Shown one piece after another: positions 1 through 64,000 of a stretch of DNA of 64,000 nucleotides. Origin of the DNA: Sporanaerobium hydrogeniformans (GTDB taxonomy: Bacteria > Bacillota > Clostridia > Lachnospirales > Cellulosilyticaceae); the NCBI RefSeq assembly GCF_002735925.1, contig NZ_PEDL01000004.1, positions 1 through 64,000 of the forward strand. The letters run 5' to 3'. How positions within the stretch are numbered: position 1 is the first letter of the stretch; each line of letters begins with the position of its first letter. Under the pieces are notes generated by a model that was given only the letters and a program-made list of their open reading frames with translations, ran no database searches and was not told the DNA's origin. A program made the translations under genes and the position numbers.

Positions 1-72
<72 letters not shown>

Positions 73-84
73 AAGTTTGTCCAT

Positions 85-105
85 GCAACCTAGGTTGCTG
101 ACTTA
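85..105 (-). repeat. Stable-RNA leader element, copy 1 (before 16S)
   Basis: On the minus strand the 10-mer TAAGTCAGCA (105 to 96) runs into a perfect 14-nt palindrome, GCAACCTAGGTTGC (98 to 85), just ahead of 16S. The same 10-mer followed by a short hairpin occurs at 461-443 ahead of the tRNAs. It is probably a leader or processing element shared by stable-RNA transcripts. That role is inferred. Confidence 0.5.
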
Positions 106-215
106 TTACTTAGTACTTTATAGTACTCACTGAACTTACAAGTAAGTTATGAATCGACTGGTTTTATGGTTACTATTTTGTTTTCAATGTTCATTTACTA
201 ATCTGTTTTATTAAA

Positions 216-307
216 TGGCGGAGAAGGAGGGATTCGAACCCTCGCGCCGTTATTCGCGACCTACTCCCTTTCCAGGGGAGCCCCTTCGACCACTTGGGTA
301 CTTCTCC
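216..307 (-). tRNA. tRNA-Ser (anticodon GGA)
   Basis: The minus strand folds as a 92-nt class II tRNA. The acceptor GGAGAAG (from 307) pairs with CTTCTCC. The anticodon loop is CTGGAAA with GGA in the centre. A long variable arm follows, and the T arm contains GGTTCGAATCC. The 3' CCA is encoded (218-216). It lies between tRNA-Ser(TGA) and 16S on the same strand. Confidence 0.96.
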
Positions 308-340
308 ACATTTTTCTCCACACTTAACTATTCAGATCAA

Positions 341-426
341 CGGAGAGACTGGGATTCGAACCCAGGGAGGTGTTACCCTCGCCGGTTTTCAAGACCGGTG
401 CCTTAAACCAACTCGACCATCTCTCC
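341..426 (-). tRNA. tRNA-Ser (anticodon TGA)
   Basis: The minus strand gives an 86-nt class II tRNA. The acceptor GGAGAGA pairs with TCTCTCC, the anticodon loop is CTTGAAA (TGA), the variable arm is long and the T arm contains GGTTCGAATCC. The discriminator is G at 341. No CCA is encoded, unlike its neighbour, so CCA must be added after transcription. It is the first gene behind the tandem stable-RNA promoters. Confidence 0.96.
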
Positions 427-442
427 TTATTATGTTATCAAT

Positions 443-461
443 CAGCCAAGCTGCTGACTTA
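443..461 (-). repeat. Stable-RNA leader element, copy 2 (before tRNA-Ser)
   Basis: The minus strand reads TAAGTCAGCA (461-452) followed by AGCTTGGCTGA, where TCAGC and GCTGA can form a small stem. The 10-mer is identical to that in front of 16S at 105-96. It starts about five bases after the -10 box of promoter P2, so it forms the start of the transcript. Confidence 0.45.
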
Positions 462-465
462 ATAC

Positions 466-494
466 ATCTTACACTACTTGATGCTTCTTGTCAA
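466..494 (-). promoter_or_regulatory. Promoter P2 of tRNA-Ser/rRNA unit
   Basis: The minus strand has -35 TTGACA (494-489), a 17-nt spacer and -10 TAAGAT (471-466). Transcription would start about 35 nt before tRNA-Ser(TGA). The perfect -35 fits a strong stable-RNA promoter. Confidence 0.8.
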
Positions 495-557
495 CAACTT
501 TTCTAAAGTTTTTTGACTAGCTATTTTAGCCAAAGTCGCTCGCGTTAGTGCTTATTT

Positions 558-586
558 AATATAGCATAGCATTTGTCATACGTCAA
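558..586 (-). promoter_or_regulatory. Promoter P1 of tRNA-Ser/rRNA unit
   Basis: The minus strand has -35 TTGACG (586-581), a 17-nt spacer and -10 TATATT (563-558). An A-run just upstream resembles an UP element. With P2 it forms a tandem pair, as is typical for rRNA and tRNA operons. Confidence 0.75.
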
Positions 587-645
587 CTCTTTTTTTGCAT
601 TTTTTTAGGACTATTGGCTATAACCTGGATAACATAATTTCTCTT

Positions 646-1335
646 TTATTTTTGTAATAAAACTTCTCCTATTATTAAATCTTCTGGCGTAGTTATTTTG
701 ATATTTGTATAATCTCCTTCAGTAATATATACATCTTCTCCAAATGCCTCTATAATCATACTATCATCTGTTACTTGTAAATTTTGTTTCTTTGCATAAC
801 TATAAGCTTTCATTAAAAGTTCATACTCAAAACTTTGAGGAGTTTGTATGCTCCATAATTTTTTTCTATCTGGTGTACTTTCCACTCTATGCGTCCTAGT
901 ATTGCAAACTTTAATGGTATCTTTAACGGGGACGGCTACAATACTTGCCTTATTCTTTTGCGTATTTAATAAACACTTATAGATTGTCTCCTTTTTTACA
1001 AATGGTCTTGCCCCATCATGAATCATGACATAAGTACTTTCACCTTTGGTAGCTTTTAAACCATTATAAACAGAATCTTGTCTTTCTTTACCACCTCCTA
1101 CAATTTGACTTACCTTATTGAGCTTATATTTCCTAATAATATTTTCTCTCACATAGTCTATTTCTTCTTCTGCCACTACTACAATAATATCATTTATAAA
1201 AGAACAGTTTTCAAATGCTTCTATTGTATAAGCTAATATCTCCTTCCCTTTTAATTGGATATATTGCTTCTTTACTGCTGTTCCCATCCTTTTACCGCTA
1301 CCACCAGCCACAATAATTGCTGTCACTTTATTCAT
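646..1335 (-). CDS. ispD: 2-C-methyl-D-erythritol 4-phosphate cytidylyltransferase
   Basis: IspD transfers CMP from CTP to methylerythritol phosphate in the cytosolic MEP isoprenoid pathway. The protein has the nucleotide-binding loop AGGSGKRMG (about residues 10-18), GGGKERQDSVYNGL, HDGARPF and the C-terminal TDDSMIIEAFG block, all diagnostic of the family. At 229 aa it is full length. The start is the ATG at 1335, because AGAGGAG lies 8 nt upstream; an upstream in-frame ATG at 1356 has no ribosome site. ispD sits near yacL in many Firmicutes, but here a plus-strand permease intervenes. No clear terminator follows, so reading into the downstream tRNA promoters is possible. Confidence 0.95.
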   Translation of the reverse strand: MNKVTAIIVAGGSGKRMGTAVKKQYIQLKGKEILAYTIEAFENCSFINDIIVVVAEEEIDYVRENIIRKYKLNKVSQIVGGGKERQDSVYNGLKATKGESTYVMIHDGARPFVKKETIYKCLLNTQKNKASIVAVPVKDTIKVCNTRTHRVESTPDRKKLWSIQTPQSFEYELLMKAYSYAKKQNLQVTDDSMIIEAFGEDVYITEGDYTNIKITTPEDLIIGEVLLQK

Positions 1336-1455
1336 TTCTTTTACTCCTCTGTTCATTTATTGATTACTTTCTTTCAAAAACGCGTTTTCTTTCATCCAAA
1401 TAGTAAGATTTCTTTTTAGTTTATCATTTCAAAGGAGATTTTTGTAGATTATTTG

Positions 1456-1484
1456 TTGTAAAGTTGCTTTTTCCTTTATATAAT
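1456..1484 (+). promoter_or_regulatory. Promoter of the amino-acid permease
   Basis: The plus strand has -35 TTGTAA (1456-1461), a 17-nt spacer and -10 TATAAT (1479-1484). The start would be near 1491, giving a leader of about 60 nt with a short AGGAT/ATCCT inverted repeat before the ribosome site. Confidence 0.75.
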
Positions 1485-1550
1485 AAGTATCATATTGTTA
1501 GGATTTAATTACAGTATATCCTATTTTTTACTTTTTCAAGGAGGTTATTT

Positions 1551-2870
1551 ATGAAACAAAGAAAGTATGGCCTTTTTACTGCCATAGCTATGATTATTGG
1601 AGTAGTTATTGGATCAGGCATCTTTTTCAAAAGTGATAATATACTTATTGCTACAGGAGGCAATATCGGTTTAGGTGTCTTAGCTTTTTGTATTGCTGCC
1701 ATTAGTATTATTTTTGGTAGTTTAACTGTTGCTGAGTTAGCTGCCCGTAATGATACAGCCGGTGGTATTATAAGCTACGCTGAAAGCGCCTATAACGGCG
1801 GTGTTGGTTGTGCCTTTGGATGGTTTCAAATGTTTCTCTACTATCCTACATTAATTGCGGTAGTAAGTTACATTGTTGGTGTTTATAGCTGTCTTTTATT
1901 TAATATAGAAGGAAGTCTGGAAATTCATATCCTTATAGGCTTAACTACTGTCCTTTTTTTCTTTCTCGTTAACTTGCTTTCTACTAAAATTCCAGCTTAC
2001 TTTCAAAATATAGCTACAATCATCAAACTTATTCCGCTCATCCTTATTGGGGTCTCTGGTTTTATCTTTGGAAACCCTCAATTTGAAACAGTTACTCATG
2101 TAGAAACTATCCAATCAAGTTCTTGGATAGCTGCTTTAGCACCTATTGTTTTTGCCTTTGATGGGTGGATTGTAACAACTTCTATCTCTCATGAAATCAA
2201 AAATGCTAAAAAAAATATTCCTCTTGCACTCATTCTTTCTCCTATATTTATCCTCATTATTTATTTAGCTTACTTTATTGGAATGAGTATTTATCTTGGA
2301 CCGGAAACAATTATGACTCAAGGAGATATACACGTAAATAATGCAGCTATAAGTTTATTTGGTCCTTGGGCAGCTAAAGCCTTACTTGTTTTTATTATTA
2401 TTTCTGTTGCTGGTACCGCTAACGGTCTGATGATGGCACTTTTCCAGCTCCCTTATTCACTAGGACTTCGTAAAATGTTTCCTTGTTCTAGTAAAATGAT
2501 TAAGATTCATTCACGTTTTGGAACACCTTGTACCTCTGGTGTGGTAGCTCTAGCTATTATCTTGTTTTGGACATTACTTCACTATATTACTCAGAAATAC
2601 AATCTACTACCTAACTCCGATGTATCAGAAATTGCCATCACCTTTAACTATATTGGTTTTATCTTGCTTTATGCTCATGTTTTTCGGTTAGGTTTAAAAG
2701 GTGAAATCAAAGGTTTTTGGAAAAGTAAAATGAATCCTCTACTAGCTACAATTGGCTCACTTATTATTCTATATGTTGGTATGCAAAATCCACTTTTTTG
2801 GATGTACCTTATTATTTGTATTGCTTTTATGATTGCCGCTTATTTGTTTTGGAAGAAAAATGTAGCTTAG
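1551..2870 (+). CDS. APC-superfamily amino acid permease
   Basis: This is a 439-residue integral membrane protein with about 12 hydrophobic segments and very few charged residues. Near the N-terminus it has the APC-family substrate-binding helix signature GVVIGSGIFF (about 17-26). The layout resembles the LAT-like/SteT group of amino-acid exchangers. The substrate cannot be read from the sequence. A strong ribosome site, AAGGAGG, precedes the ATG. It is one of few plus-strand genes, has its own promoter, and ends at a bidirectional terminator it shares with the converging yacL operon. Confidence 0.88.
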   Translation: MKQRKYGLFTAIAMIIGVVIGSGIFFKSDNILIATGGNIGLGVLAFCIAAISIIFGSLTVAELAARNDTAGGIISYAESAYNGGVGCAFGWFQMFLYYPTLIAVVSYIVGVYSCLLFNIEGSLEIHILIGLTTVLFFFLVNLLSTKIPAYFQNIATIIKLIPLILIGVSGFIFGNPQFETVTHVETIQSSSWIAALAPIVFAFDGWIVTTSISHEIKNAKKNIPLALILSPIFILIIYLAYFIGMSIYLGPETIMTQGDIHVNNAAISLFGPWAAKALLVFIIISVAGTANGLMMALFQLPYSLGLRKMFPCSSKMIKIHSRFGTPCTSGVVALAIILFWTLLHYITQKYNLLPNSDVSEIAITFNYIGFILLYAHVFRLGLKGEIKGFWKSKMNPLLATIGSLIILYVGMQNPLFWMYLIICIAFMIAAYLFWKKNVA

Positions 2871-2926
2871 TTCTTAACCCTATTTTATATCCCCTAGATA
2901 AACTGAGAATTTTTAGAATAATACTA

Positions 2927-2953
2927 AAAAGGGTATCAAAAAGATACCCTTTT
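2927..2953. terminator. Bidirectional terminator, permease / yacL operon
   Basis: AAAAGGGTATC (2927-2937) pairs with GATACCCTTTT (2943-2953) around a 5-nt A loop. The A and T flanks give a U-tract in both directions, serving the converging permease and yacL transcripts. Confidence 0.85.
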
Positions 2954-2985
2954 ATTGTAAAATAATTTACTTCTCATTTTTTTGT

Positions 2986-4050
2986 TTACACCTTCTGATT
3001 AACCTTTGCAAAAATCATCCTGCCTGCTGAGGTTTGAAGAGTTGTTGTAACAAGTACTTGAATAGTTGTCCCTACATATTTTTTGCCACCTTCTACTACA
3101 ATCATTGTACCATCATTTAAGTAAGCAAGTCCTTGTTCTTGCTCTTTACCTTCTTTAACAATCGTTACTACAAGTTCCTCATTTGGAAGCAAAATAGGCT
3201 TTACAGCATTGGCTAAATCATTAATATTGAGCACTTGAACCTTTTGAATCTTAGCAACCTTATTAAGGTTAAAATCATTAGTAACTACTTTCCCTTGGAG
3301 CTGGCTAGCAAGCTTAAGAAGTTTGCTATCTACTTCATCAAGTTCACTGTAATCAATATCTAGTATTTCTACTGAAATATTTTTTACAGCTTTAAGTTCA
3401 TTTAATAAATCTAACCCCCTACGTCCTCTATTACGTTTTAAACTATCTGATGAATCTGCAATATGCCTTAGTTCATCAAGGACAAAAGAAGGAATAATAA
3501 TTTTACCTTCTATGAATCCCGTTTGGATAATATCTAAAATCCTACCATCAATAATAACACTCGTGTCTAAGAGCTTAATGTGAGAAGGTTGGATGATTTC
3601 TCCCTTTTTACTTATCCATCCTTTTATCTCTTCTTTTTTAATGTGTACAAGATAAATACCAAAGCAACCTAGACCTAAGTAAAGAAGCACAATAAAAATA
3701 TTACTTATAGGTTTTGCTTTTTCTAATGCAAATGCAGTTTTAACCATATTGGCTACACCCAAACCAATAGCCAAACCAATGATATACATAAGTATTTCTT
3801 GCATAGGATATTTACTAAGTGCACTTTCTATCTTATTAGCTATCTTCTGCGAAATGGGAATACCTATTGTCATATAAATAAGTGCAAAGGCCATAATAAA
3901 TACTATAATTTCTTTATTAACATATAATAATCGCAGTATTCCCTGCTCTGTAGGCACAGTAATCGCACCAACAGCTTCTAATTCTACTAGTCCAAGTGCA
4001 GTTATTCCCCCTATGATTCCAGAAAATAGAATTCTAATAATCTGCTTCAT
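2986..4050 (-). CDS. yacL: PIN/TRAM domain membrane protein, YacL family
   Basis: Four N-terminal membrane segments (about residues 5-135) are followed by a cytosolic PIN-type nuclease domain starting at LLDTSVIIDGRIL. Its conserved acidic residues include those in VVTNDFNLN. A TRAM-like C-terminal domain ends the protein. YacL proteins are conserved in Firmicutes and are predicted membrane-anchored RNases; the target is not established from this sequence. It is the last gene of the rnz - 5091 - tsaD - yacL operon, with a 21-nt gap after tsaD and a terminator 33 nt beyond its stop. Confidence 0.92.
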   Translation of the reverse strand: MKQIIRILFSGIIGGITALGLVELEAVGAITVPTEQGILRLLYVNKEIIVFIMAFALIYMTIGIPISQKIANKIESALSKYPMQEILMYIIGLAIGLGVANMVKTAFALEKAKPISNIFIVLLYLGLGCFGIYLVHIKKEEIKGWISKKGEIIQPSHIKLLDTSVIIDGRILDIIQTGFIEGKIIIPSFVLDELRHIADSSDSLKRNRGRRGLDLLNELKAVKNISVEILDIDYSELDEVDSKLLKLASQLQGKVVTNDFNLNKVAKIQKVQVLNINDLANAVKPILLPNEELVVTIVKEGKEQEQGLAYLNDGTMIVVEGGKKYVGTTIQVLVTTTLQTSAGRMIFAKVNQKV

Positions 4051-4071
4051 TGTGTCCTCCTTTTCTTTGAT

Positions 4072-5088
4072 TTATTTTTTCCCTAATGGAAGGTTGGGTA
4101 CAGCATTAAGATTCATTCCTGCCCTACTTCCTTTAAGGTATTCATAATACGCTGCACATCCAATCATTGCTGCATTATCTGTACAAAGTATTTGATCAGG
4201 ATAATAAAGCTTCATATGGTTTTGAGTACAGACCGCTTCCATAGCTTCTCTTAATCCTTGATTAGAAGCTACACCTCCTGCAAGAGCTACTTTAGTTAGG
4301 TGACGTTCTTTAGCTAATGCCATGGTTTTTCCTACTAATACGTCAACTACACTGGATTGGAAAGCCGCAGCAATGTCTGCTTGATTTATTTCTTCCCCTT
4401 TCATTTTAGCTCCATTAACATGGTTAAGAACTGCTGATTTTACACCACTAAAGCTAAAGTCATAGCCTTCATCCATCATAGCACGAGGAAATTTGATAGC
4501 CTCTTTATTTCCTTCTTTGGCTAGCTTATCTATTTTAGGCCCACCAGGATAGCTTAAACCAATAGCCCGTGCTACTTTATCATAGGCTTCCCCTGCTGCA
4601 TCATCTCTTGTTCTCCCAATAATTTCATACTGGGTATAGCTTTCTACATTAACAAGATGTGTATGTCCGCCTGATACAACTAAACACAGGAAAGGTGGTT
4701 CTAAATCAGGGTGTGAAATGTAATTCGCTGCAATATGCCCCTCTATGTGATGTACACCTACTAATGGTTTGTTTTTAGCAAAAGCTATGGACTTTGCTGC
4801 TACTACACCTACTAGTAAAGCTCCTACAAGTCCTGGCCCGTAAGTTACCCCAATGACATCTATCTCATCCAATGTAACATGAGCTGCTTCTAGTGCTTCT
4901 TTAATCACTAAGTTAATTTTTTCTACATGCATACGTGATGCAATTTCAGGTACAACACCTCCATATTTCTCATGCAGATTAATTTGAGTCGAAATAATAC
5001 TTGAAAGTACTTCTCTACCATTTTGCACTATTGCTGCAGCTGTCTCATCACAAGAAGTCTCTATCGCTAGTACTTTGATGTTTTTCAT
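4072..5088 (-). CDS. tsaD: tRNA N6-adenosine threonylcarbamoyltransferase
   Basis: TsaD transfers the threonylcarbamoyl group to A37 of ANN-decoding tRNAs, acting with TsaB and TsaE. The 338-aa length is normal. Visible family features are the N-terminal [12 protein letters not shown] phosphate loop, the metal-binding HIEGH motif near residue 115, the VSGGHTHL block and the C-terminal GGVASN loop. The ribosome site GGAGG lies 7-8 nt before ATG. Its start lies 2 nt after the stop of the upstream small membrane-anchored protein, so translational coupling is likely. tsaB and tsaE are not in this window. Confidence 0.96.
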
Positions 5089-5090
5089 TG

Positions 5091-5675
5091 TTATTCCTCC
5101 ACTTGTTTCTCTTCTATGTTATCTACACGATCTTCCCAACCAGCTATTTTCCACTCACTGTCTTCTTTTTGTATAAAATAGTCGCGATTAATATCTTGTT
5201 TATTTGTATAATGTAAGACGCTTACTATCCCCTCCGTATTTAAAGCTTCTTTAGAAGCATCGCCATTTTGATTCCCTTTTAATTGAGTCTCTTTAATCTC
5301 ACTTGATAATAGGACTAGGGGTTTTGAATCATGCAAAGCTCTTTCTCTACGTAATTCTGCTTCCTGTTCTGCCTTCTCATTTAAGACTTTTAACTCATTT
5401 GTATAGAGCATACGTATCGTCTCGACATAGGTACTTATATCTTCGTCCGCACTATAGCTTGAATAAAATATCTTCATTAGCTCATTGTTCATTTCAATAA
5501 TATCTGTTGGTGAACTAAAATCTTTCCCTACAATCTCTTCTTGAGCCTTTTTAAGCTTTTCTTCTACACTTATTCCTTGACTTTTTCTAACGATTTTAGC
5601 ACCTCTATTTTGCATGGAGACAAAATAAATACCACATAAAGCAATCATTACTAGTATTAAAAGCCCCTTTTTCAT
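5091..5675 (-). CDS. Uncharacterised membrane-anchored protein (194 aa)
   Basis: I do not recognise this family. The N-terminus [20 protein letters not shown] is a single hydrophobic anchor or uncleaved signal with no lipobox. It is followed by a charged, partly helical region (about 30-120). A C-terminal segment has alternating hydrophobic and aromatic residues ending in [13 protein letters not shown], which could be a small beta-rich domain of the NTF2-like type; this is a guess. The protein is probably extracytoplasmic. It sits inside the rnz-tsaD operon, so it is co-expressed with tRNA maturation functions, but no link to them is visible in the protein. Confidence 0.7.
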
Positions 5676-5707
5676 CCATTTCCCCCCGTTCCTATTTCAC
5701 TTATTTC

Positions 5708-6622
5708 TTACTCTTCTTCACTAAACTCTAAAGTTGTTGTCATACGGTCTTGACCAATATGAATATTATTAAATATGGGTTTAATATGGTCAATACTCAT
5801 ATAATTATGAGGAAGGGCAGGACTAAAATGAGTTAACCACAGTTCTTTCACATTTCCTGCCTTTGCAAGCTTTGCAGCTTCGCTACTTAACATGTGTTTA
5901 TGTTTTTTCACCTGATCTAAGTACGTATCTTCTATATACATTCCTTCACAGATAAATAAGTCTGCACCTCTTATAAAGTCTTCTAATTCTTGTATCGGCC
6001 TGCAGTCTGTACAATAAGAGACCTTAATTCCTTTTCTTGCTTGTCCAAGTACCATATCCGGTGTATAAGTCACATTCCCTTCTGTTACTGGTTTACCTTG
6101 TTGTAATGTCTTCCAGTACTTTTGAGGTACATTATTAGCCCTTGCCTTTTCTACTACAAATTTAGGATTTCTTCTATTTTCAATAGTATATGCAAAGCAT
6201 TTAACATTATGGGGCACTGGTAAAATAGAAATATAAAATTCTCCTATCTGCAACTCTTGCTCTTCATAAGGCAATTCTATCAAATTAAGCTCAAAAGCTA
6301 AATCCTTGCAAACTACAGTCAGTCCCTCTACTACCTTTTTTAAACCTGGAGGTCCAATAAGTGTAAGAGGCTCTTTTCTTCCTGCATTGCCTATAGTAAG
6401 TAAAAGACCTGGAAGTCCTGTTATGTGATCTCCATGATAATGAGTAAAGCAGATAATATCTACTGTTTTATACCCCCATCCTAAAAGGCGCATGGTTACT
6501 TGTGTGCCTTCTCCACAATCAATAAGTAGTTTTTTACCATTTAATCTGGCTAAAAACGCTGTTAAGTATCTGTCTGGAAGTGGAAGCATTCCACCCGTCC
6601 CTAATAAACATATATCGAGCAT
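5708..6622 (-). CDS. rnz: Ribonuclease Z
   Basis: RNase Z is the metallo-beta-lactamase-fold endonuclease that removes 3' trailers from tRNA precursors, especially those without encoded CCA. Two tRNAs in this window, Ser(TGA) and Val, are of that kind. The zinc motif HYHGDHITGLPG lies near residue 62, and the later metal-binding GSSS/THFSPALPHN-type His residues are present. The start is set at the ATG at 6622 (MLDICLLGTGG), with AAAGGAAA 6-7 nt upstream. The length is 304 aa. It is the first gene of the operon, with a promoter at 6679-6651. Confidence 0.95.
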   Translation of the reverse strand: MLDICLLGTGGMLPLPDRYLTAFLARLNGKKLLIDCGEGTQVTMRLLGWGYKTVDIICFTHYHGDHITGLPGLLLTIGNAGRKEPLTLIGPPGLKKVVEGLTVVCKDLAFELNLIELPYEEQELQIGEFYISILPVPHNVKCFAYTIENRRNPKFVVEKARANNVPQKYWKTLQQGKPVTEGNVTYTPDMVLGQARKGIKVSYCTDCRPIQELEDFIRGADLFICEGMYIEDTYLDQVKKHKHMLSSEAAKLAKAGNVKELWLTHFSPALPHNYMSIDHIKPIFNNIHIGQDRMTTTLEFSEEE

Positions 6623-6650
6623 ATTCACTTTCCTTTCTTATTACTTTTTT

Positions 6651-6679
6651 ATTATAGCCTTTTATAGAAATGGTTACAA
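6651..6679 (-). promoter_or_regulatory. Promoter of rnz-tsaD-yacL operon
   Basis: The minus strand has -35 TTGTAA (6679-6674), a 17-nt spacer and -10 TATAAT (6656-6651). Transcription would start about 20-25 nt before the rnz ATG. Confidence 0.8.
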
Positions 6680-6750
6680 TGATAACACTAGATTTTAATG
6701 AAGGTTGCTGTTTAAAGTGTTACCTAAGCTAGATCAATTATGCATAACGC

Positions 6751-6785
6751 AAAAAAGAGATAGGGAAATTCCCTATCTCTTTTTT
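6751..6785 (-). terminator. Terminator after the zinc-ribbon protein gene
   Basis: AAAAAAGAGATAGGGA pairs with TCCCTATCTCTTTTTT around a tiny loop. It lies 36 nt past the stop of the 6822-7148 gene and isolates it from rnz. Confidence 0.85.
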
Positions 6786-6821
6786 ACATTAATTAGGCTA
6801 CCTTCTCAAATAGAGTATACC

Positions 6822-7148
6822 TTATTTGGCTAATTGTTGGGCATAAGCTTTATTAAGTTGTTCCATTTCTTCCTCCGAACAAATCCTTAGTTCCTCTATA
6901 GCAAGTTCTTCTATAGCGAGCTCCTCTACCGGAATAGCAAAACTATCTACCCACTTATCATAACATCCTTCACAAATATTAAAAGTGTGCCCTGTCAAAT
7001 CCTTTGAAGAAAAATAACTCCAAATCTTTTCAACATGTAGATAATCTACATATTCACTCACTCTATTGTTTTTTATAATTGATTGCCCACAGCAATTACA
7101 GTAGATGGTTTTTTCTCCATCTTCATCTCTATTTTTGTACTCATTCAA
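6822..7148 (-). CDS. Small zinc-ribbon-like protein of unknown function
   Basis: The protein is about 108 aa. CNCCGQ and CEGCYDKW form a four-cysteine zinc-ribbon pair about 45 residues apart, with a conserved-looking YVDYLHVEKIWSYFS block between them. The C-terminus is acidic and contains the short repeat EELAI three times. I choose the TTG at 7148 as start because GGAGGGGG lies 9-11 nt upstream. The longer reading frame from 7190 would begin inside the -10 box. The family is seen in clostridia, but I know of no assigned role. Confidence 0.7.
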   Translation of the reverse strand: MNEYKNRDEDGEKTIYCNCCGQSIIKNNRVSEYVDYLHVEKIWSYFSSKDLTGHTFNICEGCYDKWVDSFAIPVEELAIEELAIEELRICSEEEMEQLNKAYAQQLAK

Positions 7149-7189
7149 TATTGGCACCCCCTCCGTATAATGCACGGTGACATAATACA

Positions 7190-7218
7190 ATTATATAACC
7201 TATGGCTTTCTATTTGAA
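7190..7218 (-). promoter_or_regulatory. Promoter of the zinc-ribbon protein gene
   Basis: The minus strand has -35 TTCAAA (7218-7213), a 17-nt spacer and a perfect -10 TATAAT (7195-7190). Its position rules out translation starting at 7190. Confidence 0.65.
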
Positions 7219-7567
7219 GTTTACTCAGTCCCTTAATAGAGGGACATTCCTTACTCATATTATATACGCTTCTCCCCTATTAAGTATATAGGTAAATTTT
7301 ATATATTATTTAAACTTGATTTAACTTTTATTTTTTAATTCTTTAACTATTTAACCAACTATGACCTATTCTAAAAATGCTAGTCCCCATACTCATTATA
7401 TTAATAAGTCTCCATTTTATTACCCTTTGTTTTTTGTCTATTTATCCTATTTTCTACATTTTACCTTCCTAGTTGAAGGCATTACATAGTTATCACTTTT
7501 TAATTACCCATTTTTGATTACCATATTAAGGAATGATTCCTAGTCACATATTTTATACTAATAGGGA

Positions 7568-7693
7568 TATACTAATCACGAGATAATTATGATTCCTCCC
7601 CATTAAAATTATCTCATAAACCCCAATATTGTTTAGAGAAATCAATAGACTCTATATCTTTTAAGCGATAGCCCCCCTATCGCTTCTTTCTTT
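7568..7693 (+). ncRNA. Candidate small regulatory RNA with C-rich loops
   Basis: This is a gene-free AT-rich stretch. On the plus strand, GAGATAATT (7580-7588) pairs with AATTATCTC (7607-7615), exposing a loop with CCTCCCC. A second weak stem follows (TAGAG/CTCTA). The end is AAGCGATAG/CTATCGCTT (7663-7685) with a C5 loop and then CTTTCTTTTTT. The U-tract exists only in the plus direction, where no protein gene precedes it. C-rich loops are typical of Gram-positive sRNAs that pair with Shine-Dalgarno sites. No convincing -35 is seen; two TATACTAAT repeats (7554, 7568) are possible -10 boxes. The rest of 7219-7567 shows nothing I can support. Confidence 0.45.
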
Positions 7694-7715
7694 TTTACAA
7701 ATAAATGATGGTTTC

Positions 7716-8021
7716 TTATTCTAATGTAATAGAAGGTAAATTTCCTAAATTATTAGATTCATCGCCATCTGCTAAAGAACGGATGTATTCACTTCCATCT
7801 TTAGAAGTAGATACACCTACATGTTGAAGCTCATTATTTTTTGCCATAGAAATAGCTTCTGCTACAGAAATGTGCTGTCCATTTGAAAGCTCATACCCTA
7901 TGACCTTTCCATCTTGCTTTACAAGTTTTGTAATTTCTTTAGCATTTTCTCCACCTTCTGATACAACCTTGTTAACTGTATGAGGGAAGCTTAATGTTTG
8001 ACTTTCTTCTTTTTCAATCAT
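7716..8021 (-). CDS. DUF3892 domain protein
   Basis: This 101-aa protein has the DUF3892 pattern: an N-terminal AKEITKLVKQDGKVIGYELSN stretch split over two strands, ISVAEAISMAKNNEL, then GSEYIRSLADG and the C-terminal NNLGNLPSI tail. The function of the family is unknown. A good ribosome site, TTGGAGG, precedes the ATG. The hairpin at 7663-7685 lies past its stop, but on this strand it has no U-tract. The gene stands alone between glmM and the non-coding stretch. Confidence 0.8.
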   Translation of the reverse strand: MIEKEESQTLSFPHTVNKVVSEGGENAKEITKLVKQDGKVIGYELSNGQHISVAEAISMAKNNELQHVGVSTSKDGSEYIRSLADGDESNNLGNLPSITLE

Positions 8022-8125
8022 TTCTTATACCTCCAATATATAAATATGCCCACTACATATTATTTTGTAATACATCCTTTTCTATTCACCTATTAATAAG
8101 GCTCCCCTCATTCTAACCTTTGAAA

Positions 8126-8174
8126 TAAAAAAGCTGCTATACTAGTATTTTTAAATTCTACTAATATAACAGCT
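8126..8174 (-). terminator. Terminator of glmM
   Basis: The minus strand has a 16-nt stem (arms 8174-8159 and 8147-8132, two G-U or mismatched pairs) followed by TTTTTTATTT. It lies 21 nt beyond the glmM stop. Confidence 0.85.
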
Positions 8175-8194
8175 CTTTAATGCCCTCTAGCTAT

Positions 8195-9544
8195 TTAATT
8201 AAGACGTTCTTCAATAAGCTCTGCTAATTTTTGAGCTTCCTCTTCAATAACAGCTTTATCTTTCCCCTCTATCATAACCCTTACCAAAGGTTCTGTTCCA
8301 GAAGGTCTGATAAGTACTCTTCCTTCACCTTTAAATTTCTCTTCTAACTCTTCAATAGCTCGTTGAATTTCTAAATCCTCTAAATAAGCATGTTTATCTT
8401 CATTCTTAACCTTAGCATTCACAAGAACTTGTGGAAATACTTGCATGCAATTTTTAAGTTCAGAAAGTGGCTTTCCTGTTTTCTTCATCACATATAAAAG
8501 CTGAATTGCTGTAATGAGTCCATCCCCTGTTGTATTAAAATCTAAAAAAATGACATGACCAGATTGTTCACCACCTAGATTATAGTTATGCTTTAGCATC
8601 TTTTCTAATACATATCTATCCCCTACCCGAGTTTGAATAAGATTAACACCTTTTTCTTTACTCATCATAGTAAGCCCAAGATTGCTCATAACAGTTGCTA
8701 CAAGGGTATCTCTCTTTAGTGTACCCGATTTCTTCATATCAAGTCCCACGATGCTTAAGATCTGATCACCATCAATTATTTCACCTTTTTCATCTACAGC
8801 TAAACACCTATCTGCATCACCATCAAAGGCTACACCAACTTCCATACTGCGGCCTACTACTTGTCTTTGCAAATCTCCCATATGGGTAGAGCCACAGAGC
8901 TTATTAATATTCACACCATTAGGTTTGTAATGGATCACCTCTACATCAGCACCTAATCTCTCAAGTGCAATGGGAGCTATTTCTGAAGCTGCGCCATTGG
9001 CACAGTCTATAAGCACTTTAACTCCTTTAAGATCACCAGGAATTGTACTACATACAAAATCTATATATTTCTCAATAACAGAATGATCCATATCCCAGGT
9101 TCCTACATTTTCACCTGTAGGAAGAGGAATATTATCACTTCTTGTAAGAATAAGATTCTCTATTTCTTCTTCTAGTTCATCTCTTAATTTATAACCTTCT
9201 GAGTTGAAGAATTTAATACCATTAAACTCTAAAGGATTGTGAGATGCCGAAATCATAACTCCTGCATCCGCATCTAATTCTCGTGTTAAATAAGCAACAG
9301 CTGGTGTAGGGACTACACCAATTGAAATGGCTTTTGCTCCTACTGAACAAATCCCTGCTACTAATGCTGCCTCTAACATTGTCCCTGAAATACGTGTATC
9401 TCTAGCAACAATAATTTTAGGCTGTTTCTTTGTTTCTTTAGTTAAAACATAGGCGCCAGCCTGCCCTACTTGAAAGGCTAACTTCCCTGTAATTTCAGTA
9501 TTTGCTATACCTCTTACACCATCTGTTCCAAATAATTTTCCCAT
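8195..9544 (-). CDS. glmM: Phosphoglucosamine mutase
   Basis: GlmM converts glucosamine-6-P to glucosamine-1-P for peptidoglycan precursors. Visible are the N-terminal GKLFGTDGVRG, the phosphoserine loop ISASHNP near residue 100, the metal loop DGDADR and the phosphate-binding RPSGTEPLVRVM near the C-terminus. The ATG at 9544 is chosen (GAGGAAG 6-8 nt upstream); a TTG directly before it is too close to the ribosome site. In many Firmicutes glmM follows cdaA-cdaR, and GlmM can bind and inhibit CdaA. Here it lies 12 kb away behind uxuB. There is no terminator between uxuB and glmM, so some read-through is expected. Confidence 0.95.
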   Translation of the reverse strand: MGKLFGTDGVRGIANTEITGKLAFQVGQAGAYVLTKETKKQPKIIVARDTRISGTMLEAALVAGICSVGAKAISIGVVPTPAVAYLTRELDADAGVMISASHNPLEFNGIKFFNSEGYKLRDELEEEIENLILTRSDNIPLPTGENVGTWDMDHSVIEKYIDFVCSTIPGDLKGVKVLIDCANGAASEIAPIALERLGADVEVIHYKPNGVNINKLCGSTHMGDLQRQVVGRSMEVGVAFDGDADRCLAVDEKGEIIDGDQILSIVGLDMKKSGTLKRDTLVATVMSNLGLTMMSKEKGVNLIQTRVGDRYVLEKMLKHNYNLGGEQSGHVIFLDFNTTGDGLITAIQLLYVMKKTGKPLSELKNCMQVFPQVLVNAKVKNEDKHAYLEDLEIQRAIEELEEKFKGEGRVLIRPSGTEPLVRVMIEGKDKAVIEEEAQKLAELIEERLN

Positions 9545-9570
9545 CAATACTTCCTCACTTTCTTTGAGGT

Positions 9571-9576
9571 ATTATA
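9571..9576 (-). promoter_or_regulatory. Possible -10 box of glmM
   Basis: A perfect TATAAT (9576-9571) lies about 27 nt upstream of the glmM start. No good -35 is found at 16-18 nt spacing, so this is a tentative private promoter. Confidence 0.35.
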
Positions 9577-9619
9577 GTTTATCCTGTTTATTATAAACTG
9601 ATTTACTGATGGTTACAAC

Positions 9620-11236
9620 CTATTCAGCTGTATACTTTGCTAAAGTTCTTTTAACAGCACCTATGCCTGCCACTAATTCTTCAAAATAACCTTCTACTTT
9701 TTCACCTAAACCTACTTCATAAAGATCTACTCCAAATAAGGTTTTATCACTTAAAATAGGCTTTAATTGATGGGTAAATGGCCCTTTAGCCCCTAACTTA
9801 ATGCCTTCTAAATATTTGCTTACTACCTCAAGCATTGGATCTGGACTTATTTCAAATTGTTCACCCTCATCATTTACACCTAAAAGGTATCTGCACCAAC
9901 CTGCAAGTACCAATGGAACAAGCTTTAAGTCTGCCACCTCAAGATCTTCCCTTGCTGCATAGGCTTTAATGGTTTCACCAAAACGAATAGGTAGCTTCTG
10001 AGAAGTATCTGTTGCAATACGTTGTGGTGCATCTGGCATAAAGGGATTAGGAAAACGTACTTCGATTACTTCTTTAATAAAGTCACTTGGACGAATAATG
10101 CCTGGGTCTACTACTACTTTAATCCCTTCTTCATAAGCTAGCTTTTCAATAAAGTTTTTAAGAAGTGGATCTCTCATCTCTTCATAAATCAGTGTATGTG
10201 AAAGTAAACAACCATAAACTGCAAGTGCAGTATGCAGTGGGTTAAGACACGTACAAACCTTCATCTTTTCTACTTTATCAACTGTTTTTCTATCAGTAAA
10301 AATAACGCCTGCTTCTTCAAGGCAGGGTCTTCCATTAGGGAATAAGTCTTCTATAACTAAGTATTGTGGTGCCTCTGCATTAACAAATGGAGCTGTATAG
10401 GTATTTTTGTCTGTACAGATAATGTCTGTATCTTCAAAACCTAAACGTTCTAAGTCAGCTTTTACACTGGCATCTGGACGAGGTGTGATTTTATCAATCA
10501 TACTCCAAGGGAAAGATATACACTCTGGATTATTAATATAATTTACAAAGTCAGCTTCTACTAAACCTTTCTCTGCCCATACTTTTGCATACGTGCTTAC
10601 TGCTTCATAAAGCTTTGTTCCATTGTGTGAACAGTTATCCATACTGACTAAAGCAATAGGTTTTTTTCCATTTAGATAACGTTCATAACATAAAGCTGTT
10701 AATTTTCCCATAAAATATTGAGGTTCACTAGGCCCTTTTTCAAAATCTTTTTCAACAATACCAAAATAGTCACCATTATTTTGTTTAAGGCTATACCCTT
10801 TTTCAGTAATTGTAAAACTTACCATTTGTAAAGAAGGTTTTTTAAATAGTTCCTTAAGCGTATTCCAGTCTTTCTCATTGTTACTATCTGCCTTTAAAGA
10901 CTCTACTACACTTCCTATCACTTTTTTCTCTGTACTGCCATCTGCCTTTAGAATAACTAATAGACTTAAGTCATCATAAGGTTTGTAGGCTCTATCAATT
11001 AACTCATAATCATAGCCCTCAGCTACAATAATGCCTGTATCCGCCTTTCCTTCGTTTAAAAGAGTTTGGTGGCAAGCTGCTGTGAAACCTCTAAAAATAT
11101 TCCCTGCTCCAAAGTGTAACCAGGTAGGTGCTTCAAGGGTTTTTCTTTTTATAATTTCTCTATCATAGTGTGGCAGTTCAAAACCTTGGGTTTCCCACTC
11201 CTGCCTATTTTCAATCCCTTTATTACTTAACTTCAT
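9620..11236 (-). CDS. uxuB: D-fructuronate reductase (mannonate oxidoreductase), mannitol dehydrogenase family
   Basis: UxuB interconverts fructuronate and D-mannonate with NAD(H) in glucuronate breakdown. At 538 aa it has the family's N-terminal Rossmann segment with HFGAGNIFRGF (about residues 41-51). The substrate-domain block with MDNCSHNG and SFPWSMIDKITPR follows, then CLNPLHTALAVYG. The ribosome site GAGGTGAT precedes ATG. It lies 63 nt after uxuA and is surely co-transcribed. Mannitol or arabinitol dehydrogenase activity is the alternative within the family, but the uxuA neighbour supports fructuronate. Confidence 0.93.
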   Translation of the reverse strand: MKLSNKGIENRQEWETQGFELPHYDREIIKRKTLEAPTWLHFGAGNIFRGFTAACHQTLLNEGKADTGIIVAEGYDYELIDRAYKPYDDLSLLVILKADGSTEKKVIGSVVESLKADSNNEKDWNTLKELFKKPSLQMVSFTITEKGYSLKQNNGDYFGIVEKDFEKGPSEPQYFMGKLTALCYERYLNGKKPIALVSMDNCSHNGTKLYEAVSTYAKVWAEKGLVEADFVNYINNPECISFPWSMIDKITPRPDASVKADLERLGFEDTDIICTDKNTYTAPFVNAEAPQYLVIEDLFPNGRPCLEEAGVIFTDRKTVDKVEKMKVCTCLNPLHTALAVYGCLLSHTLIYEEMRDPLLKNFIEKLAYEEGIKVVVDPGIIRPSDFIKEVIEVRFPNPFMPDAPQRIATDTSQKLPIRFGETIKAYAAREDLEVADLKLVPLVLAGWCRYLLGVNDEGEQFEISPDPMLEVVSKYLEGIKLGAKGPFTHQLKPILSDKTLFGVDLYEVGLGEKVEGYFEELVAGIGAVKRTLAKYTAE

Positions 11237-11299
11237 TACAGATCACCTCATTTATAGTATTTATAACTTTTTGGATAAATTCTCTTAATGACATTCGTT

Positions 11300-12367
11300 T
11301 TATTTGAGTGTTTTACTAAGAGCTTCCCATAAACCATTTAGATAAGTTGCTCCTAAAGCTCTATCATATAATCCATAACCTGGCATAGCTATCTCTCCCC
11401 AAATCGCACGGCCATGGTCAGGTCTCATTGGTCCCTCGAACCCAATTTCGTAGAAAGCTTTCATAATCTCAAACATATCCATAGAACCATCACTTGAAAG
11501 ATGTGCCGCCTCATCAAATTTACCTGGTGCATGGTGAATAAGGTTTCTTACATGTGCAAAATGAATTCTTCCTTTTAACGCACGTATTACATCTGGGATA
11601 TCATTTGCTGGATTGGAGCCTAATGAACCTGTACATAAAGTCACCCCATTACATGGGCTATCCACAAGCTTAACAAGCCTTAATAAATTTTCTTTATTAA
11701 TGACAATACGAGGTAAACCAAACACAGACCAAGCTGGGTCATCTGGGTGAATCGCCATCTTAATATTGTACTTTTCACAAGTTGGCATAATAGCTTTTAA
11801 AAAGTAACCAAGGTTTTCAAAAAGTTTTTCATCATCCACCTCTTTATACATTTCAAAAAGCTCCTTGATTCTTGCCATACGCTCTGGTTCCCAGCCAGGA
11901 AGTACAAAACCATTTGACTTACCATCAAGTGCTTCGAACATACTTGTAGGATCAATTTGGTCAATTATTTCTTGATCATACGAAAGAACGGTTGAACCAT
12001 CTTCTCTCATTTTTGCTAGGTCAGATCGGGTCCAGTCAAATACAGGCATGAAGTTATAGCATACCATATCAATACCTTCTTCTCCTAATGCTTCAAGCGA
12101 CTTAATATAATTAGCAATATATTTATCTCGTTCTGGCGTCCCTACTTTAATGGCATCATGAATATTGACACTTTCAATACCAGAAAGTTCAAGTCCTGAT
12201 GCTTCAACTGTCTCTTTAAGTGCTCTTACTTGTTCTCTCGTCCAAGCCTCACCTGCTGGCACATCATATAATGTACTAATTACACCTTTTACACCTGGAA
12301 TTTGTCGAATCTGTTCTAACGTTACACTATCAAAACCTGGTCCAAACCATCTTAATGTCATTTTCAT
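11300..12367 (-). CDS. uxuA: Mannonate dehydratase
   Basis: UxuA dehydrates D-mannonate to 2-keto-3-deoxygluconate. The protein begins MTLRWFGPG, continues with IPGVKGVISTLYDVPAGE, and has the barrel motifs MAIHPDDPAWSVFGLPRI, HVRNL and MRPDHGR, whose His and Asp residues bind the metal in the family. The length of 355 aa is typical. GGAGATG precedes the ATG by 7 nt. It heads the uxuA-uxuB(-glmM) transcript. The promoter region carries candidate operators also found before the adjacent GntR gene. uxaC and kdg genes are not in the window. Confidence 0.95.
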   Translation of the reverse strand: MKMTLRWFGPGFDSVTLEQIRQIPGVKGVISTLYDVPAGEAWTREQVRALKETVEASGLELSGIESVNIHDAIKVGTPERDKYIANYIKSLEALGEEGIDMVCYNFMPVFDWTRSDLAKMREDGSTVLSYDQEIIDQIDPTSMFEALDGKSNGFVLPGWEPERMARIKELFEMYKEVDDEKLFENLGYFLKAIMPTCEKYNIKMAIHPDDPAWSVFGLPRIVINKENLLRLVKLVDSPCNGVTLCTGSLGSNPANDIPDVIRALKGRIHFAHVRNLIHHAPGKFDEAAHLSSDGSMDMFEIMKAFYEIGFEGPMRPDHGRAIWGEIAMPGYGLYDRALGATYLNGLWEALSKTLK

Positions 12368-12432
12368 AAGCCCATCTCCTTATAAGTATGTGTTATTTTT
12401 AATAATTTAAAAAAGTTTTTTGACTAATATAT

Positions 12433-12474
12433 TAGTATTCTAGTACCCTTATATTACATTATTTTTATATACTA
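12433..12474. promoter_or_regulatory. Candidate GntR operators upstream of uxuA
   Basis: TAGTATTCTA (12433-12442) matches 9 of 10 bases of the perfect palindrome TAGTATACTA found before the gntR gene. TTATATACTA (12465-12474) matches 8 of 10. A separate palindrome, ACTAATATATTAGT, overlaps at 12423-12436. The pattern fits the TNGTNNACNA form known for FadR-type GntR regulators. Binding is inferred. Confidence 0.5.
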
Positions 12475-12528
12475 TTCAATAGTTATTTTTTATATTTACT
12501 TATAAATTTTTTAGTATTTTTCACAAAA

Positions 12529-12560
12529 AAGGAGACAACTACTTATAAGGTTGCCTCCTT
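12529..12560 (-). terminator. Terminator of the FadR-type gntR gene
   Basis: The minus strand AAGGAGGCAAC pairs with GTTGTCTCCTT (one G-U) and is followed by TTTTTTG. It lies 22 nt past the stop codon. Confidence 0.85.
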
Positions 12561-12581
12561 CTGCCTATATTATACTTTGTT

Positions 12582-13277
12582 TTATTTACAATGTTTAAAG
12601 TATTCTGGATATTTTTCCATAAGTGATGTGTGTGGATTCTTTTCAGGACTTAGGTGATCATCTATAATTTGCTTCACAAAGGAACTGTCTTTACTCACAA
12701 TAGCTTGGAACATCTGCTCATGTTCTTTTTCAATCTTATTCCAACTTTGCTCATCACTACTTATTAAACTTAACATTCTAAGCCTTCTAAACTGGGCATT
12801 TAAGGCATAAGTACTTTGCCAAATACGTCGTTTATTACATCCCTCGAATAAAATACGGTGAAAATCTTCATCATACTTAAAAAACTCTCTATACATTCTT
12901 TTGCGAATCGATAAACTAGATAAACTTAAAATAGTTTCTAATTCAAATAATTTATCCTTTGGAAATTCTTTTACAGCTTCTAATAAAACTGCCTCTTCTA
13001 ATACACGCCTTGCAAAACGTACTTCTTGTACTAAATCTAAATCAATATAGGATATATAAGTTCCTCTCTGAGGATAGACATCCACAAGCTCTTGGGCCGC
13101 TAACATATTCATAGCATCTCGTATAGGGGTTTTACTTACTCCTAACCACTCTGCTACTTCTTTTTCGGATATAGCTTGCCCTGGTAGCCATTCTAAATTG
13201 ATAATTTTTTCACTTAATGCTTCATAAACGTATAGACCACTAGAGCCTTTATTTCTTCCTGAACCCATTACTTTCAT
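12582..13277 (-). CDS. GntR-family transcriptional regulator, FadR/FCD type
   Basis: An N-terminal winged helix-turn-helix (about residues 15-80) contains SEKEVAEWLGVSKTPIRDAM and QRGTYIS. It is followed by an all-helical FCD ligand domain with HxxxH-type metal residues (FHRILFEGC, DDHLSPE). The protein is 231 aa, the usual size. The start ATG at 13277 has GGAG 8 nt upstream. It lies immediately upstream of uxuA on the same strand, and the two share operator-like TAGTATWCTA sites. It is therefore likely a uxuAB regulator responding to a hexuronate intermediate and controlling itself. That role is inferred. Confidence 0.9.
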   Translation of the reverse strand: MKVMGSGRNKGSSGLYVYEALSEKIINLEWLPGQAISEKEVAEWLGVSKTPIRDAMNMLAAQELVDVYPQRGTYISYIDLDLVQEVRFARRVLEEAVLLEAVKEFPKDKLFELETILSLSSLSIRKRMYREFFKYDEDFHRILFEGCNKRRIWQSTYALNAQFRRLRMLSLISSDEQSWNKIEKEHEQMFQAIVSKDSSFVKQIIDDHLSPEKNPHTSLMEKYPEYFKHCK

Positions 13278-13323
13278 TCACTTAACTCCTTATCCTATAG
13301 CTTAGTCTTCTTATCTATTATAT

Positions 13324-13333
13324 TAGTATACTA
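13324..13333. promoter_or_regulatory. Candidate GntR auto-operator
   Basis: TAGTATACTA is a perfect 10-bp palindrome about 47 nt upstream of the gntR start. It fits the FCD-type GntR consensus and resembles the site before uxuA. Confidence 0.5.
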
Positions 13334-13414
13334 TACTCTCCTATTTCAACTGTTAATTTTATATCTATTCGTAAATTATCCAAAATATTTTAGAATTGAA
13401 TATTTTTAGCAACA

Positions 13415-13465
13415 AAAAAAGTCTAGATAAACAGTAATTATCCTGTTTCTTACCTAGACTTTTTT
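13415..13465 (-). terminator. Terminator of the mannan-oligosaccharide operon
   Basis: AAAAAAGTCTAG (13415-13426) pairs with CTAGACTTTTTT (13454-13465), with an inner AAACAG/CTGTTT stem. It ends 7 nt before the stop of the last operon gene. Confidence 0.85.
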
Positions 13466-13471
13466 ATTTGA

Positions 13472-14647
13472 TTATATTTGATTAGCTAAAAATTTTAAAT
13501 TTGCTTCAACTAGATTACAACGTTGTTTTACACAGTCACTACTACGTAAAGGATCTTGTGGTGTGTTAAATGCATAATCTAATAACCTATGAATAGTCGT
13601 TGTTGCCACATGAAGCCTCGTATCAGAAGAAGCATAGTAAATATAAACCCTGCCCTGTTCTGTAGCAATAGCCCCATTAGTAAATACTACATTTGATACA
13701 TCTCCTACTCTTTCTTCCCCAAAAGGAGCAATGAAATAACCAGATGGCTCTGCAATACATTTTGTGGGATCATCTAGACTTGTTACAAACACATAGATAA
13801 CATAACGAAGACCTGCTGCTGTATTTCTCACCCCATGAGCAATGTGAATCCATCCTTTGTCTGTTTTAATAGGTATTGCCCCTGCTCCATTTTTAGCTTC
13901 TGTAATCGTATGATATTTTCTAGTATTAATAAGCGTTTCCCTTTCTAAAATGTGTGCATTGGTGATATCTTTACATATTCCAAAACCAATTCCCCCACCA
14001 CTTCCTGTTTCAATAAAGCCATCTTGCGGTCTTGTATAAAAAGCATACTGACCTTCTACAAATTCAGGATGTAATACAACATTACGTTGTTGAGCAGCTT
14101 GTGTTTTAAGATTCGGTAATCTCTCCCATGTTTTTAAATCCTTTGTACGTACAATACCTGCTTGTGCGACTGCTGCTGATAAATCCTTACTTTTCTTATC
14201 TTTACTTTCAGAACAAAAGACACCATAAATATAACCGTCTTCATGCTTAGTAAGGCGCATATCATACACATTTGTTTCATCTTCTTCTGTATCCGGAAGT
14301 AAGATGGGATAATCCCAAAACTTAAAATGATCCACCCCATTAGAACTCTCTGCCACTGCAAAAAAAGATTTTCTATCATTGCCCTCTACCCGAGCTACAA
14401 CATAAAATTTACCATCTAGCTCTATTGCTCCTGCATTAAAAATAGCGTTAATGCCTAAACGTTCCATAAAGTAAGGATTTGTTTTTGGATTTAAATCATA
14501 CCGCCAAATAAGTGGTGCATGTTCCCTTGTAAGCACAGGATATTCATAACGTTCGTAAATCCCATTATACGCATCACTTACTACATTTTCTCTTTGGATA
14601 AGTGTCTCATATTTCTTAAGTTCTCTTTCATAATTTTCTTTAAACAT
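13472..14647 (-). CDS. 4-O-beta-D-mannosyl-D-glucose phosphorylase (GH130 subfamily 1)
   Basis: This enzyme phosphorolyses mannosyl-glucose to mannose-1-P and glucose in the cytosol. The 391-aa protein shows GH130_1 features: [20 protein letters not shown] near 47, FNAGAIEL, the YDMRL motif with the likely general-acid Asp at 129, and several [15 protein letters not shown]-type propeller strands. It is cytosolic with no signal peptide. The gene overlaps the epimerase gene by 8 nt, and its ribosome site (GAGGAGG) lies inside the end of that gene. It is the last gene of the operon. Subfamily assignment rests on motif recall and would merit a phylogeny. Confidence 0.88.
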
Positions 14648-15824
14648 CTTTATTCCTCCTCATTACTTCAAAGCACATTCTTCCATTATGATAAGGACAT
14701 TTCCAAGGCTCTACTATAGCCTTTTTACTTATTGGTTCTCCTTTTTCATTTACTTCCCAATACCATTCGCTATTAGACCTTTTATCAATAAGATATGTTT
14801 GAATATATTGCCATAAGGCAGCTGCAAGTTCTAAAAATGCTTCATCCCCTGTTTTTTCATAAGCATTGATAAAACCTACTATTCCTTCCGATTGAATCCA
14901 CCAAACCTTTGTCTTATCTATTTGCTTTTTATACCGTTCATTATTAAGCGCCCCCTCTTCAAAAGCTACTTCTTTAATTTTATAAGCTAACTTAATGGTA
15001 TAAGCTTTTGTCATTTGGATAAGGGCTTCTTCTTCTACTATTTCTGCTGCTCGGTCTAATAACCATGCTGCTTCAATATCATGTCCATAGGAATGTAAGT
15101 CTGTAATAGACTGCATGTGATTATCAAAAAATACTTCTAAACTTTCTGTGTTTTCATTATACACATAGTTTTTAAAAATAACGAGTAAATCTTCAAGCCT
15201 TTCTTTAACTTTTTTATCTTTTGTTACCCTATAAAATTCTGTATAAGCCTCAAGTATATGTAGAAGTGTATTCATGGTTTTCTCTGCAATTATCCCTTCT
15301 GAGCAAAGATATCTATTATCAGAAAGCTTATTGTTATAGGTTGCCTTCCACTCCTTTGTAAAGGCTTCCCCATAGCCATATTTCTCTCGGCACACCTTTT
15401 CTATTTTATAAAAAAGTGTATAAGCTATATCAAGAGCTTCTTGCTCTTTAGTAGCATCATAGTAGGATGATAAGGCATAAATAGCAAAAGCTTGATTGTA
15501 GGTGTGTTTCATATCTTCTATCACCTTTCCATCATAGCTCATCATCCAATAAACACCACCATACTCTTTATCTAAGCAATAATCTTTTAGAAAAGTATAG
15601 GCATGTCTAGCATAGGTTAGATCCTCTTCATTGGCTAGTAGTAAATATTGATTAGCAAAGTACCAAAGTATACGTGAATTTAAAATAACCCCCTTAGGTG
15701 CTTTTTTATCTAACTCTAGATCATAATTGACTAAACCATAAAACCCTCCCCATTTTTCATCTTTTAATTTTTTCCAAAAAGGTGAAATCGTCTCTAAAAG
15801 ATTCTGTTTTATTTCAGCAATCAC
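14640..15824 (-). CDS. Cellobiose/mannobiose 2-epimerase
   Basis: This AGE-superfamily (alpha/alpha)6-barrel enzyme epimerises the reducing-end sugar, here most likely mannobiose to mannosyl-glucose. That product feeds the downstream GH130_1 enzyme. Visible family marks are [15 protein letters not shown] at the N-terminus, the [15 protein letters not shown] histidine block near 240, [10 protein letters not shown] and the C-terminal [13 protein letters not shown]. The start is probably the GTG at 15824 (AAGGAG 8 nt upstream) rather than the GTG at 15833. The length is about 394 aa. It sits between the two GH130 genes. Confidence 0.9.
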
Positions 15825-15841
15825 TGGTGTCACTCCTTCTC

Positions 15842-16861
15842 TTAACGGATACCTATTTCTTCATCATCTCCAACAATGCTATGGTTTGCTTTAATATAAC
15901 TTACAATCTCTTTCACCGTTGTAAAGGCTAATCCTACATAGCTATCTGCCGCACCATAGTAAATCGCAATCCTACCTGTTGCTCCATCTTGTAAGGTTGC
16001 ACAAGGAAATATTACATTACCTACAAATCCTCTCTCTTCATACCATTCTTCTGGTGTTAAGATAAAGTTTTGACAACGATATTTTACAATAGAAGGATTC
16101 TCATTATCTAAAATAGCTGCTCCCATACTATAGACATAACCATTACAAGTCCCTGTTACACCATGGTAAAAAAGGAGCCATCCTTCTGTTGTTTCAATAG
16201 GTGCAGCACCTCCACCAATTTTAAGAGATTCCCACCAGTTTGTTCCTTTTGTCATTAAGTGCCTATGTTTACCCCAAAATTCTAAATCTGGACTCTCACT
16301 AATAAAAATATCTCCAAAAGGTGTATGCCCGCTATCACTTGGTCTTGAAAGAAGAATAAAACGATTATTAATCTTCTTTGGGAAAAATACACCATTACGG
16401 TTAAAAGGTAAAAACGGATTATCTAACCTCACAAAAGTTTTAAAATCAGTTGTTTTTGCTAAACCTAAAGCTGCACCATAGAAATCTGTACACCAAATAA
16501 TATAATACATGTCTTCTACTTTAATAAGACGTGGATCATAAGCATATTTAGGCATAAAGTCATTACCTTCTTGATCTACAAAGTGAATTTTTTCTTCTTC
16601 ATAGTGCCAATTGATGCCATCCTTACTATAGCCTAAGTAAAGATAAGGAATCCCAGTTAGTGTCTCCCCTCTAAACACACCAATAAACTCTCCTTGATAA
16701 GGCACTACTGCACTATTAAAAATACGTGCTACATTTTTGAGCGGGTTTCTATCAATAATAGGATTTTGTGTATATCTCCACACAGGTCTTTCCCATCCCT
16801 CAGGTTTGTCTTGCCATGGTATATTATTTAATTCCTCTACTAATAATTTTATCTCTGTCAT
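15842..16861 (-). CDS. Beta-1,4-mannooligosaccharide phosphorylase (GH130 subfamily 2)
   Basis: This enzyme removes mannose from the non-reducing end of beta-1,4-mannooligosaccharides with phosphate, giving mannose-1-P. The 339-aa protein has the five-bladed propeller pattern with VWRYTQNPII near 27, RIFNSAVVPY, YDPRL with the likely acid Asp at 109, ILLSRPSDSGHTPFGDIF and WLLFYHGVTG. There is no signal peptide. AAAGGAG lies 7 nt before ATG. The gene follows the ABC permeases by 106 nt with no terminator, so it belongs to the same transcript. Confidence 0.88.
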   Translation of the reverse strand: MTEIKLLVEELNNIPWQDKPEGWERPVWRYTQNPIIDRNPLKNVARIFNSAVVPYQGEFIGVFRGETLTGIPYLYLGYSKDGINWHYEEEKIHFVDQEGNDFMPKYAYDPRLIKVEDMYYIIWCTDFYGAALGLAKTTDFKTFVRLDNPFLPFNRNGVFFPKKINNRFILLSRPSDSGHTPFGDIFISESPDLEFWGKHRHLMTKGTNWWESLKIGGGAAPIETTEGWLLFYHGVTGTCNGYVYSMGAAILDNENPSIVKYRCQNFILTPEEWYEERGFVGNVIFPCATLQDGATGRIAIYYGAADSYVGLAFTTVKEIVSYIKANHSIVGDDEEIGIR

Positions 16862-16967
16862 ATTATTTCTCCTTTTATTTAATAGCTCTTCTTAGTCTAC
16901 GTTTTCTCTTTTTGTCTAATTATTCTAGTTCCCCTAATCTCCACCTTCTATTTTAAAATCCAAATAC

Positions 16968-17813
16968 TCACTTTACAGAACCTGCTGTTACACCATTATA
17001 AATGTACTTTTGAAGAGCAAGGAATAGAATAAGTGTAGGAACAATAATTACAACAACGCCTGCACTAATAACTTCCCAATTACTCCCATAAGGACCTTTA
17101 AATTTAAAAAGAGCTGTGGATACTACATGTAATCTTTGCTTTGGCATATAAAGAAAGGCACTGTAAAAATCATTGTAAAGATTCACTGTTTTTAAAATAA
17201 CAGCTGTAGCAATAGCAGGTTTTAAAAGAGGTAAAATAATACGTGTATAAATTTTAAGCATAGAAGCTCCTTCTAACATTGCCGATTCATCAAGGGAATA
17301 AGAAATACCATCTAAAAATTGAAGGAATATATATACTGATACAATGTCTGTTCCTAAACCCAGTAAAATAACAGACCAACGTGTATTAAATAGCTTAAAG
17401 TAATTCATAATTTGAAAGGTTGCTACTTGCGTTGTAATAGCTGGTATAAAGGTAGCAATTAAAAATAATCCTAATATCACTTTTCTTCCTGCAAACTGAA
17501 AACGATGAAGAATATATGCAATCATTGTTCCACAAATCATAGAACCTAATAAAGTAATACTTACATTGATAAAGGTGTTCGCAAAACCTACTAGCATGTT
17601 TCCTTTCGTAAAGGCTATGATATAATTTTCAAAGTTTAAGAAACTAGCAGGTAGCTCCAATATACCTGTTGACCCATATTCTGCACTGGTTTTAAAGGAG
17701 GCTAAAAAAATAACTGCTAAAGGAAGGAGGGTTATAATAGCTCCTACTATCAAGCTTATATATTTAATGATTATAAATAAAAATCCCAGCGGGTTACTCT
17801 TTAATTTATTCAT
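16968..17813 (-). CDS. Sugar ABC transporter permease, MalG type
   Basis: The 281-aa protein has six predicted membrane helices and the permease EAA loop EGASMLKIYTRIILP that contacts the ATPase. It belongs to the CUT1 (oligosaccharide) family. It overlaps the upstream MalF-type gene by 4 nt (ATGA), so it is coupled. The next genes degrade mannooligosaccharides, which points to import of such sugars. No ATPase gene is in the operon; as with many Firmicute CUT1 systems, a shared MsmX-like ATPase elsewhere is expected. Confidence 0.9.
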   Translation of the reverse strand: MNKLKSNPLGFLFIIIKYISLIVGAIITLLPLAVIFLASFKTSAEYGSTGILELPASFLNFENYIIAFTKGNMLVGFANTFINVSITLLGSMICGTMIAYILHRFQFAGRKVILGLFLIATFIPAITTQVATFQIMNYFKLFNTRWSVILLGLGTDIVSVYIFLQFLDGISYSLDESAMLEGASMLKIYTRIILPLLKPAIATAVILKTVNLYNDFYSAFLYMPKQRLHVVSTALFKFKGPYGSNWEVISAGVVVIIVPTLILFLALQKYIYNGVTAGSVK

Positions 17814-18739
17814 AGTCTCTCCTCTCTTTTATCATTTAAAAATAGCGTCTGAATAATAGCTACTAAAATAACTATTATGAATAAAACCATTCCCATAGCT
17901 GATGCTAAGCCAACCTTTTTATACTTAAAAGCTGTATCAATTGTCTGAATAACAAAAGTAGCTGTTCCATTATTACCATCTGTCATAATATAAGGAATCT
18001 CAAATACAGCAAGAGCCCCGTTAATCGCCAAAAGCAAATTAAGCTGGATAATACGTTTAATACTTGGCATAATAATGTATCTAAATTGTTGCCACCTATT
18101 AGCACCATCTAATTCTGCTGCTTCGTAGATTTCACTTGATATAGATTGAATAGCTCCTACAAAGATAACCATATTAAACCCCATATAACGCCATATAGAT
18201 GTAGCTGCCAACGTCATATTATTAATACTTCTATCACCTAGCCATTTATGTATCCAATCCTGGAGTCCCAAAGCTTTAAGTACCATATCTAAGGTTCCAC
18301 CTACTTGAAAAAAACATAAGAATACCATTCCAATCGCTACACCATTGATTAAATTGGGGAAAAATAATATACCTTTAAAGAAATTACCTCCCTTCACTTT
18401 ATTGGTTAATAATGTTGCAAAGTATAAGGCAATGGCCATCTGTATAAAAGCCCCTACTAAATAATAAAGTGATGTTTTAAATACCATAAAATACTCCGGA
18501 TTTGAAAAAATAGTAATATAATTACTAAAACCTATTAGCTTTTTCGTTTTTGCTAGTCCATCCCATGATGTAAAGCTATAATAAAACATGTTACATAACG
18601 GAATATAAGAAAAAGTAATAAGCAAGGCAACCGGTACACTAGCAAAGGCACTAATAAAAACTCCTTTTTTAAACTGATTCACCTTATACTCTTTACTTAT
18701 TTTTACTGGTTCTTTGACTGTATTCCTACCTACGTTCAT
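17810..18739 (-). CDS. Sugar ABC transporter permease, MalF type
   Basis: The 309-aa protein has a cytosolic N-terminus of about 30 residues and six membrane helices. Its EAA motif ELDGANRWQQFRYIIMP is typical of the CUT1 family. It is the first of two permease genes, preceded by the binding-protein gene and by an intercistronic hairpin. It should pair with the MalG-type subunit encoded next. The probable substrate is beta-mannooligosaccharide, inferred from the operon. Confidence 0.9.
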   Translation of the reverse strand: MNVGRNTVKEPVKISKEYKVNQFKKGVFISAFASVPVALLITFSYIPLCNMFYYSFTSWDGLAKTKKLIGFSNYITIFSNPEYFMVFKTSLYYLVGAFIQMAIALYFATLLTNKVKGGNFFKGILFFPNLINGVAIGMVFLCFFQVGGTLDMVLKALGLQDWIHKWLGDRSINNMTLAATSIWRYMGFNMVIFVGAIQSISSEIYEAAELDGANRWQQFRYIIMPSIKRIIQLNLLLAINGALAVFEIPYIMTDGNNGTATFVIQTIDTAFKYKKVGLASAMGMVLFIIVILVAIIQTLFLNDKREERL

Positions 18740-18805
18740 TCTATCCCCCTCTTAAAGAGTCCTTCAAAAATATATTTATAAAAACTCTTTTTCAAATAAT
18801 CTGAA

Positions 18806-18834
18806 AAGGGAATGGCTATTCATTCCATTCCCTT
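18806..18834 (-). terminator. Intercistronic hairpin between binding protein and permease genes
   Basis: AAGGGAATGG and CCATTCCCTT form a perfect 10-bp stem with a 9-nt loop, 20 nt after the binding-protein stop. The following minus-strand bases, TTCAGATT, make a poor U-tract. It may act as a partial terminator or mRNA 3' protector. Confidence 0.55.
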
Positions 18835-18854
18835 GCTAGGAAGTAGCAACTAAT

Positions 18855-20216
18855 CTATTGCGCTGCTACTTCTTTCTTACCTTTTTGCCATTTTGTATTT
18901 AAATCATTCATAATATCATCATAGGTTTCTTGTGTATTTCCTACTGCTGCATCAATGATACGTGTCTTAAAATCTGGTTGGTAGAAACCAATTTGAGCTG
19001 CATTATCAATTCTTTCTGCCAAACCTTCTTTTTCTGGAGCTGGTTGTGCATTTGTAAAGAATGTTACACCTAATTCTTCAAAGGGCTTTAGTGTCTCTGG
19101 GAGTGGATCTATCACTTTTTGTGATATATTATTTGTAGAAGTCGCATAGCCTGATTCATTGATAAACCACCATAAGTAAGCTTTAGCAGCATCTGGATAT
19201 TTTGTGTTTTTATTAATAACCATGCAATAGTCAGGTTGAATAGGTGCATAGAGCTTACCATCTGGAGCAGCTTGTGGGAATGGCATGTAGCCAATATCTT
19301 CTGGCGTAGCTGATAAATCTTTAATTTGAGAAACAGCCCAAGCACCAAGTACCATGGCACCAATTTTACCTTCAGCCATATCTTTTTTAGATTGTTCCCA
19401 GTTTGTTGTCACAGGGTCTGGCTCAATAAGTCCTTTATTTGCTAAATCATACATTAGCTTATAGATTTGATAATGTGGTTTACCTGATGAAAATGGTGTA
19501 TCATCTTCATCAATATTGTTCATGTATGCAGGATCACCAGCTACAGCATTCCTAAGATCTTCCCACTGGCTAAGTGGCCAACTATCTTTATAATTAGTAT
19601 AGTATGGAATAGCTTCACCTTTATCTTTAACCTTTTGCATAGCAGCTAAGAATTCTTCTTGCGTTGTTGGAAGTTCTGTTACACCTGCATTTTCAAATAC
19701 TTTTTTATTATAAACAATACCATTTGTCACATAAAAAGTTGGAATACCATAGCATACACCATTAAAACTTGCTTTAGTTAATGTTCTATAAGTTTTTTCT
19801 AATTCTGCTTGATCTCCTAATGGTAAGAAGAAATCTGGATATTGCTTTGCATCCATAGTAGGTAATAATAATACATCACCGTATTCTGTTGTACTCATAC
19901 GAACAAGTACATCCCCTTCATAATCTGTCATACTTTCATAGTTCACCTTAACATTAGGATACTTTTCATTAAATTTCTTAGCATATTCAACAAAAACAGT
20001 ATCAACAATATCTGTTCTATTAGTAAGGACTGTAATTTCTCCTGAAATATCTGTTGGTACTGCTGTTTCTTCTTTATTACTATCTGTTGCTGATGTTTGT
20101 GTTTGAGGTACTGTACTTTGCTGAGGTGCTTCTTCTTTTTTACCACCACATCCTATTAAACTCGTACTTAATATAGCCGTACCTAATGTACATGCTAACA
20201 TCTTTTTTACTTTCAT
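18855..20216 (-). CDS. Sugar ABC transporter substrate-binding lipoprotein
   Basis: The N-terminus MKVKKMLACTLGTAILSTSLIGCGG is a lipoprotein signal (given here as two parts: a charged start, then a hydrophobic core ending in the LIGC lipobox). An S/T/Q-rich linker follows, then a family-1 solute-binding fold with ITVLTNRTDIVDTVF and a Trp-rich C-lobe. The length is 453 aa. It is anchored outside the membrane and delivers sugars to the two permeases encoded next. The gene heads the operon, with a strong promoter at 20341-20313. Confidence 0.92.
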   Translation of the reverse strand: MKVKKMLACTLGTAILSTSLIGCGGKKEEAPQQSTVPQTQTSATDSNKEETAVPTDISGEITVLTNRTDIVDTVFVEYAKKFNEKYPNVKVNYESMTDYEGDVLVRMSTTEYGDVLLLPTMDAKQYPDFFLPLGDQAELEKTYRTLTKASFNGVCYGIPTFYVTNGIVYNKKVFENAGVTELPTTQEEFLAAMQKVKDKGEAIPYYTNYKDSWPLSQWEDLRNAVAGDPAYMNNIDEDDTPFSSGKPHYQIYKLMYDLANKGLIEPDPVTTNWEQSKKDMAEGKIGAMVLGAWAVSQIKDLSATPEDIGYMPFPQAAPDGKLYAPIQPDYCMVINKNTKYPDAAKAYLWWFINESGYATSTNNISQKVIDPLPETLKPFEELGVTFFTNAQPAPEKEGLAERIDNAAQIGFYQPDFKTRIIDAAVGNTQETYDDIMNDLNTKWQKGKKEVAAQ

Positions 20217-20274
20217 TTCTTTTCCCCCTTATTTTCTTAAAATATACTTTCTATTTTTAGCTTTAACCCCGATG

Positions 20275-20312
20275 TAATTTAAGTTAATTAATTTAGTTTT
20301 TAACTTAAATTA
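20275..20312. promoter_or_regulatory. Inverted repeat at the mannan operon start
   Basis: TAATTTAAGTTA (20275-20286) and TAACTTAAATTA (20301-20312) are perfect 12-bp inverted arms separated by 14 nt, directly downstream of the -10 box. This is a plausible repressor site for the adjacent LacI regulator. It lacks the central CG usual for LacI operators, so the assignment is weak. Confidence 0.4.
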
Positions 20313-20341
20313 ATTATATATTATCAACAAATTAATTGCAA
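20313..20341 (-). promoter_or_regulatory. Promoter of the mannan-oligosaccharide operon
   Basis: The minus strand has -35 TTGCAA (20341-20336), a 17-nt spacer and -10 TATAAT (20318-20313). The leader would be about 90 nt. The rest of the gap 20342-20533 is AT-rich with nothing else I can support. Confidence 0.75.
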
Positions 20342-20533
20342 TATTAAATTATAAATTTAAACTAATTTTTTATAAAATTATTTAATTTAATATATATTTG
20401 TAATTTATTATAACTAATTTTTATATCCTGCGTTATTTATTAGTAGTTCTTCTAAAGAATATCCTTATCCTTCCTATTTGTTTTTATTCGATTATTTTCC
20501 TAATTTTTATTTTTTAAGTAAATTTAAAAACAA

Positions 20534-20577
20534 AAAAGACTAAATATTAGTTTTAATACACTTATACTTAGTCTTTT
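20534..20577 (-). terminator. Terminator of lacI-type gene
   Basis: AAAAGACTAAATAT (20534-20547) pairs with ATACTTAGTCTTTT (20564-20577) with one mismatch, followed on the minus strand by a T-run. It lies 5 nt past the stop codon. Confidence 0.8.
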
Positions 20578-20581
20578 CTTC

Positions 20582-21592
20582 TTATTTTATATTTTTTACA
20601 GAACCCCTATATATAATATTATTATTAATCACTCGTCTTTCTACTCCATTCCCTTTTCCCTTTATCTTTCTTAAAATAGCTTTTACTGCTGCTTTTGCCA
20701 TTTCTTCAATATTTACCTGCACGGTTGTAAGAGGAGGGTCCATAAGAGTAGAGATAAGATAATTATCAAAGCCTACTACCGAAATGTCCTCAGGTATACT
20801 ATAGCCTTCACTTTTCAACTTATTAATAAGGATATAGGCCACCTCATCACAGTTACAGACAAAGGCTGTAGGAAGCTTTTTTGGCAAAGAAATATCAATA
20901 AATTTACCTTCCCTATCCCTATCATTTAAAACATACTCATCTTTAAGTAAAAGATTATGCTCAATTAACGCTTTGCAATATCCTAAATAGCGATCTAAAA
21001 TACTACTAGTAGCATGAATATCCCCTACATAAGCTATCTCTTGATGACCGTTTGCAATCAAATGATTTGTTAGCATATAGGACCCATAAAAACTATCACT
21101 GATTATCGTATCATAGCTAGGATTCTCATTATAAAAATCTAATAAGATAGTAGACTGGTTGCTACTGTATAAAGTTTCTATATAGTGGTCTGCCATTTGC
21201 CCTAATAAAATAATTCCATCTACCTTATTTTCTGTAATAAGCTTACTCATTTTACTTGTGTGTTCACATGTCTCATCTATAAGTTCCAATATCCCAAAGC
21301 AATTGTATTCCTTTAAAATACGACTAATACTCTGATAAATTTTCCAATAAAAGCTATTTCCTAACAAATCCATAAACTTCTCATGTACAAGTATACCCAC
21401 AGTATAGCTTTCTAACTTTTCTACCTGTTTAATAGAACCATTATAAACATATCCCATCTCTTGGGCTTTTTTAATAATGCGCTCTCGCACCTCATCACTC
21501 ACCCCTTCTTTATTAGAAAGAGCCTTAGAAACCGTTACAATACTCACATCTAAAACTTTTGCAATATCCCCCATTGTTACCCTTTTAGCCAT
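20582..21592 (-). CDS. LacI-family transcriptional regulator
   Basis: The N-terminal helix-turn-helix DIAKVLDVSIVTVSKAL lies at about residues 9-25, followed by a periplasmic-binding-type effector domain (VGILVHE... to VGFDNY). The protein is 336 aa from the ATG at 21592. That start has GAGGAG 9 nt upstream, while the ATG at 21637 has no ribosome site. It is transcribed on its own just upstream of the mannan operon and is the obvious candidate regulator, probably a repressor relieved by a mannooligosaccharide. The effector cannot be read from the sequence. Confidence 0.92.
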   Translation of the reverse strand: MAKRVTMGDIAKVLDVSIVTVSKALSNKEGVSDEVRERIIKKAQEMGYVYNGSIKQVEKLESYTVGILVHEKFMDLLGNSFYWKIYQSISRILKEYNCFGILELIDETCEHTSKMSKLITENKVDGIILLGQMADHYIETLYSSNQSTILLDFYNENPSYDTIISDSFYGSYMLTNHLIANGHQEIAYVGDIHATSSILDRYLGYCKALIEHNLLLKDEYVLNDRDREGKFIDISLPKKLPTAFVCNCDEVAYILINKLKSEGYSIPEDISVVGFDNYLISTLMDPPLTTVQVNIEEMAKAAVKAILRKIKGKGNGVERRVINNNIIYRGSVKNIK

Positions 21593-21672
21593 CTTCTTTT
21601 CTCCTCTATGCTTTCCACTACCATTCATACATTTCACTTAAATCATACAATATTTAAATACACTTTACAAGT

Positions 21673-21715
21673 TTTTTACTTTAATTACTGTATTTTTATT
21701 GCTTTTTACTTTAAT
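21673..21715. repeat. Direct repeat upstream of lacI-type gene
   Basis: The 13-mer TTTTTACTTTAAT occurs at 21673-21685 and 21703-21715, a 30-bp period (about three helical turns), 80-125 nt before the LacI start. It could be an autoregulatory site. Chance in AT-rich DNA is possible. Confidence 0.35.
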
Positions 21716-21754
21716 AATAATCTTTATACTTTATATTTCTATGTTCTCAAATAA

Positions 21755-21788
21755 AAAAGCAGATAACACCTTCATGTTATCTGCTTTT
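21755..21788 (-). terminator. Terminator of the cdaA-cdaR operon
   Basis: AAAAGCAGATAACA (21755-21768) pairs perfectly with TGTTATCTGCTTTT (21775-21788), followed by T residues on the minus strand. It lies 11 nt past the cdaR stop. Its presence means that cdaR no longer reads through into glmM. Confidence 0.88.
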
Positions 21789-21798
21789 ATTCCTTCTA

Positions 21799-23091
21799 CT
21801 ATTCAGCTTCTTCTATTGCTTCTTCTTGTGAAACTTCTACTATACGAGTAAGGCGTATATCTACATTTATGGGCTTATTCATAATCACGAAGTTTTCAGG
21901 AACTGTTAACTCAATGGGGATTGTATAATCCCCTTCATCTAATCCAGTTAAATCTAACTTACCTGTAATCCCAGCCGTATCAAATGTTACTAACTCTTCT
22001 GCTGTTGCTTTTAAAATAATGCTTATCTGATGTGTTAATAATTCGTACCCTAATGTCTCATTCATACCTATTACTTCTATTTGCATTCCTGTAGTAGATA
22101 CATCAAAAGGATAGGTATTTTCTTTCTTAATTTCCAAGGTAACATCTACCTGCTTATCAATTGCATCAATGTACTCAATTCCCTTGGGTAGGACAATCTC
22201 TGTTTTTATAATACTTGTTTGTATAAGATTATCTAGACTAATGGGTTTTAACTCAATCTTTTCAATTTGATCCACAAGTTCTTCTTTACCTACAATGGTT
22301 ATTTCCTTTGGACTAATCAGCGTATTTGTATGCACATAGTCTGTTGGCAAGGTACCTGTAAAAGTTGCTTCTAAAGGAACAGTCTTAGTCTTCCCTATAG
22401 GAAGTTTTACATCTACTAATTGCACAGATTTTTTAAGATTGGCTATTTCTTTCCCTTCTGCATCGTATACTTTAATAGGTACACGATCGATAAGATAATC
22501 CTGCGAAAACTTATCAATATTAATTTCTACACTTACCTCTTTAATATTGTCAATATCTGACTGTGCACCACTTAATACTACTGTATTAGGGGTAATGATA
22601 GGTGCTAAGTCCATATACCCATTTTTCGGTTCACCTATCTTACGATAAGTAATCTTCTTTTCTACAGATTTTTCTTTCTCAAGTATTACACTTGTTACTT
22701 CTGGCGCTGTACTAATAACACTTACTCCTTCTAATGAAACCGTTACTGTGTATTCTGCTACATTAATAATTGAATCTACAGTTAACTCATTGATATAGGG
22801 TGTTAAGTCTAAAGTTGCTTTAATGAGTGATTTGTTTGCTAATACCTTATCTACTTGCAAGCGAGGTCCTCTAATAACTGCTTTAAACTTTTGATCTTTT
22901 ATTTTATCTTGGTTTTTAAGTACAAAACCTTTGCTTTCTAATTCATCTAAGCCTTTTATAACAATAGGAATATTTCTTATTTCTTGAGGTTGAGTAGGAT
23001 TTTGGCTATTAATAACAAAAACCCATAAAATAGCCGCCAAAACTAAAGATCCTATTTTCCAGGAAAGGTTATGAGTAAAAATTCTATTCAT
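21799..23091 (-). CDS. cdaR: CdaA regulatory protein, YbbR-domain
   Basis: CdaR is the membrane-anchored regulator of the diadenylate cyclase CdaA. The 430-aa protein has one N-terminal membrane helix (WKIGSLVLAAILWVFVI) and then a long extracytoplasmic part of repeated YbbR domains. Each has the pattern of beta strands with P-x-V-x-V and a VxLxGP-type turn. An acidic tail ends the protein. It overlaps cdaA by 8 nt and is translationally coupled. A terminator follows at once. Confidence 0.93.
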   Translation of the reverse strand: MNRIFTHNLSWKIGSLVLAAILWVFVINSQNPTQPQEIRNIPIVIKGLDELESKGFVLKNQDKIKDQKFKAVIRGPRLQVDKVLANKSLIKATLDLTPYINELTVDSIINVAEYTVTVSLEGVSVISTAPEVTSVILEKEKSVEKKITYRKIGEPKNGYMDLAPIITPNTVVLSGAQSDIDNIKEVSVEINIDKFSQDYLIDRVPIKVYDAEGKEIANLKKSVQLVDVKLPIGKTKTVPLEATFTGTLPTDYVHTNTLISPKEITIVGKEELVDQIEKIELKPISLDNLIQTSIIKTEIVLPKGIEYIDAIDKQVDVTLEIKKENTYPFDVSTTGMQIEVIGMNETLGYELLTHQISIILKATAEELVTFDTAGITGKLDLTGLDEGDYTIPIELTVPENFVIMNKPINVDIRLTRIVEVSQEEAIEEAE

Positions 23092-23941
23092 CTTTTCGTT
23101 TCCCCTTCCATATTGACATTTTTATTTCACTACGTTTCTTCTTACGGGTAGCTGTTAAGATTTTTTTGATAAGCTCCATATCTAAACCTCTTTTGATCTT
23201 TCCATTACGCACATAAGATACATTACCCGTTTCCTCCGAGACAACTAGTACAATAGCATCGGTCACTTCCGATAAACCTATAGCAGCACGATGTCTAGTT
23301 CCTAAGTCTTTACTAATTTCCATACTATCTGATAAGGGTAAGAAACAAGTTGCAGCTGATACCCGATTATTACGAACAATCACTGCACCATCATGAAGTG
23401 GTGTGTTTTTTTCAAATATATTAATAAGAAGCTGACTTGTAATGACTGCATCAATAGGAATGCCTGTTCGTTCTACATCACCTAATTTGGTATCTTGCTC
23501 TATAACGATAAGCGCTCCTGTTTTACATTTAGACATATGCATACAAGCCTTTGCCAAACCATTAATCGCATCATCTGTGAGCTCTCCCTCATCTGCATCT
23601 CCTGCATTTAATAAGGAGTTAAAAATTCTCCCTCTACCAATTTGTTCAAGGGCTCTTCGAAGCTCTGGTTGAAACACTACAATAAGTACAATTGTACCTA
23701 CTGTAATGGTGTTGGATATAATCCACCATACGGTATGTAATTGTAAAACATAAGAGAGAATAGCCACTACTAGAATAATTACAACACCTTTTAAAAGGGC
23801 CCATGTTCTTGTATCTTTAATCCACATTAAAACAATGTAAAGAAAATAAGCAACTACTAGAATATCTAAAATGTCTCTTATCCCAATTTGGGGAAGACTT
23901 ATAAATGCCATTCGATTAAAAAACTCTTTAATTACATCCAC
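23084..23941 (-). CDS. cdaA: Diadenylate cyclase CdaA (DAC domain)
   Basis: CdaA makes c-di-AMP from two ATP. Three N-terminal membrane helices (about residues 15-90) precede the DAC domain, which has both catalytic motifs intact: DGA at 184-186 and RHR at 216-218. The length is 285 aa. The start is GTG with AAGGAG 9 nt upstream. cdaR follows with an 8-nt overlap. glmM, the usual third gene, is displaced about 12 kb downstream. Confidence 0.95.
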   Translation of the reverse strand: MDVIKEFFNRMAFISLPQIGIRDILDILVVAYFLYIVLMWIKDTRTWALLKGVVIILVVAILSYVLQLHTVWWIISNTITVGTIVLIVVFQPELRRALEQIGRGRIFNSLLNAGDADEGELTDDAINGLAKACMHMSKCKTGALIVIEQDTKLGDVERTGIPIDAVITSQLLINIFEKNTPLHDGAVIVRNNRVSAATCFLPLSDSMEISKDLGTRHRAAIGLSEVTDAIVLVVSEETGNVSYVRNGKIKRGLDMELIKKILTATRKKKRSEIKMSIWKGKRKDE

Positions 23942-24081
23942 GTAACAAAACTCCTTTATTATAGGCTATCTGCATTTATTATATCATGTTTTATGTAACA
24001 GGACTACGACAGATAAAATTTTTTATACATTTATTATTCCTTAAAAAGCTTAAAATATCTATTACATTTTATTCATTAAAA

Positions 24082-24107
24082 AATAAAGAGACCTAGGTCT
24101 CTTTATT
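24082..24107 (-). terminator. Terminator overlapping the end of the 24103 gene
   Basis: This is a perfect 26-nt palindrome with arms AATAAAGAGACCT and AGGTCTCTTTATT. The stop codon of the membrane-protein gene lies inside the stem, and an A-run gives the U-tract on the minus strand. Confidence 0.75.
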
Positions 24108-25128
24108 CGTGCTCAAATAGTTTTTGTTTGTCAGAATGTACTCTACTATTTAAAATATCTTCTATATAATCCTTATTTTCTGTTTTAGTATTATAAATAG
24201 TTTTTATCCTTGTATTACTTGTGCTTACTTGAATCTTAGGTATAACCTTTACATGGTAATAATTTTCTTCATCCTCAAAGCTCACAATTTCCGCTCTTTG
24301 GTAGTCTAGAGCAATGGAGAAAAATTGACAGATTGTAGCTACTAATGTTACTAAAATTGTCATAAGTACAACACTTAACATCCCCACATTCATATCTAAA
24401 AACAAAATAGCCAGGCCAAAACCTGCTAAATTCATCACTGCTCCAATGCTAATTGCAATATAAGGTGCATAATCTAAAGCTTGTCTACGAATGATATAGA
24501 TGATAGAAAACACTATAAAGAAAATAACCATTGTACAAAGCATGGTTTTATGAGCAAAAAGTCCCTTCATTTCTACAGTAAAGAAACGTGTTAGTACATC
24601 TATCATTTCACCTTTACTAGTTCCTGAGGTTTGTAAACTAATAGCCATCTGAGGCATTACAAACCAAAGAATCACACCTAACAAAATAGCTATAATACTT
24701 ACATAACTTCCAAATAAAGCTGCAAGAACAGGTACTAAAATTTCAAGTCCCATACTAAAACACAAAATCGTTCCAATAATTAGGAGACTTTCTTTAGGAA
24801 ATAAGCGCATAAAAAGTAAATACATAACCCATAAACAGATGAATACAATCACACTTAATATCAAATTACTGCTTATTAAAAAAAGTGGTATAATAATAAC
24901 GCAGCCTAAAATCATCCACTTATCAGGTAGGAACGTAGCTAAAAGAGCCATAAATAATACTAATGGTATTTTACTAAGGGGTCCCACATAACCTATGGTA
25001 GTTATAAGCAAGTTAATAGCGAGTACAGCTATTACAAACCTTATGCTAGGTAAAAGGATATATTCATACTGCTTAAATAGCTTAATAACATTTTGTCTCA
25101 TTATAAATAAAGCTTCATTTCCCTTCAT
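24103..25128 (-). CDS. Uncharacterised polytopic membrane protein (341 aa)
   Basis: I do not recognise the family. About nine hydrophobic segments lie between residues 25 and 270, with very few charges. A cytosolic-looking C-terminal tail of about 60 residues follows (SFEDEENYYHVKVIPKIQV onwards). The ATG at 25128 has GAGGGGG upstream and overlaps the end of the previous small membrane-protein gene by 14 nt. It is the last gene of a three-gene unit with 25115-25552 and the 25549 glycosidase-like gene, so the three may form one envelope function. Confidence 0.75.
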   Translation of the reverse strand: MKGNEALFIMRQNVIKLFKQYEYILLPSIRFVIAVLAINLLITTIGYVGPLSKIPLVLFMALLATFLPDKWMILGCVIIIPLFLISSNLILSVIVFICLWVMYLLFMRLFPKESLLIIGTILCFSMGLEILVPVLAALFGSYVSIIAILLGVILWFVMPQMAISLQTSGTSKGEMIDVLTRFFTVEMKGLFAHKTMLCTMVIFFIVFSIIYIIRRQALDYAPYIAISIGAVMNLAGFGLAILFLDMNVGMLSVVLMTILVTLVATICQFFSIALDYQRAEIVSFEDEENYYHVKVIPKIQVSTSNTRIKTIYNTKTENKDYIEDILNSRVHSDKQKLFEHE

Positions 25129-25552
25129 CTTCTACCCCCTCTTCATTTCTCTTCGTTTGTTCATAGTTTGTTAATTTTTTAAGCAAATTTCTGTACCCTA
25201 TAAGCCTTTTCTGTGTACTTGCATAACGTTTTCCATAAATCACCGTAGAAATCATGGTGTAAATAATCATCATTACTATCCAAGGTAAACTATAGGGTGC
25301 TATATATAGCTTAACAAATTCCATTAAAGATGTAGGAATAATAATCCCTTCTTCTAAAAGCTTTAATAACTGAAAACCTATAACAAGGAATACAACTAAT
25401 GTAACTGACAATCGTGTTTTAAAGTTCTTTATATAAATATAATCCTCTAAATAGTAGCGATTACGTCTTCTATCTTCTTTTCCATAATTCTTTTCATATA
25501 TAGCAAGTTTTGTCATAAGAATAATTTTCTTTTGGTCTACCAATCCCCTCAC
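25115..25552 (-). CDS. Uncharacterised small membrane protein (145 aa)
   Basis: No family is recognised. Two central hydrophobic segments (about 50-67 and 85-110) are flanked by very basic stretches (KEDRRRNRYY before, KRYASTQKRLIGYRN after), so both ends probably face the cytosol. The start is taken as the GTG at 25552, which overlaps the stop of the upstream gene by 4 nt and has GGAG 7 nt upstream. A TTG at 25543 is an alternative. It overlaps the downstream membrane-protein gene by 14 nt. Confidence 0.7.
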   Translation of the reverse strand: MRGLVDQKKIILMTKLAIYEKNYGKEDRRRNRYYLEDYIYIKNFKTRLSVTLVVFLVIGFQLLKLLEEGIIIPTSLMEFVKLYIAPYSLPWIVMMIIYTMISTVIYGKRYASTQKRLIGYRNLLKKLTNYEQTKRNEEGVEDEGK

Positions 25553-26793
25553 TCCTTATCTCCAATTAGTCCCCCAAGAGTATATTGACCTGCTGCATTC
25601 CAAAATAACCACTCTGAAAGACCTGCATCATAGGTCCCTTGAATTTGGGCTTTAATTTGCTTTTCTCCATAAAGCTGATAAGGCTGTTGCTTAGACATGG
25701 TAAAATCTTGTAACCAAGGTCTAATAATCGCCCTTCTATCTTGTCTCTCATTTTTATTGATCTCATCTTGTGCTATCTCCATAGACCTTAATATTATATC
25801 ATATGGAGCAAGATGTGGATACTCTATTCCAAAGCATCCCGGGCCATAGTGAGATGGATAGACCATAGGACAAATATAATCAAGATATTTACATAATTCC
25901 TTAAAATCTTGCCCTACAATTTCCGCATCAATCTTACTCGTGATGATTGTCCCAAATACATCCGCTGAAATATAGACATCATATGCTTTTAACTGCTCAT
26001 GCATATATTTAGTAAACTCAGTTATAATCTGTGTTTTAGTTATATTAGGTTCTAACTGAACTCTCTCTTCATTCATGGATTCATGAAAACGAATATAGTC
26101 GAATTGTATTTCTTTAAAACCCATATGAATGGCTTCTTTACTAATCTCAAGTAAATACTCCCAGTTTTCCTTATTATAAGGATTAAGCCATTTATCACCT
26201 ACACTGTTTGTATAAATACCTCCTTTTTTTGCTTGTATAGCTAATTCTGGATATTTATTTGTTACCACACTATCTTTAAATGCCACAATACGTGCAATAG
26301 GATAAATCCCTTCTTCATAAAGTCTCGACATAACCCTAGGTAAGTTCTCAATAGGAGGCTCCTTTAAAACACACCCTTTTTCTTGTAATTTAGGATTATT
26401 TGTGGGAAAGGTTAAATAGCCATAATCATTTTTTACATCTATAACAAAGGCATTCACTTGTGTCTTTTTTGCAAGAGCTATATAGTCTTCATACTTATCT
26501 ACTTTGCTAGCCGGGATATAAATCCCCCTTACTATTTCAGGTGCTTTATATAGGTCGTATTTCACTTGATTACCACTTAAGTAAACAGGCTCTGCTTCTT
26601 TTTTTTGTTCTAAAAGCCAAACAGCTTTTATTTCAGGAATAGCTAATACATTCTTATCTTTTTGATTTACAATCACTGCACCTAATCCTACAATGCCAAA
26701 AGCAGCCACAATAACAAAAATCCTTCTCATCCACATTTTATGCTGCTTGTAGTGATAGTAACTATTTTGTGTTTTTACCTTGTATTTTTTCAT
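25549..26793 (-). CDS. Membrane-anchored glycoside-hydrolase-like protein (DUF4015-type)
   Basis: A basic N-terminus and one membrane helix (RRIFVIVAAFGIVGLGAVIV) place the rest outside the cell. The extracytoplasmic part resembles the DUF4015/putative GHL TIM-barrel family: VRGIYIPASKV, NAFVIDVKNDYGYL, FKEIQFDYIRFH and YICPMVYPSHYGPG give conserved acidic residues at barrel strand ends. The ATG at 26793 is preferred (AGGAG 11 nt upstream) over a GTG at 26805 that overlaps the ribosome site. The substrate is unknown; a cell-wall or exopolysaccharide glycan is a reasonable guess given its location. Confidence 0.8.
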   Translation of the reverse strand: MKKYKVKTQNSYYHYKQHKMWMRRIFVIVAAFGIVGLGAVIVNQKDKNVLAIPEIKAVWLLEQKKEAEPVYLSGNQVKYDLYKAPEIVRGIYIPASKVDKYEDYIALAKKTQVNAFVIDVKNDYGYLTFPTNNPKLQEKGCVLKEPPIENLPRVMSRLYEEGIYPIARIVAFKDSVVTNKYPELAIQAKKGGIYTNSVGDKWLNPYNKENWEYLLEISKEAIHMGFKEIQFDYIRFHESMNEERVQLEPNITKTQIITEFTKYMHEQLKAYDVYISADVFGTIITSKIDAEIVGQDFKELCKYLDYICPMVYPSHYGPGCFGIEYPHLAPYDIILRSMEIAQDEINKNERQDRRAIIRPWLQDFTMSKQQPYQLYGEKQIKAQIQGTYDAGLSEWLFWNAAGQYTLGGLIGDKE

Positions 26794-26986
26794 TCGTATT
26801 AGCACTCCTACTCATACTCTTTACATTATATCATATATCATTTTCTGATACGACTATTTATTCTGCCTAATATTATTATTAGTAATTGTGAATATTTCTA
26901 AATTACTGTACCTTTAAATTATACCCATTCTCTTATGTCGTATTCAAGATAAGCTATGTAAAAAAAGCATTAAATATTTTACAAAA

Positions 26987-27029
26987 AAATAGCTTCACTA
27001 AGGAAATTTGTCCTTTAATGAAGCTATTT
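26987..27029 (-). terminator. Terminator of the HD-GYP gene
   Basis: AAATAGCTTCA pairs with TGAAGCTATTT, with an inner TAAGGA/TCCTTTA stem. A T7 run follows on the minus strand. It lies 34 nt past the stop codon. Confidence 0.85.
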
Positions 27030-27062
27030 GTAAAATTGAATTTTCTTTTATGCTTTCAAAAG

Positions 27063-28706
27063 TCATTCATACATTTTACTTATATTATAAAATTCATCTT
27101 CTACTAAATTTAAACAATGAAGTAATTTAGGTGAAAAAATCCCACATTCTCCATCATTTATCATCTGAATGGCTCTCTCATGACTAAAAGCTTCTTTATA
27201 TACTCTTTTTTCTATTAAAGCATCATATACATCAACTATTCCAACAATTTGGGCACATATAGGAATAGCATCGCCTTTCAAACCGTCTGGATACCCTCTC
27301 CCATCAAATCTTTCATGATGATATCTGCATATTTCATGCCCTATTTTTGCAAGATACTTATCATAATTCTCTAATATCCTCAATACGAGATTGTCTCCGA
27401 TAATAGTATGTGTTTTCATTTCTTCAAACTCTTCTTTCGTTAGCTTTCCTGGTTTTAAAAGTATGCTATCGGAAATCCCTATTTTCCCTATATCATGAAG
27501 AGCTGAAGCATTACAGAGTAAATCAATTTTTTCTTCATCTATTTTGTATTCTGGATATAACTCTGTTACCTTTTTTGCTAAGATATATGTAAACCTCTTG
27601 ATTCTTTTAATATGTTGCCCAGATTCTAAGTCTCTAAATTCTACGATATCTGCTAGATTATCAATAATAGCTATATTTAGAGTTTTTAGTTTTTCACTTT
27701 GTATCTTGATTTTTTCTGTTTTAGTTTCCACCATAACTTCAAGATCTTCCTTATATTTTCGTAGTTCTTTTTCTGCATGCTCTGCTCTTTTTTGTAATCG
27801 GATTGCTTTTTGTCTTTTTGTATAATAAACCAGAATAACTATATTTAATAAAACTACACACAATATATAGGTTATCATAAGTCTCTTACTGTATTCATTG
27901 GTAGCAGTACTCATAACTGCTTTGTCCACTACGTATACAACATGCCATTCGGACTTTGTCTCATGATAAATAAGCGAATAGGGAAAGCCTATGTTATCAA
28001 AATCAATTTTTCCAGATTCCTTCATTAATAAATCCTCAATGTATGGCGCAATGAGTTCCTGCTTGTCAATACTTTGATCAAATATAGTCTTTCCTATAAA
28101 TATTTCATTTGTATGCCCTACAAATACACCCTCTCTATTTAATATAAATCCAGCCGCAATCGACTCTTCCTCTCTTACCATTTGGTTTAATATAGAATTG
28201 ATTTCACTCTGCTTAATATCTAACCCAACAACACAATTATTTGTATCTTTAATTTTTTTTGAAATCGTAATTACTTTTTCTTTCGTAATAATATCCTCAT
28301 AAGGATTGGTTATTACAAGGTCACCTCTACTTATGGCAAGATCATACCATTCTCTTCCAATAGGATTACTATTTATATACCTCTCATCCCTAGTACCTAC
28401 CACTTTACCATTACAAGCAATATAGAGATTATAAAAACAATTGGGGTTTTCATTAATCATCTTAAAAGTATCATCAACAAGGTCTTTTGTAGTTAGCAAA
28501 TCGTCCGGTATCTTTTTCATATACCGGTAATCCCTTTCCACAAAATTCACAATATTTTCTCCTATATATATAATGCTATCCAAGTAATTGACACTTTCTA
28601 TAGATTTAGAAATTCCTTTTTCTATATTTTTCTCAAACACCTCATTTACTAAGATTATATTCCCAAATATTCCTAGAAGTACTAATAATATATTTAATAT
28701 TAGCAA
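27063..28706 (-). CDS. HD-GYP phosphodiesterase with dCACHE-like sensor; start frame-shifted
   Basis: This is a predicted c-di-GMP phosphodiesterase. A membrane helix at the N-terminus is followed by an extracellular sensor of about 250 residues (dCACHE-like, GREWYDLAISRGD), a second helix, a coiled coil (about 300-345) and an HD-GYP domain. The HD-GYP motifs HDIGKIG (HD at 404) and HHERFDGRGYP are intact. The open frame has no good start: the TTG at 28706 lacks a ribosome site and cuts into the first helix. An ATG at 28755 has AGGTGAG 7 nt upstream but is one base out of frame because of an A9 run (28734-28726). With A8 the two frames join. This may be slippage, phase variation or a sequence error. 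Confidence 0.85.
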   Translation of the reverse strand: MLILNILLVLLGIFGNIILVNEVFEKNIEKGISKSIESVNYLDSIIYIGENIVNFVERDYRYMKKIPDDLLTTKDLVDDTFKMINENPNCFYNLYIACNGKVVGTRDERYINSNPIGREWYDLAISRGDLVITNPYEDIITKEKVITISKKIKDTNNCVVGLDIKQSEINSILNQMVREEESIAAGFILNREGVFVGHTNEIFIGKTIFDQSIDKQELIAPYIEDLLMKESGKIDFDNIGFPYSLIYHETKSEWHVVYVVDKAVMSTATNEYSKRLMITYILCVVLLNIVILVYYTKRQKAIRLQKRAEHAEKELRKYKEDLEVMVETKTEKIKIQSEKLKTLNIAIIDNLADIVEFRDLESGQHIKRIKRFTYILAKKVTELYPEYKIDEEKIDLLCNASALHDIGKIGISDSILLKPGKLTKEEFEEMKTHTIIGDNLVLRILENYDKYLAKIGHEICRYHHERFDGRGYPDGLKGDAIPICAQIVGIVDVYDALIEKRVYKEAFSHERAIQMINDGECGIFSPKLLHCLNLVEDEFYNISKMYE

Positions 28707-28725
28707 TGTAATTATTAATATAATA

Positions 28726-28734
28726 TTTTTTTTT
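28726..28734 (-). repeat. A9 homopolymer at the HD-GYP start
   Basis: Nine A on the coding strand at codons 8-10 of the frame from ATG 28755. Loss of one A joins that start, with its good ribosome site, to the long downstream frame. As written, the ATG frame ends after about 37 codons. Confidence 0.75.
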
Positions 28735-28769
28735 ATGACAGCTTCTAATGTACATAAAAATTCTCACCT

Positions 28770-29111
28770 ACCTCTTAGAATAGTTTTTATCCTATATATT
28801 TGTTCCTTTTAGGTCTAGCTGTACCTTAAATGTGATAAATATACTCCTAAATAATTTATCAAAAACCTTATATTTACTTTTTTGTAACTATCATTAAATA
28901 ATTATACTACTATTTACCACTTTTTTCTACAATGTTTTAGAATTATTAGATTATTTTGCAATGTTTTATATATAAAAGTAAACAATTTCTATATTCCTAT
29001 TTTTACCTTTATTAATAGATAAATTATTTAAAGCCTACTTTAAATCTGGCACAACATTATTCTCTCTTCAAAATAAAATGTGATTAATATTATTTGACTC
29101 CAACGCAAAAA
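28770..29111. other. AT-rich intergenic stretch without recognisable genes
   Basis: The gap between the HD-GYP ribosome site and the lysS terminator is very AT-rich, with many short inverted A/T runs. I see no open frame, RNA gene or convincing promoter with both boxes. Confidence 0.5.
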
Positions 29112-29143
29112 GACACTTTTCAAAAGATTTTTTGAAAAGTGTC
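29112..29143 (-). terminator. Terminator of greA-lysS
   Basis: GACACTTTTCAAAA (29112-29125) pairs with TTTTGAAAAGTGTC (29130-29143), followed by TTTTT on the minus strand. Confidence 0.85.
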
Positions 29144-29180
29144 CTCTAAGTGCAATATTTTAAATTAAATTTTACTCGTT

Positions 29181-31231
<2,051 letters not shown>

Positions 31232-31328
31232 TTCTTTGCTTCCTTTCATAAACGTAATAGAAGTTTTTTATATCTTTCTAGCCTTAAAACGCCGCTACCT
31301 AGTGAGCATTAAATTTTTTAATTTCACA

Positions 31329-31357
31329 ATTATACCCTAGGTAACACATATTGTCAA
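31329..31357 (-). promoter_or_regulatory. Consensus promoter of greA-lysS
   Basis: The minus strand has -35 TTGACA (31357-31352), a 17-nt spacer and -10 TATAAT (31334-31329), a perfect sigma-A promoter. The leader before greA is about 90 nt. Confidence 0.9.
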
Positions 31358-31429
31358 CTTAGCTTTGGAATTCCTTCTGTTTGCTTATATATTTCCTTAA
31401 GCTTTAAATACTATACCTAGTTTATATTG

Positions 31430-32416
31430 TTAAATATGACCTTTCAGCCTACTGTTTATCTTCGCCTGACACATCTCTAAAAGTCTTTGTATATCATCAT
31501 ATGACTCAACACTCGTAAGCATGCGTCTAAATTCTACAGCACCATGAACACCTTTTACATAAGCAGTTAAATGTGAACGCATTTCACGAATACCCGTATA
31601 TTCACCTTTATATTCTATAAGCATTTTAGCATGCCTCAAAATAAGTTCGGCTCGTTCTTCAAAACTCGGTTCAGGCAGTATTTCCCCTGTCTCTAAATAA
31701 TGAATCGTTCTTTTAAAGAGCCATGGATTACCTTGGGCTCCTCTACCAATCATAACTGCATCGCAGCCGGTATAATCTAACATATTCTTCGCATCTTCTG
31801 GAGATTTAATATCTCCATTCCCAATAAGCGGTATACTTATGCTTTCTTTAACAGCTTTTATAATGTCCCAATCTGCTTTACCACTGTAAAACTGTTCTCG
31901 AGTACGCCCATGTAAGGTTAAAGCACTTGCTCCCGCTTCTTCAATAATTTTAGCAACTTCAAGGGCATTAATCGAATCTTCATCAAATCCTTTACGAATT
32001 TTAACTGTAAGTGGCTTATGAAGAGCTTTCGCCACTGTATAGACAATTTCACCGATACGTTCTGGATTTTTAAGATGCGCTGAACCTTCTCCATTTTTAG
32101 TAATTTTAGGTGCTGGGCACCCCATATTAATATCTATAAAGTCTACTTCACTTTCAGCAATCTTCTTAGCCATCTCAGCTAAAATTTGTGGGTCACTCCC
32201 TGAAAGTTGTATCCCTACAGGATGTTCCTTAGGATCAATATAAATAAGGTTATTTGTCTTTTCATTTTCATAAAAAAGTCCTTTAGCACTCACCATCTCT
32301 GAATAGAGCATACCACACCCAAATTCTTTACATAGTAAGCGAAAAGGTAAATCTGTTACGCCAGCCATAGGTGCTAAAAATACATTATTGGGGGTTGTTA
32401 TATTTCCAAATTTCAT
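31430..32416 (-). CDS. dusB: tRNA-dihydrouridine synthase, DusB type
   Basis: This flavoprotein reduces uridines in the tRNA D-loop. The 328-aa protein has an FMN TIM barrel with FLAPMAGVTDLPFRLL near residue 13. The catalytic Cys lies in DINMGCPAPK near 100, followed by HGRTREQFYSG and IGNGDI, and an all-helical C-terminal tRNA-binding domain. It starts 7 nt after coaX and is co-transcribed with it. The dusB-lysS neighbourhood is conserved in Bacilli. Confidence 0.95.
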   Translation of the reverse strand: MKFGNITTPNNVFLAPMAGVTDLPFRLLCKEFGCGMLYSEMVSAKGLFYENEKTNNLIYIDPKEHPVGIQLSGSDPQILAEMAKKIAESEVDFIDINMGCPAPKITKNGEGSAHLKNPERIGEIVYTVAKALHKPLTVKIRKGFDEDSINALEVAKIIEEAGASALTLHGRTREQFYSGKADWDIIKAVKESISIPLIGNGDIKSPEDAKNMLDYTGCDAVMIGRGAQGNPWLFKRTIHYLETGEILPEPSFEERAELILRHAKMLIEYKGEYTGIREMRSHLTAYVKGVHGAVEFRRMLTSVESYDDIQRLLEMCQAKINSRLKGHI

Positions 32417-32423
32417 TTTTTTC

Positions 32424-33194
32424 CTACCTGTTTTTATAGTAAATAAGCTCTAACCCTCTTAGAGTAAGAAGCCCATCATAATGATCAATTACATTTGTTC
32501 CATCTTGAATGACTCTTGCAAGACCTCCAGTAGCAATAACCTTTAGATGAGGTGCATTTAATTCTTCCTTTACTTTATTCACAATATATTCTACTTGTCC
32601 AATATAACCATAAACAAGTCCTGCTTGCATGCTAGTTATAGTGTTCTTACAGTCTAAAATATTCTTAGTTTTTTTAATTTCAATATGAGGAAGCTGTGCT
32701 GCACTTCGCCATAGTGCATCTGCACTAATACGTATTCCTGGTGAAGTAATGCCACCTATAAATTCTCCTTTTTCATTAACAATATCATAGGTTGTAGCTG
32801 TGCCAAAGTCAATGACCATACAAGGTGGCCCATAAAGTTCAAAGCTTGCTACCGCATTTACAATGCGGTCTGCTCCTACTTCTCTTGGGTTATCTGTCCG
32901 AATAGCTATACCTGTTTTTAGCCCTTTACCTACTACAAGAGGCGTCTTATCAAAGTATTTTTTAATACTGTTATTAAGTGAATACATAATATCGGGAACA
33001 ACAGATGAAATAATAACCGCTTCAATATCTTTAGGTGTAATAGACTTTTGTCTTAAAAGTTCAATCATCATTACACCATATTCATCAGAAGTCCTAGGCA
33101 TTCTTGTTGTTAATCTATAGATGCCTAATAAATTTCCATTTTCCATAGCCCCAAGTACAATATTGCTATTACCTACATCAATGACTAGTATCAT
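32424..33194 (-). CDS. coaX: Type III pantothenate kinase
   Basis: CoaX phosphorylates pantothenate, the first step of CoA synthesis. The ASKHA fold is visible as the N-terminal phosphate loop [10 protein letters not shown], the central [11 protein letters not shown] motif near residue 125 and the GGITSPG and ATGGLA loops. The length of 256 aa is typical. AGAAGGA precedes the ATG. It forms a two-gene unit with dusB, separated from the upstream gene by a terminator. Confidence 0.96.
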
Positions 33195-33249
33195 AGTTTA
33201 TTCCTTCTTTCACTTTTAGGCCTTTTATCGGGTCTTTTACATTTCAAAA

Positions 33250-33272
33250 AGCAGACACTCAAGGTGTCTGCT
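33250..33272 (-). terminator. Terminator after the birA unit
   Basis: AGCAGACAC (33250-33258) pairs with GTGTCTGCT (33264-33272), followed by TTTTT on the minus strand. A further AAAAAGTAT/ATACTTTTT repeat lies at about 33293-33345. Confidence 0.8.
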
Positions 33273-33358
33273 AGCTCTAACTATTAATCTTAAAAAGTAT
33301 ACTATTTAATTAGCGCTTTAATTATAAGGGATACTTTTTATTTTTTCAAGTAAAACTA

Positions 33359-33799
33359 TTATTCTGCTAATAGTTCCCTTGCAAATTCCCCTGCTTTTTC
33401 ATCATATTTGTCCGTGATATAGTCAATGATCTCTTCTGCTTTTTTCTTTGCTTGTTGAAGAACTAAAATCTCTCTTACGATCTGTCCGTTTTGTGTTGCA
33501 TAAATCATATACCAAAGTTTGAGAGAACGGAACATTTCTTTTTCTTCTGTTTGCAGTTTCTTAATTTCTAATCCTGCACCAATCTCATCATAATTCATAG
33601 GATCTTCATAGCGCTCTTCAATGAAGATTTCCCCCTCTTCATTAAAACCAAGTGTCATAATACAATTTACCTTTTCTGCTATGATAGCAAGCTTAGCTCG
33701 CACCTCATCCTTAATGCTTTCAGGTAACCCCTTAAACTCTTCATTAAAATAATACTTCTGAACATAAGGTGATACAGAGATTAATATTTTTTTTCCCAT
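33359..33799 (-). CDS. Conserved hypothetical protein (146 aa, possibly DUF6145)
   Basis: This is a soluble mixed alpha/beta protein. It begins MGKKILISVSPYVQKYYFN and has a MTLGFNEEGEIFIEERYED segment, a mid-helix FRSLKLWYMIYATQNG and a long C-terminal charged helix. It looks like a Lachnospiraceae-type family I remember as DUF6145, but I cannot confirm that here. It starts 3 nt after birA and is co-transcribed with it. No enzymatic motif is visible. Confidence 0.7.
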   Translation of the reverse strand: MGKKILISVSPYVQKYYFNEEFKGLPESIKDEVRAKLAIIAEKVNCIMTLGFNEEGEIFIEERYEDPMNYDEIGAGLEIKKLQTEEKEMFRSLKLWYMIYATQNGQIVREILVLQQAKKKAEEIIDYITDKYDEKAGEFARELLAE

Positions 33800-33802
33800 T
33801 TA

Positions 33803-34804
33803 TTATACTCCTTTTTCTTTCTCCTCATCCACATACCCATATAATCCTCTTACAGATACCTCTCCTGCTAAGATAATTTTTTCTTCACCTTGCTCCGTCA
33901 CTACTTTAAGCATGCCTTCTTCTGTAATGGCCTTTGCATAGGCTACATACTCTTGTGAAGAGGCTAATATCTTTACCTTTTTATTTAAAGTAATGCACTT
34001 AGCTTCATAACGCTGAATAAAGTTTTGAAATGTCGGAACTTCTAGATAAGTAAAATAATCTTTTTCAAACCGCATAAGAAATTCTTTTAAAATATCTTTC
34101 CGAATATATTGCTGCTTTCCTTCCAAATAAAGAGAGGATGCATACGGTAAATCCTCTGGAAAATGGGGTGTATTCACATTAATACCTATACCAAGTATCA
34201 CATATTTTATACCTTCTAGCTCTGCACTCATCTCCGTTAAAATACCACATACCTTTTTGCCATTTACTACAATATCATTTGGCCACTTAATACGGGCTTC
34301 TAAGCCTGTTACAGCTTCTATCGCTTCACATAGGCTTAATCCTGCCACCAGTGTGAGGGTACTAGCTTGTAGGGGTAAGATAGGAGGTCTTAAGACTAAA
34401 GACATCCATATACCTGTTCCTGCTGGAGAAGACCAGTTCCTCCCTAATCTTCCCTTACCTAACAATTGCTGATCGGCAATGACTACTAGTCCTTCTTGAC
34501 AACCCTCTCTAGCTAACTGTTTTGCCTCTTCATTCGTCGAGCTTATCTCTTCGTAATAAACAATCTCTCTACCTAATAACTGAGTATGAAGCTCCTCTAA
34601 TACTTCAGACTTTGTTATAATGTTAGGAACCTCTTTTATACGATAACCTTTTCTTGTGCTTGATTCAATGGTATAGCCTTGCTCTTTAAGTTTATTAATC
34701 GTTTTCCATATACTTGCTCTTGTTACACCTAATACCTTACTCATTTCTTCACCAGATAAATAATCTTCTGCATTTTTTAGAAGGGTTAGTACTTCATTTA
34801 CCAC
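33803..34804 (-). CDS. birA: Bifunctional biotin-protein ligase / biotin operon repressor
   Basis: An N-terminal winged helix (SGEEMSKVLGVTRASIWK, about 17-34) gives DNA binding. The central ligase domain has the biotinyl-AMP loop GKGRLGRNW near 115 and the KWPNDI motif near 170. A small SH3-like C-terminal domain follows. The 333-aa protein attaches biotin to carboxylases and probably represses biotin genes, none of which are in this window. The start is GTG with GAGGTG upstream. It lies just after the ftsH terminator. Confidence 0.95.
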   Translation of the reverse strand: MVNEVLTLLKNAEDYLSGEEMSKVLGVTRASIWKTINKLKEQGYTIESSTRKGYRIKEVPNIITKSEVLEELHTQLLGREIVYYEEISSTNEEAKQLAREGCQEGLVVIADQQLLGKGRLGRNWSSPAGTGIWMSLVLRPPILPLQASTLTLVAGLSLCEAIEAVTGLEARIKWPNDIVVNGKKVCGILTEMSAELEGIKYVILGIGINVNTPHFPEDLPYASSLYLEGKQQYIRKDILKEFLMRFEKDYFTYLEVPTFQNFIQRYEAKCITLNKKVKILASSQEYVAYAKAITEEGMLKVVTEQGEEKIILAGEVSVRGLYGYVDEEKEKGV

Positions 34805-34824
34805 TATGCCACCTCATTTTTCAA

Positions 34825-34860
34825 AAATAAAAAGCCGAAAAATACTTCGGCTTTTTATTT
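34825..34860 (-). terminator. Terminator of tilS-hpt-ftsH
   Basis: AAATAAAAAGCCGAA (34825-34839) pairs perfectly with TTCGGCTTTTTATTT (34846-34860). It lies 6 nt after the ftsH stop. Confidence 0.88.
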
Positions 34861-34866
34861 TACTCT

Positions 34867-36846
34867 CTATTCTTCTTTCTCTTCCGAAGTTATAACTGGA
34901 GAGATAGCTTCTTCCTTAATCTCTTCTCTCTCTTCTTTAACTTGTTCTACCTCTTCACTTTGCTTAACATCTTTTCTATCTTCAAAGTCAAAAAGGTTAA
35001 ATTGTGCCACATTTTCAGTATCGATTGCTTCACCTTTCATAAGCTTCCTAAACTCTTTACCTGTTAGCTTTTCTTTCTTCATTAGAACTTCTGATGCCTT
35101 ATGAAGAATATCGATATGCTTTTCAAGAGTTTCTTTTGCTTTGAGATAACAATCATGAATAAGCTCACCAATTTTTCTATCGATTTCAGTTGCCAAAGCT
35201 TCACTATAATTACGCATATGATTAAAGTCTCTGCCTAAAAATGGTTCTTCTTGCTCATCCCCAAACTTAATAGGTCCAAGATCACTCATACCATATTTGG
35301 TAATCATATCCCTTGCAATATGAGTTGCTCTTTCAATATCATTAGAAGCACCTGTTGTGATATCTCCTAATACGATTTCTTCTGCTGCACGGCCACCTAA
35401 TAAGGAGATAATCTCTTGAACCATCTTGGTCTTTGTCATATACATTCTATCTTCTTTAGGGATAGGCATTGTATAACCACCTGCAAAACCTGTAGGAATA
35501 ATAGATATACTATGAACAGGGTCTAATAAATCTAATACTTCATGAATAAGAGCATGCCCTATCTCATGATAAGCTGTAATACGTTTTTCTTTATCTGTAA
35601 TAATGTGACTCTTCTTTTCTGTACCTACTGTAATTTTAATAAAAGCCTTTTGAACCTCTTCCATATCAATAGCACGCTTGTTATGTCTAGCTGTAAGAAG
35701 GGCTGCTTCATTCATTAAGTTTGCAAGGTCTGCACCAGTAAAACCTGATGTTGTTCTGGCAATGGTTTCAATATCCACATCTTCTTGAAGTGGTTTACCT
35801 TTTGCATGTACTTTTAGAATGGCTGAACGTCCTTTAATGTCTGGTCTACCTACAACAATTTGCCTATCAAAACGTCCTGGTCTTAAAAGAGCAGGGTCTA
35901 AAACATCTGCACGGTTGGTAGCTGCTAACACAATAACACCTTCATTGGCACCAAAACCATCCATTTCTACAAGGAGTTGATTAAGGGTTTGTTCCCTTTC
36001 ATCATGACCTCCCCCAAGACCAGCACCACGTTTACGCCCTACGGCATCAATTTCATCAATAAATACAATACAAGGTGCATTTTTCTTAGCTTGTTCGAAT
36101 AAATCTCTTACACGAGAAGCACCCACACCTACAAACATTTCTACAAAGTCAGAACCTGAAATGCTAAAGAAAGGGACTCCTGCTTCTCCTGCTACTGCTT
36201 TAGCAAGTAAGGTCTTACCTGTTCCTGGAGGTCCTACAAGAAGTACACCCTTTGGAATTTTAGCACCTACTTGGATATACCGACTTTGATTTTTAAGGAA
36301 ATCTACAATTTCTGCAACCTCTTCCTTTTCCTCATCTAAGCCTGCTACATCCTTAAAGGTAATATTTCCTTTTTCGTCAATGGTCATCTTGGCCTTACTC
36401 TTGCCAAAGGACATGATACGACCACCGCCGCCTCCACCACCGCCTTGCATTTGCTGTACAAAAAAGACCATGATAAAGATAAACATCCCTACTATAAGTA
36501 CAATTTGCATAATAGGTAAGAATAAACTAGGCTGCGTCTGCTTGGTTTCAAAGATAAAACTTGCACGTATATCTTCTGGTAAGCTTTGGTAGTATGTCGT
36601 AAATACAGAAGGTACTACATCAATATTACTTACTTGCCCAGACTTACTTACAATCTTTGCATAACCTTCTGATATATCGACTGTAATTTTTTCAATTTGT
36701 TTGTTTTGAATAGCATCTAATACTTGACTATAAGTAAGTGATGTACTTGCTTGAGATGTATCTCTACTTGTTCCATAAAATACAGCTAGGAAAAGTACTC
36801 CTACAATAATTAGCCATAAATAGGTGCTCTTTAAATTTTTTTTCAA
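34867..36846 (-). CDS. ftsH: ATP-dependent zinc metalloprotease FtsH
   Basis: FtsH is a membrane-anchored hexameric AAA+ protease. Two membrane helices (about residues 6-25 and 105-130) flank a short outer domain. A glycine-rich linker ([14 protein letters not shown]) follows, then the AAA domain with Walker [14 protein letters not shown], Walker [11 protein letters not shown] and the second region of homology LRPGRFDRQ. The zinc-protease motif is HEIGH. An unusually acidic, Glu/Lys-rich tail of about 45 residues ends the 659-aa protein. The start is TTG with AAGGAGG upstream. Confidence 0.97.
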
Positions 36847-36878
36847 ATTCTATTTCCTCCTTCCATTTTCCTTTCCAA

Positions 36879-37397
36879 TTATTCTTTATTTACAGCTATA
36901 TAAGGGAGATTTCTATAGTATTGCTTATAGTCTAATCCATACCCAATAACAAATTCATTACCAATTGGGAAACCAATATAGCTTACTTCCACATCACTTA
37001 CTCGTTCTTCTTTTTTGTCAAGTAATGTACAAATTTTAATACTTGCAGGCTTTCTTTCACTTAGAATATTGCTAAGATATTGGAGTGTTCGCCCTGAGTC
37101 AATGATATCTTCTACAATCAGGATATGTTTACCTTCAATTGGCTCATCTAAATCCTTAAGAATTTTAACTACGCCACTACTTCTGTATTCATCGCCATAG
37201 CTAGAAACTACCATAAATTCCATTTTCATAGGCACACCAATATGTTTCGCTAAATCTGTCATAAACATAACGCCGCCTTTAAGTACACAAAGCACAACAA
37301 TCTCTTTACCCTCATAATCCTTGGTAATTTCTGTTCCTAATTCTTTAATACGCTTTTGTAAATCCGCTTCTGATATAAGCGTCTCTAAGTTTAACAT
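36879..37397 (-). CDS. hpt: Hypoxanthine phosphoribosyltransferase
   Basis: Hpt salvages hypoxanthine and guanine using PRPP. The PRPP loop IVEDIIDSGRTLQYL lies near residue 95. The protein also shows CVLKGGVMFMTDLAK near 40 and the C-terminal FVIGYGLDY loop. The 172-aa length is typical. The gene lies 9 nt after tilS and 33 nt before ftsH, the order conserved in Firmicutes. Confidence 0.96.
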   Translation of the reverse strand: MLNLETLISEADLQKRIKELGTEITKDYEGKEIVVLCVLKGGVMFMTDLAKHIGVPMKMEFMVVSSYGDEYRSSGVVKILKDLDEPIEGKHILIVEDIIDSGRTLQYLSNILSERKPASIKICTLLDKKEERVSDVEVSYIGFPIGNEFVIGYGLDYKQYYRNLPYIAVNKE

Positions 37398-37405
37398 ACT
37401 ACCTC

Positions 37406-38788
37406 CTACGATTCATCCATCTGTAATTTTATTTCTAGCACCTCTTGTGTTGCTTCAGTAATATAATAATCCGTATTTAATCTTCCTCCTACTACCCATA
37501 TAACTTCTTGCCCTTGAGTAATAAGTGGTGTATAGTCTCTCTTTTCATTTGGAACCTTATCATCAATAAATAATTTTTTAATTTTTTTTGTTCCACCTGC
37601 AGTGACAATATAGTCTTGAGGCTGTCTTGTACGAATTTGCAAGCTGTCTTTTATTTTACCATAATCGATATATTTAGTATACATCTTTTCATTTTTTTGC
37701 TCAATTGTTTCTTTTTTTACTTTAGTCAAGGTAATACGTATCTGAAAAGCTTCAACTTGATTAACACCTAATTGAAGAGCTTGATTCAAGCTTACGTGTT
37801 CCTTCTTCCCTTCTTTCTTTGTTAGCATAAGCCTATTATACTGCCTGCTAACAACAATTCCATATGGCAAATGCACTTTCTTACCTGTCTGTTGCTGTGT
37901 TAAAGCTATACTACTTTGTATATGCTTTAGTGTAATATCTTTGCTACTTCCTACGAGTTTTTCTATCCCTAGATAGACTAAACGCTTTTGTATATAGGAT
38001 GCCTCTTGGCTAAAAAGTCCCAAATCAAAAACTAATGCTTGATCTACTATTTGAACAGTCTCTTTAAAACGCTCTAAAGTATATTCTTTAAGGAAAGTTT
38101 CACTTTCTCTATAAAGCTGACTATGCTCACCTAAAGTTCTTACTATATTAGGATTAATAGTGTCTTGTATATAGGGTATGCACTCTAAACGAATTTTATT
38201 TCTTGTATAAATAGGCAGTAGATTTGTCGCATCTTCTCTAAAAGGAACCTTTTGCTTTTGACAATAGTCTTCAATCTCACTTCGTTCCAGACATAATAAT
38301 GGTCTTATCATTTCTGGTGTTTTTGGCAAAATACCTCCTAGCCCCTTTAAATCTGTTCCTCTAAAAAAACGCATAATCAGTGTCTCTGCTTGGTCATTCA
38401 TATGATGGGCAGTTACTATTTTATCATTTGGATTTAATAAAGATATAAAGAAACTATAACGTTCTTTTCGTCCTGCCTCTTCCTCAGACAAACCTTGTTT
38501 TTTTGCTGTAGCTTTTACATCACAATTTTTGCGAAAGTAAGCAAGTCCCCACTCTTTACAAACCTCTTCAACAAGCTTAGCATCTAACTCTGCCTCTTCT
38601 CTTATCCCATGATGTACATGAGCTATTTTAAGACTTATATCATAATACAACTGATGCGTATATAAAAAGTGAAGCAGCATCATTGAATCAGCACCACCCG
38701 ACACCCCTACAACAAGAGTATCTCCTTTTTCAATAAGTCCCTGCTCCTCGATAAAGTCTTTTACCTTCTTTGTTACTTTATGCACCAT
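37406..38788 (-). CDS. tilS: tRNA(Ile)-lysidine synthase
   Basis: TilS modifies C34 of the CAU-anticodon tRNA-Ile to lysidine. The N-terminal PP-loop ATPase motif VVGVSGGADSMMLLHFL (about 24-40) and the HHGIREEAELDA and HHMNDQAETLIMRF blocks are present, as are the C-terminal TilS substrate domains with RTRQPQDYI. The length is 460 aa. It is the first gene of the tilS-hpt-ftsH operon and diverges from the tautomerase gene across an AT-rich 100-nt gap. Confidence 0.95.
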   Translation of the reverse strand: MVHKVTKKVKDFIEEQGLIEKGDTLVVGVSGGADSMMLLHFLYTHQLYYDISLKIAHVHHGIREEAELDAKLVEEVCKEWGLAYFRKNCDVKATAKKQGLSEEEAGRKERYSFFISLLNPNDKIVTAHHMNDQAETLIMRFFRGTDLKGLGGILPKTPEMIRPLLCLERSEIEDYCQKQKVPFREDATNLLPIYTRNKIRLECIPYIQDTINPNIVRTLGEHSQLYRESETFLKEYTLERFKETVQIVDQALVFDLGLFSQEASYIQKRLVYLGIEKLVGSSKDITLKHIQSSIALTQQQTGKKVHLPYGIVVSRQYNRLMLTKKEGKKEHVSLNQALQLGVNQVEAFQIRITLTKVKKETIEQKNEKMYTKYIDYGKIKDSLQIRTRQPQDYIVTAGGTKKIKKLFIDDKVPNEKRDYTPLITQGQEVIWVVGGRLNTDYYITEATQEVLEIKLQMDES

Positions 38789-38892
38789 GCTCTTCTCCTT
38801 ACTTTTAAGGCTTTTACTTTTCTTATGAATATTTATATATTATAATATAAATTAAACTTTATCACTATCTCTATTTAGAAAGGAAGATGAAA

Positions 38893-39237
38893 ATGCCTTT
38901 TATTGATTCTAAAGTAACTGTTAAGCTTACAGAAGAGAAAAAAGAACTACTTAAATCAGAACTTGGTAAAATTATTACCCTTATCCCAGGCAAAAGCGAA
39001 AATTACCTAATGATTGGTTTTGAAGACAACTACTCTTTATATTTTAAAGGGAACAAGCTTGAATACGGTGCTTTTGTAGAAGTTAAAATCTTTGGTACTG
39101 CTTCTAAGACTGCCTTAAGTGAAGTAACAGCCGCTATCTGCTGCCTTTATGAGAAAGAGCTTCATATCCCTCCTAGCGCTGTATATGTGAAATATGAAGA
39201 AGTTGCTAACTGGGGATGGAACGGTGTAAACTTCTAA
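38893..39237 (+). CDS. MIF-like tautomerase-superfamily protein
   Basis: The tautomerase superfamily uses an N-terminal proline as catalytic base. Choosing the ATG at 38893 rather than 38887 makes Pro the second residue (PFIDSKVTVKL) and places AGGAAG exactly 6 nt upstream. The 114-aa length and C-terminal WGWNGVNF match macrophage migration inhibitory factor-like proteins. NYLMIGFEDN and AFVEVKIFG fit its beta strands. The substrate in bacteria is unknown. The stop overlaps the stop of the converging gene at 39234 by 4 nt. Confidence 0.82.
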   Translation: MPFIDSKVTVKLTEEKKELLKSELGKIITLIPGKSENYLMIGFEDNYSLYFKGNKLEYGAFVEVKIFGTASKTALSEVTAAICCLYEKELHIPPSAVYVKYEEVANWGWNGVNF

Positions 39238-39596
39238 AAAAGCATCAAACTAAGTACCACAACAATGCCAATACTCAATACCACTATACAAAAATTCAAA
39301 AAATAATCAATACCTTGAGGTTTTCTTAAGGTATTTTTTGTTTTTATCATTTCTATGTTTTGTTTTTTCCCCCATGCTTGATGCATAGGCCTACTATTTC
39401 CATAAGCTCTTTGCATTTTTTCATAGTGATTTATATAAGCTTTTGAAGGATTCTTTTTCATATAATTTTCTATAAGCTCTTCTGCATGCTTAAAAAGATT
39501 ATTAGGAATCATATAAGAGGGTTTATCCTTTAAAACAAAAATGGCTTTTTCAAACCAATCACTGTTTTCTCCATCTAAGGTAATCTGCTTTTTCAT
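39234..39596 (-). CDS. Uncharacterised tail-anchored protein (120 aa)
   Basis: No family is recognised. A soluble, basic N-terminal part of about 95 residues includes WFEKAIFVLKDKPSYMIP and HAEELIENYMKKN. It ends in a single hydrophobic helix (FLNFCIVVLSIGIVVVLSLM) at the extreme C-terminus, the layout of a tail-anchored membrane protein. AAAGGAGGAG precedes the ATG, so translation is well supported. The gene is monocistronic and its end overlaps the tautomerase gene on the other strand. Confidence 0.7.
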   Translation of the reverse strand: MKKQITLDGENSDWFEKAIFVLKDKPSYMIPNNLFKHAEELIENYMKKNPSKAYINHYEKMQRAYGNSRPMHQAWGKKQNIEMIKTKNTLRKPQGIDYFLNFCIVVLSIGIVVVLSLMLF

Positions 39597-39734
39597 GTTC
39601 TCCTCCTTTGTTAATCTTATTTAGAAAGTTGCCAAATCACCTTTTATTTATACATCTCTTATCTTGATTCCCAAATATTTTTACATAAAAAAACTACTAC
39701 TTTGGTTGATGCCACTGTAATAGTCTTTCGTTTT

Positions 39735-40715
39735 TTACTTTATTCCTCTGCTAAGCGTTTGAATTCTTTTTAAAAGCCTTTCTTTTTCTGTACCTACAAG
39801 AGGTGTTGGCTTATAGTCATTCTTATCTTTTACTGAAGAAATGGAACAAGGAATGATTTCACTTTCACCTAATACAATACCTTTATCCGTTAACTCAAAG
39901 CTTTGTTGATAAATAAAACTGTCTTTATCACTGGGATTCCGATTGCCCCCAAAGCAGAAATTACCTAAACTATAAACAATATTAACACCTTTATAATTTT
40001 CAATACCTTGTACTACATGTGGATGACTCCCTAATATAAGATGAGCCCCTTGATCAATCGCATAACGAGCTAATTTCTTTTGGGTTATATTCGGGTAATA
40101 AACCCTTTCCTCTCCCCAATGAAACTCTACAATGATTAAATCAGATTTCTCTTTAGCTATCTTTATTTGTTTAGCTAAAAAATCCTTAGTTGCCTCATTA
40201 AAGTACCATCCTTTTGTTCCTATCATGGCTACTCGAATACCATTAATGGTTTTAAATTCGATACGCTCTCCTCCAAAATAACCTATCTTATTATCCTTTA
40301 ATACTTTTTGAGTATCTGTATAGCCTATAGTTCCATAGTCTAAAGTGTGGTTATTGGCTAGGTTGACCGATTCTATACTTCCACTTTTTAAAATCTCTAC
40401 ATAAGCAGGTAACCCTCTAAAAGCAAACTCCTTATCTGCCGGTTTACCATTTAGAGTTAATGGACCTTCCAAATTTACAATGGTTAAATCATCCTTTTCA
40501 AAAATAGGTTTAACATTTTCTAAAAAATAGGAATACCCTTTAGCTTTTGCTACCGTATCAAAACGATTCCATGTACTTTGTTTAGGATAATAACCGAGTG
40601 TACAATCTCCTGCTGCTGATACTGTAATTGTTTTTTTTGCCTCCTCTGCTACTGTATGTATTGGCAATAAAATCATTATACTTATCAACAGAATAAGAAG
40701 CTTTTTTTTCTTCAT
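39735..40715 (-). CDS. CapA-family (PGA_cap) metallophosphatase-like protein
   Basis: An N-terminal signal peptide (KKKKLLILLISIMILLP followed by a VAEEA cleavage region) indicates secretion. The body has the CapA pattern: SAAGDCTLGY, LEGPLT, NLANNHTLDYG, VEFHWGEE and LGSHPHVVQGIE, the His/Asp metal ligands of a calcineurin-like fold. The family includes poly-gamma-glutamate synthesis proteins, but no capBC is nearby, so the substrate is open. The start ATG at 40715 has GAGGTG 6 nt upstream. A perfect 0A box lies about 70 nt upstream, suggesting sporulation-phase expression. Confidence 0.85.
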   Translation of the reverse strand: MKKKKLLILLISIMILLPIHTVAEEAKKTITVSAAGDCTLGYYPKQSTWNRFDTVAKAKGYSYFLENVKPIFEKDDLTIVNLEGPLTLNGKPADKEFAFRGLPAYVEILKSGSIESVNLANNHTLDYGTIGYTDTQKVLKDNKIGYFGGERIEFKTINGIRVAMIGTKGWYFNEATKDFLAKQIKIAKEKSDLIIVEFHWGEERVYYPNITQKKLARYAIDQGAHLILGSHPHVVQGIENYKGVNIVYSLGNFCFGGNRNPSDKDSFIYQQSFELTDKGIVLGESEIIPCSISSVKDKNDYKPTPLVGTEKERLLKRIQTLSRGIK

Positions 40716-40781
40716 TTCTCCCACCTCACTCTATGTCACATCATTTGTCCTATTTCTATTATCTTATCATATTTTCTAATT

Positions 40782-40788
40782 TGTCGAA
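40782..40788. promoter_or_regulatory. Candidate Spo0A box before capA-like gene
   Basis: TGTCGAA on the plus strand reads TTCGACA on the minus strand, about 16 nt ahead of a TAAGAT -10-like box. That is roughly the geometry of Spo0A-activated promoters. Such 7-mers are expected several times per 64 kb by chance. Confidence 0.35.
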
Positions 40789-40804
40789 ATATCTTTATCA
40801 AATC

Positions 40805-43165
40805 TTATTTCCATATCCGTGCCACAATAATCGTCATATCATCCTTATGTGCATTTCCTAACAAATCACTGCTTTTTTGCATGAGATGCTCTGCTATATA
40901 GGATGGATTACCTGTTCCTACTTCTAAAATAAAGTGTTTAAAAGTCTCTTCTTTTCCTAATAAATCATCATCTCCCTGCAACAATCCATCAGTTACCATA
41001 ATAATGACATCTCCATCTTTTAACTGCTTCTTACTTATTTGTATATCTACATCTTTAAGCATCCCTATAGGCAAGGTATTGGCTTGTACTGTAGTAATTT
41101 GACCATCTCTTAAGATAAAAGTAGTGGCCCCTCCCATCTTTAAGAACTCGGCTACACCTGTATACTCATCAATAAGTGTCATATCCATGGTAGAAAAGTT
41201 TTCTACTTCTGACTTAAGTACCAGTACTGAATTAATAATACGCATTGTTAACTCATTTCTAAAACCAGATTCCATGAAGCTTTCTAGAAGTTCTATCGTA
41301 GCTGTACTTTCCTCCATGGCCAGCTTACCACTTCCCATTCCATCTGCTAAAGCTAATAAATAACGGCCTCCTTCCACTTCCATAAAGCTATACACATCAC
41401 CAGAGATTTCTCCTTTTGCCTGAAAGGCAGCTCCTGCAAGTACATGGTAAACCTTGGTAGGTTTTAACTTAAAATAGCAATAGTCCTCCTCCTCATTTAC
41501 TTCTCTTTTTTCAAGTTCTACAGATAAATTTAAGCTCTCAAAAATCACGTTCTTAATAGAATCCTCTAAATTTCCTGCTTGTCTATAATAAGGAGTATAA
41601 ATATGTATGTTTTCTTTGCGATTCTTATTTTCCACTACCATGATATCTTTCGTGCGTATCCCACTGCTCCTTAGGCTTTCTTTAAGAAGTATTTCATCTT
41701 CTTTATTAAAGTAAACATTCCGAGTAATCTCTTTACTTAGCCCACTAATACTCTCTGCTATTGCATGAAACTGTTCACCCATCAATTTGCGACTCTCTAC
41801 CATCCTATTTTTCCACATCCTATTTTGTTTAAATAAATCTAATTTAAACCCTAAGGTACATGCAAAACTCTCTGGGCTCACACAGCCTTTACGGAAGGGT
41901 TCTGGTATATCTGCTGCTACCAATTGACCTTTTTCCTCAATACGTTCTAACATTTGAAAGGCACACTTATAAGTTCTTTCTAAATAATCCTTCCAACAAA
42001 ATTCTCTCATCGAACAACCCTTACACATACTCTCTCCCGTATCCTCAATAATATATTGAATGTCTTTATCATTGAGGTGAACTTTTGTATCTGATATCTT
42101 TTCAAAGGTATGACTGAGTTTATAAAAAGCTTCTGCAAAATGACTAAGTTTTTCTGTAATCACTTTTTGTACACGTTCTAGATGTCTATTTTCCTCTCCT
42201 TCGTCTCCCTCTCCAAACCAACCAGCTAGTCCAAAATAACTACTGGGTAAAAAAAGACTAATAACAGCAGCAAGAGTGTAGGCTCCCAAAATAGGCATAT
42301 CTACCACCCGTTCATTAAATAGAACAAAACCCACTAATAATCCTACTCCCATTGCAAAAATTACACCCAACTTCTCTAATACCTTAAAAATACTTCCAAT
42401 TAAAACAGCTACTCCATAAACAGCTACAAACTGTGTAGGCATATAACCCATTACGACTAGCACTGTACTCATAAGCAAACTAAGACTTACTCCTATATTG
42501 CTTCCTCCTAGATAGGTCACCATAATAAGTATTAAAAATACTACTGTATCTCTAAAATAAATACTTTTAAAAATAGGTACACGTATATAAAAATCAATCA
42601 TACCTCCTGTAAATATAGCCAATAAAAAAGCCATACTACACAACGCTTTACTATTTAAAGAGTTTCCTTTACCTTTGTAAATAATTTCTGTGCTATATCC
42701 AAAAATCGCTACTATCCCACAACTTACTACCACTTCCAATACAGATGAAAATAATATCACTCTATTCCACTGGGTGGTGAGTAAGTAAGACATATTGATT
42801 ATTAAAAATGCCAAACTCGTTATAAAGATTTGACTTTTTAAATCAAAAACTTTTTTTGTCCATTCCATATAAATACGTAAAATGCCTATTACAGCTAAAA
42901 CGAGTAAATATTTAAGTACCATAGTATCCCAAAAGCCAGATAGTATAAGACCTATGAGCCCACCACTTATCCCCCACCTTCTTATCCTTTTATCGAAATA
43001 GAGAGCCCCAATATAACATACACCTAATGTATAAAAGCTCTCCCATATCCTAACGCGGCTAATCATTATCCCTATTAATGCCAGCAGTAATGTTAACCAT
43101 TGAACCTTTGTCCATCCCTCAACCTGTACTGTTTCTTTTTTCTCTTTTGTACTTGTCAAAATCAT
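40805..43165 (-). CDS. spoIIE: Stage II sporulation protein E (SpoIIE phosphatase)
   Basis: SpoIIE dephosphorylates SpoIIAA at the septum to activate sigma F in the forespore. The 786-aa protein has about ten N-terminal membrane helices (residues 25-310), a central regulatory region with a Cys cluster (CKGCSMREFCW) and a C-terminal PP2C domain with LALADGMGSGKLA and VTDGLLQGDDD, the metal-binding aspartates. AGGAGGGAGAG precedes the ATG. Upstream lies a sigma-A promoter with Spo0A-type features. Its presence strongly supports an endospore-forming organism. Confidence 0.96.
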   Translation of the reverse strand: MILTSTKEKKETVQVEGWTKVQWLTLLLALIGIMISRVRIWESFYTLGVCYIGALYFDKRIRRWGISGGLIGLILSGFWDTMVLKYLLVLAVIGILRIYMEWTKKVFDLKSQIFITSLAFLIINMSYLLTTQWNRVILFSSVLEVVVSCGIVAIFGYSTEIIYKGKGNSLNSKALCSMAFLLAIFTGGMIDFYIRVPIFKSIYFRDTVVFLILIMVTYLGGSNIGVSLSLLMSTVLVVMGYMPTQFVAVYGVAVLIGSIFKVLEKLGVIFAMGVGLLVGFVLFNERVVDMPILGAYTLAAVISLFLPSSYFGLAGWFGEGDEGEENRHLERVQKVITEKLSHFAEAFYKLSHTFEKISDTKVHLNDKDIQYIIEDTGESMCKGCSMREFCWKDYLERTYKCAFQMLERIEEKGQLVAADIPEPFRKGCVSPESFACTLGFKLDLFKQNRMWKNRMVESRKLMGEQFHAIAESISGLSKEITRNVYFNKEDEILLKESLRSSGIRTKDIMVVENKNRKENIHIYTPYYRQAGNLEDSIKNVIFESLNLSVELEKREVNEEEDYCYFKLKPTKVYHVLAGAAFQAKGEISGDVYSFMEVEGGRYLLALADGMGSGKLAMEESTATIELLESFMESGFRNELTMRIINSVLVLKSEVENFSTMDMTLIDEYTGVAEFLKMGGATTFILRDGQITTVQANTLPIGMLKDVDIQISKKQLKDGDVIIMVTDGLLQGDDDLLGKEETFKHFILEVGTGNPSYIAEHLMQKSSDLLGNAHKDDMTIIVARIWK

Positions 43166-43188
43166 CTCTCCCTCCTACAGTATTATTA

Positions 43189-43293
43189 ATTATACAGAGG
43201 AGGTTTTTATTATTTTGTAAATATATGGAAATTAATTCTTAAAACTTTACGACATTATTTATAAATTTATTTACTTATTCTTTATCTGTCGAA
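43189..43293 (-). promoter_or_regulatory. spoIIE promoter with Spo0A-type sites
   Basis: The minus strand has -10 TATAAT (43194-43189) and -35-like TTACAA (43220-43215) with a 20-nt spacer. Such an over-long spacer is known for Spo0A-activated B. subtilis spoIIE/spoIIG promoters. A perfect 0A box (TGTCGAA, 43287-43293) and a near-match, TGTCGTA (about 43244-43250), lie upstream. Confidence 0.55.
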
Positions 43294-43309
43294 AAATACA
43301 TTCTCTTCT

Positions 43310-44290
43310 TCATAAAACTTTTTTTTCTTCTAATGTAAGTTTTTCTTTAAATTCTTTTTTAATGTTTAAAAATTGTTCGATGTCATTTAAAAACTGAAAA
43401 AGCATTGCACGATTTTCAAATTCTTCTCTCGTAATAGGGAGTGGATTTTCCTTAAAAAAGATTCTTAAATCTTCTAATTCTTTTTGAAGTGCTTCTACTG
43501 TTATTTTACGATAAATAGATAAGGCTACATGTTCTGTAAATTCTGCTACTTTTTTTGTTTGTTCAAAGGTTTTATAAAACTTCTCAAAATGCCTCCGCAT
43601 GTATATAACCAATTGAAACTGCCTCTCTCTCATCTCAAAATACTTTTCATAATGATTAATGGTTTGAGTAAAATGATTATTATTATTTTGCCTTGCTCTA
43701 AATCTTGCTTCTTTTAATCTTTCTTCAAGCCCATCTAACCACTCCCCACAACGTCTATCTACCTGTTGGGTCTCTAAAGCCTTTGCCATATCCTTCATTA
43801 AATCATATAAGGTTTGTTCAATATAACCTTTGTCCTCTAGAAGCTGCTGCTCTAGATTAGGCATATATAAATTTAATATCAATGCTATACCCGCTCCTAT
43901 AAGTAACAGTAGTAATTCGTTTATAAATAAACTACTAGAGAGTCTATTGGCAGCTAATACATGAGTGACTAAAACGGAAGCTGGGACAATACCCTCTAAC
44001 ACTTTAAGTCGCACCGCTAATGGGATAAATAAAATAATGTATATCCCAAATACAATGGAATTAAATCCTAGTACTTTAAAAAGTAAACTACTCAGTACTA
44101 AAGCTATAATAGTGGCAATAAGTCTTTTAAGAGCAATATTTAAAGACTCTTTTTTAGTATTTTGAATACTTAATATGGTAATAATTCCAGCTGAAGAAGC
44201 ATACTCTAGGCCAAGTAGTTGTGCAAAAATAATGGCTATAGTAGCACCTATCCCTGTTTTTAAAGTTCGAAACCCAATCCATTTGCTCAT
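43310..44290 (-). CDS. Aromatic acid exporter family (FUSC/ArAE type) membrane protein
   Basis: The N-terminal half (about residues 1-150) holds six hydrophobic segments beginning GFRTLKTGIGATIAIIFAQ, with the SIQNTKKESLNIALKRL cytosolic loop typical of DUF939/ArAE_1 proteins. The C-terminal half is helical and charged, with coiled-coil character (ArAE_1_C-like). At 326 aa it is complete. Family members are linked to efflux of aromatic acids. The substrate here is unknown. It lies between tRNA-Val and spoIIE and is probably monocistronic. Confidence 0.85.
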   Translation of the reverse strand: MSKWIGFRTLKTGIGATIAIIFAQLLGLEYASSAGIITILSIQNTKKESLNIALKRLIATIIALVLSSLLFKVLGFNSIVFGIYIILFIPLAVRLKVLEGIVPASVLVTHVLAANRLSSSLFINELLLLLIGAGIALILNLYMPNLEQQLLEDKGYIEQTLYDLMKDMAKALETQQVDRRCGEWLDGLEERLKEARFRARQNNNNHFTQTINHYEKYFEMRERQFQLVIYMRRHFEKFYKTFEQTKKVAEFTEHVALSIYRKITVEALQKELEDLRIFFKENPLPITREEFENRAMLFQFLNDIEQFLNIKKEFKEKLTLEEKKVL

Positions 44291-44342
44291 AACGTCTCCT
44301 TTATTCTTTCTCCTTTTTCAAACTTATTTATTAAACCACAAA

Positions 44343-44369
44343 AAGCCTTACCAACAAGTGGTAAGGCTT
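44343..44369 (-). terminator. Terminator of tRNA-Met/tRNA-Val unit
   Basis: AAGCCTTACCA (44343-44353) pairs with TGGTAAGGCTT (44359-44369), followed by T residues on the minus strand, 8 nt past tRNA-Val. Confidence 0.88.
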
Positions 44370-44376
44370 ATAAAAA

Positions 44377-44448
44377 TGGTCGCTATAGGGCTCGAACCTA
44401 TGACCCCCTGCTTGTAAGGCAGTGCTCTCCCAGCTGAGCTAAGCGACC
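44377..44448 (-). tRNA. tRNA-Val (anticodon TAC)
   Basis: The minus strand gives a 72-nt cloverleaf. The acceptor GGTCGCT pairs with AGCGACC, the D arm is GCTCAGCTGGGAGAGC, the anticodon loop is CTTACAA and the T arm is GGTTCGAGCCC. CCA is not encoded. It lies 3 nt after tRNA-Met in one transcript. Confidence 0.95.
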
Positions 44449-44451
44449 AAC

Positions 44452-44528
44452 TGGTAGCGGAAGGGGGATTTGAACCCTCGACACCACGGGTATGAACCGT
44501 GTGCTCTAGCCAACTGAGCTATTCCGCC
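44452..44528 (-). tRNA. tRNA-Met (anticodon CAT, elongator type)
   Basis: The minus strand gives a 77-nt cloverleaf with encoded CCA (44454-44452). The acceptor GGCGGAA pairs with TTCCGCT with a terminal mismatch or wobble. The D arm is AGCTCAGTTGGCTAGAGC, the anticodon arm CACGG-TTCATAC-CCGTG, and the T arm GGTTCAAATCC. The base-paired 5' end and D arm fit elongator tRNA-Met rather than initiator; a lysidine-modified tRNA-Ile remains a less likely alternative. Confidence 0.88.
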
Positions 44529-44557
44529 ATATTGTACTCTGTTTCAAGCACTTTTTG

Positions 44558-44586
44558 ATTATATCCTATTACTTGTCATAATGCAA
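44558..44586 (-). promoter_or_regulatory. Promoter of the tRNA-Met/tRNA-Val unit
   Basis: The minus strand has -35 TTGCAT (44586-44581), a 17-nt spacer and -10 TATAAT (44563-44558). Between here and the secA terminator I see only a GTGATAA/TTATCAC hairpin near 44733-44751 of unknown role. Confidence 0.8.
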
Positions 44587-44794
44587 GTCTTTTTTTATTT
44601 ATTTTTTATAGTATTTCCATTTTATAAATCCTCAGTATTTTCCTTGTATCATATGCCTTCCTTTAAGTTATACTAATTTCATAAGACGTCTATCTTATCC
44701 TATACATTTTAGCGATGTATGTTGCATCATTAGGTGATAATCTTTTATCACATCGGAGTATCTCATTTTCTTATTTATTTTAAAGATATATTAT

Positions 44795-44834
44795 AAAAAA
44801 GCCGTGGAATAAATTCATAATCCACGACTTTTTT
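44795..44834 (-). terminator. Terminator of secA
   Basis: Arms 44795-44808 and 44821-44834 (core CGTGGA/TCCACG) are flanked by A and T runs. This gives a U-tract on the minus strand, about 54 nt past the secA stop. Confidence 0.82.
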
Positions 44835-44887
44835 TATAATCATTTATATTACTTCATTAACAACTACTTAAAACAATTGCTTTTTAA

Positions 44888-47464
44888 TTATTCATTTTTA
44901 CCACAGCATGTTTTGTACTTTTTACCACTGCCGCAAGGACAAGGATCATTTCTACCTATCTTTTCTTTTTTAACAGTTGGTTTTGCACCAAGACTTTCAT
45001 CTGAGTGATTAGTAGCTACTGGTTCCGCTACTCTTTCCCTTTTGATTTCTTTATTTACCACAATACGTACATGGTAAAGTGCTTTTACTGTTTCTTCTTG
45101 AATATTTTCAATCATTTCTTCAAAGATATCAAAGCTTAAGAAACGATACTCTACAAGAGGGTCTCTTTGACCATAAGCTTGTAAATTAATACCTTGCTTC
45201 ATTTGATCCATATTATCTAAGTGATCCATCCATTTTTGATCAATCACTTTAAGAAGTATCACACGTTCAATTTCTCTAAGCTGTTCGCCAATTTCTTCTT
45301 CTTTTGTTTTATAGAGCTCTTCCGCTTTTTGACTAAGAAGTTCTTTTAAACCATCTACGGTAAGATTCTCTTGCTCTTCTTTCGTAAATTTCACATCTGC
45401 AACAGGGATAATTGTACGAAGGTGTTCCATCATACCTGCAATATCCCATTCTTCTGCATATTCGATACCATTTGTGCAGTTATCTACTACTTTGCTTATT
45501 ACAGCTTTAGCCATTTCGATAACCTTCTCACGCAGATTTTCATTTTTAAGCACTTTAAAACGTTCAGCATAAATGATTTCTCTTTGCTCATTCATGATTT
45601 TATCATATTCTAATAAATGCTTACGTACACCAAAGTTATTGCCTTCCACTTTCGTTTGGGCTCTTTCAATGGCTTTGGAAAGGATTTTGTGTTCAATGGG
45701 TTCATCATCAGGAAGACCAAGTGCATCAAACATTTTAAGCGTTGCCTCTGGTGTAAAGAGCCTCATTAAGTCATCTTCAAGAGATAGATAAAAGCGTGAA
45801 ACCCCTGGGTCACCTTGACGACCTGAACGGCCACGTAGCTGATTATCAATACGTCTTGATTCATGGCGCTCTGTACCAATAATTTTAAGCCCACCTAAGT
45901 CTTGCACACCTTCTTCAAGCTTAATATCTGTCCCACGACCTGCCATGTTGGTAGCAATGGTTACAGCTCCTTTTTTACCTGCTTCAGCAATGATTTCTGC
46001 TTCTTTCGCATGGTATTTCGCATTAAGTACTTGGTGTTTAACACCTTCTCTTTTCAAAAGCTTACTTAAAAGCTCTGATGTGTCAATATTAACTGTACCT
46101 ACAAGTATAGGCTGCCCCTTACTATGTGTCTCTTTAATATCCTCAATAACAGCTGCAAACTTAGCTGCTTCTGTTTTATATACTACATCTGCAAGGTCTT
46201 TACGCTGAATAGGTTTATTAGTAGGAATGACAATAACGTCCATTCCATAAATATCTCTAAATTCTGCCTCTTCTGTAAGTGCCGTACCTGTCATACCAGC
46301 CTTTTTAGCATATTTATTAAAGTAATTCTGGAAAGTAATCGTTGCTAAAGTTTGACTTTCCTTCTTAACCTCTACACCTTCTTTTGCTTCGATTGCTTGG
46401 TGAAGTCCATCTGAGTAACGACGACCATCCATTAAACGTCCAGTAAATTCATCGACAATAACAATTTCACCTTCATCGTTAACGATATAGTCTTTTTCAA
46501 TATGCATAAGGTTATGTGCCTTAAGGGCAATTGTAATATGGTGCTGAATATCCATGTTTTCTGGATCTGCAAGGTTTTCAAGACCAAAGTATTGCTCTGC
46601 TTTTCTCACACCTTCTTGGGTAAGGGTAACAGTCTTTTGTTTTTCATCAACAACGAAGTCCCCTTCTTCTTCAATTTCTTCACGCATTAAAGTAGACATA
46701 GCTGTCTCTTCTCCTAAAAGTTTACCTTTTTGAAGGCGACGCACAAAAATATCTGCTGCTTTATAAAGATGTGTGGATTTAGAACCTTGTCCTGAAATAA
46801 TAAGTGGTGTTCTTGCTTCATCGATAAGAACAGAGTCTACTTCGTCAATTACAGCATAGTTAAGATCTCTTTGAACCATTTCTTCTGCATAAAGTACCAT
46901 GTTATCACGAAGGTAATCAAACCCAAATTCATTATTAGTTCCATAGGTAATATCACAGTTGTAGGCTTCTCTACGTTCGTTATTTTCCATACTGCTTAAG
47001 ATACAGCCTACACTAAGACCTAAAAAGCTATAGAGTTGTCCCATCCATTCGGAGTCACGTTTTGCAAGGTAATCATTAACAGTAACAACATGTACACCTT
47101 TACCCTCTAATGCATTTAAGTAAACAGGAAGAGTTCCTACTAAAGTTTTACCCTCACCTGTACGCATCTCAGCAATACGCCCATTGTGTAAGATTACCCC
47201 ACCTACAAGTTGTACTCTAAAGTGCTTCATGTTAAGTACACGATAGCCTGCTTCTCTACATACCGCATAAGCTTCTGGTAAGATATCATCTAACGTTTCT
47301 CCCTTGTTAAGACGTTCTTTAAACTCTGCTGTCTTAGCTTTTAACTCTTCATCAGATAGCTTTTGCATTGCTTCATCATAGGATTCAATTTTGGTAATAA
47401 TAGGTTCAATTCTCTTTAACTCTCTCTCTGAATGAGTACCAAATATTTTCTCAATTAAGTTCAA
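44888..47464 (-). CDS. secA: Protein translocase ATPase SecA
   Basis: SecA drives protein export through SecYEG. The protein has the Walker [10 protein letters not shown] near residue 100, the [15 protein letters not shown] box, [13 protein letters not shown], and the C-terminal zinc and SecB/ribosome-binding tail [14 protein letters not shown] take the TTG at 47464 (MNLIEKIFG) as start, because AGAGG lies 8 nt upstream. The GTG at 47473 directly abuts that site. The length is about 858 aa. A promoter lies at 47598-47570 with a leader of roughly 100 nt. Confidence 0.97.
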
Positions 47465-47569
47465 ATTCTTCACCCTCTTCTTCTATTTTAATAGACTCGT
47501 ATAATCGTTTTATTTATAGACTGCAAAATACTGTTCTATCTTCATTTACATTCTTTTACACTATCATTA

Positions 47570-47598
47570 AGTATAGCAAATATTGTAATCTATTACAA
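47570..47598 (-). promoter_or_regulatory. Promoter of secA
   Basis: The minus strand has -35 TTGTAA (47598-47593), a 17-nt spacer and -10 TATACT (47575-47570). Confidence 0.7.
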
Positions 47599-47687
47599 CT
47601 ATGCTATTTATCCAATTATAACCATTCTATTATAAGTAAATACTAACTATTTTTCAAGCTTTTTGAATTTTTTATATAGCCTAAACA

Positions 47688-47734
47688 AATAAAAACCCCC
47701 AAGTTACTCCAATGTATACTTAGGGATTTTTATT
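47688..47734 (-). terminator. Terminator after the 47780 gene
   Basis: The 5' arm on the plus strand is AATAAAAACCCCCAAGT (47688-47704) and the 3' arm is ACTTAGGGATTTTTATT (47718-47734), slightly imperfect, with a TTTTTATTTG tail on the minus strand. Confidence 0.78.
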
Positions 47735-47779
47735 CATCTATGCTTTCCAAAACTTGCATCTTTTTACCTCATTTGTCTT

Positions 47780-48127
47780 TTAATTTTCAGTAAGTCCATA
47801 GGCTTTTAAAGCCTTGCTTTTGTTTACATTTTGTTTTACTTCTTCTGATAAGCTATTTGTCAGTATGATTTGACTAACTATAATCCCCTCTTGTATAACA
47901 AGCATTACTTTTGTGCCATCTTCATTCGTTATAATTTTCGTATTCGTTTCCCTACCTTTGCTAGTATCTAGTAGCCTTAAACCACGAGAGCCTTCTACTT
48001 TTTGTACTACTTTAAGCTTTTCATCTAGAACGGTATCAAAGGATTGTTTCTCTATTGCTTTTTTAACTGGCTCTCTGCTTTCCATAAGATGATAAGAGTT
48101 CACAACACTAGTTATGATGTGCATCAT
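47780..48127 (-). CDS. Hypothetical protein (about 115 aa)
   Basis: No family is recognised. It is a soluble protein with a helical N-terminal half (ITSVVNSYHLMESREPVKKA), a basic middle and a beta-like EDGTKVMLVIQEGIIVSQII strand pair, ending in a short helix. A strong AGGAGG lies 8 nt before the ATG at 48127. The GTG at 48136 is inside that site. It is monocistronic between hpf and secA and is followed by a terminator, so it is probably a real gene. Confidence 0.6.
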   Translation of the reverse strand: MMHIITSVVNSYHLMESREPVKKAIEKQSFDTVLDEKLKVVQKVEGSRGLRLLDTSKGRETNTKIITNEDGTKVMLVIQEGIIVSQIILTNSLSEEVKQNVNKSKALKAYGLTEN

Positions 48128-48273
48128 AAGTTTCACCTCCTACTTGGATGAACTAAGTTTTTTTATTCATTTCCTATTCACCTACCCTTCTTTCGTTTTA
48201 TACTATTGTATCGACATTTTATACTAAAAGCTTTAGAATCTCCCTATCTCATTCATAAAATTTATAAATTAAA

Positions 48274-48316
48274 AATAAGCTACAATCCTCATAGTATTTT
48301 AGGATTGTAGCTTATT
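48274..48316 (-). terminator. Terminator of hpf
   Basis: AATAAGCTACAATCCT (48274-48289) pairs perfectly (16 bp) with AGGATTGTAGCTTATT (48301-48316), followed by T residues on the minus strand. Confidence 0.9.
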
Positions 48317-48325
48317 GATAGAATT

Positions 48326-48865
48326 TTAATCTAAAGTAGGTTCAATTAGACCATAGGTTCCATTTTTACGCTTATAAACAACATTTACTTCTTCTGTCTC
48401 ACTGTCTAAATAAACAAAGAAGTTGTGACCTACTAACTCCATCTGCATCACTGCTTCTTCTGCATCCATTGGTTTAATGGCAAATCTCTTTTTACGATCA
48501 ATTTTAAGAGTTACATCGTCTTCTATTTGTTCTTCATTTAAAAAGCTTGGTGTAAATTGTACGGTTGCTGTATTTCTATGTTTACTTCTTAATTTGTTTT
48601 TAAATTTATTTACTTGTTTTTCTATTACTTCTACAGCATCATCCATGATGTTGTACATATTCTTACCTTCTACTTCTGCACGTAGAACTGTTCCATTAAA
48701 AGGAATAGTAATCTCAATGATATGGCTCAGCTTTTCAACAATTAATGTAACCTGTGCCTCTACATTGTCATTAAAATACTTATCTAGCTTTTCCATCTTT
48801 TCTGCTACGGCATTTTCTAATGCTGTTGTAAGTTCAATGTTTTTTCCACTAATGTTGTATTTCAT
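48326..48865 (-). CDS. hpf: Ribosome hibernation promoting factor, long form
   Basis: Long HPF pairs two 70S ribosomes into inactive 100S dimers during slow growth. The N-terminal S30AE domain (MKYNISGKNIELTTALENAV to about 105) binds the decoding region. The C-terminal domain (IDRKKRFAIKPMDAEEAVMQ to the end, with VGHNFFVYLDSETEEVNVVY) dimerises. The ATG at 48865 is chosen: GAGGAG lies 8 nt upstream, and upstream TTG/ATG codons overlap that site. The length is 179 aa. A stem-loop abuts the ribosome site. Confidence 0.95.
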   Translation of the reverse strand: MKYNISGKNIELTTALENAVAEKMEKLDKYFNDNVEAQVTLIVEKLSHIIEITIPFNGTVLRAEVEGKNMYNIMDDAVEVIEKQVNKFKNKLRSKHRNTATVQFTPSFLNEEQIEDDVTLKIDRKKRFAIKPMDAEEAVMQMELVGHNFFVYLDSETEEVNVVYKRKNGTYGLIEPTLD

Positions 48866-48881
48866 ATGCATCTCTCCTCTC

Positions 48882-48917
48882 AACTAGCCTACTTGTCTAT
48901 CTATAGATAAGCTAGTT
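48882..48917 (-). promoter_or_regulatory. Stem-loop directly upstream of the hpf ribosome site
   Basis: On the minus strand AACTAG pairs with CTAGTT, and inside it CTTATCTAT pairs with ATAGACAAG (one wobble). The structure ends immediately before GAGAGGAG. It could modulate hpf translation or mRNA processing. Confidence 0.45.
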
Positions 48918-49012
48918 ATACTTTATATATTCGAGATAAGTGATGGATTTCCTTTTTTTATTGAAGATTTTTTTATACATTTTTATATTTTTTTCTCCAA
49001 AAAAATACTGTC

Positions 49013-49525
49013 CTATCTTTTTTCTTTGATAAGCTTATCAAAGAGTATTGCATGTTTTTTCATTAAAAATTTAAAAAGTGGTACACCAGCTAGAGTAATC
49101 ACTACAAATTCACCAATTCCTACCTCTAGCATAGTTAACGCAAGAGGTAATTCAAAAAGCTTGTTGAGCATTATACCAATCATAACTGCATTAATCAAGG
49201 TAGGCCAAATAGAAGCAATCCAAATCCCCACCCTGCTTTGTCTCATCTTCACACCTGTTAAAGCTATTAAAATAACACTTATTAAAGTAGCTATTGTTCC
49301 AACTACAGCATCTAGAATACCATTAGGACCTAATAAATTGGCAATCAGGCAACCTAACGTAAGCCCTGGAATATAGAATGGATCAAAAAAGGCAAAAAGT
49401 GTCATAACTTCTGATAATCTAAATTGGATATTCCCATAGCTCATAAAAGCAAAAGCTAGTGTTAAAGCAACGTAAATTGCTGCAATAGCAGCTGTTTTTA
49501 CAATTCTTTGTGTGGTCATTTTCAT
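49013..49525 (-). CDS. queT: QueT-family queuosine precursor (preQ1) transporter
   Basis: QueT is the substrate-binding S component of an ECF-type transporter importing a queuosine precursor. The 170-aa protein has five to six membrane helices and the family blocks NIQFRLSEVMTLFAFFDP, GCLIANLLGP and IASIWPTLINAVMIG. AGAGGGGA lies 7 nt before the ATG. A preQ1-I riboswitch with a terminator hairpin precedes it and supports the substrate. The ECF energising subunits are not in the window. Confidence 0.93.
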   Translation of the reverse strand: MKMTTQRIVKTAAIAAIYVALTLAFAFMSYGNIQFRLSEVMTLFAFFDPFYIPGLTLGCLIANLLGPNGILDAVVGTIATLISVILIALTGVKMRQSRVGIWIASIWPTLINAVMIGIMLNKLFELPLALTMLEVGIGEFVVITLAGVPLFKFLMKKHAILFDKLIKEKR

Positions 49526-49590
49526 TTTTATTCCCCTCTTAATTTAATTATTTTGCATAGTCAAAAGTTCAGGGCCATGTGGATAAAATT

Positions 49591-49618
49591 AAAAAAATCG
49601 TAGGTTTTCACCTACGAT
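49591..49618 (-). terminator. Riboswitch-controlled terminator upstream of queT
   Basis: On the minus strand ATCGTAGGT (49618-49610) pairs with ACCTACGAT (49605-49597) around a GAAA loop, followed by TTTTTTT. CTACGGTAT from the aptamer end (49677-49669) can pair with ATATCGTAG (49620-49612), forming an antiterminator. Confidence 0.82.
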
Positions 49619-49671
49619 ATACATGCAAATTAAAACCAAACTCCTTTTAAGAAGAAGCTAGTTTACAGATA

Positions 49672-49711
49672 CCGTAGTTTTGTTTAACGACAGGAGGCTT
49701 TCGAACTGTCC
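49672..49711 (-). promoter_or_regulatory. PreQ1-I riboswitch aptamer
   Basis: On the minus strand P1 is GACAG (49710-49706) with CTGTC (49693-49689), enclosing a loop TTCGAAAGCCTC. The A-rich tail GTTAAACAAAACTACGG (49688-49672) resembles the tail of the Thermoanaerobacter preQ1-I aptamer (UUAACAAAACAAGG). The loop CC can pair with the tail GG, giving the H-type pseudoknot. It lies between a strong promoter and a terminator ahead of a preQ1 transporter gene. Ligand binding would free the terminator and shut queT off. Confidence 0.82.
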
Positions 49712-49730
49712 TATGCAATTTTCCTCATTA

Positions 49731-49759
49731 AGTATAGCTGTTTTAAAGCCATTGTGCAA
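49731..49759 (-). promoter_or_regulatory. Promoter of the preQ1 riboswitch/queT transcript
   Basis: The minus strand has -35 TTGCAC (49759-49754), a 17-nt spacer and -10 TATACT (49736-49731). The transcript would start about 12 nt before the aptamer. Confidence 0.8.
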
Positions 49760-49762
49760 GTG

Positions 49763-50650
49763 TTATCTACTTTCACCTCTGGCATGCATATATTCCGACA
49801 AAATAACACCTGCCATAATTAAAATAGCGCCTATCACTGTATATACTGTAATGACCTCTTTAAAAAACAACACTGCAAATAGTGTTCCAAATACAGATTC
49901 CATACATAAAATAATGGCTGCACGAGGTGCTGAAGTGTATTTTTGTCCTACAGTTTGGAATAAAAAGGCAATACAAGTACTAAATACACCTAAATAAAGA
50001 ACGGGTATAAGCATCTGTTTACTTACTGCCTGTGGAATTGGTTCAAAAGGAATGGCAATCATAAAACCAAGCAGACAACATACTACCATTTGAATAACTG
50101 TTAGGCGAATAGGGTCTACCTTCTTAGCAAAATGACCAGTTGAAGTTATTTGTGCTGCAAAAGCAATGGCACATAAAATTCCTAATACCTCTCCGTAACC
50201 GATAGTTAAACCTGTAGCTGCATTGAAGTTTAAAAAGATAAATCCCAAAACAGCAATAAAGCTAGCAATTAAGTTATATTTTTTAATGGGCTCTTTAAAT
50301 ACTACCCTTACAAGAAATGGCACCATAATGACATTCAGTGCTGTTAAGAAAGCTAATTTACTCATCTCTAAATGAATGGCACCTACTGTTTGAAAGCCAA
50401 ACCCAAGGAAAAGGAAAAGGCCTATTATACTCCCATATTTTATTTCTTCTTTTGTAAAGCCTCCAAGCTTCTTCCAAAAAATCAGTACCAATAATATACT
50501 GGCAATGGCAAATCTGGCAGCGATCATATAAAAAGGAGAAAGTGTATTTAAAGATTCTTTTACACCTATGAAGCCCCCTCCCCAAACTAAAGCTGTTATA
50601 AAAAGCATTAAATCTCCTACCCAAGCTGGGATTTTTTTAGTCTCTTTCAT
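49763..50650 (-). CDS. EamA/DMT-family transporter
   Basis: This 295-aa protein has ten hydrophobic helices arranged as two EamA repeats. The first begins with LMLFITALVWGGGFIGVKES, and the second spans about residue 150 onward with the conserved ESVFGTLFAVLFFKE end of the family. Drug/metabolite exporters of this group export amino acids or similar small molecules; the substrate is unknown. The ATG at 50650 is preferred to the GTG just before it. It has no terminator of its own and runs into the queT promoter. Confidence 0.88.
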   Translation of the reverse strand: MKETKKIPAWVGDLMLFITALVWGGGFIGVKESLNTLSPFYMIAARFAIASILLVLIFWKKLGGFTKEEIKYGSIIGLFLFLGFGFQTVGAIHLEMSKLAFLTALNVIMVPFLVRVVFKEPIKKYNLIASFIAVLGFIFLNFNAATGLTIGYGEVLGILCAIAFAAQITSTGHFAKKVDPIRLTVIQMVVCCLLGFMIAIPFEPIPQAVSKQMLIPVLYLGVFSTCIAFLFQTVGQKYTSAPRAAIILCMESVFGTLFAVLFFKEVITVYTVIGAILIMAGVILSEYMHARGESR

Positions 50651-50760
50651 CACTTATTTCCACCCTTTAGCATCCTATTATAGTCCTTATACATAAACAA
50701 TTTAGATGAAAGTATAGCATAATGTTTTTGTATTATAAAGCATTTTTATATTTTTATCAT

Positions 50761-50812
50761 AAAAAAGTTTCAAATAAGTTCTATTTTAGCTAGACTCATT
50801 TGAAACCTTTTT
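50761..50812 (-). terminator. Terminator of surE
   Basis: AAAAAAGTTTCAAAT (50761-50775) pairs with ATTTGAAACCTTTTT (50798-50812), giving T6 on the minus strand. It lies 6 nt past the surE stop. Confidence 0.82.
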
Positions 50813-50818
50813 TAGTGA

Positions 50819-51577
50819 TTATTTTGCAAAAATTTTCTCTACCTTTTCTAATTCCTTAAAATGAGTAAAGTCAAATTGTAAAGGTGTCAAGGTCACATAG
50901 CCTTGTGATAAATAGTAGAGGTCTGCATCGTGTACCTTAATATTCTTATGAAGCCCTTTTAGGGTATAAATCTGCTCTCCATTTTCCTCAGTTATTTCAT
51001 AACTTCCTTCATAAGTGGATTTGCCGAGTTTACAAACCTTAATCCCCTTTATCTTATTCATGGGCTGATCAGGAACGTTAAGATTGAGTACTCTCTCCCC
51101 TTTTAAGTAGTCCCTACCCACTTCCCTAATAATCTTAGCAGTCCACTCTGCGGCCTTACTATAATCCTCATCTTCTCGTGTCCAGTCCACCTCCATAGAT
51201 ACGGCAATGGCGGGTACCCCATAAATAGCTCCTTCAATAGCAGCCGATACAGTCCCCGAATAGAGTATATCTGTACCACAATTAAGTCCCCTATTAATAC
51301 CAGATACAACTAAGTCAATCTTACCTTCACACAAGTTAAGTCCCATTTGTGTACAATCAGCTGGGGTCCCCACTACACTATAGACCTTACAATCTAATCC
51401 TTCTAATTTTTCTTCTTTCACACGTATTGGCATGTGAAGAGTAATGGCATGGCTTGATGCACTCTTCTGCTCCTTGGGTGCTACAATCGTTACATCATGC
51501 TCCTTTGAAAGTCTTTGAGCTAACGTATAAATGCCTCTAGCATCTACTCCATCATCGTTAGTAATAAGTAGTCTCAT
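50819..51577 (-). CDS. surE: 5'/3'-nucleotidase SurE
   Basis: SurE is a metal-dependent nucleoside monophosphate phosphatase. The N-terminal metal site TNDDGVDARGI (residues 6-16), SGINRGLNCGTDILYSGTV near 90 and the VGTPADCTQ loop are all present. The 252-aa length is typical. AAGGAGG precedes the ATG by 5-6 nt. It stands alone between the isochorismatase-like gene and the EamA gene, with a clear terminator. Confidence 0.95.
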   Translation of the reverse strand: MRLLITNDDGVDARGIYTLAQRLSKEHDVTIVAPKEQKSASSHAITLHMPIRVKEEKLEGLDCKVYSVVGTPADCTQMGLNLCEGKIDLVVSGINRGLNCGTDILYSGTVSAAIEGAIYGVPAIAVSMEVDWTREDEDYSKAAEWTAKIIREVGRDYLKGERVLNLNVPDQPMNKIKGIKVCKLGKSTYEGSYEITEENGEQIYTLKGLHKNIKVHDADLYYLSQGYVTLTPLQFDFTHFKELEKVEKIFAK

Positions 51578-51641
51578 ATTGCCTCCTTATGCTTTTAACT
51601 TTTTCTTTTATTATAGCATAGGAAGACCCATTCTTTAAGCC

Positions 51642-52175
51642 CTATAAGCCTTTCCATTCTTCTACTGTTAATACTTTACTAAATCGTGAGGCTTGAATAG
51701 CCAGAACTGTTTCATGAATCTCCTTGCTTTGCTTTTGTCCTCCTGGGGTATTTAAATGAATGGTTCCCGTGGCATCAGATAAAAACTCTACATAATAACC
51801 TAGGTGAAATGCCTCTCGTGCTGTAGTATCACAACACATATGAGTCATATACCCACTTATTACAACGGTATCAATTTGTTCTTTCTTTAAAATATCTTCA
51901 AGTTGAGTTTCATAGAAACTACTAGGCTTGTATTTCTCTATATAATAATCGTAAGATTTATTTTTTATCTGGTTGCAAATTTCCCAGGTTTTACTGCCTT
52001 TTTTAAAGCCACCTTGCATGCTACTGTGTTGTACCACAATAATCGGTATCCCTTGCGCCTTTGCAAAATCCATGGCTTCTAACACCTTATCTAAACTTCC
52101 TTTAGGATAGCTTACTAACATTTCATCTGTAAAATAAATATTTTGCATATCAATAACTAATAATGCTTTTTTCAT
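51642..52175 (-). CDS. Isochorismatase-family cysteine hydrolase
   Basis: The protein is a 177-aa alpha/beta hydrolase of the isochorismatase/nicotinamidase superfamily. The catalytic Asp is in LLVIDMQNIYF (about 7-9), a Lys lies in the IEKYKPSSFYET loop, and the nucleophile Cys is in SGYMTHMCCDTTAREAFHLG near 117. The substrate could be an amide or an N-carbamoyl compound and cannot be fixed from the sequence. It diverges from an Lrp-like regulator gene with a 125-nt gap, which may regulate it. Confidence 0.88.
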   Translation of the reverse strand: MKKALLVIDMQNIYFTDEMLVSYPKGSLDKVLEAMDFAKAQGIPIIVVQHSSMQGGFKKGSKTWEICNQIKNKSYDYYIEKYKPSSFYETQLEDILKKEQIDTVVISGYMTHMCCDTTAREAFHLGYYVEFLSDATGTIHLNTPGGQKQSKEIHETVLAIQASRFSKVLTVEEWKGL

Positions 52176-52300
52176 TGTTTTTCCTCCTCTAACTATCTAA
52201 TATTTATTTAATTTGTTATAATTATTTTAACTTTTTTATCACTTGATAGGTGAAAGAGTCTTTTGGTATTTATTTTAAAAATGAAAGGATTTTACCTTAT

Positions 52301-52714
52301 ATGCTTGATAATGTTGATTTTAAAATTATTGAGATTCTTCAAGAGGATGCACGTACTTCACTTAAAATGATTGGTGAGAAAGTTCACCTTACTCCTCAAG
52401 CTGTATCTAACCGTATCAATCGCCTTTATCATCTAGGCGTTATTACCCATTTTACGATTACAACGAACGAAAAACTCCTGGGTAGGTCTTTGCTTTTTTA
52501 TGTCAATATCATAATGACCACCTCCGACCATCAGGCCTTTATTCATTTTATTCAGCATCAACCTGTTGTTAGAGAATGTTATCGTACAACAGGTCACAGC
52601 TGCTATTTAGCTAAAATATGTTGTGCTGATATGGAGGAAGTAAATACTTTTTTAGAGGAATTACTTCACTATGCTAATTATTCCTTAAACGCCTCTACTC
52701 TGCGTATTAAATAA
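52301..52714 (+). CDS. Lrp/AsnC-family transcriptional regulator
   Basis: An N-terminal helix-turn-helix (IGEKVHLTPQAVSNRINRL, about residues 24-42) is followed by an AsnC/RAM-type ligand domain containing VRECYRTTGHSCYLAKI. I favour the ATG at 52301 (MLDNVDFKIIEILQEDART), the normal Lrp beginning; the frame is open back to a GTG at 52250, which lacks a good ribosome site. The length is then 137 aa. It is divergent from the isochorismatase-like gene, its likely target, and such regulators usually control themselves. The effector is unknown. Confidence 0.88.
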   Translation: MLDNVDFKIIEILQEDARTSLKMIGEKVHLTPQAVSNRINRLYHLGVITHFTITTNEKLLGRSLLFYVNIIMTTSDHQAFIHFIQHQPVVRECYRTTGHSCYLAKICCADMEEVNTFLEELLHYANYSLNASTLRIK

Positions 52715-52724
52715 CCTGCTTTCT

Positions 52725-53372
52725 TTATTTAAATTCTTTCCTATTATAAATACCTCTACTCATACCATAAGAAATACCGTACAAAACAACTCCTATAAGA
52801 ACTAAACTGGACATTATTTTAGTATGAAAGCCTTGCCTAATAATCGCTTGAAGTTGCTGACTATATTCACTACTAGACATCCCCATTAAAATAAAAGCCA
52901 GTACATAGCCTCCCATCATTACCCAGCGACTCTTAATGGCTCCAAAATAAAGTATAATCGGTAAAATAACCGCATTATAAATAAGAGCTATTGCAATTAC
53001 TGTTAAAAGTAAATTTACTAAAACCTCCCCATTCCAGCTGCTTTGTACAACCATCCTTACAGTTAAACTCACCATCATCACTAACGTACTAATTAAAGTA
53101 TATAAAAGAGGTCCTATATATTTAGCTAGGCACATCTCCTTACGTCCCACAGGAAGTGAACAAAGTAATACATCCATTTTATACTTTTCTTCATAAGCTA
53201 AAAGTCCATAGTTAAAGAGGTAACCAACAAGTATAGGTACAACAAGTAGCATCCCACCATTTCCCCAAGGCATTACTAAAGAAAAAATTAGTGCTACAAA
53301 AATCAAATTTTTCAAAGAACTTTTAATAAAAATCCAATCTTTTTTTAATAATTTTATAACACTTTCTAGCAT
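52725..53372 (-). CDS. ABC-2 type transporter permease
   Basis: The 215-aa protein has six hydrophobic segments and the short motif YEEKYKMDVLLCSLPVGRKEM near the second helix, common in ABC-2 permeases of bacitracin/lantibiotic-type exporters. It overlaps the ATPase gene by 7 nt. With the GntR regulator it makes a regulator-ATPase-permease operon like ytrABC, which responds to cell-wall stress in Bacillus. That role is by analogy only. Confidence 0.85.
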   Translation of the reverse strand: MLESVIKLLKKDWIFIKSSLKNLIFVALIFSLVMPWGNGGMLLVVPILVGYLFNYGLLAYEEKYKMDVLLCSLPVGRKEMCLAKYIGPLLYTLISTLVMMVSLTVRMVVQSSWNGEVLVNLLLTVIAIALIYNAVILPIILYFGAIKSRWVMMGGYVLAFILMGMSSSEYSQQLQAIIRQGFHTKIMSSLVLIGVVLYGISYGMSRGIYNRKEFK

Positions 53373-54268
53373 TGTTTATTCCCTCCCCTTAGAGCTTTTT
53401 CTGTTACTACTTTTGAGTTATTATGAGATAAAAAAATCATAATTTCTTCTATAGTAGGTTTACTGTATTTGACTTCTTCTCCAAAGAGCTCGTAAGCTAC
53501 CTTTTTATTCTTCAGAAGTGCCTCACTCCCAAAACTGTTTTCTCTTAGCCCTAGAAATTCCTTGCAAATGTCCCCCTTAAACAAAGCTTTTGGTCCCTTT
53601 ACTAACGAATATTCATTAAGTAGAGTGTCTTTCTCACTATTTAACTTAATCTGTCCATCATTTATATAGACGATGTAATCTCCTGCTTTTTCAAGATCAG
53701 AGGTAATATGCGTAGAATAAAATATGGTTACTTCTTCATTCTGCATATGATCCATAAGAATATCTAAAATTTCATTACGTACTACCGGGTCTAATCCAGA
53801 AGTAGGTTCATCTAGTAAAATCAGTTTCGGATGGTGAGAAAGTGCCATTATCATCGCAAATTGCTTCTTTTGCCCCGTAGAAAGGTCTTTGTATTTTTGC
53901 TTTGAATTAAGATTAAAAAATTGCATATAGCTTTTATATAATACTTCATCCCAATTTTTATAAAATAAAGCTAACATATCTTTGATAGCCTCAAGAGGTG
54001 TTTCCTCTGGGTAACCTGTAGGTTCTCCTACGTATCCTATTTCTTGGTGAATACTCACACTACCTCCCTTTATGTTCTTCCCCAAAACTTCAATACTTCC
54101 TTCATCAAGCTGAAGCATATCTAAAATTAACTTAATAGTTGTCGTTTTTCCTGCTCCATTCTCTCCAATAAACCCTGTCATATAACCTTGCCTTATTGCT
54201 AGTTTAGGAATATTTAATTCAAAGTCCCCCAAGCGTTTTCTTACATTATTAAAAGTAACTGCATACAT
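53366..54268 (-). CDS. ABC transporter ATP-binding protein
   Basis: The protein has Walker A GENGAGKTTT near residue 38, signature LSTGQKKQ, Walker B LILLDEPTSGLDP and a switch histidine in FYSTHITSD. A C-terminal extension of about 90 residues is typical of ABC-2 partner ATPases. The ATG at 54268 is used because GAGGAGGCG, formed by the last codons of the upstream GntR gene, is its ribosome site 7 nt away; a TTG at 54286 is unsupported. The length is 300 aa. Confidence 0.93.
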   Translation of the reverse strand: MYAVTFNNVRKRLGDFELNIPKLAIRQGYMTGFIGENGAGKTTTIKLILDMLQLDEGSIEVLGKNIKGGSVSIHQEIGYVGEPTGYPEETPLEAIKDMLALFYKNWDEVLYKSYMQFFNLNSKQKYKDLSTGQKKQFAMIMALSHHPKLILLDEPTSGLDPVVRNEILDILMDHMQNEEVTIFYSTHITSDLEKAGDYIVYINDGQIKLNSEKDTLLNEYSLVKGPKALFKGDICKEFLGLRENSFGSEALLKNKKVAYELFGEEVKYSKPTIEEIMIFLSHNNSKVVTEKALRGGNKQC

Positions 54269-54272
54269 CTTA

Positions 54273-54647
54273 CTACGCCTCCTCAAAAATTATTTTTAAA
54301 CGTTCCTGTAAATCCTCTAAGTTCATCCCTATACCTTTAGCTGCTAAAACTATCCCTTCCAACTGGTCTTCTATTTGACTGATTTGACTTTCACGTAATC
54401 GCTCTGTATTTACCATAGATACATAGGTTCCTTTTCCTAGAGCGGTTGCTACAAAACCTTCTATTTCTAATTCTTCATACGCCCTTTTAACAGTAATAAT
54501 GCTAACTTTAAGTTCTTTTGCCATCATCCGAATGGATGGTAATAATTCTCCTTGCTTTAGTTCGCCACTTAAAATAAGTTTTTTAATTTGGTTCGTGATT
54601 TGTTCATAAAGCGGCATTGAACTATCACTCATAATAATAATATCCAT
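54273..54647 (-). CDS. GntR-family transcriptional regulator, YtrA type
   Basis: This short regulator (124 aa) is made of an N-terminal winged helix (PLYEQITNQIKKLILSG to GTYVSM, about 11-77, with recognition helix VSIITVKRAYEELE) and a short C-terminal dimerisation helix pair. It lacks an effector domain, as in the YtrA subfamily. AGGTG precedes the ATG. It is the first gene of the operon with an ABC ATPase and permease, and its own promoter carries a palindromic operator candidate at the start site, implying autorepression. Confidence 0.92.
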   Translation of the reverse strand: MDIIIMSDSSMPLYEQITNQIKKLILSGELKQGELLPSIRMMAKELKVSIITVKRAYEELEIEGFVATALGKGTYVSMVNTERLRESQISQIEDQLEGIVLAAKGIGMNLEDLQERLKIIFEEA

Positions 54648-54711
54648 ACTTCACCTAGCCTTTTCTCAAACAAGTTATTCATTATCAGTTAACCTCTTCA
54701 AAAGTACCTAT

Positions 54712-54734
54712 CTGTATATATTATATATATACAG
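54712..54734. promoter_or_regulatory. Candidate operator for the YtrA-type regulator
   Basis: CTGTATATA (54712-54720) and TATATACAG (54726-54734) are perfect 9-bp inverted arms around TTATA. They lie immediately downstream of the -10 box, covering the transcription start. Confidence 0.6.
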
Positions 54735-54735
54735 T

Positions 54736-54764
54736 ATAGTACACTTTTTCTTTTCATATGTCAA
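54736..54764 (-). promoter_or_regulatory. Promoter of the GntR-ABC operon
   Basis: The minus strand has -35 TTGACA (54764-54759), a 17-nt spacer and -10 TACTAT (54741-54736), followed at once by the inverted repeat. Confidence 0.8.
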
Positions 54765-54865
54765 TCCTAAACATTTTCTTCTTTTTCTAATACTTGTGCC
54801 TCTTTCCGCCCTACTTTTTTACTATTAATTATTGTATAATTAAGATGTATTTCTCTAATAAGAAA

Positions 54866-54890
54866 AATCCTTTTTATTCAAAAAAGGATT
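54866..54890 (+). promoter_or_regulatory. Hairpin abutting the ribosome site of the GGDEF fusion gene
   Basis: AATCCTTTTT (54866-54875) pairs perfectly with AAAAAGGATT (54881-54890). The ribosome site GGAGG begins at 54891. This could influence translation. A TATAAT at 54835-54840 is the probable -10, with a weak -35. Confidence 0.45.
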
Positions 54891-54903
54891 GGAGGTAAAT
54901 AAA

Positions 54904-56862
54904 ATGTCTAAAGGTAGTAGAGCACATTATAACATTGGTTTTTTTACCACAGGCGTTGAACTTGAATATTCTCATATGCTCATTCAAACCGTTATGAAGG
55001 TAGCTGTGGAATATAATGTTAATCTCATTAGCTTTTTAGGTGGTTCACTTAATCCTGATTTTACTCTTGATCATTCTAAATACCAATATCAATACAATGT
55101 AGCCTTTGACTACGCTCATGCAGAAAATCTAGATGGTATCATCCTCGTTTCAGGTGTTCTATCTTCCTTTTTAACCCCTACAGAATTTAGTCATTTCTAC
55201 TCCAAGTACTCCCCTCTACCTATGGTAAGTTTAGGTACCTATATCAAAAGTTTACCTAGTGTTTATACGGATAATAAAGAAGCTTTTAAAACCATTGTCT
55301 CTCATCTTATCAAAAGCCATAACCGTAAACGGATTGCTTTCATCACTGGTCCAAGTAGCAATCGTGATGCTCTTGATCGTTATGCTGGTTATATTGATGC
55401 CCTCACTGAAAATGGATTAAACTTTCAGCCTGAACTCATACATATTGGGGATTTTACCCCTCAATCTGCTATTGATGCTGTTGAGGTTTTTTTAGATAAA
55501 CGTCATTTAGACATTGATGCTATTGTTTGTGCCAATGACTCTATGGCTTTAGCTGCTCTTAATGAATTAGAACGTCGTCAAATCAAGGTTCCTCAGCAAA
55601 TTTCTTTAACAGGTTTTGATAATATCAGTAGCTCCATGTACGCTGTACCTAGTCTTACCTCTATCCAACAGCCCTATGAAGCCTTTGCTAAAGAAGCCTT
55701 TCACATCCTATTTGACCTGATTCATACTCAGCCAGCTAACAATAAACTTATTCCTTCCCAGCTTGTACTAAGAGATTCTTGTGGACAACATATCAATTCG
55801 CCTGAAGAGGAGCTTAATGCTCTTACTAATCTGCATTATTTCTTTAATACAAGACTCAAATATGCTGGTAAACAGATGGACCGTTCTCAAAGTAATTTTT
55901 CTTCTATACGCCAAATACTACTACGTATGACTTCCACTATTTTTGATAAAAAAGCACAACTAGAAGCCTTAATTCCAGACTTGATAAGCTGTGGTATCCA
56001 TTCCTGCATGGTTTACTTATATCCTACCGAAATACCTCATCATCTAAATGTCAAATGGCAAATGCCATCTACTGTTTATCTTTATATGGGATACGTTAAT
56101 AAGGAGCCACTTACTTTAAATCTGGACCCTATACCAGTTTCTCCTATGCAAATTACAACCTATGGCTTTGCAGGACGTGAAACTCCCTATGCCATTTCTG
56201 TTCATCCTATTTTCTTTTCTAATGAACAGCTAGGTGTTATTGTCTTAGAGCTTGCTCCTGAAAATTATTATTTAATTGAAACACTTACAATCGAAATTGG
56301 TTGTGCAATTAAACTCTCTTCTATCTTTGCTTCTCAAAAATGTATCGAAAAAAAATTAGAAACACTTTCTCAGACAAATGAACTCACAGGGCTTTTAAAT
56401 AGACGTGGTTTTTTTAATAGTGCTGAAGAAAAATATAAACTTTTCAAGAAACAACACTTAAAAGGTATCCTCTTCTTTGCGGACATGGATGGTCTTAAAA
56501 TGATTAATGACACCTATGGACATCATGAAGGTGATTTTGCAATTTCCTCCATGGCCAATATTCTACGTGAAACGTTTAGTTCAGAAGACATTATCTCTCG
56601 CATGGGTGGAGATGAGTTTACTATCTTCTGCATTAATAAAGATAGCTCCTTTATTGAGAGTGTTTCTGCCCACATTCAGAACCTTTGTAATAACTTTAAT
56701 AATTCTTCCCATAAACCCTATGAACTCTCTATCTCCATAGGTGCCTTGCCTTTCACTTCTGATGAAAATGCTACATTAGAAAGCCTCTTATCAAGAGCTG
56801 ATAAACTACTCTATTCCCAAAAACAAATACGTAAAAAAAGAAAGCTAGAGAAACAGGAATAA
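54904..56862 (+). CDS. Diguanylate cyclase with LacI-type ligand-binding sensor
   Basis: This protein of about 652 aa begins directly with a LacI/periplasmic-binding-type domain (HYNIGFFTTGVELEY near 8 through SLTGFDNISSS and LVLRDSCG, about 8-300). There is no helix-turn-helix and no signal peptide. A middle region (about 310-480) resembles a GAF-like sensor. A GGDEF domain (about 490-645) follows, with ELTGLLNRRGFF, the DMDGLKMINDTYGHHEGD metal region and an intact GGDEF at 568-572. The inhibitory RxxD site is absent (SSED). It should make c-di-GMP in the cytosol in response to a small ligand. The ATG at 54904 has GGAGG 8 nt upstream. Confidence 0.9.
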   Translation: MSKGSRAHYNIGFFTTGVELEYSHMLIQTVMKVAVEYNVNLISFLGGSLNPDFTLDHSKYQYQYNVAFDYAHAENLDGIILVSGVLSSFLTPTEFSHFYSKYSPLPMVSLGTYIKSLPSVYTDNKEAFKTIVSHLIKSHNRKRIAFITGPSSNRDALDRYAGYIDALTENGLNFQPELIHIGDFTPQSAIDAVEVFLDKRHLDIDAIVCANDSMALAALNELERRQIKVPQQISLTGFDNISSSMYAVPSLTSIQQPYEAFAKEAFHILFDLIHTQPANNKLIPSQLVLRDSCGQHINSPEEELNALTNLHYFFNTRLKYAGKQMDRSQSNFSSIRQILLRMTSTIFDKKAQLEALIPDLISCGIHSCMVYLYPTEIPHHLNVKWQMPSTVYLYMGYVNKEPLTLNLDPIPVSPMQITTYGFAGRETPYAISVHPIFFSNEQLGVIVLELAPENYYLIETLTIEIGCAIKLSSIFASQKCIEKKLETLSQTNELTGLLNRRGFFNSAEEKYKLFKKQHLKGILFFADMDGLKMINDTYGHHEGDFAISSMANILRETFSSEDIISRMGGDEFTIFCINKDSSFIESVSAHIQNLCNNFNNSSHKPYELSISIGALPFTSDENATLESLLSRADKLLYSQKQIRKKRKLEKQE

Positions 56863-56885
56863 CCCCTGTTTCTCTAGCTTTCTTT
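56837..56885. terminator. Terminator shared by the GGDEF gene and the amino-acid ABC operon
   Basis: A perfect 21-bp stem has arms 56837-56857 and 56865-56885, with the stop codon of the plus-strand gene in the loop. The T-run is best on the minus strand, so it mainly ends the converging ABC operon. Confidence 0.8.
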
Positions 56886-56922
56886 AGGTTTAACTACCTA
56901 TTCTTTTTTCAAATAATAGCTA

Positions 56923-57645
56923 TTATAGCACCTTACTCAGGAAAAGCTTAGTACGTTCTTCCTTTGGATTTTCAAAAACTTCTTTTGGATTACCTTGCTC
57001 TAAAATCTTACCTTCATCCATAAAAAGCAGTCTTGTGCCTACTTCTTTAGCAAATCCCATTTCATGAGTAACGATCATCATCGTCATTCCCTCATTAACA
57101 AGTTCTTTAATAACTTCTAATACTTCTTTTACCATCTCAGGATCTAAAGCTGAGGTTGGCTCATCAAACAACATTACCTCTGGATTCATAGCTAGAGATC
57201 TTGCTATAGCAATACGCTGTTTCTGTCCACCTGATAAACGATTAGGATACTCATTTGCCTTTTCTCTAAGTCCTACTTTGTCTAGAAGGTTATATGCCAC
57301 TTGCTCTGCTTCTTTCTTAGACAATCCCTTTAGCTTCATAGGTGCCAAAGTAATATTTTCTAATACGGTCATATGAGGGAATAAGTTAAAGTGTTGAAAA
57401 ACCATCCCTACCTTTCTTCTAATAAGATTAATGTCCATATTTTGGTCAGTAATATCTACATCACCAACAAGGATCTGCCCACTAGTGGGTTCTTCCATAT
57501 AATTAATACAGCGTAAATAAGTGGATTTTCCTGAGCCAGAAGGTCCAATAATAACAACGACTTCTCCCTTATTCACATAATCCGTAATGCCTTTTAATAC
57601 TTCTAGGTTACCAAAGCTCTTGTGTAAGTTATTTATTTTTATCAT
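56923..57645 (-). CDS. Polar amino acid ABC transporter ATP-binding protein
   Basis: This 240-aa ATPase belongs to the PAAT family (GlnQ/HisP type). Walker A is [12 protein letters not shown] near residue 35, the Q-loop is [11 protein letters not shown], the signature is LSGGQKQR and Walker B is [13 protein letters not shown]. The ATG at 57645 is preferred (GGAG 8 nt upstream) over the GTG at 57654. It is the last gene of the binding protein-permease-ATPase operon, 13 nt after the permease. It powers uptake of an unidentified amino acid. Confidence 0.95.
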
Positions 57646-57658
57646 TCTCTCCACTCCT

Positions 57659-58399
57659 CTACCTTGAACTATTTAGCTTTTTTTCAACGCTACGCATAAT
57701 TTTTGTAAATATACCAGTCATGAGTAGATAACATAAAGCTACAATAATAAGTGGTAAGGAAGCATTCATGGTACGACTAATAATGATATTACCTGCTTTC
57801 ATTAAGTCTAATCCACCAATAAAGCTAACGATAGCTGTTTCTTTTATCAAAACAACAAACTCACTTACAATGGTTGGAAGCATTTGCCTAAAAGCCTGAG
57901 GCATAATGATGTAACGCATTGTATCAATATATTTAAGTCCTAAAGAGCGACCAGCTTCCATTTGCCCTTTATCAATGCCCATAATCCCTGCACGGATAAT
58001 CTCTGACATATAGGCCCCACTATTTACACCAAAAGCAATTCCCCCTACAACAATACGAGGAATTGAAGATTGTCCAAACATAACACTCCACATAAAAATA
58101 ATTTGTACTACAACAGGTGTTCCACGGATAACATCTACGTAAAGCTTTGCAATAAATTTTAAAATCTTTTCTACCCACTTTAAAATAAAGCCTAAAACGC
58201 CAGGACGCTTAGGAAACTGGCAGATTTGAATAATAGCTACAACAATACCAATCAAAATCCCTATTAATGTGGCAATGGCTGTTAAACCTAATGTCCATAA
58301 CATCCCTTGAATAAGGAGATTGTAAAATTTTTGTTCCATAAAAGCCCTAAAAAACGCTACTGTTTGTTCTCCTAAAAATGCAGCTAACATTTCTTGCAT
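57659..58399 (-). CDS. Polar amino acid ABC transporter permease
   Basis: The 246-aa HisM/GlnP-type permease has five or so membrane helices. Characteristic segments are [19 protein letters not shown], the EAA loop [20 protein letters not shown] and [20 protein letters not shown]. The ATG at 58399 is chosen (GGGAG 5 nt upstream); the ATG at 58417 overlaps the ribosome site. Only one permease gene is present, so a homodimer is expected. It is separated from the binding-protein gene by an intercistronic hairpin. Confidence 0.94.
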
Positions 58400-58506
58400 A
58401 AACTCTCCCTTTCTCATTTTTTGTCATTTTAGTATTATTATACAGCATAACCCATAATTATTCTATGTGTATTTATTTTTTATTCTGAATTTATGCTTAT
58501 ATAGAT

Positions 58507-58537
58507 AAAGAGGGGATTCTAATAGAATCTCCTCTTT
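58507..58537 (-). terminator. Intercistronic hairpin in the amino-acid ABC operon
   Basis: AAAGAGGGGATTCT (58507-58520) pairs with AGAATCTCCTCTTT (58524-58537) with one mismatch and a short loop, 18 nt past the binding-protein stop. A weak U-tract suggests partial termination or mRNA protection. Confidence 0.55.
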
Positions 58538-58555
58538 TATTTGCTAATCTCTTTC

Positions 58556-59350
58556 TTACTCAGTAAAATAAGTAGCTAATGCTTTATCATATTCTCCATT
58601 TTCTTTCATTTCTTTAATCGTCTCATTAATAGCTGTTAAAAGTTCTGTATCACCTTTACGTACTGCAATAGCGTATTCCTCTTCTACGAAAGGTGCCTCA
58701 ATAACTTTAACATCCGATTGTCCTTCTACAAGCTTTTTGGCTGGTTCTGCATCAATAACAACTGCATCTACTTTGCCTGCTTTAAGATCCATTACTGCAA
58801 GAGGTCCTTTATCAAAGGAAATCACTTCGATGCCTTCTGTCATACTTACAAATAAGTCTCCTGTTGTACCAAGTTGTACTCCCACTTTTTTACCCACTAA
58901 ATCGTCTGCTGTTTGAATCTCATTATTATCTGCTTTAACAATAATAGCTTGCTTAGACTTGAAATATTTGTCTGAAAAATCCACTTGTGCCTCACGTTCA
59001 GGATTGACACTCATTCCTGCTGCAATAAAGTCAATTTGTTTATTGTTAAGTGCTACAATAAGTGAGTTAAATTCCATGTCCTCAATTTTTAGTTCTTTAC
59101 CCATTTTAGCTGCAACAGCTTTAGCAATCTCAACATCAAAACCAACTACCTCTGAGCCTTCACGGTACTCAAAAGGTTCAAATTCTGCATTCGTTCCCAT
59201 TACTATATAATTTTTTTCTTCTGATGGTGATGCACTGGCTACTCCTGGTTCAGCCTCATTTTTCTTTGCACCACAACCTGCCATTAAACCTATACTTAAA
59301 ACACCTATTCCTACTAATGCTATAACTTTTATTAATTTATTTGCCTTCAT
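58556..59350 (-). CDS. Polar amino acid ABC transporter substrate-binding lipoprotein
   Basis: A lipoprotein signal with a lipobox (LMAGC, Cys near residue 26) is followed by a family-3 solute-binding domain. It shows YIVMGTNAEFEPFEYREG, VVGFDVEIAKAVA, FIAAGMSVNPEREAQVDFS and VGVQLGTTGD, the amino-acid ligand-binding strands. The length is 264 aa. It is anchored to the outer face of the membrane and serves the permease/ATPase encoded next. GGAGG precedes the ATG. The ligand is not determinable here. Confidence 0.94.
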   Translation of the reverse strand: MKANKLIKVIALVGIGVLSIGLMAGCGAKKNEAEPGVASASPSEEKNYIVMGTNAEFEPFEYREGSEVVGFDVEIAKAVAAKMGKELKIEDMEFNSLIVALNNKQIDFIAAGMSVNPEREAQVDFSDKYFKSKQAIIVKADNNEIQTADDLVGKKVGVQLGTTGDLFVSMTEGIEVISFDKGPLAVMDLKAGKVDAVVIDAEPAKKLVEGQSDVKVIEAPFVEEEYAIAVRKGDTELLTAINETIKEMKENGEYDKALATYFTE

Positions 59351-59600
59351 CTTAAAACCTCCCTATTTTTTATCTATTCCTATTTCACTTCATTTTTAAT
59401 ACATAAACCATCTATATGCATCATTATACATATTGATGAATAATTAGTCAATACTTATTTTTGATTCTTTTTCATGCTTTGGTAAGAGGCCTTATTCTAT
59501 CAAGCCCTAGAGACTCATAAATTATGAGTTTTTTATCCTTTTTATCCCCATTTTTATCACCATAGTGTTAACATAATCTTCCTATAATTATTTTTGAACC

Positions 59601-59671
59601 TGTGGATAATGTGTATAACTTTGTGCATAACTTGAAAACACGTTAAATTTTTTACCCCCACCTGTGGATAT
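59601..59671 (-). promoter_or_regulatory. DnaA-box cluster
   Basis: Read on the minus strand, three consensus boxes stand head to tail: TTATGCACA (59630-59622), TTATACACA (59618-59610) and TTATCCACA (59609-59601). A near-consensus ATATCCACA (59671-59663) has the same orientation. The flanking gap 59351-59790 is AT-rich with no gene; weaker TTATCCCCA-like sites lie at 59542-59563. It could titrate DnaA, control initiation or regulate a promoter. There is no dnaA or dnaN gene in the window. Confidence 0.7.
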
Positions 59672-59789
59672 CATGTTTGTTATAGGAATTACGTTAAAAT
59701 TTTATGTAAAAAGGTGAAGAAAATTCTCCTTTATATTTCAGAATTATATATTTTTAGTAAAAAATTGTATTTTTTATAAAGTGCATAAA

Positions 59790-59838
59790 ATAAATCCCAC
59801 TCTTTTAGGATTTTTATCTCCATAGAGGGGATTTATTG
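59790..59838 (-). terminator. Terminator of the Dabb gene
   Basis: AATAAATCCC (59790-59799) pairs with GGGATTTATT (59829-59838) plus inner CTC/GAG pairs, with T-rich sequence following on the minus strand. Confidence 0.6.
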
Positions 59839-59841
59839 AGA

Positions 59842-60150
59842 TTATTCTACACAATAATCTGTTACAACACGGCTAATTGTCACTTGCCTCACTAATTCAT
59901 TTGCTACTTCTAGATGTTTTGGATGCGCTTGGTAATACTCTAATGCTTCTTTATTATCAAACACACTATAAAGTACGACATCATAAGCTGCATCACCTGT
60001 ATTAAAGTTTATACCTACTTCTATCTCTTGCAAGCCTTTGATCTGCCCTTTTAAACCTTCTAGAGCATTTTTCATTTTTATCATAACCTCTTGTTTTGTA
60101 CCATGGACTTCATGCTCCTTGACCTTCCACATGACAATATGTTTAACCAT
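59842..60150 (-). CDS. Dabb-domain (stress-responsive alpha/beta barrel) protein
   Basis: The 102-aa protein fits the Dabb/ferredoxin-like dimeric barrel family. It has the N-terminal VKHIVMWKVKE strand with its conserved His, a helix with KNALEGLKGQI, the VGINFN and YDVVLYSVFDNKEALEYYQ segment, and HPKHLEVANELV. Family members are small dimers of mostly unknown role, some acting as polyketide cyclases or stress proteins. It lies 15 nt after the GalE-like gene and is co-transcribed with it. Confidence 0.88.
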   Translation of the reverse strand: MVKHIVMWKVKEHEVHGTKQEVMIKMKNALEGLKGQIKGLQEIEVGINFNTGDAAYDVVLYSVFDNKEALEYYQAHPKHLEVANELVRQVTISRVVTDYCVE

Positions 60151-60165
60151 TATCTCTTCTCCTCA

Positions 60166-60852
60166 TTAGATATTCTCTACACCATAGCCTGCATAATCTA
60201 CTATTTTGGTAGTAGAAATTTGTTTATTAGCTAGAGAAATCTCATAGGTATCAAAAGAACCTGCTTCAATTTCTTCAAAGGCCTTGATATACATACTACA
60301 CATTTCTTCTACTTTAATATCTTGCTTGGTATAAATATTCTCTTCGTTATTTAAATAACGCATAATCTTAATCCCCCATTCAGGATCCTCAAGATAAACT
60401 TCTTTTAAGATTCTTTCAATCATAGTCTTTGCGGTTCCATAAAGTGTAGTTCCTGCACCATTATCCCCATAAAAACCTTCTGATGAACTAAATACCATTT
60501 TTTTAGTATTGTATTTACTCATCACCTTGCAAAGCATAAGTGTACTTGTAAGGTTGGTATGATAATATGTAATAGGTTTGCGTTTATAATCACCTGTTGA
60601 TTTAATTCCAGCAAAGTGAATGACACCTTCTATTTCATTTTCTTTAAAAATACGTGCTACCATATCTTCATGCTCTAAATCCATTGCATAAAGTTTAAAG
60701 TCATGTCCACTTTGTTCACGAATATGAGTTAAAGTTTGAGCTGTAGAAGTTAAAAAATTATCTACTATAATCACTTCATATCCTCTTTTTAATAATTCAA
60801 TACATACATGTGAGCCTGTAAAACCTGCTCCTCCTGTTACTAAAACTGCCAT
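60166..60852 (-). CDS. Shortened UDP-glucose 4-epimerase-like SDR protein
   Basis: The N-terminal half matches GalE: the NAD loop TGGAGFTGSH (usually GYIGSH), DNFLTSTAQTLTHI, VIHFAGIKSTGDYKRKPITYY and FSSSEGFYG, with a catalytic-type YGTAK. After IKIMRYLN the usual NPVGAH block and the sugar-binding domain are missing. They are replaced by about 55 residues that keep only YEISLANKQIST, and the total is 228 aa instead of about 335. It is therefore unlikely to be an ordinary GalE. It may be a decayed paralogue or a remodelled enzyme. The frame and ribosome site are intact. Confidence 0.75.
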   Translation of the reverse strand: MAVLVTGGAGFTGSHVCIELLKRGYEVIIVDNFLTSTAQTLTHIREQSGHDFKLYAMDLEHEDMVARIFKENEIEGVIHFAGIKSTGDYKRKPITYYHTNLTSTLMLCKVMSKYNTKKMVFSSSEGFYGDNGAGTTLYGTAKTMIERILKEVYLEDPEWGIKIMRYLNNEENIYTKQDIKVEEMCSMYIKAFEEIEAGSFDTYEISLANKQISTTKIVDYAGYGVENI

Positions 60853-61011
60853 ATATCCTACCTCACTTTATTTTATATTTTATTTTGAAAGATAGCGTTT
60901 CTTTTATAAACTCACACTAATTTTATCATATAAACCAAAAATTGTAAGCCTATTTAGTAGATTTTTTTGCAAAATATAAATAACTTCAAAAAAGTCTACT
61001 TTATTTCTCAA

Positions 61012-61048
61012 AAAAAGAGTTGTCCCTCCTTTTAGGACAACTCTTTTT
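61012..61048 (-). terminator. Terminator of transketolase gene
   Basis: AAAAAGAGTTGTCC (61012-61025) pairs perfectly with GGACAACTCTTTTT (61035-61048), 5 nt past the stop, with a T-run on the minus strand. Confidence 0.9.
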
Positions 61049-61053
61049 GAATA

Positions 61054-63036
61054 TTATGCTAGAACTTCTTTAGCTACTTTTACAACATTGGCTACTGTAA
61101 AACCTTTTTTCTCAAAAATCACACCTGCTGGTGCGGATTCACCAAAGGTATCAAGGGCAATGACACGGCCTTCAAAGCCTGTATATTTATGCCAACCAAA
61201 AGAAGCTGCTGCTTCAATAGCCACTCTTTTTGTTTTGTGAGGAGGAAGAATAGACTCTTTATAGGTTTGAGATTGTTCCTCGAATACATCCATTGACGCC
61301 ATACTAATTGCTGCTGCTTTTACGCCTTCTTTTTCAAGTTCTTTTACAGCTTCTACTGCAAGCTGTACTTCTGAGCCTGTTCCAATCAGAATAATATCTG
61401 CATCCTTTGGCTCACAACCTGCTACAGCGTAAGCACCTTTTTTAGCTTCTGCTCCTGTTTTTTCAAGGTAAGGTAGGTCTTGTCTTGAAAGAACGATAGC
61501 TACTGGTTCTGTTTTGCTGTTTAAGGCATATTCCCAAGCTGCTACTGTTTCTTTTGCATCAGCCGGCCTAAAAGTTACCATGTTAGGTGTACTACGAAGC
61601 ATAGCAAGTTGTTCAATAGGCTGATGAGTTGGTCCATCTTCTCCTACCCCAATGCTATCATGTGTGAGTACATAAATAACAGGAAGCTTCATAAGTGCTG
61701 CAAGACGCATAGGATTTTTCATATAATCGCTAAATACAAAGAAGGTTGAGCAGAAGGTTTTAAGTCCCCCATGTACTCTGATACCATTTGCAATAGCTCC
61801 CATTGCATGCTCACGAATACCAAAGTGTAGATTTTGTCCTGTATAATCTTCCGCACTAAAATCTCCTTTACCATTCATATAGGTTTTTGTAGAAGGTGCA
61901 AGGTCAGCTGAACCACCTAATACATTAGGTACAGCTTTTACCATTTCATTAATGACTTCAAAAGAAGCGACGCGAGTTGCTTTTTTCCCTGCTGGATCTG
62001 CATATTTCGCATAAAGCTCTTCTAAAGAAACTTCTTCATCTGCATGCCAGCTCTTCCATTCGCTTGCAAGCTCTGGATAAGCCTTTGCATAGTTTTCAAA
62101 TAAGGCATTCCACTTAGCTTCTTCAGCCACACCTTTTTGAATAATACTTTCCATATGTGTTTTTACTTCTTCATCTACAAAGAATTCCTCTTCATGATGC
62201 CCAAGGAAGGTTCTCATTTCTTTAATATTGTCTATACCTAGTGGTTCACCATGAGCGGCTGCTTTACCTTGTTTAGCAGGACAACCGTAGCCAATTTGTG
62301 TTCTAATTTCAATAAGGCTTGGCTTAGTTTGGTTGGCTTTAGCTGCTTTTAAGGCTGCTCCTATAGCTTCTATATCATTACCATCTTCTACAAGGAAAGT
62401 CTCAAAGCCTTGTGCTTCAAAACGTGCTCTTACATTTTCTCTAAAAGCAATATCTGTATTTCCTTCAATAGTAATATTATTGGAATCATAAAGCACAATA
62501 AATTTACCAAGCTCTAATGTACCTGCAAGTGCAGCTGCTTCATAAGAAATACCTTCCATGAGACAACCATCACCTACTAAAGCATAGGTATAGTGGTCTA
62601 CAATATCATAGCCTTCCTTATTAAAATGAGTGGCTAAGTATTTTTCTGCCATTGCCATACCTACACCTGTTGCTATCCCTTGTCCAAGTGGACCTGTTGT
62701 AGTTTCTATCCCTACAGTATGCCCATACTCTGGGTGACCAGGTGTTAGACTTCCTTCTTGACGGAAATTCTTTAAATCTTCTATTGTAATCCCATAGCCG
62801 AATAAATGAAGTAATGAATAAAGTAGCGCTGAACCATGTCCTGCTGAAAGAATAAAACGGTCTCTATTTTCCCATTTAGGTGATTTAGGATTGTGTTTAA
62901 GGTGTTCTGCCCATAGAGTGTATGCCATTGGTGCTGAACCTAATGGTAAACCAGGGTGACCTGAGTTAGCCTTTTGTACAGTTTCTGCTGCCAAAACGCG
63001 AATGGTATTAATCGACTGCTCTTTAATCTTGCTCAT
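61054..63036 (-). CDS. tkt: Transketolase
   Basis: Transketolase moves two-carbon units between pentose-phosphate pathway sugars using thiamine diphosphate. The 660-aa protein has ANSGHPGLPLGSAPMAY near 20, the ThDP/Mg motif VGDGCLMEGISYEAAALAG near 152, the pyrimidine-domain HDSIGVGEDGPTHQP near 460 and the C-terminal domain with GTGSEVQLAV. AAGGAGG precedes the ATG. It is monocistronic. A TATAAT at about 63090 with a weak -35 is the likely promoter. Confidence 0.97.
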   Translation of the reverse strand: MSKIKEQSINTIRVLAAETVQKANSGHPGLPLGSAPMAYTLWAEHLKHNPKSPKWENRDRFILSAGHGSALLYSLLHLFGYGITIEDLKNFRQEGSLTPGHPEYGHTVGIETTTGPLGQGIATGVGMAMAEKYLATHFNKEGYDIVDHYTYALVGDGCLMEGISYEAAALAGTLELGKFIVLYDSNNITIEGNTDIAFRENVRARFEAQGFETFLVEDGNDIEAIGAALKAAKANQTKPSLIEIRTQIGYGCPAKQGKAAAHGEPLGIDNIKEMRTFLGHHEEEFFVDEEVKTHMESIIQKGVAEEAKWNALFENYAKAYPELASEWKSWHADEEVSLEELYAKYADPAGKKATRVASFEVINEMVKAVPNVLGGSADLAPSTKTYMNGKGDFSAEDYTGQNLHFGIREHAMGAIANGIRVHGGLKTFCSTFFVFSDYMKNPMRLAALMKLPVIYVLTHDSIGVGEDGPTHQPIEQLAMLRSTPNMVTFRPADAKETVAAWEYALNSKTEPVAIVLSRQDLPYLEKTGAEAKKGAYAVAGCEPKDADIILIGTGSEVQLAVEAVKELEKEGVKAAAISMASMDVFEEQSQTYKESILPPHKTKRVAIEAAASFGWHKYTGFEGRVIALDTFGESAPAGVIFEKKGFTVANVVKVAKEVLA

Positions 63037-63193
63037 TATATCTTTTTCCTCCTTAGGGTATTAGGTACAAAAAAATCATACTTTTACATTATACCTCTTT
63101 TTTTTCTTCATGTATATGACAATTTATGATACTATTAAAATTAGAAATTCTTATGTTTTCTATTTATTCCTATTCAATAAGGAGGGTGATTTT

Positions 63194-64000
63194 ATGCCTT
63201 ACATTTATCCTATCTTGCAAAATGGACAAACTGTTTATAGACTTTACTTTGTCCACCATGCTAAAAAGCTTTATTTAGGCTACTACAAGACAGAGTCTGA
63301 TGCACAAGCTGCCTTAAAAGAAGCCCAGACCATTATGCAAGGTAACTTTTCACTCCTAGATTATACTCCTTATTATATTCCTTTTAAGAAATACATATCC
63401 CTTTGTAATTTTAGAGATAACAAAGTTTATATAAAAAATCCTATTTATATTTATCCTCGCTACTTTTGCTACTTCTTATCTCCTTCTTTAAAATTAACTT
63501 TTGATATGAAGGAACTCATGTATTTTTCTTCTTATAAAATTTTTAAGCGTGGAAATTATATTTATACGCAGGATGCTATTACTCAGCAGAGCATCCTTTC
63601 TCGCTTTGGCATCCCTCCCCACTCTGTTATGGGTGTTGATTATCGCTTTAAAAATGAAGACTGTTATGATTTTCGTGCTGAAAATCTCGAAATCTTTAAT
63701 AGCTATAAAGGTGTTAGTAAGGAAGAAGCCCATGGTCAAATTTTTTATAGTGCCCGCATTTTTGTGAAGCATAATCTGATTATCGGTCATTATCAAACAG
63801 AGTTAGAAGCTGCTATTGCTTATAACAAAGCCATAGACCTATTAAAGAGTAAAGGGTTCACACGGGATTACATTAAAAATGAAATTGCCTATCTTACTTT
63901 ACCCGAATACAAAGAAATCTATGACCGACTTTCTATCTCTCCTGTCTTGCTTACAGGCAATCAAAGAAAACGAGTTACTTCTTTCAAAAAATACCGTGGC
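63194..64000 (+). CDS. AP2-like repeat protein, incomplete (runs off right edge)
   Basis: The frame is open from the ATG at 63194 (GGAGGG 8 nt upstream) to the last base, giving 269 codons without a stop. Two AP2-like modules are visible: YRLYFVHHAKKLYLGYY with KTESDAQAAL near 16-45, and YKGVSKEEAHG onward with IIGHYQTELEAAIAYNKA near 173-215. A third seems to begin at the edge (KKYRG). Before the second module, GVDYRFKNEDCYDFRAENLE resembles the end of an HNH domain whose metal-binding His is not conserved. It may be a DNA-binding relative of AP2-HNH homing-endonuclease proteins. Confidence 0.65.
   Translation, partial: MPYIYPILQNGQTVYRLYFVHHAKKLYLGYYKTESDAQAALKEAQTIMQGNFSLLDYTPYYIPFKKYISLCNFRDNKVYIKNPIYIYPRYFCYFLSPSLKLTFDMKELMYFSSYKIFKRGNYIYTQDAITQQSILSRFGIPPHSVMGVDYRFKNEDCYDFRAENLEIFNSYKGVSKEEAHGQIFYSARIFVKHNLIIGHYQTELEAAIAYNKAIDLLKSKGFTRDYIKNEIAYLTLPEYKEIYDRLSISPVLLTGNQRKRVTSFKKYRG

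Follow-up and report, generated by a model that had tools for sequence, protein, structure and literature searches.

A conserved array of DnaA boxes far from dnaA in Sporanaerobium hydrogeniformans, probably an origin-distal DnaA-box cluster

The window analysed here, a 64,000-nucleotide stretch of the Sporanaerobium hydrogeniformans genome, contains an array of DnaA boxes upstream of an amino-acid ABC transporter operon. The geometry of the array, its conservation, its distance from dnaA and its independence from any single neighbouring gene are established here, and the same geometry is found in other Bacilli at the site of the Bacillus subtilis-type gcp-ydiF cluster. On the strength of these sequence comparisons, we consider it probable, at roughly 0.6, that the array serves as a DnaA-box cluster (DBC) distant from the origin, sequestering DnaA or modulating it.

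Organisation of the array

Read along the minus strand, the array has the form ATATCCACA - 32 nt - TTATGCACA AAG TTATACACA TTATCCACA, with box starts at -41, 0, +12 and +21 (Table 1). An earlier note on this DNA had claimed three perfect head-to-tail boxes within 30 bp in one orientation, and these were found at 59601-59630; the fourth near-match that it placed nearby is ATATCCACA, which is oriented as the core. The surrounding stretch, described as 490 bp long, gene-free and AT-rich, measures 491 bp and is 73.5% AT, compared with 66.2% across the window. Two near-boxes face the core from the opposite strand, both falling inside the interval of the earlier note, which begins at 59540. The position of the first is occupied by a perfect TTATCCACA in G001, a complete genome from the same family, and that of the second reads TTATCTACA in genus g9. 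As a candidate structured RNA, the locus gave just a sub-threshold snoRNA match and was set aside.

Table 1. Coordinates of the array and of neighbouring features in the window
Feature	Position	Strand	Remarks
DnaA box c, TTATCCACA	59601-59609	minus	Perfect match
DnaA box b, TTATACACA	59610-59618	minus	Perfect; abuts box c (9-bp repeat)
DnaA box a, TTATGCACA	59622-59630	minus	Perfect; 12-bp repeat with box b, spacer AAG
Fourth box, ATATCCACA	59663-59671	minus	1 mismatch; 41 bp upstream of box a
Facing near-box, TTATCCCCA	59542-59550	plus	1 mismatch; 88% identity in family
Second facing near-box, TTATCACCA	59554-59562	plus	2 mismatches, weak; 72% family identity
Array-bearing intergenic stretch	59351-59841		491 bp, gene-free
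ABC-operon promoter, TTGACT-17-TATAAT	59423-59451	minus	150 bp downstream of array; near-invariant in 8 family genomes
Solute-binding protein (SBP_bac_3), amino-acid ABC transporter	58556-59350	minus	Pfam PF00497
ABC permease	57659-58417	minus	Pfam PF00528
ABC ATPase	56923-57654	minus	Pfam PF00005
hpf, long ribosome hibernation promoting factor	48326-48883	minus	Pfam PF02482 + PF16321; beside the array in the majority of relatives
secA	44888-47473	minus	Adjoins hpf here and in relatives

The hpf and secA genes of the window lie 10.7 kb downstream of the array on the same strand, with opposite-strand genes intervening. Positions 60166-60852 encode a GalE-like protein that, at 228 aa, is short for a UDP-glucose 4-epimerase and is conserved in a second genus of the family (64% identity, L009).

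Lone boxes are about as frequent as predicted, with seven in the window against 4.2 expected, as might be anticipated if the array were a chance cluster or if its boxes were preserved merely by hitch-hiking with conserved neighbours. The box triple, in contrast, appears in none of 1500 Markov-simulated windows and has an analytic expectation of ~1e-6 per 64 kb. Moreover, a scan of the whole 3.74-Mb genome revealed the array to be the only place in which two perfect same-strand boxes lie 0-12 bp apart, so that the density of boxes is, as the earlier note had supposed, beyond chance. The chance or hitch-hiking explanation is already refuted by the footprint in the family and by the phylum-wide recurrence of the geometry, which are described below.

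Conservation in the family and beyond

In eight genomes of the family, the array precedes this ABC operon and its spacings are unchanged. Among these genomes, the core boxes share a mean pairwise identity of 95%, the facing near-box TTATCCCCA 88% and the fourth box 85%, whereas the operon promoter reaches 73% and the sequence between these elements 50-58%. From the values of 85-95% for the boxes against 73% for the promoter, we conclude that the boxes are the more strongly constrained of the two.

Whole genomes were scanned with the pattern TTATNCACA-NNN-TTATNCACA-TTATCCACA, a module of 30 bp with fixed spacing, and the reversed pattern served as the control. Allowing two or fewer mismatches, the module is present in 138 of 294 genomes of the order, representing 69 of 142 genera. 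With no more than one mismatch, it is present in 65 of 293 genomes of the class (49/181 genera) and in 88 of 249 genomes of the phylum (66/183 genera). The reversed pattern gave zero matches in every genome at the order, class and phylum levels. A lack of conservation in close relatives had been named as grounds for rejecting the cluster; the boxes are kept far beyond the family, and that objection has failed. Weak BLAST matches (L019-L029) were discarded as short AT-rich chance matches with no array, and the loci drawn from a protein search of genome contigs are too distant to carry the array of the window and were used solely to reach named Bacilli genomes.

A fourth same-strand box, which the pattern does not require, accompanies 95 of 118 distinct loci, solely at -30 to -33 or -40 to -42; other positions average 0.65 loci each. 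The two placements are about one helical turn apart, and this phased placement of the fourth box confirms the array independently. There is usually one array per genome. Two or three per genome are seen at L254-L257 (family f46, genus g167), and in two complete g167 genomes all of the arrays are within ~10% of the genome from dnaA.

At 24 of 126 loci, a palindrome, CACAAAACA-NN-TGTTTTGTG or half-degenerate forms of it, is located at +45 or +72, and none was found in flanking background windows. Examples of the form CACAAAACANNTGTTTTGTG occur at L249 (+45 from the core), L189, L191, L196-L198, L259-L261, L309 and others. The palindrome is absent from the genus of the window. It accompanies the array next to hpf, tsaD, V-ATPase and other genes, and since it is present with the array even where hpf is missing, it is part of the element rather than of hpf. 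The clostridial LexA motif, GAACnnnnGTTT, is matched by the palindrome core in part only (PMC4234289).

Position relative to oriC

The description of the cluster as far from any dnaA gene is borne out: dnaA of the source genome resides on a different contig (C64:110977), and in relatives array and dnaA are separated by 0.02-1.2 Mb. Expressed as percentages computed from the coordinates of about 25 near-complete relatives, the source genome itself being in 64 contigs, the separation is 2-25% of the genome, where 50% is possible, and the array is in the origin-proximal half throughout. Neither dnaA nor dnaN is a neighbour at any array locus tested.

An AT-rich stretch with dense boxes, and with facing boxes across an AT-rich gap, might be taken for a replication origin, or for an additional or relic one, which DnaA could open. 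The mapping against oriC and GC skew proposed in the earlier note makes this highly improbable. The skew is negative throughout the 191-kb contig of the window, on both sides of the array, with no switch at the array. In G001 (4,714,237 bp), it flips instead at dnaA and near 2.5 Mb, and the homologous array, at 3.80 Mb, is inside a uniformly negative arm. A normal bipartite oriC is already provided by the many boxes that flank the source-genome dnaA on both sides, and among more than 80 aligned loci there are no conserved triplets after the core of the kind expected of a DnaA-trio or unwinding element. We reject a second or relocated origin on the basis of GC skew, the position of dnaA and the normal anatomy of oriC. 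One further match to the array, in G004 of the same family, is simply the oriC of that genome. Its dnaA-dnaN region (L101, G004:C109) carries 11 perfect TTATCCACA boxes in one orientation, mostly ~10-20 bp apart; G004 is without the array.

Genomic addresses of the array

In a sample of loci that is not random, comprising the best matches and one locus per genus picked by the analyst, hpf adjoins the array in 69 distinct loci, usually followed by secA, a solute-binding protein gene of the window type does so in 22, tsaD in 11 and ydiF in 5. In G046, the array is followed by the ABC operon, hpf and secA in that order, so that a single ancestral locus can account for both contexts, hpf and ABC.

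These addresses raise the main rival to the DBC reading, control of a neighbouring gene. Acting as a transcription factor, DnaA might govern hpf ancestrally and the amino-acid ABC operon in this family, linking the state of replication to translation or nutrient uptake. We regard this as unlikely, though deserving of serious consideration. The array is upstream of hpf in 67 of the 69 distinct hpf loci, which come from several classes, and on the same strand in 68, and this constant orientation keeps the alternative alive. Furthermore, homologous ABC solute-binding genes are downstream of the array in families f1, f24, f26, f58 and f65, and DnaA is known to regulate some B. subtilis genes, such as sda (PMC4447404). 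On the other hand, the array is 165-743 bp from the start of hpf, a variation unlike the fixed spacing inside it, with no fixed short distance of the sort associated with promoters, and the conserved ABC promoter here is itself 150 bp away. The array also persists without hpf, and in G134 it is located between hpf and secA. Elsewhere it lies between convergent genes, trxB and V-ATPase subunit D (G280), NlpC/P60 and DUF1846 (G261), or ydiF and tsaD (Niallia), where it cannot be a promoter. The variable distance to hpf, the fixed internal spacing and the convergent contexts, taken together, favour a function of the array's own over control of one gene.

In the Bacilli, tsaD and/or ydiF present their 3' ends to the array in Niallia nealsonii, Niallia sp. 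NCCP-28, Virgibacillus salexigens and a Paenibacillus. At L333 (Paenibacillus hemerocallicola), hpf starts ~0.8 kb from the array on the other strand, so that the link with hpf extends into the Bacilli. At L274 and L275 (family f66), the array is directly downstream of a gene resembling that for the sporulation master regulator, spo0A, named by eye from its sequence.

Discussion

The earlier note offered the DnaA-box clusters of B. subtilis as one parallel, and it is this one that position, skew, conservation and the match to the gcp-ydiF site in Bacilli favour. Like the B. subtilis DBCs, the array has several boxes, at least three of them close together, and is intergenic, outside oriC and origin-proximal. 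In Niallia the module is found between the convergent tsaD (gcp) and ydiF genes, where B. subtilis has an experimentally known cluster, and the same site is used in Virgibacillus and Paenibacillus. The B. subtilis gcp-ydiF site binds DnaA with a Kd of 0.15 uM (PMC4447404), and early initiation follows the joint deletion of six DBCs outside oriC (PMC5295017). Unlike these, the Clostridia array is situated at hpf-secA or the ABC operon, and there is usually one per genome rather than six. The gcp-ydiF cluster of Bacillus tequilensis differs too from the fixed 9/12/31-41 geometry; it is without the abutting pair, and the array geometry is therefore not strictly required for a DBC. Also counting against the DBC reading are the occurrence of the array in no more than about half of the order when two mismatches are allowed and its steady upstream, same-orientation placement at hpf, as a regulatory site would show. 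With the Firmicute bipartite oriC the array shares its DnaA boxes, but not the dnaA/dnaN neighbour, the skew switch or the DnaA-trio.

If the array is a DBC, DnaA would bind the three abutting or 12-bp-phased boxes cooperatively, together with the fourth box 31 or 41 bp away, and the four boxes would give rise to a complex of fixed geometry. Such a complex might draw DnaA from oriC, or alter the state of DnaA, and so tune when initiation occurs. Since the array lies in the half of the chromosome nearer the origin, its copy number would be expected to climb soon after initiation. In this organism we would predict that DnaA binds the array, that the array titrates or modulates DnaA, and that initiation is affected.

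Rather than serving as a passive sink, the array might act in the manner of DARS, recharging DnaA-ADP to DnaA-ATP, or of datA, inactivating DnaA-ATP. The rigid geometry and the usual single copy per genome would suit an active complex better than a sink, and the palindrome could be a cofactor site comparable to those of IHF and Fis in datA and DARS2. IHF, for which datA has a site between essential boxes, is not known from the Bacillota. We judge such activity improbable. The E. coli DARS has a three-box core in which one box is inverted, whereas the core boxes of the array are all head to tail, with two abutting. The palindrome is missing from this genus. In B. subtilis, nucleotide control of DnaA is thought to be less important (PMC4447404). 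Like datA, the array is a non-coding DnaA-box locus off oriC, on the half of the chromosome nearer the origin, but it has no known sequence or locus homology to datA, which comprises five boxes and an IHF site (PMC4585315). In E. coli, the datA and DARS sites are likewise conserved in sequence and spacing and in their relative distance to oriC (PMC4585315).

We also put forward a broader proposal, more tentatively and at somewhat less than even odds. The array may be a dedicated Bacillota element for the control of DnaA, usually single-copy, with boxes at 0, +12 and +21, a further box at -31 or -41 and, in many cases, the palindrome at +45 or +72. As such, it could be a Gram-positive counterpart of datA and DARS whose geometry has been kept while its address has moved among hpf-secA, the ABC operon, gcp-ydiF and other sites.

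The general kind of element is known from B. subtilis. In the literature searched, no paper joins DnaA boxes with hpf and none deals with such clusters in Lachnospiraceae; the rigid phylum-wide geometry, which is the unusual feature of the array, the Clostridia hpf/ABC location and the palindrome appear to be undescribed there. A single 30-bp pattern is sufficient to find the array in a large share of Bacillota genomes. For the question of how Gram-positive bacteria beyond Bacillus limit DnaA activity, the array offers a concrete site for deletion in any culturable species. Its position also points to a connection of DnaA, as initiator of replication, with ribosome hibernation through hpf.
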